Shown in pieces: positions 1 through 36,166 of a stretch of 36,166 bases of DNA (the stretch's first letter is position 1; each line of letters begins with the position of its first letter). This DNA comes from Pseudolactococcus hodotermopsidis. GTDB lineage: Bacteria > Bacillota > Bacilli > Lactobacillales > Streptococcaceae. Position numbers and translations under genes: made by a program. The notes beneath the pieces are model-generated. The model worked only from the letters and a program-made list of their open reading frames with translations, was not told the origin of the DNA and searched no databases. The stretch covers positions 1 through 36,166 of the forward strand of contig NZ_BLLI01000015.1 of the NCBI RefSeq assembly GCF_011170085.1, in the 5' to 3' direction.

Positions 1-162
1 CATATCTTCAACTGATAATTTACTGTGACGACCTCGACGGTTATGTTTTTCATGATAAGCGGTCTTAAGAAGACTGCTCATAGATTCAAAGGTTGGACGT
101 TTAACGCCAACTAGACGTTTAAAATGATTATCGCTGAGTTTGCTGAGGGATTCATAGTTCAT
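1..162 (-). CDS. IS5-family transposase, N-terminal fragment
   Basis: The reading frame starts at ATG 162 and stays open to the window edge (54 codons). The product begins MNYESLSKLSDNHFKRLVG and continues with a basic stretch, NRRGRHSK. This resembles the N-terminal DNA-binding part of IS5-group DDE transposases found in lactococci and streptococci. The catalytic DDE core would lie off the left edge, so activity cannot be judged. The C-terminal end of a similar protein is seen at 36003-36166, in a separate copy at the other edge. Confidence 0.7.
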   Translation of the reverse strand, partial: MNYESLSKLSDNHFKRLVGVKRPTFESMSSLLKTAYHEKHNRRGRHSKLSVEDM

Positions 163-204
163 GACTATAGTATAACAAATTTTTTTATTTTTGGGAGAAG
201 TCTA
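1..204 (-). mobile_element. IS5-type insertion sequence, right end (partial, runs off the window)
   Basis: This is the promoter-side end of an insertion sequence. It holds the first 54 codons of a transposase and ends at a terminal repeat, GGGAGAAGTCTA at 193-204. The same 12 bases appear inverted as TAGACTTCTCCC at 35987-35998, next to the 3' end of a matching transposase, so both window edges are copies of one IS family in the same orientation. The outer boundary at 204 is inferred from this repeat match. The rest of the element lies outside the window. Confidence 0.75.
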
Positions 205-284
205 ATTTTTAAATTTCTTCTTGTCCTCCCTCTTTTCAGTTTCATTTGATTTAAATAAAACATTAAGATACAATTAAGAAGATA

Positions 285-342
285 TTGACAATTTATGATT
301 TATTTGTTAAAATTGGTCTATACCAATTGGTATAGACTTAAT
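285..342 (+). promoter_or_regulatory. Promoter with overlapping dre/NagR-like palindromes upstream of the protease gene
   Basis: A strong sigma-A promoter is visible: TTGACA at 285-290, a 17-bp spacer, and TAAAAT at 308-313 with an extended TG at 305-306. Directly on it lies AATTGGTCTATACCAATT (311-328), followed by the overlapping AATTGGTATAGACTTAAT (325-342). Bases 317-338 form a perfect 22-bp palindrome. The TTGGTCTATACCAA core resembles dre sites bound by GntR/HutC regulators such as NagR. Because it covers the -10 and start site, repression is the likely effect. The regulator identity is inference. Confidence 0.6.
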
Positions 343-362
343 ATTTTAGAGGGGGATTAAAT

Positions 363-2555
363 ATGAATCCAATCAAATTCAAAACACTGAAATTTTCACT
401 CCCATGCCTTTTGCTTATTGGCATGATGTCACTTTTCTTGGGACAAGTGAGCCTTTCAGCTGACGAGGTAACATTGCCCAAAACAAGAGGGGTTTTTGGG
501 GAAGATAATCGGCAAATCATCACTGATTTCTCACAAAAACCACATCGAGCGTCTGTGCGTATTTCTGTCCAATTTCCAAATAAAGAGGTAATTTCAGCAA
601 GTGGTACCTTGATTAACAATGATTTTGTTGTCACTGCAGCACACGTTCTTTATAGTAAAGAACACGGCGGAATGGCGATTTATGCAACAATTGGTGCAGG
701 TGCAATCGCTGGTAACCCAACGCTCGGTGTGGCGACAGCCGAAAAATTCTTCATCACAGAAGAGTATGCCAAAGGTGGCTTTTATAACTCAATCGTTGAC
801 GTTGGCGGTATTAAATTAAGCACAAAATTGGGCAATTCTGCTACAACTTTGTTAGTTCAGCCAAATGTTTCAGTTGGTGAAAACTTGACGGTTTCAGGTT
901 TTTCTTACGATTTAGAAGGGTATCTTGGCTCTGATGCTGGCCCGATTGATAGCCTTTCAAGTCATGTTGTTCGTTATAAAATGGACACGATTGGTGGCGC
1001 TTCAGGTGGTACAGTTGTCAATGATCGCAATGAAATTGTCGCTGTTCATTCGGGACAAGATGGAAAATATAACATCGGTGCTCGTTTATCAGGCTATAAT
1101 CTTGAACAGCTTAAAAAATGGACAACTGTTAATATAGCACCAGAAAAAACGACTTATACCCTTTCTTATCAGCTAAATGGTAGCTCTGGCAAAGTACCTG
1201 ATAAAATAACTGTTGCTGATAAAGAAACAATTAAAATAACACCTAATCAGCCTGTTCGCCCTGGTTATGATTTCCTCGGTTGGTCAACTAATATCAATGC
1301 AACAACTGCTGATTATCAAGCTAATGATACTTTGACAGTCACTAAAGATACAATATTATATGCCATTTGGCAGTCAAATGGTAGAGCGGTTTACACACTT
1401 TCTTATGACCTGAACGGCGGCAATAGTACAACACCTCCTGCTGTCGTAGCGGAAAATGGTGCTGAGCTTAAAATAACAAATGACAAACCCAACCGTCCTG
1501 GTTACGATTTTTTAGGATGGGCAGATGATGCAAATGCAACGACTGCGCAATATCAGACTAACGACAGTTTCAAAATTGCTCGCTCACTGAACCTATATGC
1601 GATTTGGGCGCAGAAGCCTGTTGTACTTCATACAATAACTTTTGATTTAAATGGAGGCGATAGCGAAGTACCGACTGCGCTTACGGCTGAAACAGAAACA
1701 ACAGTCAAACTTCCTAGCACTATTCCTAATCGTCAAGGCTACCTCTTTCTCGGTTGGGCAGAAAATGCGACAAGCATTACTGCGACCTACAAGGCAAATG
1801 CTGAAATCTCAGCGGAAAAATCGCTGACTTTATATGCGATTTGGGCGATTATTCCGCAAGAACATCTGATTACTTACGATTTGAATGGGGGCAATGGGGT
1901 AAAACCTGCGAATTTATTTGTAACTGACAAGACAACTGTTCGTTTGACAACACTCTTGCCAACTCGGGCTGGTTATGAATTTGGTGGTTGGTCAGAAGAT
2001 CCAACGGCAAAATCGGCGACTTATCTACCAGCTGCAACCTTTACAGCAACTCATTCAACAACTTTGTATGCGGTTTGGCAACATATCCCGAAAACTTATA
2101 CGCTGACTTATAATCTTCATGGTGGCACAGGTGTGAAATCTGAAAAAGTGACGACAACTAGCGGTACAGCAGCGCAAGTTATGCCACAAACACCAACACG
2201 AAAAGGCTATCATTTCTTGGGTTGGGCAGTTTCTTCCTCTGCTAAAATCGCTGACTATCCTATCGGCACTGCTATTAGCATTGAAAAAAATACGACTTTA
2301 CACGCACTTTGGGTCAAACGTGTTGATTATACAGTCACTTACAATTTGAACGGTGGCACAGGTGTGAAAATTGATAAAGCCATTGTTGAGAAAGGATATA
2401 GCCTGAATATTACTTCACAAACACCGACTCGAAAAAACTATACTTTCCTTGGTTGGGCGACAAGTTCGTCTGCTAAAACAGCGACTTATCGGGCAAATAA
2501 TCTTTTTGTTCCTGAGAAAAATGTTACTTTATATGCAATTTGGTTGAAAAATTAG
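363..2555 (+). CDS. Secreted trypsin/V8-like serine protease with six Flg_new (Listeria-Bacteroides) repeats
   Basis: The 730-residue product starts with a Sec signal peptide (basic start, hydrophobic core about residues 10-28, probable cleavage after VSLSA). Residues about 50-255 form a chymotrypsin-fold protease of the glutamyl-endopeptidase (S1B) type with a complete apparent triad: His94 in TAAHV, Asp146 in IVDVGGIKL and Ser214 in GGASGG. From about residue 265 to the end are six tandem repeats of about 75 residues, each with YDLNGG, a GYxFLGW core and a closing LYAIW. These match the Flg_new/InlB B-repeat family. There is no LPXTG or other anchor, so it is either released or held through the repeats. 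An AGGGGG ribosome site lies about 8 bases before ATG 363. The gene stands alone behind a palindrome-controlled promoter. The substrate cannot be read from sequence. Confidence 0.85.
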   Translation: MNPIKFKTLKFSLPCLLLIGMMSLFLGQVSLSADEVTLPKTRGVFGEDNRQIITDFSQKPHRASVRISVQFPNKEVISASGTLINNDFVVTAAHVLYSKEHGGMAIYATIGAGAIAGNPTLGVATAEKFFITEEYAKGGFYNSIVDVGGIKLSTKLGNSATTLLVQPNVSVGENLTVSGFSYDLEGYLGSDAGPIDSLSSHVVRYKMDTIGGASGGTVVNDRNEIVAVHSGQDGKYNIGARLSGYNLEQLKKWTTVNIAPEKTTYTLSYQLNGSSGKVPDKITVADKETIKITPNQPVRPGYDFLGWSTNINATTADYQANDTLTVTKDTILYAIWQSNGRAVYTLSYDLNGGNSTTPPAVVAENGAELKITNDKPNRPGYDFLGWADDANATTAQYQTNDSFKIARSLNLYAIWAQKPVVLHTITFDLNGGDSEVPTALTAETETTVKLPSTIPNRQGYLFLGWAENATSITATYKANAEISAEKSLTLYAIWAIIPQEHLITYDLNGGNGVKPANLFVTDKTTVRLTTLLPTRAGYEFGGWSEDPTAKSATYLPAATFTATHSTTLYAVWQHIPKTYTLTYNLHGGTGVKSEKVTTTSGTAAQVMPQTPTRKGYHFLGWAVSSSAKIADYPIGTAISIEKNTTLHALWVKRVDYTVTYNLNGGTGVKIDKAIVEKGYSLNITSQTPTRKNYTFLGWATSSSAKTATYRANNLFVPEKNVTLYAIWLKN

Positions 2556-2562
2556 GTTAAAA

Positions 2563-2700
2563 CTGAGGCTAGGACAAAAGTCTCCAAAATAGAAAAACCG
2601 CATGAAATTCGTTTTTGAAAACGTTGATTTCATGCGGTTCTTCTATTTTATAATTAGCTAAATTATGCTAATTTTCGACTTTTGTTCCAGAATCTTAGTC
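2563..2700. repeat. Nested inverted-repeat element (MITE-like or long hairpin)
   Basis: Outer arms pair: AGGACAAAAGTC near 2571-2582 with GACTTTTGTTCC at 2677-2688, and the pairing extends imperfectly outward. Inside is a very long hairpin: 2590-2608 pairs with 2627-2645 around CCGCATGAAAT, with one weak position, and the loop itself contains a CGTTTT/AAAACG pair. A third small hairpin (AATTAGC/GCTAATT) lies near 2652-2673. It sits between the convergent protease and clpP genes, so the central hairpin may also act as a two-way terminator. The GGACAAAAGTC arms resemble a short intergenic repeat that I recall from streptococci; this was not checked. Confidence 0.55.
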
Positions 2701-2741
2701 TATTTGATAAGATTTTATTTTTTTAAAACTAACGTTCCTTT

Positions 2742-3338
2742 TTATTTCAAGTCATTGCGATTCATAATCTCGTCAATAAACCCATATTCCAAGGTTTCCT
2801 CAGCTGACATCCAACGATCGCGTTCTGCATCTTTATGGACTTTATTGACCGTTTGACCAGAATTATCCGCCAAGATTTTCTCCAATGTTTTACGCGTTCT
2901 TGACAAATGATCCGCAACAATTTGCATATCTGTTTGTTGCGTACCACCGCCAGTACCACCCATAGGTTGATGAATCAAATATTCAGCATTTGGCAACATG
3001 AACCGTTTGCCCTTAGCACCAGATGAGGCAATGATTGTCCCCATTGATGCTGCAACGCCCATGACAATTGTTTGAACATCAGACTTGATGAAATTCATGG
3101 TATCAACAATGGCAAGTCCCGCTGAAACTGAACCACCTGGAGAATTGATATAGAGATAGATGTCTTTGGTCGAATCTTGCGCGTCCAAAAACAGAAGTTG
3201 CGCAATCACAGCGTTTGCCATATTGTCCTCAACTTCGCCCGTCAGCATAATGATACGATCCTTCAAAAGGCGTGAGTAAATATCGTAAGCGCGCTCGCCG
3301 CGACTTGATTGTTCGATAACTGTTGGAATGAGTGCCAT
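2742..3338 (-). CDS. clpP: ATP-dependent Clp protease proteolytic subunit ClpP
   Basis: The 198-residue product is the serine protease core of the Clp machine. It forms a tetradecamer in the cytoplasm and degrades substrates unfolded by ClpX, ClpC or ClpE. The catalytic triad is clear: Ser98 in GVAASMG, His123 in YLIHQP and Asp170 in VHKDAERD. I chose ATG 3338 because AAGGAG lies just upstream and the product begins [10 protein letters not shown] as in the family. A longer frame to 3380 adds 14 residues that overlap the promoter and is unlikely. It is monocistronic, with its own promoter carrying a CtsR box, so heat-shock-type control is expected. Confidence 0.97.
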
Positions 3339-3368
3339 GTTAATAGCTCCTTTATTTTTTATAATTCT

Positions 3369-3398
3369 ATTATATCGCATTGGTCAGTTTTGGTCAAA
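3369..3398 (-). promoter_or_regulatory. clpP promoter with CtsR operator
   Basis: On the minus strand, TTGACC (3392-3397) and TATAAT (3369-3374) are separated by 17 bases. Read on the plus strand, 3382-3398 is GGTCAGT-TTT-GGTCAAA. This matches the CtsR heptad repeat (RGTCAAA NNN RGTCAAA) with two changes in the first half. The box covers the -35 and half the spacer, as expected for repression by CtsR of clp genes in low-GC Gram-positives. Confidence 0.85.
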
Positions 3399-3450
3399 GA
3401 TTTAGCTTTGAATAATGTTATTTCATGTTGACAACGCATTTCAAAACCAC

Positions 3451-3478
3451 AAAAACGCTCAATTTTCAAGCGTTTTTT
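3451..3478 (-). terminator. Rho-independent terminator after pyc
   Basis: Downstream of the pyc stop, the minus strand folds AACGCT / AGCGTT around a 9-base loop and then runs into TTTTT. It separates pyc from the clpP promoter. Confidence 0.7.
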
Positions 3479-3487
3479 CAATCTATT

Positions 3488-6400
3488 TTATTTCATCTCA
3501 ATCAGCAAATCTTGTGTCGCAATTGATTCAGCTGCCTTGACATAAATTTTCTTGATTTCACCTTCAAATGGCGCTTCAATCGTTGTCTCCATCTTCATTG
3601 CCTCAGTTACCATTAAGGGTTGCCCCTTGACAACTTTATCATTAGCTTTGACGAGAACAGCAACGACTGAGCCAGGCATAGTTGCACCAATATGGTACTG
3701 ATTTGTTGGTTCAGCTTTCTCTTTGAAAATAACCGTAGTTTTAATTGATGTATCCTTGACAATTATCTCACGACGTTGCCCATTAAGATTGAAGAAAAGT
3801 GTCCGATTACCCTCCATATCAGGATCAGAAATGCTGTCCAAACGAATCAGCAAAGTCTTACCTTTCTCAATTTCAACCGACAATTTTTCGCCCACACGCA
3901 TGCCACCAAAGAAAGTCGGTGTATCAAGCAAAGTCACACTACCAAATTCATTTTGCATTTTTTGATAATCAAGGAAAACTTGCGGATAAAGAATGTAACT
4001 CAAAACTTCATGTTCCGCTGGCTCATAACCCAATTTCTCAGCCAATTCAATAGCTACTTCAGAAAAATCAACTGGTGCTGCATGATTACCCGGACGATCC
4101 GTGATGAATGGCTTATCTTTCAAGATGATTTTCTGCAATTTTTCAGGGAAACCACCGACTGGCTGACCCAAATCGCCCGCAAAGAAACTAATGACAGACT
4201 CTGGGAAACTCAGCGTATCGCCTTTTTCATAAATATCAGTCTCAGTCAAGTCATTTTGCACCATGAACAGTGCCATATCGCCGACAACTTTGGAACTTGG
4301 TGTCACTTTGATAATGTCGCCAAACATCATATTGACCGTGCGATACATGACCTTGACTTCATCAAACCGCATGCCCAAACCAACAGCTGTGGCTTGCGCT
4401 TGGAGGTTGGTGTATTGACCACCCGGCATTTCGTGCATATAGACTTCCGTTTGCGGACTGGTCAAACCTTTTTCAAATGGTGCGTAGAACTTGCGCACAT
4501 CTTCCCAATAATGATTGATTTGAATCGCATTCTCATTGTCAAGCTCGGGCGCACGGTTACCATTTTCCAAAGCATAATAAAGTGATAATAGACTCGGTTG
4601 ACTTGTGCCTGATGACATGGCTGAGGTCGCCACATCAACAATATCCACGCCCGCAGTGACTGCCGCCGAGCACGTAATTACACCATTACCAGCCGTATCA
4701 TGCGTGTGCAGATGAATCGGAATAGCAACGGTGTCTTTGAGCTCAGAAATCAAACGATAAGCGGCTTGGGGTTTTAGAATACCAGCCATATCTTTGATGG
4801 CAAGAATATGCGCACCCGTTGCTTCAAGCTCTTTCGCCAAGTCTTTATAATACTGAATGCTATATTTTTGGCGGTCATTATCAAGAATATCCCCCGTATA
4901 ACACATAGTTGCCTCAACAATTTTACCCGTGTCACGCACGGCTTGGATTGATTTTTCCATCTGTGGCAACCAGTTGAGCGAGTCGAACACGCGGAAAACA
5001 TCCATGCCCTCTTTGGCTGCAACCTTGATAAATTCTTGAATCACATTATCTGGATAATTTTGGTAGCCAACAGCATTTGAACCACGGAAAAGCATTTGAA
5101 ATAGAGTATTTGGCATGAGTTTACGCAGTTCGCGTAATCTGTACCATGGACTTTCATTTAAGAAACGGTAGGCAACGTCAAACGTCGCACCACCCCACAT
5201 CTCAGCCGAAAAGAGATTGGGGAGTCCTTGATCAACAGCTGCTGCCACATTTTTCATATCCTGCAAACGCACACGTGTCGCAAGTAGACTTTGGTGCGCA
5301 TCACGGAAAGTCGTATCCGTAAACAAGACTTCCTTGCGTGATTTGACAAAATCAACCACCGCATCAGCGCCTTTTTCATCCAAAATATTTTTCGTTGTCA
5401 AAACGTCAAGTTGCTTAATTTTCGGTTGACGTGTTTCATCAAAATAAGGTTTGGTTGTTTTAGTAATGCCGGGAAAACCATTAACTGTGATATTGGCGAT
5501 ATATTTCATCGTCTTGTTGCCGCGATCACGCAAACGTGGAAAGTTAAAGAGTTCTGGTGTATTGTCGATGAAAGTCGTTTTCGCATTACCCGAAACAAAT
5601 TCTGGGTGGTTGAGCACATTTTTCAAGAAAGGCATATTTGTTTTCACGCCACGAATCCGAAATTCACGCAGACAACGATCCATTTTCAAAATCGCCTCGC
5701 TGAAATCTGTCGCATGAGTGATCACTTTGACCAATAAACTATCAAAATAAGGTGTTACCTCATAACCCGAGTAAGCATTGCCGACATCCAAACGCACGCC
5801 AAAACCACCCGGCGAACGGTAGGTGTCGATTTTTCCTGTATCGGGGAGGAAATTATTTTCAGGGTCTTCAGTCGTAATCCGACATTGAATGGCAGAGCCA
5901 AGCAATTGAATTTCATCTTGCACTGGAATTTTCACATCTTTGTGAAGATCAGCGCCCTCAGCAATGAGAATCTGCGCTTGTACAATATCAATACCTGTTA
6001 CTGCCTCAGTAATTGTATGTTCAACTTGGACACGCGGATTGACTTCGATAAAGTAAAAGTCATTATCTTTAACAAGAAATTCAACCGTTCCCGCATTGAC
6101 ATAACCAACGTGTTTACAAAGTTTGACTGCCGCATCACAGATACGATTGCGCAAGTCATCAGCCATCCCAACGCTTGGTGCAACTTCGATAACCTTTTGA
6201 TTGCGACGTTGAACAGAACAGTCACGTTCGTATAAATGCACCACATTGCCATGCGAATCGCCTAAAATCTGAACTTCGATATGTTTAGGATTGGTAATGT
6301 ATTTTTCAACATAAATTTCATCTGAGCCAAATGCCGACTTGGCCTCGCTCGCCGCACGAACATAGCCGTCACGCGCCTCAGCCTCATTGTGTGCCACACG

Positions 6401-6901
6401 CATACCGCGACCGCCACCACCAAGCGCAGCTTTTATCATGACAGGATAGCCGTAAGTGCGCCCAAAGTCTAATGCGCCCTCAAGGTCAACTGGTCCCTCA
6501 GTCCCTGGAATTGAGCCAACACCCGCCGCAACAGATGCCTCCTTGGCCTTGATTTTATCGCCAAAAATGTCCAAGTGATGCAAAGTCGGACCGACAAAAA
6601 TCAAACCTGCCGCCTCAACTTTACGGGCAAAGTCGATATTCTCCGACAAGAGACCATAACCTGGATGAATCGCCTCAGCACCAGATGCCACAGCAATTCG
6701 CACAATATCATCAATATCTAAGTAAGCATCAATCGGCTTTTTACCCTCGCCAACCAGATAAGCCTCGTCAGCCTTGAAACGATGAACCGAGTACTCGTCC
6801 TCCTTGGCATAAATCGCCACGGTCGAAATGCCCAATTCATTACAAGCACGGAAAACACGGATAGCGATTTCGCCACGATTAGCAACTAATAGTTTTTTCA
6901 T
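3488..6901 (-). CDS. pyc: Pyruvate carboxylase
   Basis: The 1137-residue biotin enzyme converts pyruvate, bicarbonate and ATP to oxaloacetate, supplying aspartate and related amino acids. All parts are present. The N-terminal biotin carboxylase (about 1-450) begins MKKLLVANRGEIAIR and has the GGGGRGMR ATP-grasp loop. The carboxyltransferase domain (about 530-800) starts with LFTDTTFRDAHQSLLATR and has the metal-site motif HLHTHDTAGNG. The C-terminal biotinyl domain has EAMKMET, with the biotinylated lysine at about 1103. The length is normal for single-chain Pyc. The start ATG 6901 follows GAAAGG. It lies 37 bases after ftsW, so the two are probably co-transcribed; ftsW-pyc adjacency is, as I recall, also seen in Lactococcus. 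Confidence 0.97.
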   Translation of the reverse strand: MKKLLVANRGEIAIRVFRACNELGISTVAIYAKEDEYSVHRFKADEAYLVGEGKKPIDAYLDIDDIVRIAVASGAEAIHPGYGLLSENIDFARKVEAAGLIFVGPTLHHLDIFGDKIKAKEASVAAGVGSIPGTEGPVDLEGALDFGRTYGYPVMIKAALGGGGRGMRVAHNEAEARDGYVRAASEAKSAFGSDEIYVEKYITNPKHIEVQILGDSHGNVVHLYERDCSVQRRNQKVIEVAPSVGMADDLRNRICDAAVKLCKHVGYVNAGTVEFLVKDNDFYFIEVNPRVQVEHTITEAVTGIDIVQAQILIAEGADLHKDVKIPVQDEIQLLGSAIQCRITTEDPENNFLPDTGKIDTYRSPGGFGVRLDVGNAYSGYEVTPYFDSLLVKVITHATDFSEAILKMDRCLREFRIRGVKTNMPFLKNVLNHPEFVSGNAKTTFIDNTPELFNFPRLRDRGNKTMKYIANITVNGFPGITKTTKPYFDETRQPKIKQLDVLTTKNILDEKGADAVVDFVKSRKEVLFTDTTFRDAHQSLLATRVRLQDMKNVAAAVDQGLPNLFSAEMWGGATFDVAYRFLNESPWYRLRELRKLMPNTLFQMLFRGSNAVGYQNYPDNVIQEFIKVAAKEGMDVFRVFDSLNWLPQMEKSIQAVRDTGKIVEATMCYTGDILDNDRQKYSIQYYKDLAKELEATGAHILAIKDMAGILKPQAAYRLISELKDTVAIPIHLHTHDTAGNGVITCSAAVTAGVDIVDVATSAMSSGTSQPSLLSLYYALENGNRAPELDNENAIQINHYWEDVRKFYAPFEKGLTSPQTEVYMHEMPGGQYTNLQAQATAVGLGMRFDEVKVMYRTVNMMFGDIIKVTPSSKVVGDMALFMVQNDLTETDIYEKGDTLSFPESVISFFAGDLGQPVGGFPEKLQKIILKDKPFITDRPGNHAAPVDFSEVAIELAEKLGYEPAEHEVLSYILYPQVFLDYQKMQNEFGSVTLLDTPTFFGGMRVGEKLSVEIEKGKTLLIRLDSISDPDMEGNRTLFFNLNGQRREIIVKDTSIKTTVIFKEKAEPTNQYHIGATMPGSVVAVLVKANDKVVKGQPLMVTEAMKMETTIEAPFEGEIKKIYVKAAESIATQDLLIEMK

Positions 6902-6938
6902 TTATAAAGCCTTTCAATTTTTTCAAATAGTTTCATTT

Positions 6939-8207
6939 TTAAATCTCAGAAAAATTTTCAGAGACATAATCAACATCTTTCACGGTATATTTATCTGCCA
7001 TCTCAGCCAATTCACGCCGTTTTTCATCAGCGGAAATGTTGAGGACAAATGCAATACCAACAGACAAGGTCAAAAGTGAATTACCACCTTGACTTAGGAA
7101 AGGAAAAGTTACACCAGTCGAAGGAATCAAGCCTGATACACCGCCGATATTAACCAAAACCTGAGCAAAGAACATGGTACCAACACCAATCGCCATCATG
7201 CTATTAAAAGCATCCTTGGCACGAATACCAATCAAAAAGATTCGCATAATCAAAAAGAAAAGAATGCCGAGAATAATAATACCGCCAATCAAGCCCAACT
7301 CCTCAATCACAATCGTAAAGATAAAATCAGTATGTGCTTCAGGTAAATAGCCTTTTTTCTCAATCGAATTTCCCAGACCACGTCCGAACCAACCACCATT
7401 TGAAATGGCATAATAACCGTTAATCAACTGGTGACCCGAGTCACCCATATCCTGAAAAGGATTGGCAAAAGCAATAAATCGTTTATTGATATAAGCGTAA
7501 TTTTTCAAGAAACCGACACTTGGGATAATATTACCACCTGTGACTTTCAGAAAACCTAGCGCAAATAATATAAATGCGCTAAAGATTTTCATATAGCCTG
7601 TCCCCCAACGATAAGAAATGCCACTGGCTGCAATAACTGCCGCTGCGCTGATGATAATCAAAATTGCATTTCCCAAATCAGGCATGAACGCAACCGCACC
7701 AATCATCACAAACATCCAAGCACGCCAACCACTGAGCATATTTGCCAAAAAAGTTTTTCGCCCAAACAAAGCCTTGATGTCTAGTTGCTTGATTCTCTCT
7801 TGCCTCGTGGCTAATGTTGCCGATAAAAACCAAACAGAGACAAACTTCAGATATTCGGCAGGCTGAATCGTGCCAATCGGTGTTGCAATCCAACCATAAG
7901 CACCATTAACAGGATCAACTAAAAAACGTGCGACAAAAAGCAAAACTATCATAATTGGCAATAAAATACCAAACCAACCAATTCCCTTTAGTTTATCCAC
8001 TTTCATACGAAAAATAACAACAATCATAATCAACGAAAAAATAAAGAAAATAACTTGATTTCTAAACATATGATAAGGTGGCAAACGATGTTCAATCTGA
8101 TAAGGAACAGTTGAGGAGAAAACGACAATCAAACCCAAAACCGCAAGAATCAAATAGGGAATGAGAATCGTATAGTTAATAAAATGTTTTTTTTGAAGTT
8201 CTTTCAT
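6939..8207 (-). CDS. ftsW: SEDS-family peptidoglycan glycosyltransferase FtsW
   Basis: The 422-residue membrane protein has about ten hydrophobic segments and belongs to the SEDS family (FtsW/RodA/SpoVE). These polymerise lipid II glycan strands together with a class B PBP. Visible family features are the GAYGWI...GTIQPAEYLKF segment near residues 100-120 and the C-terminal GLIPSTGVTFPFLSQGG signature. A division role (FtsW rather than RodA) is inferred from similarity and its position before pyc. A weak AGGT ribosome site precedes ATG 8207. It is followed by pyc after 37 bases. Confidence 0.9.
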   Translation of the reverse strand: MKELQKKHFINYTILIPYLILAVLGLIVVFSSTVPYQIEHRLPPYHMFRNQVIFFIFSLIMIVVIFRMKVDKLKGIGWFGILLPIMIVLLFVARFLVDPVNGAYGWIATPIGTIQPAEYLKFVSVWFLSATLATRQERIKQLDIKALFGRKTFLANMLSGWRAWMFVMIGAVAFMPDLGNAILIIISAAAVIAASGISYRWGTGYMKIFSAFILFALGFLKVTGGNIIPSVGFLKNYAYINKRFIAFANPFQDMGDSGHQLINGYYAISNGGWFGRGLGNSIEKKGYLPEAHTDFIFTIVIEELGLIGGIIILGILFFLIMRIFLIGIRAKDAFNSMMAIGVGTMFFAQVLVNIGGVSGLIPSTGVTFPFLSQGGNSLLTLSVGIAFVLNISADEKRRELAEMADKYTVKDVDYVSENFSEI

Positions 8208-8285
8208 AGCTTACCTATTGCGTGATTATCCTCACAATTTTCCTAATCTAATTGTTCTTATTTACTATTTTACCATTTTTTGAGC

Positions 8286-8325
8286 AAAAAAAAAAGAAAG
8301 CTTGAGAAAATAGTTGAAATTTTCT
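8286..8325 (-). terminator. Possible terminator after rpmG
   Basis: On the minus strand AGAAAAT pairs with ATTTTCT around a 7-base loop (8305-8325), followed after about nine bases by a run of ten T. The stem is AT-only and the T run is displaced, so this is a weak call. Bases 8208-8370 hold no other gene that I can see. Confidence 0.35.
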
Positions 8326-8370
8326 AAAAACTCCTTATCAATAGTCACTTTCACAACGTAGGTAAAAATT

Positions 8371-8517
8371 TTACACCTCAACGTGCATTAAGACTTTTCG
8401 TTCTTTCGGACAATATTTGAGCACCTTGACCTTATTGGGATGAGTTGCCTTATTTTTAGATGAAATGTAATTTTGTTGTCCGCAAGATGTACATTTTAAA
8501 TTGATTTTAATTCGCAA
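8371..8517 (-). CDS. rpmG: 50S ribosomal protein L33 (TTG start)
   Basis: This is a 48-residue gene. The product is a small large-subunit ribosomal protein beginning M(TTG)[17 protein letters not shown] and ending with KYCPKERKV then LMHVEV, matching L33. It has the first Cys pair (CTSC) but only one Cys in the second half (CPKE), so it is the type that cannot hold a full zinc ribbon. The start is TTG at 8517 with AGGGG about nine bases upstream. The gene overlaps the last 11 bases of pmrA. The pmrA-rpmG order is, as I recall, also found in streptococci, which supports the call. Confidence 0.88.
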
Positions 8518-9739
8518 TATCTCGCACCCCTAAAAACTTTCTGAAATTAAACAAAGACCAAAATAGATTGAATAAGACAAATAAACTTGTCGTTATAAAC
8601 ACTGCACGATAGCTGATAAATCCCGCAACAGCACTCCCAAGCAAAGGACCAGCCACTTGCCCAAAATTATTGAACATCTGATTAAAACTAAAAATGCGTG
8701 AAATCCCCTCTTGTGGTGTCATTTTCGACAATAAAGAATTGACAGAAGGCATGAGCGCACCCGAGCCAAAGCCAAGCATAAACCGCAAAATTCCCAATTG
8801 CAACGGCGTTTTGACAAAAGCCATAGGCATATAAATCAGAAAACTATAAGCTAGACCAATCAAAATCAAGCGATGACTGCCAATCTTATCACCGATTTTC
8901 CCCAAAATTCCTGATGATAACATGGCAGAAAGTCCCGCAGATGAGACGATAAAGCCTGAAATCGTCATCAGATTACTGGCATGATGGCCATTGAGATTAC
9001 GAATATACAAAGTCAGAATCGGCGCAATTGATTGAACTGAGATTTGCAGAATAAAGCTCGTGATGAACAAGCCAAAGAGAATCTGACGATTTTTCACGCG
9101 CGCTAAAATCTCCCCAGTTGACAGCATATCACGTTTTTCAAGTGGTGTAAAATCTTCTTTAACCAGAAATAGTGTCAACAAGGTCACAATCAATAAAATG
9201 CCACCTGTAATCAAAAAAACATTTTTTATACCAACACTTTGCGCAATAAAACCGCCAATAGATGGACCAATCAGCCCACCCGCAACCATACCAGTGGACA
9301 ATATGCCAAGCGCATAACCACTCTTATTTTTAGGCGCTTGACTGGCAATCAGTGCCGTAGAGTTCGGAATATAGCCCGAAAACAAACCATTAAGCAATCG
9401 CATAAGGAGCAACCACCAAATATTCGGCACAAAAGCAAGCGCACTCATGGTAAAAGTCATCACAACAGAAGCACGAATCATCATGACACGTCGACCATGC
9501 TGATCTGCAAGTTTTCCCCAAATTGGTGCGACAAGCCCACTGGCAAGTGCTGAAATCGCAACAGCCAATCCTGAAAACAACTCAACCGAACTTCCTCTTA
9601 CACCTAATTCCTCAACATATAACGCCATAAACGGCATGACCAAGGAAAAACTCGCCGATGTGAAAAAACTCCCAAACCAAGCAATAAACAAATTACGTTT
9701 CCAATTTACTTTAATCGTACTCACTTCTTTTCTATACAT
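8507..9739 (-). CDS. pmrA: PmrA-like major facilitator multidrug efflux transporter
   Basis: The roughly 405-410-residue protein has twelve hydrophobic segments typical of MFS drug:H+ antiporters. The conserved loop [16 protein letters not shown] sits between segments 2 and 3 (about residues 75-90). It resembles pneumococcal PmrA and Lactococcus homologues that export fluoroquinolones and dyes; the substrate is inferred. The start is uncertain. ATG 9739 lacks a good ribosome site, and a GTG five codons in (giving [11 protein letters not shown]) fits the family better. It lies between coaE and rpmG in what looks like one transcription unit. Confidence 0.85.
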
Positions 9740-9790
9740 TTAACAAAAGTCGATACCTGAAAAAACGACTACCATCACCGATAGCACCCG

Positions 9791-10369
9791 CTAAATCTCA
9801 TATAAAATTTTTGTCAGCTTTTCTTCTAATAATTCTATTGTACCACAATTCTCAATAACGCGCGTCGCTAATAGACGTTTATCATTAATTGGCATTTGAG
9901 CTTTTATCCGTAAAATGGCATCTGACTCAGTTAAACCGTTGCGTTTCATCAAACGTTGGATTTGGACAGCTCTAGGCGCATAAATCAACCAAATTTCATC
10001 AAAACCTGTGTAATTTAATTCAAATAACAAGGGAATATCCATAAAAACGACTTCTGCTTGACTTTCATCACGACGTTTTATCAATTCTGCTCGAATCAGC
10101 GCATCTTGTTGCTTGGCTAATTTTTGCTTAGCAAGGTTATCAGAAAAAATCAGCGCACCTAATTTTTCACGGTTAAGTTCGCCATTTTCATGAAAGTAAT
10201 CAGCGCCAAAAGTCTCACGAATCATCAAATAAAGCGCACCGTCAATCTGCTGCAACTCTCTCACAACTGCATCCGCATCAATCACTTCATAACCATTTTT
10301 CAACAAAAAAGCCGTCACAGCAGACTTCCCTGTTGCAATACCACCTGTTATACCGATTACTTTCTTCAT
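9791..10369 (-). CDS. coaE: Dephospho-CoA kinase
   Basis: The 192-residue product phosphorylates dephospho-CoA at the 3'-OH of the ribose, the last step of coenzyme A synthesis. The P-loop GGIATGKS is at residues 9-16, DADAVVREL follows near 31-39, and PLLFE, a CoaE signature, is near residue 113. The length is normal for CoaE. It is first in a coaE-pmrA-rpmG run. In streptococci a mutM gene often precedes it, as I recall, but here the upstream neighbour is a divergent DUF1827 gene. Confidence 0.94.
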   Translation of the reverse strand: MKKVIGITGGIATGKSAVTAFLLKNGYEVIDADAVVRELQQIDGALYLMIRETFGADYFHENGELNREKLGALIFSDNLAKQKLAKQQDALIRAELIKRRDESQAEVVFMDIPLLFELNYTGFDEIWLIYAPRAVQIQRLMKRNGLTESDAILRIKAQMPINDKRLLATRVIENCGTIELLEEKLTKILYEI

Positions 10370-10423
10370 GATTATATTATACTAAAATTTTTCGTAATTT
10401 AAAGCCAAAATTAAAGTAAAAAG

Positions 10424-10432
10424 TGATATAAT
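10424..10432 (+). promoter_or_regulatory. Extended -10 promoter of the DUF1827 gene
   Basis: TGATATAAT at 10424-10432 is an extended -10 element. No good -35 lies 17 bases upstream. It is followed by a GGAGG ribosome site and the ATG at 10463. Confidence 0.6.
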
Positions 10433-10462
10433 ATAGTTAAAGAAAAAAATGGAGGAAAATCA

Positions 10463-10765
10463 ATGAAGATTATCAATGTCACTCGTAGTTATCCTGATCT
10501 CGTGCGTGAACAACTCAGAAATACCGATGCCATAACGCTTGAAGTCTATTCCGCTGGCAACACCGAAGTCGTTTTTACCCAAGCCCCAACTCACTACGAA
10601 CTGCTGATTAACAACAAACATCGTGCGATTCGGGCTGATGAGCACAAAGAAATCGAACACTTTTTCTTCAACAAACGCATTGATCAAACAAAAATTGACA
10701 AGACAAAGATTTCAAGAATTGAAGAATCAAAATTTATTGAGATTTCGATTCCTATACGCAATTAA
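10463..10765 (+). CDS. DUF1827-family protein of unknown function
   Basis: The 100-residue cytoplasmic protein begins MKIINVTRSYPDLVREQL and includes EVYSAGNTEVVFTQAPTHYELL. I recognise this as the DUF1827 family, small proteins largely restricted to Streptococcaceae. There is no signal peptide, membrane segment or catalytic motif. A strong GGAGG site precedes the ATG, with an extended -10 promoter upstream and a strong terminator just after the stop, so it is a one-gene unit. The function is unknown. Confidence 0.8.
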   Translation: MKIINVTRSYPDLVREQLRNTDAITLEVYSAGNTEVVFTQAPTHYELLINNKHRAIRADEHKEIEHFFFNKRIDQTKIDKTKISRIEESKFIEISIPIRN

Positions 10766-10777
10766 CTAAAAAAAGAT

Positions 10778-10807
10778 AACTTGCCAATTGCAAGTTTTTT
10801 CTTTTTT
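10778..10807 (+). terminator. Rho-independent terminator, probably bidirectional
   Basis: AACTTGC / GCAAGTT stem around CAATT (10778-10796), followed by a T-rich run. The other strand also runs into TATCTTTTTTT, so it can serve both the DUF1827 gene and the convergent DUF1033 gene. Confidence 0.85.
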
Positions 10808-10899
10808 TAGCGAAAATCAAAAAAATTTAGGAATTTTAAATATAGCGGGCTACATGAGGTACAAGGGAAAATTTGCCGTCGTTATTTGTTTACATCTCC

Positions 10900-11274
10900 T
10901 TAGCATCCAAAGCCCTTAAATTTACAGCAATTTCGCGGAAAATCGCCCGATTTTTTATCATAGGGCGGTCGTTTACTGAAACTTTTAACCGTATGCCAGT
11001 CCTCTAAAAGCGCCAAACCATGATATTGTTGCAAAAAATCTTCGCACTCCAAGCACCAACGTTGCTCAGATTCAACCCAAAAGGCTGCCATAAAATCCGC
11101 CTGACTTTTATAGTCTGAAAAAACCTGCGACAATCGTTGCCACTCGGCTTTATAAAATTTGAGTGCCTCATAAAAATCCTCAAACTCATATTTTTCGACA
11201 ATATCATCTTGCCAATCTTCAAAAAACCACCACGGCTCATTGTCACCGTGCATTTTGATTACTCTATACAACAT
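10900..11274 (-). CDS. DUF1033-family protein of unknown function
   Basis: The 124-residue acidic, aromatic-rich protein begins MLYRVIKMHGDNEPWWFFED and contains ESEQRWCLECEDFLQQYHGL. I recognise DUF1033, a family of unknown function found in streptococci and lactococci. The C-terminus has a cysteine-containing tail (NCCKFKGFGC), which together with CLEC could bind a metal; that is speculation. It lies 48 bases after mrnC on the same strand. An AGAGG element lies upstream of ATG 11274. It is the last gene before the convergent terminator. Confidence 0.75.
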   Translation of the reverse strand: MLYRVIKMHGDNEPWWFFEDWQDDIVEKYEFEDFYEALKFYKAEWQRLSQVFSDYKSQADFMAAFWVESEQRWCLECEDFLQQYHGLALLEDWHTVKSFSKRPPYDKKSGDFPRNCCKFKGFGC

Positions 11275-11322
11275 TTCAAAAACCTCTAGTATCTCCTATT
11301 TTACAGAAAATCTTGAAATTTT

Positions 11323-11724
11323 TCAGAAATTTTGCTCAGAGATTTTACGAATACAATAGCTCGCCATTTCTTCAACACGCGCTTTTTGTCCTGTTAAATG
11401 GTTAAAACCAAATACAGCCTCAAAACCAGTCGAGATACGATAGGTCACAACATCCGTATTTTTAGCAGTCGTTTTACTATGAGCATTGCGTCCTCTTTTG
11501 AAATAGCCAAGCTCCTCCTCAGTCAGATAATCGTCCGTTGTCATTTCAGAAATCAACCAAGCTTGCGCCTTAGCGCTAACAAACTTGACTGCATTTTTTT
11601 GCAACTCGCCAGCTTTCGTAATCCCTTGTCTAAGTAAATAGTCGCGAACAAATACCTCATAAATCGCATCTCCCGCATAAGCAAGCGCAATGCCATTTAA
11701 TAAATCAGCTCGAAATTCAGTCAC
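11323..11724 (-). CDS. mrnC: Mini-ribonuclease III (MrnC)
   Basis: The 133-residue product is an RNase III catalytic domain without a double-stranded RNA-binding domain. In Bacillus this enzyme matures 23S rRNA ends. The conserved start [14 protein letters not shown] carries an active-site Asp at residue 19, and [11 protein letters not shown] follows near residue 75. The gene overlaps the end of cysS by 8 bases. The cysS-mrnC pairing is typical of Firmicutes and supports the call. Confidence 0.93.
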
Positions 11725-13078
11725 GTGTCCACCTCACACCATCAGGCGTATCTAATAATGAAATACCTTGCGCTTTTAATAAGTTGCGGATTTCATCAGC
11801 CTGTACATAATCGCGCATTTCACGCGCAATCTGCCTAGCTTCAATCAATTTTTCAATCTCAGCACCCAAAATCTCGTTAGCAAAACTCACACCGATAATC
11901 GTCAAAACTTCATCGAAAAAGCGCCGTGCCTCTTTTGAAAAATGCCCCAAATTAACATACTTGATAAACTCATAAAAAACGGTTAAAGCATTGGCAATAT
12001 TGAAATCATCATCCATTTGCTCGATGAAATCTTGACGGAAATCGTCAATTTTTTCATCTTTTTCAAGCGGATTCTTATCTAACGCATAGGACAATTTTTC
12101 ATAAGCATTTTTGATTTTAGCGAAATTATTTTCCGCATCCTTAATCGTGTCCTCACTAAAAGCAAGAGGGCGACGATAATGTTGGCTGACCAAGAAAAAG
12201 CGGAGAATCTGACCATCAAAACCAGCCAACATCTCATGAACTGTTTTAAAATTTCCTAACGACTTAGACATTTTTTCACCATCAGCTGCCGTTACAAACC
12301 CATTGTGCAACCAATAATTTGCAAATTTTTGCCCAGTTTTTGACTCAGACTGGGCAATTTCATTGGTATGGTGTGGAAATTCCAAGTCCGCCCCACCTCC
12401 GTGAATATCAATCGTATTACCCAAAATCTCAGTTGCCATAACTGAACATTCAATATGCCAACCAGGACGTCCCGCTCCCCAAGGACTTTCCCACGATAAG
12501 TCATCAGGCTTACTTGCCTTCCAAAGCGCGAAATCAAGTGGGCTTTCCTTGGCTAACTCATCTGCCTCCGTTCGCCCTGACGCACCCGCAGCAAGTTCAT
12601 CAAGATTTTTATTAGCAAGTTTGCCATAGTCGGCAAACTTTTTGACACGGAAAAAAACGTCGCCATTTGCCGCATAAGCAAATCCTTTATCAATCAAAAC
12701 TTGGATAAAGTCAATAATTTGCGGAATAAATTCAAGTACCCGTGGATTTGCCGTCGCAGGTGCAACACCAAGATTTTTTGTGTCAGCATAGAAAGCAGCG
12801 ATAAATTTCTCAACCAAAACCTCAACAGAAATGCCTGCCAACTTCGCCGCTGCAATAATCTTGTCATCTACATCCGTGAAATTCGACACAAAATTCACCT
12901 CAAACCCACGATACTCAAAATACTTACGAATCGTGTCAAAAACAACAACAGACCGCGCATTACCGATGTGAATATAATTATAAACCGTCGGACCACAGAC
13001 ATACATCTTGACTTTACCAGCCTCAAGCGGGACAAAAATTTCTTTTTCACGCGTCAATGTGTTATATAATCTAATCAT
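11717..13078 (-). CDS. cysS: Cysteinyl-tRNA synthetase
   Basis: The 453-residue class I aminoacyl-tRNA synthetase charges tRNA-Cys. The HIGH motif appears as HIGN (residues 37-40) in [18 protein letters not shown]. The KMSKS loop is present in [11 protein letters not shown]. Zinc ligands fit Cys28 (CGPTV), the Cys of [10 protein letters not shown] and the HTNE segment. The length is normal. It overlaps the upstream phosphorylase-like gene by 8 bases and mrnC by 8 bases, so cysE, phosphorylase, cysS and mrnC form one compact unit. Confidence 0.96.
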
Positions 13079-13832
13079 CTAATTCTCCTGCAATCTTCAA
13101 AGCAATCTCAAAAAAGTGCCTAACATCAACTTTTTTATGCGCCTCACGCCTGTCCCACTTCTCATTTTCATGATCAACCTCATCTGCCGTATAGAAAAAT
13201 TGGTAAACTTCCTTCTTGCGATACTGCGCCCACGCTTGAATAGCTGAACATTCCATATCAACGACTGTCGCACCCGCAGCCAATCTGCGCTTAGCTTTCT
13301 CAGCTGTTTCTCTAAAAAATGCGTCAGTCGTCCAAGTTTTAGCTAACGTATAGGACAAGTTCAGTTTCTCAAAAACAGTTACCATTTTTTCAACAAAGAC
13401 TTTAGAAATGAGAATCTCATCAGACGAAGGGGCATAGTGATAACTCGTTCCCTCATCACGAATGGCAGCTGTTGGTACAATCAGCCGATCCACACACAGC
13501 TTTGAATCAAGGACACCACAAGTACCAAAAATCACAAATTTTTTAAAGCCAACCGCCTGTAATTCTTCGAGTAAACCAACAACGACTGGCGCACCAATTT
13601 CAGCCATGACAACACCGACTTTCAAGCCCTTGTTTTCATAAATATACCAAGGATCCGCACCATTTATATCATGCGTATAACCACCGATACGTGCCTGACC
13701 CGTTGCCAATATTTGCGCCATAATGTCACTTGAAAAAGGCATAACCATCACATCACAAACCTCATAAACCGTCGCATCAGTCAGACTTGGCTCAATAACT
13801 GCTCGCCCATTTTCAAATTCATCTAAAATCAT
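13071..13832 (-). CDS. Nucleoside phosphorylase superfamily protein (PNP/UDP type)
   Basis: The 253-residue cytoplasmic protein is of the PNP_UDP_1 fold. Recognisable parts are VVVGLLEELQAVGFKKFVIFGTCGVLD, a phosphate/ribose-site-like segment, IRDEGTSYHYAP near the middle, and VVDMECSAIQAWA, where ME commonly contacts the ribose. The exact base preference (uridine, purine or methylthioadenosine) cannot be assigned. It sits directly between cysE and cysS with 8-base overlap on the cysS side, so it is translationally coupled to cysteine metabolism genes. Confidence 0.8.
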   Translation of the reverse strand: MILDEFENGRAVIEPSLTDATVYEVCDVMVMPFSSDIMAQILATGQARIGGYTHDINGADPWYIYENKGLKVGVVMAEIGAPVVVGLLEELQAVGFKKFVIFGTCGVLDSKLCVDRLIVPTAAIRDEGTSYHYAPSSDEILISKVFVEKMVTVFEKLNLSYTLAKTWTTDAFFRETAEKAKRRLAAGATVVDMECSAIQAWAQYRKKEVYQFFYTADEVDHENEKWDRREAHKKVDVRHFFEIALKIAGELDD

Positions 13833-14426
13833 CTAAATACCACCCATATGATCATAAAAGCTAACATGGCGCTCACGCTCCAACTGCGCTCGATTGCGCT
13901 CAGGCGTATCACCACCGTGTACTCGCGCAATCTTAGCGGGAATGCCGACAACAGTCACACGAGCAGGCACATCTTTAGTCACAACAGCGCTCGCCCCAAC
14001 CTTAGCATTTTCACCCACTTCAATCGGTCCTAATAACTGAGCATGCGCCGAAATCAGCGCCCCACGACGAACACTTGGATGTCTTTTACCATTATCCTTA
14101 CCCGTTCCACCAAGTGTCACACCATGAAAGAGTTTGACGCCCGACTCAACAATCGCTGTTTCGCCAATGACAAGACCAGAGCCATGGTCAATGAAAACCC
14201 CATTTTCAATCGTTGCCCCTGGATGAATCTCAATTTGGGTCAAAAAGCGCCAAAATTGCGAGTGCATGCGCGCTATTAATTTAAAATGATGACACCACAA
14301 AAAATGCGAAATCTTATGTGCCGCAAGTGCCTTGACTCCTGGAGAAGTCAAAATTATTTCCAAATTATGACGTGCTGCTGGGTCATTTTGTTTGACCACC
14401 GCAAACGCTTCTTTCCAAAAACTCAT
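13833..14426 (-). CDS. cysE: Serine O-acetyltransferase
   Basis: The 197-residue product transfers acetyl from acetyl-CoA to L-serine, giving O-acetylserine for cysteine synthesis. The left-handed beta-helix hexapeptide repeats run from about residue 65 (IEIHPGATIENGVFIDHGSG) to 165. The acceptor-site segment FHGVTLGGTGKDNGKRHP is intact. Residues 1-60 form the alpha-helical domain, short as in Gram-positive CysE. A possible promoter (TTGTCA, 18 bases, TATAAG) and AGGA ribosome site lie just upstream in the 63-base gap after the SseB-like gene. Confidence 0.94.
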   Translation of the reverse strand: MSFWKEAFAVVKQNDPAARHNLEIILTSPGVKALAAHKISHFLWCHHFKLIARMHSQFWRFLTQIEIHPGATIENGVFIDHGSGLVIGETAIVESGVKLFHGVTLGGTGKDNGKRHPSVRRGALISAHAQLLGPIEVGENAKVGASAVVTKDVPARVTVVGIPAKIARVHGGDTPERNRAQLERERHVSFYDHMGGI

Positions 14427-14489
14427 AATTTCCTAACCTTATATTGCCATTTCGATAACGTTGACAAGCAAGTCGCTAAAACAGTCAAT

Positions 14490-15284
14490 TTATTCGGCAG
14501 TTTTATTTGCCAATTCATCCCATAAAATAATAGAATTTTCATAGTCAACAGCATCAAATGGATCAATCACAATACCTAACACATCATCTAATTCATTAAC
14601 ACCAGACGGCGGATTTTGAATGTCCTTGAGTTGCCAAGTTAAAATTAACCCCTCATTTTCCTTGAAAGGTTGACCAAAATTCGGGTTATTGTACCATTTG
14701 CTAAAACTATCAATATTGGTAAAAGCTGGTACAAAACTCTCGCCGTCAGGCTTTGAAATCGTCGCAAAAATTCGCGCAATTTCCCCATCTGCTTTCGTTC
14801 TAGCAAAAGCAGGGAGCAGATAATATCTCTCATTAAAACTTGCAGCTAGATTTTCAGGTGAAAAGAGCTTGTTAAGCACATCAGTATAGCGATTAATAAA
14901 AGTAACTAAATGTTCACGCGGCAACATAATCGTGTTAGGCGAGTCTGAGCCAGATGGTTGTATGTTGAAAGCAATCGCATCAAATTCCTGACTTACCAGT
15001 TCATTGACCACCTCTAAAAAAGGTTTATTGACAAAAGTCACAGGTTCATCAATTGTTTTCAGAAAAGTTTCAAGCCCTTTTTCAGTCGTAAAGACAGGAA
15101 TCAGTTTCTTATCTTCAATCGGTACCACAAAAGGCTCAGCAATCGCTACCACTGGAAAGGCATGGAGTGCATAAACAAAGCCAATATCAGCAATGAAATT
15201 GCCAGGTTGTGCAACAAAACCAAGCAAACGTTCATCAAGTTCAGGGGAAAATTGGTAGTCTGTCATCTTTCTTCTCACAATCAT
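14490..15284 (-). CDS. SseB-domain protein with two SseB-like halves
   Basis: The 264-residue cytoplasmic protein seems to contain two copies of the SseB N-terminal-like fold. In the first (about residues 45-145) the VPIEDKKLIPVFTTEKGLETFL segment is typical of the family. In the second (about 150-260), LLPAFARTKADGEIARIFAT and SFVPAFTNIDSFSKWY play the same part. The function in Gram-positives is unknown. The first ATG (15284) has AGGA upstream, and a second ATG six codons in (MTDYQF) is nearly as good. TGGTAAAAT in the upstream gap could be an extended -10. Genes of this family often sit near cysE in streptococci, as I recall. Confidence 0.7.
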   Translation of the reverse strand: MIVRRKMTDYQFSPELDERLLGFVAQPGNFIADIGFVYALHAFPVVAIAEPFVVPIEDKKLIPVFTTEKGLETFLKTIDEPVTFVNKPFLEVVNELVSQEFDAIAFNIQPSGSDSPNTIMLPREHLVTFINRYTDVLNKLFSPENLAASFNERYYLLPAFARTKADGEIARIFATISKPDGESFVPAFTNIDSFSKWYNNPNFGQPFKENEGLILTWQLKDIQNPPSGVNELDDVLGIVIDPFDAVDYENSIILWDELANKTAE

Positions 15285-15420
15285 ATTATTATTCCTATTT
15301 TACCATAAAATTAGCTATTTCTTTTACTTTTAAACACGTAAAATTTTTCGCTACGCTGACGTTATCTGTTTTATTTTATTTTTAAATGTTAAATCTACCA
15401 GATTTCTAGTCAAAAATAAC

Positions 15421-15445
15421 AAAAAAACGCCAAAAGACGTTTTTT
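15421..15445 (-). terminator. Rho-independent terminator after the lipoprotein gene
   Basis: On the minus strand AACGTC pairs with GGCGTT around TTTT (15426-15441), with one mismatch, and is followed by seven T. It ends the lipoprotein gene that stops at 15465. The rest of 15285-15420 holds only the upstream region of the SseB-like gene. Confidence 0.7.
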
Positions 15446-15464
15446 GAGATTACTTATAAATTAC

Positions 15465-16598
15465 TTAGTTTGCTTTAACCGCTGTTTCGCCAGTTACTTC
15501 AAATTTAGCTGTATCAGCCAGTTTATTGTAAGCATCGAGCTGATCTTGTGTTGCAAAGTAAAGATTGCCATCAATTTTTGCAGTCACTGGCTTACCAGTC
15601 GTGTCTTTACCATTTTGCGCAGCAAAACCGATTGCCGATTCAGCAACATAGACATCCCCTTTAACTACACCATTTGAGATAACAGTGAATGGCGAGTTGA
15701 TGACCAGCTTATCAGCTGTCAAAGTGTAAGTTTCAGTAACTTGATGTTCAGCATTTTGCGTATAAAGCGCAACTTTACGAGCAATCAAGCCTTTAGAACC
15801 AAGGAAAGTGCCGTCAACTGTTAGTGTCTTACCTGAAGCATCAATATCAGCAGTTGCCGCACCAAGCCAAGCACCATTTTCACCAAGCGTATCAGCTAAA
15901 TCAGCGAGTTTTTTAGTTCCAGCAGTCGCACCAGTTTTAACTTCTGAAACTTTTTCGTAAGCAATCGCGCCACCTTTAGCAGCAATCGTTACAAGACCTG
16001 ATTTAACCGCTACAACGTCAGAAGCCTCAACCTTGACTTCACCTGTAACCGTCCCTTTATCAGCTGCATCAAGCGCCTCAAAAGCTGTTTTCAAATCATC
16101 AGAGGCAAAAATCAAGTTACCGTCAATCTTACCAGTCCCTTCAAAGTGAAAACCAGCTGCATTGACGAAAACATCGCCTTTAACTGTCCCTTGAGCAATG
16201 GCAAAGCTAGGCGATTTGACAACCATTTTATCAACTGTCAGCGTAAAAGTCGCCTCTGGCTTATGATCAGCACCAGTTTTGTAAAGCGCAAGTTCACGAT
16301 TAACTTGACCGTCACCCGCAAAAAGTCCGTCAACTGTCAATGTTTTACCAGATGCGTCAATGTCTGCACTGGCTGCATTAAGCCAAGCACCAGTTGCCGC
16401 AAAACCGTCTGATAATGTTTCAAATTTATCAGTCCCTTGTGTTGCACCAGTAAAAACTTCAGCAGTTTTAGTCTCTTCTTTAGAAGTTTCTGTTGTTTTG
16501 TCATCCGTTTTTTTATCATCTGAACCACCACAAGCAGTCAAAAAAGAAACTGACAAAGCTGAGACAGCCAAGAGTGAGATGAGTTTAGATTTTTTCAT
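15465..16598 (-). CDS. Cell-surface lipoprotein with internal duplication
   Basis: The product is 377 residues. A lipoprotein signal peptide is clear: MKKSKLISLLAVSALSVSFL followed by TACGG, with lipobox LTAC and Cys23 as the lipidated residue. A short charged linker (about 26-48) leads into two homologous halves, about 50-190 and 222-377. Both halves share GAWL, ADIDASGKTLTVDG, a SPF-type core, VVKGDVYV-like and KIDGNLYFA-like segments. The Gly/Asp/Val pattern suggests a beta-solenoid or polymer-forming fold, but I do not recognise the family. ATG 16598 is chosen for AAGGAG just upstream and for the signal peptide; the frame extends 12 residues further. It has its own promoter and terminator. 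Confidence 0.85.
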   Translation of the reverse strand: MKKSKLISLLAVSALSVSFLTACGGSDDKKTDDKTTETSKEETKTAEVFTGATQGTDKFETLSDGFAATGAWLNAASADIDASGKTLTVDGLFAGDGQVNRELALYKTGADHKPEATFTLTVDKMVVKSPSFAIAQGTVKGDVFVNAAGFHFEGTGKIDGNLIFASDDLKTAFEALDAADKGTVTGEVKVEASDVVAVKSGLVTIAAKGGAIAYEKVSEVKTGATAGTKKLADLADTLGENGAWLGAATADIDASGKTLTVDGTFLGSKGLIARKVALYTQNAEHQVTETYTLTADKLVINSPFTVISNGVVKGDVYVAESAIGFAAQNGKDTTGKPVTAKIDGNLYFATQDQLDAYNKLADTAKFEVTGETAVKAN

Positions 16599-16620
16599 GT
16601 TAAAATCTCCTTTTCCAAAT

Positions 16621-16675
16621 TTGGTATCGTCCATCTTCCAGTACCAAGTTTAACATTTATGGTATTTTATGTCAA
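16621..16675 (-). promoter_or_regulatory. Lipoprotein gene promoter with interrupted palindrome
   Basis: On the minus strand TTGACA (16670-16675), 17 bases, then TAAACT (16647-16652) with an extended TG. An interrupted inverted repeat TTGGTA...TACCAA spans 16621-16647 around the start site, and CCAAATTTGG lies next to it. These could bind a repressor or form a 5' hairpin; no regulator is identified. Confidence 0.65.
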
Positions 16676-16694
16676 GTTATATCGAGTTTTGGAC

Positions 16695-16936
16695 CACGGG
16701 CGTTTCATAAATTTAATTTTTCTGGAATATACATGTAAGTTGTCGATTTAATTTTTAGTTAATCTATTTTAAAAGTTATTTTCGTAGAAATATTTTTAAA
16801 TACTAAAGTTATTGATTGTATTTTTTAATATTTTTGAAAAAACAAGTGACTTTTTCATGGATTTTCCGTTAAAAAGCAACTCTTCGTAAAAGATTCCGAA
16901 AATTATGTTTTAGATTAAACTTATGAAACGCCCGTG
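16695..16936. mobile_element. MITE-like element, 242 bp, with perfect 16-bp terminal inverted repeats
   Basis: The ends are CACGGGCGTTTCATAA (16695-16710) and its exact complement TTATGAAACGCCCGTG (16921-16936). The match extends inward as TTTAAT after one mismatch. The element is flanked by a direct repeat AGTTTTGGAC (16685-16694 and 16937-16946), as expected of a target duplication. The interior is AT-rich with no coding capacity. Terminal repeats, target duplication, short length and lack of a transposase together define a MITE. The parent transposon is not identified. Confidence 0.8.
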
Positions 16937-17075
16937 AGTTTTGGACACAACAAACGCATGATTCTCTCCTCAAAAATTAGAGATGCGATTTGAAAACAAC
17001 ATCCATCATATTTAAAGCAGCTGCTTCAAAATTTACATAGAATTACAGCAACTAATATTTCATTTCTAAAAATTT

Positions 17076-17849
17076 TCATAATAGACTGGCTTTTTTCAAA
17101 AAGTCAGCCACTTCGTCGTCTCTGCTCTCATTTAGCGCCTTGACAATGTAAGAGCCAACGATAACGCCGTCAACTGCCTTGCGGAAATTTTCGACGTGAG
17201 CGAGTGATGACACCCCAAAACCAGCAAGAACAGGCGCATCAGCGAGTTCTGATAATTGTGCTAGATGAGTGTTCAAATCTGCTCGATAATCACGGTCTGC
17301 ACCCGTCACACCGTTGACCGTTACTGCATAGATGAACCCTTCTGCATCCTTGACCAACTCAGCTTGACGTTCGGGAATACTCGTCAAGGTAACAAGCGGT
17401 ACTAAAGCAATATCAGAATCCGTCAAAAACGGCGCAATCATATTCTCGTGCTCACGTGGCACATCGGGTAAAATCAAGCCTTTGACTGCCGTTGATTTGA
17501 GGTCGGTGATAAATTTTTCGATACCGTATTTATAAATCGGGTTGAGATAGGACATGATGACCAGTGGCACATCCGTTTTGACTGTTTTAAGGACTTCGAC
17601 TACTTTTGTCAATGTTGTGCCATTTTTCAACGAGCGAATCCCCGCTAATTCAATCACAGGTCCGTCTGCTACTGGATCTGAAAAAGGAATCCCGACTTCA
17701 ATAGCACTGGCACCAGTTGCCGCCAAAAAAGCAATCATTTCGGGCAAGCCGTCAATGCCACGCGCGTGGTCACCTGCCATGATATAAGGAACAATCAGCG
17801 TTTTACCGTCAGCTTTGAGCATTTCCAAGTGTTTTCGCAAGGTTTTCAT
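17076..17849 (-). CDS. trpA: Tryptophan synthase alpha chain
   Basis: The 257-residue TIM-barrel subunit cleaves indole-3-glycerol phosphate to indole and glyceraldehyde 3-phosphate and passes indole to TrpB. The catalytic pair is present: Glu51 in [11 protein letters not shown] and Asp62 in VADGPVI. The phosphate-site GFGVSS is near residue 210. ATG 17849 is chosen because AAGGAG precedes it and it lies one base after the trpB stop; a longer frame to 17945 only overlaps trpB. It is the last gene of the trp operon. Downstream (16937-17075) I see a CAGCTG palindrome near 17015 but no clear terminator. Confidence 0.96.
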
Positions 17850-17850
17850 A

Positions 17851-19050
17851 TCAAAATTCTCCTTTTTCAGCACGTTCTTTAATTTGTGCGACGTCTTTAT
17901 CGCCACGACCGCTAAGACAAACGATAATCGACTCGTCTTTGCCATAGCGTTTGGCGATTTTTGGCAGTTGGGAAATGGCGTGCGAACTTTCTAGCGCAGG
18001 GATAATGCCCTCAGTAACGCAAAGCATTTTGAAACCAGTCAACGCCTCATCGTCGGTGGCTGAGATGTACTCTGCCCGACCCGTTTCGTTCCAATGACAG
18101 TGTTCGGGACCAAGACCCGGATAGTCCAGACCCGCTGAAATGCTATACGCCTCTTGTACTTGACCATCTTCATCTTGGAGTAAACGCATGATATTGCCAT
18201 GAAGAACGCCGTCCGTACCACGATTGATTGAGGCAGCAGTTTCGCCACTATCAAGTCCACGACCAGCAGCCTCAACCCCAATCATCGCAACAGTTTCATC
18301 ATTGATAAAAGGATAGAAAAGTCCCGCAGCATTCGAGCCACCGCCGACACAAGCCACAACAGCAGCAGGAAGTTTGCCCGTTTTCTCGAGAATTTGCGCC
18401 CGTGCCTCGCGCCCGATAATCGACTGGAAGTCACGCACCATTTCGGGAAATGGCGCAGGACCCGCAGCCGTTCCAAGAATATAATGCGTGTCCTCAACAC
18501 GCTCAACCCACGCCCGCAGCGCCGCATTGACCGCATCCTTTAGCACGCTCGAACCGTCCGTGACAGAGATAACCTCTGCGCCAAGGAGCTGCATGCGGAA
18601 AACGTTGAGTTCTTGGCGCTTAACGTCAATAGCACCCATGTAAATCTGGCATTCCATGCCAAAAAGTGCCGCCGCTGTTGCCGTTGCCACACCATGTTGC
18701 CCCGCACCAGTTTCAGCGATGATTTTGTTCTTGCCCATTTTTTTGGCTAACATAACTTGGGCAAGCGCATTGTTGATTTTATGTGCGCCTGTGTGGTTAA
18801 GATCTTCACGTTTGAGATAAATTTTTGCGCCACCGAGCTTTTCAGTTAAATTTTTGGCAAAATACAAGGGATTTTCACGACCGACGTAATCTTTTAGTAA
18901 GTAGGCAAGCTCGTCTTGGAAAGCTTGGTCAGTTTTGCTGTCCTCGTAGGCAGCTTTGAGTTCTTTTACAGCGTACATCAGCGTTTCTGGGACGAATGTC
19001 CCGCCGTAGGTGCCGAAGAAACCTGTTTCTGTTGGTTGGTTGTAGGTCAT
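17851..19050 (-). CDS. trpB: Tryptophan synthase beta chain
   Basis: The 399-residue PLP enzyme joins indole with L-serine to make tryptophan, as an alpha2-beta2 complex with TrpA. The PLP lysine is Lys91 in [11 protein letters not shown]. The ETGAGQHG motif and the phosphate-binding GGGSNAAG are intact. The length and [14 protein letters not shown] start match the standard TrpB1 class. It ends one base before trpA. Its upstream neighbour, 83 bases away, is an unrelated AT-rich membrane gene rather than trpF. Confidence 0.97.
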
Positions 19051-19133
19051 TTTTTCTCCTTTATTTTCTCTATTAGTTTATTTTTCAATGAATAGTAAAT
19101 ATTTATCATAAAATCTTTTTAAGATTAGATATT

Positions 19134-19850
19134 TTATCTTCTTCGTTTTAATAAAATTTTAGTCATTCTTCGCCATACATAACATCCCATTAAAAGTATT
19201 ATCAGTAGCGAAACAATTAGAGAACTTATAGTCATCTTTACTAGTACAGCATAAATTATCAAACAAATTACAACAGGGATCAGAAAAGACCAATATTTTT
19301 TCTCTTTAAAATTTAATTTAAAAGTCTTTTCATCAACTAAAAATTTCCAATCTTGGTAAAAAGATTCTTCATTTCTTTTTGTAATTTCCTCTAATGTTTC
19401 AAATTCCAGATTTTTACCTCGAATCTCTTCAGGAGTAACTACTCTATATACATGATAGTTATCTTTCAATCTTAACAGCAACTGAGTCTTATCAATTTTC
19501 TTTAAAACAACCCACTGTTTTCCATCATCTAATGTCAAAATTAATTTCTTAAATTTATAAACAAAGAACTCTCTAAAACAAATATATGCCCCAATAACAC
19601 CCATAATAATCAAAATACTTTTTACCCAAAAAGTCTCTACTTTCGACAGTTTTGTGTTTTCTTCAATAGGGAACATATGATAAGCAAAAATCACTATAAT
19701 AACTACTGAAATCACTGAAATATTTACAATATGTCTTAATATTCTTTGATAATTCGTCTCTAAATTCTTTTCAACATCTGTTTTTAAAAAAACATCTATT
19801 ATTCCAAAAATGACCGATCCCAAAGGAATAAGTTTAAGTAACTCCAACAC
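19134..19850 (-). CDS. Membrane protein of unknown function inserted between trpF and trpB
   Basis: The 238-residue product has hydrophobic stretches near residues 6-22, 42-60, 77-96, and a close pair near 188-232. A polar region between about 100 and 185 contains FETLEEITKRNEESFYQDWKF in its later part, consistent with a cytoplasmic domain. The C-terminus is very basic (RRMTKILLKRRR). I do not recognise a family. The start is GTG 19850 with GAGG eight bases upstream. Base composition is visibly more AT-rich than trpF and trpB, which suggests acquisition. It is co-directional, 22 bases after trpF, and would be expressed with the trp operon. A membrane immunity or stress protein is possible, without evidence. 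Confidence 0.7.
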   Translation of the reverse strand: MLELLKLIPLGSVIFGIIDVFLKTDVEKNLETNYQRILRHIVNISVISVVIIVIFAYHMFPIEENTKLSKVETFWVKSILIIMGVIGAYICFREFFVYKFKKLILTLDDGKQWVVLKKIDKTQLLLRLKDNYHVYRVVTPEEIRGKNLEFETLEEITKRNEESFYQDWKFLVDEKTFKLNFKEKKYWSFLIPVVICLIIYAVLVKMTISSLIVSLLIILLMGCYVWRRMTKILLKRRR

Positions 19851-19872
19851 TAATTAAACCTCACTTTATTAT

Positions 19873-20469
19873 TTAACATTTTTCTATAAATACCTTAATT
19901 TTCATCAAATCCTTAACTCCCCCCGTCTCAACCCCACTAGAAACATCAACCCCTGTCGGCTTAAAAATGCGAATCGCCTCAGAAACATTGTCAGCAGTCA
20001 AGCCACCCGCAACAAAAAATTGGTAGCCGTCTAAGGCGGTCAAATCAACTTTATTCCAGTCAAAACTTGCACCGCTACCGCCTGCAAATTGTGCTGGTGG
20101 GGCGTCAAGTAAGATGATATGGTGTTTAAAATCGGCAATTTCGTTGGGAATTTTGCCATTTTTGATACCGAATGCTTTGATTACTGGGACGGATAAATTA
20201 TCAGCAAATTCTGAACTTTCTTGTCCATGTAATTGAACCATATCCAACCCGACTGTTTCAACGATTTTTTCGATAAGGTCGTGTTTTTCGTTGACAAATA
20301 AGCCAACTTTTTTGACGTTTTTGGGGACAAATCTCGCTAAATATTTGGCATATTCTGGCGTAACTTTTCGTTTGCTGTCAGCAAAGACGAACCCAATGTG
20401 GCTAGCACCATTTGCCACAGCGGTTTCAATCGCTGCCTGTGTTGAGAGACCACAAATTTTAATCCACAT
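19873..20469 (-). CDS. trpF: Phosphoribosylanthranilate isomerase
   Basis: The 198-residue TIM-barrel enzyme converts N-(5-phosphoribosyl)anthranilate to the carboxyphenylamino-deoxyribulose phosphate. The catalytic Cys is in KICGLS near the start, and the general-acid Asp is probably in ILLDAPP. The phosphate-site segment FVAGGLTADNV is intact. It starts inside the end of trpC with an 11-base overlap, so the two are translationally coupled. Confidence 0.95.
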   Translation of the reverse strand: MWIKICGLSTQAAIETAVANGASHIGFVFADSKRKVTPEYAKYLARFVPKNVKKVGLFVNEKHDLIEKIVETVGLDMVQLHGQESSEFADNLSVPVIKAFGIKNGKIPNEIADFKHHIILLDAPPAQFAGGSGASFDWNKVDLTALDGYQFFVAGGLTADNVSEAIRIFKPTGVDVSSGVETGGVKDLMKIKVFIEKC

Positions 20470-21229
20470 GGCGCGCGACCTGCAAATTCTTGGCGGCTAA
20501 TGTCGGATTGCCGTCTTTCATCAGCGCCTCGCCAACTAGGACGGCACGGAAATCGTGAGCAACTTTTTTGGCATCAACTGCTGATTTTATACCAGATTCC
20601 GAGATATAAAAACGTTCATTTTTTTGTAAATGAACCAAATCAAGACTGTTTTGAATGTCAACTTCAAAAGTCTTAAGATTACGATTGTTGACACCAATCA
20701 ACTCAGCCCCGATTTTATGCGCAATGGCAAGTTCTTCAGCATTATGCACCTCAACGAGAACCTCGAGACCAAGTGAGATAGCGTAATCATACAAGTCTTG
20801 CAAGTCATTTTCAGCCAGACAAGCGACAATCAAGAGGACAATGGTCGCACCACTATTGACAGCTCGGGCAATCTGCTTTTTGTCAATGATGAAATCTTTG
20901 TTAAGGACGGGAATGTTGACGTTTTTGGCAACCAAGCGCAAGTCGTCGATATTGCCCTTGAAAAAAACAGGATCCGTCAGAACAGAAATCGCTGACACAC
21001 CAGCCGTTTCATAACTTTTCGCCTGTGCCAAAACGTCAACATTCAGGTTAATCGCACCAAGCGAGGGCGAGGCGCGCTTAACTTCGCCGATAACTTGCAA
21101 ATGTTGGGGCTGTTCACACAAACGCGCGACAAACCCTTTTACCTTACGGATTTTCCTCGGCGTTTCCATTGCCATTTGCGCAACTTCAATTTGCTTTTCA
21201 GCGAGAATTTTTTCAAGAAAATTTTCCAT
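20459..21229 (-). CDS. trpC: Indole-3-glycerol-phosphate synthase
   Basis: The 256-residue TIM-barrel enzyme closes the pyrrole ring to give indole-3-glycerol phosphate. Typical segments are GEVKRASPSLGAIN (substrate-binding Lys), PVLNKDFIID, LVEVHNAEEL, GVNNRNLKTF and SESGIKS. I chose ATG 21229 because AAAGGAAG precedes it and MENFLEKILAEKQ fits the family. The frame extends 14 residues upstream into a hairpin that I assign as untranslated. It is followed by the overlapping trpF. Confidence 0.95.
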   Translation of the reverse strand: MENFLEKILAEKQIEVAQMAMETPRKIRKVKGFVARLCEQPQHLQVIGEVKRASPSLGAINLNVDVLAQAKSYETAGVSAISVLTDPVFFKGNIDDLRLVAKNVNIPVLNKDFIIDKKQIARAVNSGATIVLLIVACLAENDLQDLYDYAISLGLEVLVEVHNAEELAIAHKIGAELIGVNNRNLKTFEVDIQNSLDLVHLQKNERFYISESGIKSAVDAKKVAHDFRAVLVGEALMKDGNPTLAAKNLQVARHVD

Positions 21230-21247
21230 ACTACTTCCTTTCGATGA

Positions 21248-21282
21248 GCAGTTATATTTTGAGTTCTGCAAAATATAACTGC
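21248..21282 (-). repeat. Perfect 14-bp hairpin just before trpC
   Basis: GCAGTTATATTTTG and its exact complement CAAAATATAACTGC are separated by seven bases. On the trp mRNA the hairpin ends about 10 bases before the trpC ribosome site. On the plus strand it is followed by TTTTT. It may protect or process the mRNA, partly terminate, or mark a small repeat insertion. Confidence 0.6.
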
Positions 21283-21343
21283 TTTTTGCCTGTTATTTTA
21301 ACCTCATTATGAGCTGTTTTTGACTTGATTTTATTTACCGCGA

Positions 21344-21532
21344 CTAAACCCTCATTACGAGCATTTGTTTTTCAAGTACGACAAAATCAGCAATCATGTT
21401 GCGATACATTTTTTTAATCAAAGCCTCATCAGCGCCCTTTTCTCGTGCCAAAACCGTCACTTTTGCGATAACTGCCTCAACTCGTTTTGGGGCGGCGACT
21501 TCTGCGCGTATTTCTGCTAGATTTTCCGCCAT
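21344..21532 (-). CDS. Short chorismate-mutase-like (AroQ) protein, apparently internally deleted
   Basis: The 62-residue product starts LAEIRAEV like helix 1 of AroQ chorismate mutases. It continues with APKRVEAVIAKVTVLAREKG and then DEALIKKMYRNMIADFVVLEK, which resemble the last two helices. Typical AroQ domains are about 85-90 residues; the rest of helix 1 and the region with a catalytic Lys/Arg appear to be missing. It may be a remnant, a minimal helical protein or a regulatory subunit. The start overlaps the trpD stop as TAATG, so it is translated by coupling. An active mutase here would divert chorismate away from tryptophan, so loss of activity would make sense. Confidence 0.55.
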   Translation of the reverse strand: MAENLAEIRAEVAAPKRVEAVIAKVTVLAREKGADEALIKKMYRNMIADFVVLEKQMLVMRV

Positions 21533-22533
21533 TATTTGACCTCCTGCATCTCGACCAACTTGGCCATGGCTGCGCCACTTGCGATAACCTCACGTGCCTT
21601 GGCAACGCCGTCTGCTATCGTCTGAACAAGCCCCGCCGCAAAAAAGCCTAGACCAGCATTCAAAACAGTGACTTCAAGAAATGGACTTGCTGCGTTTGAC
21701 AGCACGGATTTGAGGATTTCAGCATTTTCCCTACCCTCACCGCCACGAATCTCCTGCAAGGTCACGCGCGGCATGCCAAGGCTAGCATGGTCGAACTCAT
21801 GCACGGAAATCTTGCCCTTGTCAAGCAAGGCATAACGGTTCACGCCGTCAAGACTGGCCTCATCCATGTTGTTGGGACCGCTGATGACTAGGGCGCGGCG
21901 GCGCCCCAATGAGCGTAGCACCTCAGCCGTCGTTGTCAGCAAGTCGGGGCGGGAGGTACCCAGTAGCTGAGTATCGAGATTGACTGGATTTGTGAACGGA
22001 CCGATGAGATTGAGCACCGTGCGAACCTCGAGCTCCCGTCGAACAGGCATAACATAACGCATGTTTGGATGAACATGTTGCGCAAAGAGAAAGACAAGCC
22101 CTGTTTTGTCGAAAATCTCAGCCAGTTCATCAGGCGTGTGATACAAGTTGATACCAAGCGCCTCAAGCACATCAGCCGAGCCAGATTTGGAAGAAATTGA
22201 CCGATTGCCATGTTTCGCCATTTTCACACCGCCCGCAGCCAAGACAAAAGCCGCAGTCGTCGACACGTTAAAGGAAAAGGACAAATCGCCACCCGTGCCA
22301 CAATTATCCATGGCAGTCGTGATTGTCGTCGGAATTTTCAGCGCCTTTTCGCGCACCACATCAACGATTCCCGCCATTTCATCAACCGTTTCGCCTTTCA
22401 TAGCAAGCGCAACAAGGATTGACGATAATTGCGAGTCGGTTAATTCGCCGTTGAACATGGCGTTTGCCAACTGGTTGACTTCGTAGCGCGAGAGGTTCTC
22501 GCGGTTCATTAGTTTTACTAGGTTTTCTTTCAT
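21532..22533 (-). CDS. trpD: Anthranilate phosphoribosyltransferase
   Basis: The 333-residue enzyme transfers phosphoribosyl from PRPP to anthranilate. The PRPP loop CGTGGD (about residues 78-83) and FNVST are present, as are the KHGNRSISSKSGSADVLEALG anthranilate-site segment and GPFTNP. The length is normal. The start ATG 22533 has a weak AGAAAGAG ribosome site. The upstream 160 bases (22534-22695) separate it from an AT-rich foreign-looking gene and contain TTGATA and TATGAT-like boxes that could form an internal promoter; I give that little weight. Confidence 0.96.
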   Translation of the reverse strand: MKENLVKLMNRENLSRYEVNQLANAMFNGELTDSQLSSILVALAMKGETVDEMAGIVDVVREKALKIPTTITTAMDNCGTGGDLSFSFNVSTTAAFVLAAGGVKMAKHGNRSISSKSGSADVLEALGINLYHTPDELAEIFDKTGLVFLFAQHVHPNMRYVMPVRRELEVRTVLNLIGPFTNPVNLDTQLLGTSRPDLLTTTAEVLRSLGRRRALVISGPNNMDEASLDGVNRYALLDKGKISVHEFDHASLGMPRVTLQEIRGGEGRENAEILKSVLSNAASPFLEVTVLNAGLGFFAAGLVQTIADGVAKAREVIASGAAMAKLVEMQEVK

Positions 22534-22695
22534 TGGGTTCTCTTTCTAAATACTTTATATCATACCAATTTTTCTTCTTTATCAATAGGCACAAATAATT
22601 GCCCATTTTACCACAAAATGCAAAGAAAGAATTACTTTATTTTGACAGTGTTTTTAAAATGGGTTATATTAAAATTATTCCCACTTATTAAATTT

Positions 22696-23292
22696 CTATC
22701 TAATTTTATAAAAATAGTTTTCAGTAGCTTCATTAATCATTTCGTGTGTTATTTGATAATTATTTACAAGAAAATTATCTATTTTAGCCAACAATTCTAT
22801 CGCCTCATTCTTTTCCATATAAACTTTTTCATAACAATTTTTCCTCCAAGTAGCAGTAGGAACTTCATTCATTATGAACCATAAATAAAGTTCAGGTCTT
22901 ATGAAATTTATATAACCACCTATACCAACTGTACCAAGTGTAGATTTGTTTTTATTTTCTATTGCGATCAAAACATGTAAAATACCGTGTTCAATCAAAT
23001 CACAATAAACAAGTCTCTCTTTCCTTTGATAGTCATACGGTATATCTAACATTTTTATAACATCTTGAGTAGAAATCATAATTACCTTGTCTTCATCTAT
23101 ATGATGACAGTATAACCCCTCGCTTGTTCTTGAAATTTTTCCTTTAGCGATACTCTTAATTTCTCCAGCTTTAAATCTGTTATATGATTTCTCTGAATAA
23201 TAATCAGCAGTTGCAGGACCATACTTTTTTAGTAAAAATACCACAGCCTCATCATAATTTTTAGATAAAAGTTCTTCATATTCCACTTTCAT
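22696..23292 (-). CDS. HNH-nuclease-like protein of unknown role inserted between trpG and trpD
   Basis: The 198-residue soluble protein is AT-rich in DNA and Tyr/Glu/Lys-rich. Residues about 33-115 hold a motif-like core: SYNRFKAGEIKSIAKGKISR, then GLYCHHIDED, then ERLVYCDLIEHGILHVLIA. The HH-plus-acidic pattern and later H...H recall HNH/LHH-type nuclease toxin domains that cleave DNA or RNA. This is inference from pattern only. There is no signal peptide or secretion module and no recognised immunity partner beside it. The start ATG 23292 has an AGGAT ribosome site. It sits 20 bases after trpG, co-directional, so it would be transcribed with the trp operon. Confidence 0.6.
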   Translation of the reverse strand: MKVEYEELLSKNYDEAVVFLLKKYGPATADYYSEKSYNRFKAGEIKSIAKGKISRTSEGLYCHHIDEDKVIMISTQDVIKMLDIPYDYQRKERLVYCDLIEHGILHVLIAIENKNKSTLGTVGIGGYINFIRPELYLWFIMNEVPTATWRKNCYEKVYMEKNEAIELLAKIDNFLVNNYQITHEMINEATENYFYKIR

Positions 23293-23314
23293 TTTATCCT
23301 ACTTTCTATCTCCA

Positions 23315-23872
23315 TTATAATTTCACAAAATTCTCAATCATCTTAAGCCCCTCAGGCGTCCCAATACTCTCAGGATGATACTGCATGCCAAAAATCGGTA
23401 AGTGCTTATGCTGAATCGCCATAATTTCATGGTCATCAGTCGTTTTAGACAAAATCTCAAAACCCGCGGGCATTTCCGAGATGACAATCGAATGATAACG
23501 CATGATTTCATGCGTTTTTGGAATACCTGCCAATAATGGCGTATCTTTCAACCTTTCAGCAATTGATGTCTTACCGTGCATAATCCGCTGGGCTAAGTCT
23601 AATTTGCCACCAAAAATTTCGGCTATGGCTTGGTGTCCGAGACAGATGCCTAAAATTGGTTTCTTATCGGCAAAATCGCGAATCATCTCTTCCATTCTGC
23701 CAGCGTCAGCAGGCCAGCCGGGTCCTGGGGAAAAGACGATTTTCTCTGCTCTATCTGCCACATCGTAAAGTGTTTCATCGTCATTTCGCAAAACCTTAAC
23801 ATCGGCAAACTCGCCGATATATTGCGCAAGATTGTAGGTAAAACTATCGTAATTATCAACTAATAAAATCAT
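23315..23872 (-). CDS. trpG: Anthranilate synthase glutamine amidotransferase subunit
   Basis: The 185-residue class I amidotransferase releases ammonia from glutamine for TrpE, which makes anthranilate from chorismate. The nucleophile is Cys77 in GICLGHQ; the His and Glu come from QYHPES. VDNYDSFTYN and FSPGPG are standard. In some bacteria the same subunit also serves folate synthesis (PabA); its operon position supports TrpG. AAAGGA precedes ATG 23872. It is separated from trpE by about 500 bases that carry one or two unrelated small ORFs. Confidence 0.95.
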   Translation of the reverse strand: MILLVDNYDSFTYNLAQYIGEFADVKVLRNDDETLYDVADRAEKIVFSPGPGWPADAGRMEEMIRDFADKKPILGICLGHQAIAEIFGGKLDLAQRIMHGKTSIAERLKDTPLLAGIPKTHEIMRYHSIVISEMPAGFEILSKTTDDHEIMAIQHKHLPIFGMQYHPESIGTPEGLKMIENFVKL

Positions 23873-23882
23873 AATATTCCTT

Positions 23883-24083
23883 TCAGTGCCAAAACTCCTT
23901 ATAAATCACTTCGGATATAAGCAACTTGTTATCATGCTCTGATAAGTAAAGTTTTGCAAAATCAATTGCCAAATCTAAATCGTCAAACTCTTTCTCGAAT
24001 CCTGTCGTATAAATTTTCAGTCTTTCCAATGGCACACCATAGCAAGAATTAATCATAAACTTCCGATTCTGTTGAGCCACCAT
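23883..24083 (-). CDS. Small ORF between trpE and trpG, possibly the 3' part of a frameshifted gene
   Basis: This is a 66-codon frame ending RLKIYTTGFEKEF, DDLDLAIDFAKLYLSEHDNK and LLISEVIYKEFWH. It overlaps the upstream ORF by 35 bases in another frame and has no well-spaced ribosome site (AGGAT is only 2 bases from ATG 24083). Either it is translationally coupled, or both ORFs are one gene broken by a frameshift around 24050-24080. No family is recognised. The composition is AT-rich relative to trpE and trpG. Confidence 0.4.
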   Translation of the reverse strand: MVAQQNRKFMINSCYGVPLERLKIYTTGFEKEFDDLDLAIDFAKLYLSEHDNKLLISEVIYKEFWH

Positions 24084-24378
24084 ATCCTATCGTTTGAGAA
24101 TTTTTCCAAATGATACCCGTTTTATCTAATATAAAATAACGTCGTAGTAAAATTAAAGTTTTGTAGCCCATTGGAATTTTTTGACGTAAAGTAAGATTAC
24201 TTATCGGATTATCAAAGTCACTTTTTTCTCCTGAATAAGTGAAACCAGACGCATCAATATAATAGTCCAAATCAGAACTAATATCAAAAGGGTGTTGCCA
24301 ACAAGAAATCGGATACTCGTATCTCACTTCCATCTTTGGTGGTGATTCATAGTCTTTTATAAACATTTCAAACACCAA
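24049..24378 (-). CDS. Small ORF directly after trpE, unknown function
   Basis: The open frame begins with TTG 24378, three bases after the trpE stop. GTG at the next codon or ATG four codons in are also possible starts. The product of about 105-109 residues includes VRYEYPISCWQHPFDISSD and IPMGYKTLILLRRYFILDK, with no signal peptide or membrane helix. It may be translated by coupling to trpE. The stop falls within the start of the next ORF in a different frame, so the two may be one frameshifted gene of about 165 residues. I do not recognise a family. It lies within the trp transcription unit. Confidence 0.45.
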   Translation of the reverse strand: MVFEMFIKDYESPPKMEVRYEYPISCWQHPFDISSDLDYYIDASGFTYSGEKSDFDNPISNLTLRQKIPMGYKTLILLRRYFILDKTGIIWKNSQTIGYGGSTESEVYD

Positions 24379-24381
24379 TTT

Positions 24382-25758
24382 CTAACTAATAAAATCATCG
24401 CTCTCTCCAATCTGAGTCATAGCCTTCGCCTTATTCAACGTCTCTTGATACTCATTTTCAGGCACACTGTCAAAAACAATCCCCGCCCCCGCCTGAGCAT
24501 GCGCCTTGCCGTCTTTCAACACCATTGTCCGCAAAGCAATAGCGAAATCCATATCCGCATTGCTCGACAGATAACCAATCGCGCCCGCATAAATGCCACG
24601 TTTAGTCTTTTCAAGCTCGTAAATGCGCTGCATGGCGCGAATCTTCGGCGCACCCGACACCGTACCAGCTGGCAAAGTTGACCGTAAAGCATCAAGACTT
24701 GACACACTGTCCAAAAGCTCGCCCTTAACCACACTCGTCAAGTGCATCACATAGCGAAAATACTCGACTTCCATGTATTTAGCGACAGTTACCGTGCCAA
24801 TTTTTGAAATCTTGCCAATATCGTTGCGACCAAGGTCGACCAGCATCCTGTGTTCTGCGACCTCTTTCTCATCAGCAAGTAGATCCGCTGTTAATACCTC
24901 ATCTTCCTGTTCATTGCGACCGCGAGGACGTGTGCCAGCAATGGGATTGGTCGTAACCACGCCATTTTTGACAGACACCAGACTCTCGGGACTTGCCCCC
25001 ATAATCTGATAATTACCAAAATCTAAGAAATACAGATAATTTGACGGATTTGTCAAACGAAGATTCCGATAATAATCAAAAGGATTACCCGAAATTTCAC
25101 TTGTCAATCGCTGACTGAGTACAATTTGGAACATATCGCCATTTTTGATATAGGTCTTTGCCTTCTCCACCATTGCCATAAACTCAACTTTAGCAAGATT
25201 AGATTTAAATGACAATTTGTTAAGTTTAACCGTCTCAAACTCCGCCTTATGCGGTCGCGTGAGATTGGACAAAACCAGTGCCAAAGCAAGCTCAGTATCA
25301 TAAACTGAACGCCCGCTATAAATACTAGACTCAACAATCGTAATCTGCTCTTTTTTATGATCAAAAATCAGATAAGACTCATATAAGAAGAAATGCAAAT
25401 CAGGTGTACCAATCACGTCTTTCGGAATTTCACCGATATTTTCATACAGGGAAATGGTGTCATAGCTCACAAAACCAATAGCACCACAGGTAAACGGCAG
25501 ATCTGACCTCTCAGTATTTTTAACCGTCAACTGCTCCAAATAATCAAGCGGATCACCAGATTTGAGCTGACCATTATCCGTCAACACACCATTTTCATAC
25601 TTGATTTCATGCACAGGATTATAGGCAATCATCGAATACCGCGAATTTTCCTTCTCCCGCGGAATCGACTCCAAAATAATCTTACTTGTCATATCCAACC
25701 GCAAATAAGCCAAAATCGGCGTGATAAGATCTGCGTTAATCGTTTTTCTTAATGTCAT
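24382..25758 (-). CDS. trpE: Anthranilate synthase component I
   Basis: The 458-residue product makes anthranilate from chorismate using ammonia from TrpG. The chorismate-binding domain has FQIVLSQRLTSEI, MGASPESLV, NPIAGTRPRG and GTVSGAPKIRAM, and ends with AQAGAGIVFDSVPENEYQET. The N-terminal LESIPREKENSRYSMIAY holds the Ser-rich feedback site for tryptophan, so allosteric inhibition is expected. I chose ATG 25758; the frame continues upstream to 25839 but that part is T-box terminator and antiterminator RNA. It is the first gene of the trp operon. Confidence 0.96.
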   Translation of the reverse strand: MTLRKTINADLITPILAYLRLDMTSKIILESIPREKENSRYSMIAYNPVHEIKYENGVLTDNGQLKSGDPLDYLEQLTVKNTERSDLPFTCGAIGFVSYDTISLYENIGEIPKDVIGTPDLHFFLYESYLIFDHKKEQITIVESSIYSGRSVYDTELALALVLSNLTRPHKAEFETVKLNKLSFKSNLAKVEFMAMVEKAKTYIKNGDMFQIVLSQRLTSEISGNPFDYYRNLRLTNPSNYLYFLDFGNYQIMGASPESLVSVKNGVVTTNPIAGTRPRGRNEQEDEVLTADLLADEKEVAEHRMLVDLGRNDIGKISKIGTVTVAKYMEVEYFRYVMHLTSVVKGELLDSVSSLDALRSTLPAGTVSGAPKIRAMQRIYELEKTKRGIYAGAIGYLSSNADMDFAIALRTMVLKDGKAHAQAGAGIVFDSVPENEYQETLNKAKAMTQIGESDDFIS

Positions 25759-25773
25759 CAAACACTCTTTTCT

Positions 25774-25820
25774 ATATAAAAAGTCCTCGACAAGATGATA
25801 TAAATCATCTCGTCGAGGAC
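25774..25820 (-). terminator. T-box intrinsic terminator before trpE
   Basis: A 17-base stem starting GTCCTCGACGAGATGAT (25804-25820) pairs with ATCATCTTGTCGAGGAC (25783-25799), with one G-U or mismatch position and a 4-base loop. The T run continues to 25778. The 5' arm is shared with the T-box antiterminator. Confidence 0.92.
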
Positions 25821-26046
25821 GTTTAACACGCGGTGCCACCTCAATTGATAGAGAAAAAGCCTAGACTCCTCTCTACATCTCATCACCCTCAAACAAGGGC
25901 GTGTGCTATATCGGGCACTCGCGTGATTCTTATCGTTTCAAATCAATTTACTAAAAAGCAGCCCATTCACTCACTAGAACTCTTGTCTCGCAATCACCGA
26001 CAAGTCCCTGAAAATTCATCACGTTAGTTACTTCTTCTACCAATGT
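25774..26046 (-). promoter_or_regulatory. T-box leader of the trp operon, Trp-specific
   Basis: The untranslated leader reads uncharged tRNA. The T-box core AGGTGGCACCGCG is at 25829-25841 on the minus strand. Its UGGC would pair with a tRNA 3' end having a G discriminator base, as tRNA-Trp does. A candidate specifier UGG (Trp) lies at 25963-25965 in GTGAATGGGCTGC. The stem I region contains GGTGATTGCGAGAC near 25990-26010. A transcription terminator follows at 25774-25820. When tryptophan is scarce, uncharged tRNA-Trp stabilises the antiterminator and the trp genes are read; T-box control of trp is established for Lactococcus. Confidence 0.9.
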
Positions 26047-26050
26047 TATT

Positions 26051-26079
26051 ATTGTACGACTATTCTGAGAGATTGTCAA
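26051..26079 (-). promoter_or_regulatory. trp operon promoter
   Basis: On the minus strand TTGACA (26074-26079), a 17-base spacer, and TACAAT (26051-26056). It lies just upstream of the T-box leader. Confidence 0.85.
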
Positions 26080-26115
26080 GTGAAAAAAATTTATTTTTGA
26101 TTTTTTTGCTAAAAA

Positions 26116-26250
26116 CTATTTCATATCATCCTTAACAGGACAAGAACAGCCACAATCATCACAAGCGCCATGCGATTTGATATACTTGTAAAAAGCAAGT
26201 CCTGCTCCAACAATTGCAAATCCGAAAATAAGTATTGTCTGAAGATTCAT
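26116..26250 (-). CDS. FeoB-associated Cys-rich membrane protein
   Basis: The 44-residue protein starts MNLQTILIFGFAIVGAGLAF, a single membrane helix. It ends with a cytoplasmic cysteine cluster, CDDCGCSC (Cys30, 33, 35, 37). This matches the FeoB-associated Cys-rich family, thought to act like FeoC or as an iron handling partner. Its ATG overlaps the feoB stop as ATGA, so translation is coupled. It is the last gene of feoA-feoB-orf. Bases 26080-26115 contain only AT-rich sequence and the start of the trp promoter region. Confidence 0.85.
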   Translation of the reverse strand: MNLQTILIFGFAIVGAGLAFYKYIKSHGACDDCGCSCPVKDDMK

Positions 26251-28346
26251 AGCGTCACACTTTCTTTTAAGTTTATCTCATAAACTGGTTTTCTAAACAG
26301 CGCATAACAGCCGATGACAAGGCTAAAGATTGCAAGTACAGCACCGACACCCATTTCGCCAGTCACGATAACATTTCCCAACTGATAAACGATAAAACTG
26401 AAAATATAGGCCATGGCACACTGGAAACCAACGGCAATACCTGTCCACTTTGCCGTGCCCATTTCGCGATAAATCGCACCAATAGCCGCAAAACATGGCG
26501 CACATAGAAGGTTAAATAAAAGCAAAGTGTAGGCTGAAAGCGCTGTGAAATGCTGAGTCATCGCCGTGTCAAGCGCCGCACCGCCTTTGGCATGGTAAAG
26601 CTCCGCCATGGTCGAAACGAGCGTTTCCTTGGCGAGAAGTCCTGTCAAAGTTGATACCGCTGCTTGCCAAGAAGTCCAGCCAAGAGGGGCGAAAATCGGC
26701 ATAATCAGACGACCCAAATCAGCCAAAATCGACTTATCAGTTTCAACTTGGTGCAGATGAAAATCAAAAGTCATCATAAACCACAACAAAATCGTTGTCG
26801 CAAGAATAATCGTCCCCGCACGCTTGATGAAACTCAACCCCTTGTCAAAAGCATAGCGCAGAACGCTCGACCATTTTGGCAAATGATAATTCGGCAATTC
26901 CATGATAAATGGTGTGACCGAACCACCGAGAAGTTTGGTCTTTTTGAGCATAATGCCACTGATAATAATCGTGAAAATGCCGACAAAATAAGCACTCGGC
27001 GCAATTAGCGAATTGTCAGGAAAAAGCGCACCCGCAACCAACGCAATAATGGGTAATTTTGCCGAGCAAGGCATGAAAGTCGTGACCATAATCGTAATCC
27101 GACGGTCACGCTCATTTTCAATCGTCCGCGATGCCATAACACCAGGAATACCGCAACCTGTCGCAATCAGCATGGGAATGAACGATTTACCAGACAAGCC
27201 AAATCGACGGAAAATTCTGTCCATGACAAATGCCACGCGGCTCATATAACCCGAATCTTCGAGAATCCCTAGACAGATAAAAAGCACGAAAATTTGTGGG
27301 ACAAAGCCAAGCACCGCACCGACACCACCAATGATACCGTCAAGCACCAAACTCTGACCGATTGGCGCGATATTTGCCGCATCCAAAATCTTCTGAGCAA
27401 AATCTGGCACAATCTCGCCAAACAGTGTCTCATTGACCCAGTCCGTGCCCATAACACCAACGGTTTGAATGCTGATGTAGTAAACGAGCCACATGACAAA
27501 AAGGAAAAATGGGAGACCGAAAATTCGCGAAGTCACAAATTGGTCAATTTTATCGGAGACATTCAGTCGAATGCCTTGCGTTTTGCGCTCGACCATGGCA
27601 ACTAGGCTCGTCAGATACTGATAACGCTCGTTGACAACGATACTTTGGCGGTCATCTAAAAATATTTTTTCAGTAATGGCAACAATTTCTGCGATTTCGT
27701 TTGCTTGTTCATCAGACAAACTGATTTTTTCTAAGATTTTGGCATCATTTTCAAAAATTTTAATCAGCTCAAAACGATTGACAAGTTGTGTAACGGCGGA
27801 AATTTCAGTCAAACTTGCCTCAAAACGCTCGTCATAATGGAGATGAACTTCTGGTCGCAAAGCTTTTTTAGTGACGGCAATCAACTCCTCAATTCCGTTA
27901 TTTTTAAGAGCTGAGATATTAACAACAGGCACACCTAGCGAATAAGACAACTTTTCCGTGTCAATAAATATGTTATTTTTAACCAATAAATCAGTCATAT
28001 TCAGCGCAATCACAACAGGCTTACCAATCTCAATCAGCTGAGTTGTCAGATAAAGATTGCGCTCAATATTGGTCGCATCGACGATATTGATAACAACATC
28101 ATAATCATCTGACAGCAGATAATCGCGCGTCACATTTTCCTCGGGCGTAAAAGGCGACAGCGAGTAAATACCAGGCAAATCTTGAATCGTCAAACGCTTG
28201 TCCTTGCTGTATTTGCCAGACTTGCGCTCGACTGTCACACCAGGCCAATTGCCGACATATTGGTTTGAACCAGTCAGCAAGTTAAATGCCGTCGTTTTGC
28301 CAGAATTTGGGTTGCCGACAAGGGCAAATCTTGTATTTTCAGTCAT
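26247..28346 (-). CDS. feoB: Ferrous iron transporter FeoB
   Basis: The 699-residue inner-membrane protein imports Fe2+. The N-terminal G domain (about 1-170) has G1 GNPNSGKT (11-18), G3 DLPGIYSL and G4 NMTDLL. The GDI-like helical region follows, then a polytopic membrane part with the two Gate segments: FMPCSAKLPIIALVAGALF has the conserved Cys, and the second Cys lies in NLLCAPCFAAIGAI. ATG 28346 is chosen because it gives MTENTRFALVGNP and overlaps feoA by 8 bases. The three feo genes form one transcription unit. Confidence 0.96.
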   Translation of the reverse strand: MTENTRFALVGNPNSGKTTAFNLLTGSNQYVGNWPGVTVERKSGKYSKDKRLTIQDLPGIYSLSPFTPEENVTRDYLLSDDYDVVINIVDATNIERNLYLTTQLIEIGKPVVIALNMTDLLVKNNIFIDTEKLSYSLGVPVVNISALKNNGIEELIAVTKKALRPEVHLHYDERFEASLTEISAVTQLVNRFELIKIFENDAKILEKISLSDEQANEIAEIVAITEKIFLDDRQSIVVNERYQYLTSLVAMVERKTQGIRLNVSDKIDQFVTSRIFGLPFFLFVMWLVYYISIQTVGVMGTDWVNETLFGEIVPDFAQKILDAANIAPIGQSLVLDGIIGGVGAVLGFVPQIFVLFICLGILEDSGYMSRVAFVMDRIFRRFGLSGKSFIPMLIATGCGIPGVMASRTIENERDRRITIMVTTFMPCSAKLPIIALVAGALFPDNSLIAPSAYFVGIFTIIISGIMLKKTKLLGGSVTPFIMELPNYHLPKWSSVLRYAFDKGLSFIKRAGTIILATTILLWFMMTFDFHLHQVETDKSILADLGRLIMPIFAPLGWTSWQAAVSTLTGLLAKETLVSTMAELYHAKGGAALDTAMTQHFTALSAYTLLLFNLLCAPCFAAIGAIYREMGTAKWTGIAVGFQCAMAYIFSFIVYQLGNVIVTGEMGVGAVLAIFSLVIGCYALFRKPVYEINLKESVTL

Positions 28347-28833
28347 TATCAAGCACACTCACTTCCACTTTTTCAGCCTCATTTTTGCGCAAAGTCAGCT
28401 CATAACCACGCACATGTAGCTCCATAGGATCGCCCAATGGTGCGACTTTTCGGACATAGATACGCGTGCCACGGGTCACACCCATATCAAGCAAACGCCG
28501 TTTCAGTGCTGCCTCACTAGGCTTAGCCGTCTCATCTACCGAAATGCGCAAGACCATAGCCGTCTGACCTGGCTTGACAGCTGATAATTGCGCCATATTT
28601 TCATGACCAATCAGCTCTTTTGCAACTGAAATATTAGCTAAAATCGCATTATCCAAGGCAACACGTGAGTTATGAATGAGAACAACACCGTTATTTTTAT
28701 CACGGTTCATGATTGCCACACGAGCATTTTTGACCAATCCAAGATTTTGCAAATGTTTTTTACTGTCACTATCGCCCTTAATTTCAGAAACAAAATAGGT
28801 TTGCTTGAGCGGGCAATTTACTAATGTCATCAT
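28339..28833 (-). CDS. feoA: FeoA protein with two tandem FeoA (SH3-like) domains
   Basis: The roughly 164-residue cytoplasmic protein regulates or supports FeoB. Domain 1 (about 1-75) runs from MTLVNCPLKQTYFVSEIKGD to NAILANISV. Domain 2 (about 88-160) has LSAVKPGQTAMVLRI, LDMGVTRGTRIYV and APLGDPMELHVRGYELTLR, the better conserved copy. Fused FeoA pairs are, as I recall, common in Streptococcaceae. I chose ATG 28833 for position after AAAGGAAG, though the spacing (about 12) is long; the ATG at 28830 is equally possible. The extra upstream frame to 28929 covers the promoter. Confidence 0.92.
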   Translation of the reverse strand: MMTLVNCPLKQTYFVSEIKGDSDSKKHLQNLGLVKNARVAIMNRDKNNGVVLIHNSRVALDNAILANISVAKELIGHENMAQLSAVKPGQTAMVLRISVDETAKPSEAALKRRLLDMGVTRGTRIYVRKVAPLGDPMELHVRGYELTLRKNEAEKVEVSVLDND

Positions 28834-28873
28834 AATCGTTAGACACTTCCTTTTTAAAATAGCTTGTAAAAAC

Positions 28874-28904
28874 ATTATATCACAAATAGTCAAAGTTTTT
28901 TGAC
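28874..28904 (-). promoter_or_regulatory. feo promoter with inverted repeat
   Basis: An extended -10, TGATATAAT, occurs on the minus strand (TATAAT at 28874-28879) without a well-placed -35. Over the -35 position is an inverted repeat, GTCAAA-N4-TTTGAC (28889-28904). It looks like an operator. The regulator (metal-responsive or FNR/Flp-like) cannot be named from sequence. Confidence 0.6.
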
Positions 28905-28918
28905 AGAAAGTGAAAAAG

Positions 28919-28943
28919 AGTTTCGGCAAATTTTGCCAAAACT
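28919..28943. repeat. 25-bp near-perfect palindrome upstream of the feo promoter
   Basis: AGTTTCGGCAAATTTTGCC continuing to AAAACT reads the same on both strands, with one mismatched pair about a central T. It lies about 15 bases upstream of the inverted repeat at 28889-28904. It may be a second operator, or a terminator hairpin for plus-strand transcripts. Confidence 0.55.
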
Positions 28944-29327
28944 TAATTTTCTATTTTTGAGTTTTTTTCTGAAACTGACTACCTTCAAATCTAAAAACGA
29001 AACACAAGATTTTGAGATAAGACAGACAACTAATCGCAAACGTACAGGGCATCTCTAAAAATTCAGATTACTCAAAATAAAATCGAAACGCAACTCTTGA
29101 CAATTTTAGTCAATGGTTTAACGGTTAAACCGCTAAGCCACGTTGTTTATAGCTTTTACCAAAGTCACTGAAGTAATTAGACAAAGCCATAGATGACAAT
29201 TGACGAAAAATAAGCAAAAGTGTCAGTTTTTTTATAGTTAAATGAGTATCCTAAAACACCTAGGGGCAATGTTAGCTTAGCCGTTGATACATTTTTTTCC
29301 GTTCTATCTCTTATCTTACATTCCGTT
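28944..29327. other. Intergenic stretch between feo and the alpha-galactosidase gene, mostly unassigned
   Basis: I see no gene with a start and ribosome site. Two structures stand out: GGTTTAACGGTTAAACC (29115-29131), a 17-bp palindrome with a mismatched centre, and TTGACAATTTTAGTCAA just before it. On the minus strand, bases about 29125-29217 stay open and read HLTIKKLTLLLIFRQL, then SSMALSNYFSDFGKS. This could be a decayed gene end but has no start codon. The rest appears featureless and AT-rich. Confidence 0.4.
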
Positions 29328-29368
29328 TAAAAAACAAAGCCCAAATTCAGCCTTGAAAATGGACTTTG
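29328..29368 (-). terminator. Terminator after the alpha-galactosidase gene
   Basis: On the minus strand CAAAGTCC (29361-29368) pairs with GGGCTTTG (29335-29342), with one G-U pair, and is followed by TTTTTTA. It ends the alpha-galactoside operon. Confidence 0.75.
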
Positions 29369-29393
29369 CTATTTTTGGAAATTTTTGTGTTTA

Positions 29394-31622
29394 TCACTGT
29401 TCACAAAGATAAAACAGTCTCGAATTAAAATCACCAAACATTTTGCGATTTTGTTCAGATTCTGGTCGACCAATCAAATTCTCGCTTAGGAAAATACCCA
29501 CGTGCATCAAATCTTTGCCATTTCGGATTTCTGACCCATTTTCAGACCGAATCAGATAATTTTTATCTGGCGCAAGTCCTGCTAAACGTATTCTTTGGTA
29601 AGCAGAATTTGGCTGCGCAAGCACTTGATACCAACCAAGGAGCGCCTCTTTTTTATCTTTTGAGACAACTAACCAAGCACATTCATTGGTCACAAAAGGA
29701 TTTTTCAGACGATAGAAAATACCGTCATGAATCAATTTTTGATAAGTTTTAAAAGTTGTAATCTGTTTGCGAATCTCAGCACTTTCATTTTCACAAAGAT
29801 TGGTAATATCGAGCTCATAACCAAATGTTCCAAACATGGCAACATTTGCCCGAGTCGCAAGCGATGTCACGCGCGCAACTTGATGATTCGGCACTTCTGA
29901 CACATGACTACCCATAGCTGATAGCGGGTAAACCATTGAAGTTCCGTACTGAATCCGCAGGCGCTCAATTGCGTCTGTACCGTCGCTCGTCCAAGTTTGT
30001 GGCGCATAATAAAGCATCGCTGGGTCAAAACGACCGCCACCACCTGCGCAAGATTCAATCAGCAAATCGGGATACTTCGCTAAAATTTTCTCATACAAGT
30101 TATAAACCCCTAAAATATAACGGTGGAAAAGTTCGCCTTGATTATCTTTAGCCAAAGCTTTCGAATAACTTTCTGAAATATAACGATTCATATCCCATTT
30201 GATATAAGTAATCGGTGCATGCGATAAAATGTCATCAATCTGCTCAAAAATCGTATCAACCACTTCTGTCCGACTGAAATCTAAGACAAATTGATTGCGC
30301 CCATGAGAAATATTTTTATCTGGATTGCCAATGCGCCAGTCTGGATGTTCTTGAAATAATGGTGTATCAATTGACACCATTTCTGGCTCAAACCACAGAC
30401 CAAATTGCATGTCCAAAGCAACAATTTTTTTAGCCAAACCAGCAATGCCGTTCGGCAATTTTCGCAAATCTGGTGTCCAATTGCCAAGCGATCCATTATC
30501 CGTATCACGACTACCAAACCAACCATCGTCCAAAACAAACAAATCAACGCCTAAATTTTTAGCTTTCTTTGCAATATTAAGGATTTTTTCTTCATCAAAA
30601 TCAAAATAAGTCGCCTCCCAATTATTAATCAAAACAGGTCGTTTTTGGTGTACCCATTTTTGATTAATAAGATGTGTTTTATAAAATTCATGGAAAGTTT
30701 GGCTCATGCCGTTCAAGCCTTGCTCACTATAAACCATAACCGCCTCTGGCGTTGTAAAACTTGAGTTTTCAGCTAATTCCCATGAAAATTGAAAAGGATT
30801 AATGCCAAGTTGCACACGTGCAACATCATAAGTATCCAACTGAATTTGCGCAAGAAAATTCCCACTATAAATCAAGCTAAAACCGTAAGCGCAGCCTTGA
30901 TTTTCAGTCGTTTCGGGCTGACAAATCGCCAGAAAAGGATTATGCACATGACTACTCGCCCCACGTGTACTTGTAATCTGCTGGGTGCCAATGATTAATT
31001 TATCACGCGAAAGTTGCGCCTCACGCGCCCAAGCGCCATGCAAATGTAACCACTCAAAATTATCATTTGGCAAGTCCAGATTCAAACTTAAAAAAGTTTC
31101 TAGCTGATGTGATTCACTGCCAAGATTTGTGATGATATTTTGTCGTGTTATCACAGGAAAATCTTTGTAAATGGCATACCGCATTTCAACTTGCAAATCA
31201 GAATAACGATCTGTCAAGAAAATCGCCAAAATGTCAACGTCTTCCTTTTTACCAAAAGTAGTCGGCAAGCCTTTAAGCTTTTCCTTGCCATGACGAATGT
31301 CATAATGACTATAAGCAAAATGACTAATGCGATCCCCAGTTGGATAAATGATTTCAAGCGCTGGCTGCCGAAAATCAGTCGTGCCATAAACAGGTAATTC
31401 CTGTTTAATATCATCCAAATTAACAATTTGTGTCCCGTCAACTTGATTATTGCCAGGCCTTGACTCACGCTCAATCAGAAAATCATAGGCATCATAAGTT
31501 GCCATGCTAGCCCCAAAATACAGTTGCTCCATAATAGCCGTTTCTTCCATAACACGAAAAATATAGCTAATTTTATCATTTTTAAGATGAAACTCTAAAG
31601 TTTCCTCGTTTACATGTATCAA
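29394..31622 (-). CDS. aga: Alpha-galactosidase, GH36 family (TTG start)
   Basis: The 742-residue cytoplasmic enzyme releases galactose from raffinose- and melibiose-type sugars. GH36 motifs are intact: WFEPEMVS, the nucleophile Asp near residue 475 in YIKWDMNR, SCAGGGGRFD, and the acid/base Asp near residue 549 in SDGTDAIERL. The N-terminal beta-sandwich precedes the barrel. The apparent start is TTG 31622 with AAGGAA about 12 bases upstream. The next in-frame ATG (residue 25) would cut into the conserved HLKNDKISYI start, so TTG is preferred. It follows two CUT1 permease genes in the operon, after a 24-base gap. Lactococcus raffinolactis is known for a similar Aga. Confidence 0.93.
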   Translation of the reverse strand: MIHVNEETLEFHLKNDKISYIFRVMEETAIMEQLYFGASMATYDAYDFLIERESRPGNNQVDGTQIVNLDDIKQELPVYGTTDFRQPALEIIYPTGDRISHFAYSHYDIRHGKEKLKGLPTTFGKKEDVDILAIFLTDRYSDLQVEMRYAIYKDFPVITRQNIITNLGSESHQLETFLSLNLDLPNDNFEWLHLHGAWAREAQLSRDKLIIGTQQITSTRGASSHVHNPFLAICQPETTENQGCAYGFSLIYSGNFLAQIQLDTYDVARVQLGINPFQFSWELAENSSFTTPEAVMVYSEQGLNGMSQTFHEFYKTHLINQKWVHQKRPVLINNWEATYFDFDEEKILNIAKKAKNLGVDLFVLDDGWFGSRDTDNGSLGNWTPDLRKLPNGIAGLAKKIVALDMQFGLWFEPEMVSIDTPLFQEHPDWRIGNPDKNISHGRNQFVLDFSRTEVVDTIFEQIDDILSHAPITYIKWDMNRYISESYSKALAKDNQGELFHRYILGVYNLYEKILAKYPDLLIESCAGGGGRFDPAMLYYAPQTWTSDGTDAIERLRIQYGTSMVYPLSAMGSHVSEVPNHQVARVTSLATRANVAMFGTFGYELDITNLCENESAEIRKQITTFKTYQKLIHDGIFYRLKNPFVTNECAWLVVSKDKKEALLGWYQVLAQPNSAYQRIRLAGLAPDKNYLIRSENGSEIRNGKDLMHVGIFLSENLIGRPESEQNRKMFGDFNSRLFYLCEQ

Positions 31623-31646
31623 ATTTTTTAGTTTCCTTTTCTAATC

Positions 31647-32468
31647 TTAAAGTTTGCCACCAGTTGTCGCAATACCTTGGATAAATTTCTTTTGAAAAAT
31701 GATGAAAATAAGAATCATCGGCCAAATCGCAAGCAAAGACCCCGCCATAAGTTGCGGATAATTAGTCGCGTATTGCCCTTGCAGATTGGCTAGACCAGAC
31801 GCCAAAGTCATCTTATCAATCGAATTATTGACAATCAAAGGCCACATCAAATCCTTAAAAGCAAACAATGATGTGAAAATAGCAAGAGAAATCAGCCCCG
31901 AACGTGCCAATGGTAGCATGATTTTAAAGAAAATCGTCCAAACACTCGCGCCGTCCAAAACAGCAGCCTCCTCCAAATCATCAGGCAAACTCAAAAAGAA
32001 TTGACGGAGCAAAAATGTCCCAAAAGCACTAATAATGCCCGGAATAATCAAGGCTGGTACAGAATCAAGCAAACCGATTTTTTGCACAATCAGATACTGC
32101 GGCACAATGAAAATCTGTGATGGAATCATCATCTGCACCAGTACCATGCCAAAGAACAAATCACGACCTGGAAATTTTAAACGGGCACAAGCATAAGCAG
32201 CGGTTGCGCTAAAAAACACTGAACCCACCACACGTCCAACGACCATTAATCCTGTGTTGAGATAAAAGGCCATAAACGGCAAAATGTCGGCAACTTTACT
32301 GAAATTTCCCCATTGTGCCTTGCTCGGTAAAATCACAGGCGGAATCGCTGTTGATTCTGTCGGCGTTTTTAAGGCCGTCAACAGCATCCAGATAAATGGG
32401 ACAACCATGGTCAAGCCACCAACAATCAAAATCAGATGAACTAACCAGTTTTTATTTTTTTTCGTCAT
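31647..32468 (-). CDS. Sugar ABC transporter permease, MsmG/MalG type
   Basis: The 273-residue inner-membrane permease of the CUT1 class has six predicted helices. The ATPase-contacting EAA loop reads EEAAVLDGASVWTIFFKIMLPLA (about residues 180-202). It pairs with the other permease and a binding protein to import an oligosaccharide. The context with alpha-galactosidase points to raffinose, stachyose or melibiose. No ATPase gene is in this cluster, so a shared MsmK/MalK-like ATPase elsewhere is needed. ATG 32468 follows the MsmF-type gene by 20 bases. Confidence 0.9.
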   Translation of the reverse strand: MTKKNKNWLVHLILIVGGLTMVVPFIWMLLTALKTPTESTAIPPVILPSKAQWGNFSKVADILPFMAFYLNTGLMVVGRVVGSVFFSATAAYACARLKFPGRDLFFGMVLVQMMIPSQIFIVPQYLIVQKIGLLDSVPALIIPGIISAFGTFLLRQFFLSLPDDLEEAAVLDGASVWTIFFKIMLPLARSGLISLAIFTSLFAFKDLMWPLIVNNSIDKMTLASGLANLQGQYATNYPQLMAGSLLAIWPMILIFIIFQKKFIQGIATTGGKL

Positions 32469-32488
32469 TTTTGTGACACCTCTCTCGT

Positions 32489-33379
32489 CTAATAATTAAC
32501 CCATTTTTTCTGCAATTTCATCTGAATGCCCGTCAAAGCCAAAATAATCATTAGCAAAAAGACAACAATCGCTGACCCATAACCTTTATCATTTAAAATA
32601 AAAGAATGTTTATAGAAAAGATAGGCGAGCGATTCTGTATGCAGCATGGCCTCAGAACCAGGTTCAATCATCATGAAAATGACATCGAAAACTTGAAAAG
32701 CACCGATAACCGTCGTCACAACAACAAAAAACAAAGTCGGTGTCACCAAAGGTAAGGTAATCTTGAAAAATTGTTGAACAGGTGTCGCCCCATCAATCGT
32801 TGCCGACTCATAATAATCTTTGGGAATCTCTTGCAAGCCAGATAACAAGAGAATCATGTTATAGCCAACCGCACTCCAAATACCAACAATAACAATCGTT
32901 GTAATCACAATATTGGGATCAGTCATCCATGAAATTGCTGGGAGACCTATTTTTTTCAACAGTATATTAATCAAGCCATATTCTGAGTTGAAAAGCCAAC
33001 GCCAAAGCATCGCCACTGCTGAAGGTGCTGCCACAACAGGCAAGAAATAAATCGTTCTGTAAATTGACAAGCCTTTAATTTTTTGATTCATCAAAACGGC
33101 AACAATCAATGACAAAGCGATAATCGCTGGCACAGATAAAATCACATAAAGTGTTGTATTGAAAAGCGATTGCCAAACTTCCGAATCGCCAAGCAAGTGA
33201 TGATAATTTTTCAAACCAACAAATTTTGTGTTCCCAAAACCTGTTGATTGCTGAAAACTTAAGATAACAGTCTGAATCGCTGGCCAAATATTCAAGAAAA
33301 ACAAACCTAGCGCCGTCGGTGCGATAAATAAATAACCAAAAATCAAATGCTGCTTATCATATTTTTGTTGTTTAAACAT
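32489..33379 (-). CDS. Sugar ABC transporter permease, MsmF/MalF type
   Basis: The 296-residue CUT1 permease has six or seven helices. Residues near 195-220 contain the EAA loop YYESATIDGATPVQQFFKIT then LPLVTP. It starts at ATG 33379 with a strong GAGGAGG site and forms a heterodimer with the MsmG-type protein. It lies 87 bases after the disrupted binding-protein gene. Whether it still works in import depends on that gene or another binding protein. Confidence 0.9.
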   Translation of the reverse strand: MFKQQKYDKQHLIFGYLFIAPTALGLFFLNIWPAIQTVILSFQQSTGFGNTKFVGLKNYHHLLGDSEVWQSLFNTTLYVILSVPAIIALSLIVAVLMNQKIKGLSIYRTIYFLPVVAAPSAVAMLWRWLFNSEYGLINILLKKIGLPAISWMTDPNIVITTIVIVGIWSAVGYNMILLLSGLQEIPKDYYESATIDGATPVQQFFKITLPLVTPTLFFVVVTTVIGAFQVFDVIFMMIEPGSEAMLHTESLAYLFYKHSFILNDKGYGSAIVVFLLMIILALTGIQMKLQKKWVNY

Positions 33380-33466
33380 AATCCCTCCTCTAATACTGCG
33401 CCACTTTAAAAATGCTCATAAAAACGTCATATTCTTATTTAACCGCAGTTTTAAACCGAAACAAAA

Positions 33467-34742
33467 TTAGTCATTTTCTTTGATAATCTTATCTGTTCCT
33501 TTTTGAATTTTCTCAGCTGCCGCCTCAACCGTGATTTTACCCGTAAAAGCCTCGTTCAAAGTCTCAGTTTGCAAGTTTTCCCATTTAAGCGTTGTTGCGT
33601 TAAATGGTCGCATCACACCATAATCAAGCTCATCAACAAATGCTTGCACTTGAAACTCTGGATAAGCCTTGACCCACCCCTCTGCCAAACCTTTATATGC
33701 CGGAATTGCCGTCCCTGTTTCAGATTGAATCTCATTTCCTTTTTTAGAGGCAAGAAAGGCAACAAATTTTTTCGCTTCTTCTGGATATTTTGTTTTAGCA
33801 AAAATAGAATATCCCAAACCATTTAACTCTGCAGCTCGAACTTTTCCTTGTGGCAAAACAGCACAGTCAACATTTGCCAAAGTATACTCATTATCCTTGA
33901 AAACACCTGGCATCCACGACCCATGCGTAATCATCGCAACTTTACCAGATTGGAACATCGTTTGTGGATCATTTTCGGCTAATTGCGCCAATGTTGGTGA
34001 CACTTTTTCCTTGTTAATCAAATCGCCATAAAATTGCAAAGCCTCGATTGTATTGGGATTATTGAAAGTTGACTTATCTTGTGTTTCATTTAAAATAGTC
34101 CCTTCATTTTGGAAAATGAAATTGTTATAGCCGTCTTGCAAGTTATTTGAGGCAGCATAGCCGTAGATTCCCTTGTCTTTATTAGTCAATTTTTTAGCAG
34201 CAGCAACAAAAGTTTCCCATGTCCAAGTCTCATCTGGATAAGCAAGCCCCACTTCATCAAAAAGCGTCTTATTATACCAAAGGGCAACAGTGCTGACATC
34301 TTTTGGAATACCGTATTGACTCTTTTCATAATTAAATAAACCAGCCGTGCCGTCATAATAATTGTCCAAATCAACATCGCCAGATTTAATCAACTCATCC
34401 AGATTGAGCAAAACACCATTTGACATGTATTTGTAAGACTCATTTGAGTGCATGGTGATAATTATCCGCAGCCGTTCCACCAGTTGACGCCACCTCCAAT
34501 TTTGTCCAATATTGATCCCAAGGCGTAATCTCAACTTTGACATGAATATTTGGATTTTCCTTTTCAAATGCCTCAGCAATTTTTTCCATGCCTGGTGCCT
34601 CAAAATTGTCCCAAACTGTCATTTTCAGCGTGACCTCTTTATTATCGCCACCACTTTTACTGTTATCTTTGGCACCGCAAGCGCCTAAAGTCAACAATGA
34701 CACAGCAAGCGCACCCGCTGCCAACCATTTTGTAAATTTCAT
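33467..34742 (-). pseudogene. Sugar-binding lipoprotein of the alpha-galactoside ABC transporter, frameshifted
   Basis: Two overlapping frames encode one CUT1 solute-binding protein. The N-terminal frame starts at ATG 34742 with GGAGG, a signal peptide and lipobox (LTLGAC, lipid Cys about 22), and reads through VEITPWDQYWTKLEVASTGG then TAAD. The other frame continues with IIITMHSNESYKYMSNGVLL to the end at 33467. They join if one base near 34459-34463 (GGATAATTATC on the minus strand) is removed, giving a 424-residue protein of normal length. No homopolymer longer than two is at the site. This is either a true disabling mutation or a sequencing error; both frames are otherwise well conserved. 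Confidence 0.85.
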
Positions 34743-34769
34743 TCTACTGCCTCCATTTAAATTAATTTC

Positions 34770-34788
34770 GTAAGAATTTTTTTCTTAC
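34770..34788. repeat. Inverted repeat in the leader of the binding-protein gene
   Basis: GTAAGAA and TTCTTAC are separated by five T bases. It lies about 28 bases before the binding-protein ATG. It could be an operator or leader hairpin. Confidence 0.5.
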
Positions 34789-34866
34789 TCATAAACAAAC
34801 ACTAAATGTTTACTAACTGTTTTGTCAAGTACTTTTTGAAATTTATTTTTATTGTCAAAAAAACCT

Positions 34867-34895
34867 TTTACGAAAGCGTTTTCAAATGTTATAAT
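34867..34895 (+). promoter_or_regulatory. LacI-type regulator promoter with cre-like operator
   Basis: TATAAT at 34890-34895 with an extended TG, 17 bases after TTTACG (34867-34872). Between them, CGAAAGCGTTTTCA (34871-34884) fits the cre consensus TGWAANCGNTNWCA at all but the first base. It can bind CcpA (carbon catabolite repression) or the LacI-type regulator itself. The divergent sugar operon promoter lies nearby: TTGACA on the minus strand near 34822-34827, with no clear -10. Confidence 0.65.
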
Positions 34896-34924
34896 AAGAC
34901 TAAAATATCTTATTTCACAAAAAA

Positions 34925-35986
34925 ATGACAGAAAAGAGAAAGCAAACATTGGTAAACATTCGTGATATTGCAAAACAAGCTGCTGTTTCTCCCGGAACAG
35001 TTTCCCGCGTCCTAAATAATGACCCAACACTTTCGATTAACGAACAAACACGTGAGCGGATTCATCAGATTTGTAAGGAGCTAAACTACGTCCCTCGTAA
35101 ATATCGTGGGCGAAATAAAGGGCGTTGTGTCGGTATTATCTCAGCGATTTCACGCGAAATTGAGTCTGACGATGCTTATTATCGACAGATTCGTGAAAAA
35201 ACGATTCAATCTCTTAAAGCGCAAGAATACTGTGTTGATTTCATGATTTTCCTGCCTTATCTAGCGCATAATTGGGAGAGAATCAAGCAAGTTGACTGCA
35301 TTGTTGTGATTGGTTTTATCAAAAAAAGCATTCACGAACAACTTTATCAGCTCAATCCACATTTAATCATCGTTGATGACCATCATTGCGCCGATCATTA
35401 TTCTTCTGTTTCGGTCAATCTGTACCAAGAAATGAAAAATATGCTTGATTATGCGGCAAGTTTAGGCCACGAAAACATTACTTTTATTACTGGAAAAAAC
35501 GCACGCTTAGGCATTAAAAACGAAACAGTTTCTCATGAATTAGGAGAACGTGACCGCGCTTACGAAGAATGGATGTTGACACACAATTTAAGTCACTTCA
35601 AGCAACTTTTCATTGGCGAGGGGTGGTATGCTCAATCTGGCTATGAAGAAACAGGAAAATTATTGTCCCAAAATAAGCCACTCCCAAGTTTGATAATCGC
35701 AGGTTCTGACCTACTTGCCTTAGGCATTATCCGACGACTAGCCGAAAACAAGATTGCCGTGCCAAATGACATCTCAATTTGTAGCTTTGACGATTTAGAA
35801 ATGGCGGAATTTTTAACCCCCTCACTCACAACACTAAGAATTGACATTGACCAAATGGTTTACTGGGTCACCCACCTCTGCAAAAAAATTATGAGCGAAA
35901 AAGAATTCATGCCCGCACGCATTGTTTTATCTGGCAAATTTATTTTACGCGAAAGTCTTAAAGCTATTTCTGATGATAAAAGATAA
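34925..35986 (+). CDS. LacI/GalR-family transcriptional regulator
   Basis: The 353-residue protein has an N-terminal helix-turn-helix (NIRDIAKQAAVSPGTVSRVL) and hinge, then a periplasmic-binding-protein-like effector domain. GSDLLALGIIRRLAE, ISICSFDDLEMAEFLTPSL and LTTLRID are typical of the family. The divergent alpha-galactoside operon suggests galactose or alpha-galactosides as effector; that is inferred. ATG 34925 lacks a ribosome site. TTG 34949, giving MVNIRDIAK, has GAGAAAG before it and may be the real start. The TAA stop at 35984-35986 directly abuts the terminal repeat of the right-hand IS. Confidence 0.9.
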   Translation: MTEKRKQTLVNIRDIAKQAAVSPGTVSRVLNNDPTLSINEQTRERIHQICKELNYVPRKYRGRNKGRCVGIISAISREIESDDAYYRQIREKTIQSLKAQEYCVDFMIFLPYLAHNWERIKQVDCIVVIGFIKKSIHEQLYQLNPHLIIVDDHHCADHYSSVSVNLYQEMKNMLDYAASLGHENITFITGKNARLGIKNETVSHELGERDRAYEEWMLTHNLSHFKQLFIGEGWYAQSGYEETGKLLSQNKPLPSLIIAGSDLLALGIIRRLAENKIAVPNDISICSFDDLEMAEFLTPSLTTLRIDIDQMVYWVTHLCKKIMSEKEFMPARIVLSGKFILRESLKAISDDKR

Positions 35987-36166
35987 TAGACTTCTCCCGA
36001 AATTAAATTTCGAAATTGATAATACCACAAATTAAGGAGGCCCGAAGTAAGTGCCTCTTTCTTCGATTACGATATTTCTGAGCCATACACTTAAAGGTTT
36101 TGATTTTAGCATTGATATTCTCAATCAAAATTCTTTCCCTTGAAATACGGCGATTCTCTTTCTTAT
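35987..36166 (-). mobile_element. IS5-type insertion sequence, left end (partial, runs off the window)
   Basis: The element begins with terminal repeat TAGACTTCTCCC (35987-35998), the inverse of 193-204, and carries the transposase 3' end. Together with the left-hand copy it bounds the whole window. Both copies are transcribed toward the left. Confidence 0.75.
36003..36166 (-). CDS. IS5-family transposase, C-terminal fragment
   Basis: The last 53 codons and stop of a transposase are visible. The sequence NRRISRERILIENINAKIK contains the final acidic residue of the DDE triad (RERILIENIN), followed by KYRNRRKRHLLRASLICGII and NFEI. This is the typical end of IS5-group transposases. The upstream part lies beyond the window. 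It is a different copy from the N-terminal fragment at 1-162. Confidence 0.8.
   Translation of the reverse strand, partial: KKENRRISRERILIENINAKIKTFKCMAQKYRNRRKRHLLRASLICGIINFEI

What the first reader, a model, noticed from the sequence alone, without database searches (positions are those of the whole stretch)
16685..16946. 242-bp MITE-like element with perfect ends and target duplication
Sixteen-base perfect terminal repeats (CACGGGCGTTTCATAA), a 10-bp flanking direct repeat (AGTTTTGGAC) and a non-coding AT-rich interior show a recent MITE insertion. It lies between the lipoprotein promoter and the end of the trp operon. I do not recognise the family. The target length suggests an IS4- or IS256-like mobiliser.
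Basis: seen in the sequence. Interest (0 to 1): 0.6.

Follow-up and report, generated by a model that had tools for sequence, protein, structure and literature searches.

The report
ISAs1-driven MITE in Lactococcus genome
A 242-base piece of non-coding DNA next to the trp operon of a Lactococcus-like bacterium is one of about ten copies of a small 'hitchhiker' transposon that has no enzyme of its own and is very probably moved by a larger transposon of the ISAs1 family in the same genome; it is a new example of a familiar kind of mobile DNA.

Summary
A 242-bp element (16695-16936) has perfect 16-bp terminal inverted repeats and lies between two copies of a 10-bp direct repeat. It belongs to a mobile family: the same draft genome holds 11 matches, namely five intact copies of 241-242 bp (the window's included), one of 232 bp, one of 208 bp, one cut by a contig end and three fragments. 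Six of seven copies with both flanks readable have perfect 9-10-bp target duplications. Sites without the element exist at three other insertion points; the window locus could not be tested. An ISAs1-family insertion sequence in the same genome has nearly the same ends (26 of 28 bases), and seven copies, inferred by pairing contig ends through their target repeats, show the same 9-10-bp duplications. An intact 1,181-bp relative in another genome of the genus encodes a 366-aa ISAs1 transposase. Verdict: an ISAs1-associated MITE, a new member of a known kind. Transposition in trans is inferred, not shown.

The parts
16685..16694 (.). left target-site duplication AGTTTTGGAC (10 bp)
16695..16936 (+). 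MITE, 242 bp, non-coding, 75.6% A+T (orientation arbitrary)
   Evidence: 10 further matches in the same genome
16695..16717 (+). left terminal inverted repeat (first 16 bp perfect, 23 bp at 96%); the first 28 bases of the element match the right end of the ISAs1-family element at 26
16914..16936 (-). right terminal inverted repeat
16937..16946 (.). right target-site duplication AGTTTTGGAC
16647..16675 (-). context only: promoter-like site (TTGACA, 17 nt, TAAACT, with TG) facing the lipoprotein gene; 19 bases lie between it and the element
   Evidence: consensus match only; number of sites found equals the shuffle mean

Best explanation
[quoted passage not shown] It codes for nothing and moves when the transposase of an ISAs1-family insertion sequence, most likely the coresident one, binds its ends and joins it to a staggered cut of 9-10 bp; host repair then leaves the flanking direct repeats. 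Shown here: several copies, perfect ends, 9-10-bp duplications, sites without the element, and an ISAs1-family element with nearly identical ends and the same duplication lengths in the same genome. Inferred: that this transposase acts on the MITE in trans, and whether movement is conservative or replicative. The window copy sits between trpA and a lipoprotein gene, 19 bases from the lipoprotein's promoter-like site, and probably has no large effect there.
For: Eleven matches in the genome. Target duplications in 6 of 7 copies with both flanks readable: 10, 10, 9, 9, 9, 9 bp. Of the 36 near-matches to the end in the genome, 17 are MITE ends, 18 are insertion-sequence ends and 1 (C42) is untraced; 17 of the 18 read CACGGTCRTTTCATAAATTTAATTTATC and 16 of the 18 lie 125-233 bases from a contig end. 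Seven of 8 left ends pair with 7 of 8 right ends of this element through a shared 9-bp (5) or 10-bp (2) target repeat, so at least 7 copies are inferred with the MITE's duplication lengths. MITE left end against that right end: 26 of 28 bases from the first base on (24 of the first 25). The right end reads as ISAs1 transposase. A complete relative in G002 (1,181 bp, identical 21-bp ends, 366-aa frame without stops) scores 310 bits for NF033564 and carries PF13808 + PF01609; three G002 copies pair by 9-10-bp target repeats. Sites without the element: C83 in 6 of 6 paralogous regions fetched; C94 in 5 of 5 relatives fetched for it and C51 in the 1 fetched.
Against: Position 6 of the end is G in both ends of the main MITE lineage and T in all insertion-sequence ends read, so the true helper may be a variant missing from this draft. 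The middle of the transposase gene is not in the assembly held, so an intact helper gene in this genome is not demonstrated; the C96 copy is old and carries a stop. Past about 25-28 bp the MITE shares nothing convincing with the insertion sequence, so its origin is unexplained. The C8 copy has no target duplication. One left and one right insertion-sequence end stay unpaired, and the old C22/C96 pair agrees at only 7 of 9 target bases. The complete G002 element, the only one read end to end, shares just 18 of 19 bases with the MITE and no MITE was found in G002, a genome that is 70% complete.
Confidence: 0.9

Rival explanations
1. Sub-case of the best explanation, so its odds overlap with it: the MITE is mobilised by another, unseen ISAs1-family variant whose ends begin CACGGGCG, not by the coresident CACGGTC element.
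For: Both ends of the main MITE lineage carry G at position 6 where all insertion-sequence ends read here carry T; the assembly is a draft in 138 contigs.
Against: Every exact CACGGGCGTTTCATAA end in the genome belongs to a MITE copy (13 of 13, set); one MITE copy (C8) has T like the insertion sequence; duplication lengths match the coresident element.
Confidence: 0.2
2. A MITE moved by an IS4- or IS256-like transposase.
For: About 10-bp target duplications also occur in IS4-type elements (recalled); the genome has 9 DDE_Tnp_1 matches, some not of ISAs1 type.
Against: The element sharing the ends is ISAs1 by NF033564 (310 bits; the next family, IS1380, has 46 bits against a cut-off of 180). 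Of 36 near-matches to the end, 35 are MITE or ISAs1-type ends. No IS256 search was run.
Confidence: 0.03
3. A fixed, non-mobile intergenic repeat or structured regulatory RNA with chance flanking repeats.
For: Strong fold; the six sites examined are intergenic or at a gene end.
Against: Perfect 9-10-bp repeats that differ from site to site, sites without the element, no Rfam match.
Confidence: 0.02

Closest known systems
ISAs1-family insertion sequences (ISAs1; IS1548 of streptococci)
   Same: End sequence and 9-10-bp target duplications match an ISAs1-family element of the same genome. PMC11946415 (passages read) gives 14-22-bp ends starting CAGGG and a 10-bp repeat. PMC5548910 (passages read) gives IS1548 as ISAs1 family with 19-bp imperfect ends and a 377-aa protein.
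   Different: The MITE has no transposase gene and is 242 bp, against 1,181 bp for the complete relative in G002; its ends start CACGG, not CAGGG; its interior is unrelated.
MITEAba12 of Acinetobacter (mobilised by ISAba12)
   Same: Same logic: ends shared with a coresident insertion sequence and 9-bp target duplications (PMC6382973, passages read).
   Different: 111-114 bp, and the related insertion-sequence ends in that paper's table start GGCTTTGTTGC; movement of MITEAba12 was caught, here it is inferred.
MITEPye1 of Paracoccus yeei (IS1182 family)
   Same: Non-coding, multicopy, mostly intergenic, ends shared with an insertion-sequence family, long fold (PMC11578231, passages read).
   Different: Other helper family and other host.

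Membership tests
MITE (non-autonomous DNA transposon) | short, no transposase gene | tested here: met
   242 bp, no ORF of 80 aa or more overlaps it
MITE (non-autonomous DNA transposon) | terminal inverted repeats | tested here: met
   16 bp perfect, 23 bp at 96%
MITE (non-autonomous DNA transposon) | several dispersed copies | tested here: met
   11 matches in one genome
MITE (non-autonomous DNA transposon) | target-site duplication of near-constant length | tested here: met
   6 of 7 copies with both flanks readable: 9 or 10 bp; C8 has none
MITE (non-autonomous DNA transposon) | sites lacking the element | tested here: met
   C83: 6 of 6 paralogous regions, aligned 21-24 bases left of the junction and beyond it on the right; C94 and C51 in relatives with diverged flanks. 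Not testable at the window locus
MITE of the ISAs1 family | ends shared with an ISAs1-family insertion sequence | tested here: met
   26 of 28 bases with the coresident element; 18 of 19 with the complete G002 element, which is NF033564/PF13808/PF01609
MITE of the ISAs1 family | same target-duplication length as the insertion sequence | tested here: met
   MITE 4 x 9 bp and 2 x 10 bp; coresident element 5 x 9 and 2 x 10; G002 element 1 x 9 and 2 x 10
MITE of the ISAs1 family | ends begin CAGGG, as PMC11946415 gives for ISAs1 | tested here: not met
   MITE and coresident insertion sequence both begin CACGG; the transposase is nevertheless ISAs1 by NF033564. I take the motif as typical, not defining
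MITE of the ISAs1 family | transposed by that transposase in trans | not testable with these tools
   needs a transposition assay
MITE of an IS4- or IS256-type element | ends shared with an IS4/IS256 insertion sequence | tested here: inconclusive
   the matching element found is ISAs1, but no IS256 search was run and the DDE_Tnp_1 matches were not all classified

The most novel reading that the evidence does not exclude
A MITE driven by an ISAs1-family transposase that is not yet described, in a Lactococcus lineage, with a matched change at position 6 of both ends that suggests selection for a transposase variant.
Probability: 0.45. Interest if true: 0.35.

Novelty: new member of a known kind. 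Interest (0 to 1): 0.25.

Why it matters
It ties a MITE family to its likely helper from one draft genome by three lines of evidence: shared ends, shared target length, sites without the element. In my limited paper searches I saw no ISAs1-driven MITE reported. I read passages of only 5 of the 11 papers that hold both 'ISAs1' and 'MITE'; one of them (PMC5756416, Aeromonas) reports three new MITEs whose helper family I did not see, and the 20 of 272 papers listed are mostly about dust mites and other arthropods. The work also explains a repeat next to the trp operon and, at another copy (C51), one lying 11 bases from a purine riboswitch aptamer.

Tried and rejected
Simple internal deletion of the insertion sequence as the origin: rejected, as similarity stops about 25-28 bp from either end. 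Direct empty-site test at the window locus: failed; in 8 Lactococcus-type loci (7 Lactococcus records and one Streptococcaceae MAG) blastn found no lipoprotein gene after trpA, and only 3 gave a match, about 30 bases of the trpA end. Structured RNA: no Rfam match. Plasmids: no match for the MITE or for the insertion-sequence left end; the protein search found 848 records, all under 60% identity (the 20 rows listed are all 34.1%). Exact 23-base end pattern: 0 in genome contigs (records near this genome may be left out) and 1 in viral contigs, whose contig length (22,998) equals that of C37 of this genome, so probably the same DNA. Other relatives: one search gave 3 of 59 genomes (own, G006, and a 30-base piece in G044); one search gave 45 of 335 family genomes, of which only the own genome and G006 (67% identity, left end decayed) are full-length, the other 43 being pieces of about 22-60 bases; one search scored only two candidates per genome. 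C94 in further relatives: judged by coordinates only, G001, G004 and G011 also have too little space for the element; G006 has about 1.28 kb of other DNA with its own reading frames there and no MITE. Copies C3 and C16 may be two halves of one copy split by another insertion sequence; their outer flanks do not match, so this stays open. C42:4269 resembles an end but was not traced to an element.

Full report
What is there. The element runs from 16695 to 16936 (242 bp) with perfect 16-bp terminal inverted repeats that extend to 23 nt at 96%. A 10-bp repeat, AGTTTTGGAC, lies at 16685-16694 and again at 16937-16946.

It is a family. In the genome of the window (G000, 2.3 Mb, 138 contigs) the element has 11 matches. 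C15 (the window), C83, C51, C31 and C2 are intact at 241-242 bp. C94 (232 bp) has lost 10 bases near its left end. C8 (208 bp) is 34 bases shorter, mainly through one 33-base internal gap. C21 is cut by its contig end. C74, C3 and C16 are fragments. Ten copies differ from their consensus at 0.4-2.1% of positions; C8, left out of the consensus, differs at 4.8%. Of the seven copies with both flanks readable, six have perfect duplications: AGTTTTGGAC, CACGTTGTAT, AACTACAGG, ATGGCAAGG, ATAATTTTC and TTAAAAGCC; C8 has none. The six sites are intergenic or at a gene end, judged from reading frames of the joined flanks.

Sites without the element. At C83 the insertion lies at the edge of an array of units of about 98 bp. 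Sister units in C42, C46, C81 and C5 of the same genome and in two regions of G011 (6 of 6 regions fetched) align without interruption across the point, from 21-24 bases left of it, duplicated bases included, to well right of it. The target bases occur once there, best in C46 and C42 as CACGTTGTA. At C94, G003, G007 and G010 have 53 bases where this genome has 281 (40 would be expected of an exact empty site), and G005 and G008 also lack the element but carry about 70 bases of their own. G006 has about 1.28 kb of other DNA there without a MITE. At C51, G011 lacks the element together with about 200 neighbouring bases. At the window locus relatives have other sequence after trpA, so no test was possible.

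The helper. The end sequence has 36 matches at up to two mismatches in the genome, against 3 for the reversed control. Seventeen are MITE ends, 18 are insertion-sequence ends, and one (C42) is untraced. Of the 18, 17 read CACGGTCRTTTCATAAATTTAATTTATC, and 16 lie 125-233 bases from a contig end, as ends of collapsed multicopy elements do. Leaving out the old copy C22/C96, eight left and eight right ends remain; seven of each pair up through a shared target repeat of 9 bp (five) or 10 bp (two), which implies at least seven copies. The C33 left end and the C16 right end stay unpaired, and C22/C96 agree at only 7 of 9 bases. The right end encodes an ISAs1-type transposase C-terminus. In G002, of the same genus and 70% complete, an element of 1,181 bp with identical 21-bp ends encodes a 366-aa protein without stops that is ISAs1 by NF033564 at 310 bits and by PF13808 + PF01609; three G002 copies pair by 9-10-bp repeats. 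The MITE's left end matches the own-genome element at 26 of 28 bases and the G002 element at 18 of 19. So the mobiliser is most likely ISAs1-type, not IS4 or IS256.

What is not shown. The middle of the transposase gene is not in the draft assembly as searched, so an intact helper gene in this genome is inferred. Position 6 is G in both ends of the main MITE lineage and T in the insertion-sequence ends; only the C8 MITE copy has T. This may mark a different helper variant. The ends start CACGG, whereas PMC11946415 gives CAGGG for ISAs1. Transposition in trans needs an assay.

Distribution. Among 12 genomes of the genus (own included) only G006 has a relative, at 67% identity with a decayed left end. 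In the family search only these two of 335 genomes had full-length matches; 43 more had short pieces; that search scored two candidates per genome. By TrpA the host is nearest to Lactococcus raffinolactis, laudensis, chungangensis, reticulitermitis and insecticola at 82-84% identity.

Effect. Nineteen bases lie between the element and the promoter-like site of the lipoprotein gene, and a simple scan finds no promoter-like or terminator-like site inside it, so no strong local effect is predicted. The C51 copy lies 11 bases from a purine riboswitch aptamer, on the upstream side of a phosphoribosyltransferase-like gene (the gene is named from reading the translation).

Literature. MITEAba12 (PMC6382973) and MITEPye1 (PMC11578231) are close parallels with other helpers (passages read). 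ISAs1 features were taken from passages of PMC11946415 and PMC5548910. I saw no ISAs1-driven MITE in five searches, having read passages of only some of the papers listed; PMC5756416 reports three MITEs whose helper I did not see. The kind of thing is well known; this family appears to be undescribed, as far as these searches reach.

On recounting I changed 4 of 6 to 6 of 6 for the C83 regions, the distance to the promoter-like site from 20 to 19 bases, and the test against IS4/IS256 to inconclusive.

Noticed in passing
L159 (G000:C51:15000-17134), MITE at 1035-1276, riboswitch at 928-1023 (-): The C51 copy of the MITE lies 11 bases from a purine riboswitch aptamer (Rfam RF00167, 54.6 bits), on the upstream side of a gene that reads like xanthine phosphoribosyltransferase; it may have displaced the native promoter.
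   Followed up: partly
L159:1283-1386: A second small element of about 104 bp with perfect 18-bp inverted ends (AGGGCATCTCTAAAAACT); the MITE's target repeat AACTACAGG overlaps its left end, so the MITE is inserted at the edge of another mini-element. A 95% copy lies at C8:17799-17902.
   Followed up: partly
G000, 41 matches listed, e.g. C7:49266-49392, C96:1-127: A repeat of about 126 bases with end TGTCAAGCGAAATTGAAAATGTCC, often near contig ends (40 of 125 candidates scored): probably the end of a very abundant insertion sequence, IS21-like by recall only, which also interrupts the C22/C96 ISAs1 copy.
   Followed up: no
G000:C83:6779-7018, C42:11-211, C46:33-264, C81:1933-2305, C5:48669-49059; also G011: Tandem repeat with a unit of about 98 bp (...CACGTTGTAGATAGCTACTTCCCTAACCTCTTCGCGACTTCGTCGCTCAATCGC...), also in other genomes of the genus; no Rfam match in the two pieces scanned, L197 and L202.
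   Followed up: partly
window 14-204: The window's left contig end is 89% identical to the stretch left of the C31 MITE copy, which also recurs at C1, C51, C75 and C81: probably the end of another multicopy insertion sequence, with GGGAGAAGTC at its edge; the same motif borders the C3 and C16 MITE fragments.
   Followed up: no
G000:C16:127-505: A MITE fragment abuts an ISAs1 transposase reading frame at about codon 293: the MITE appears to have inserted into a copy of its own presumed helper.
   Followed up: partly
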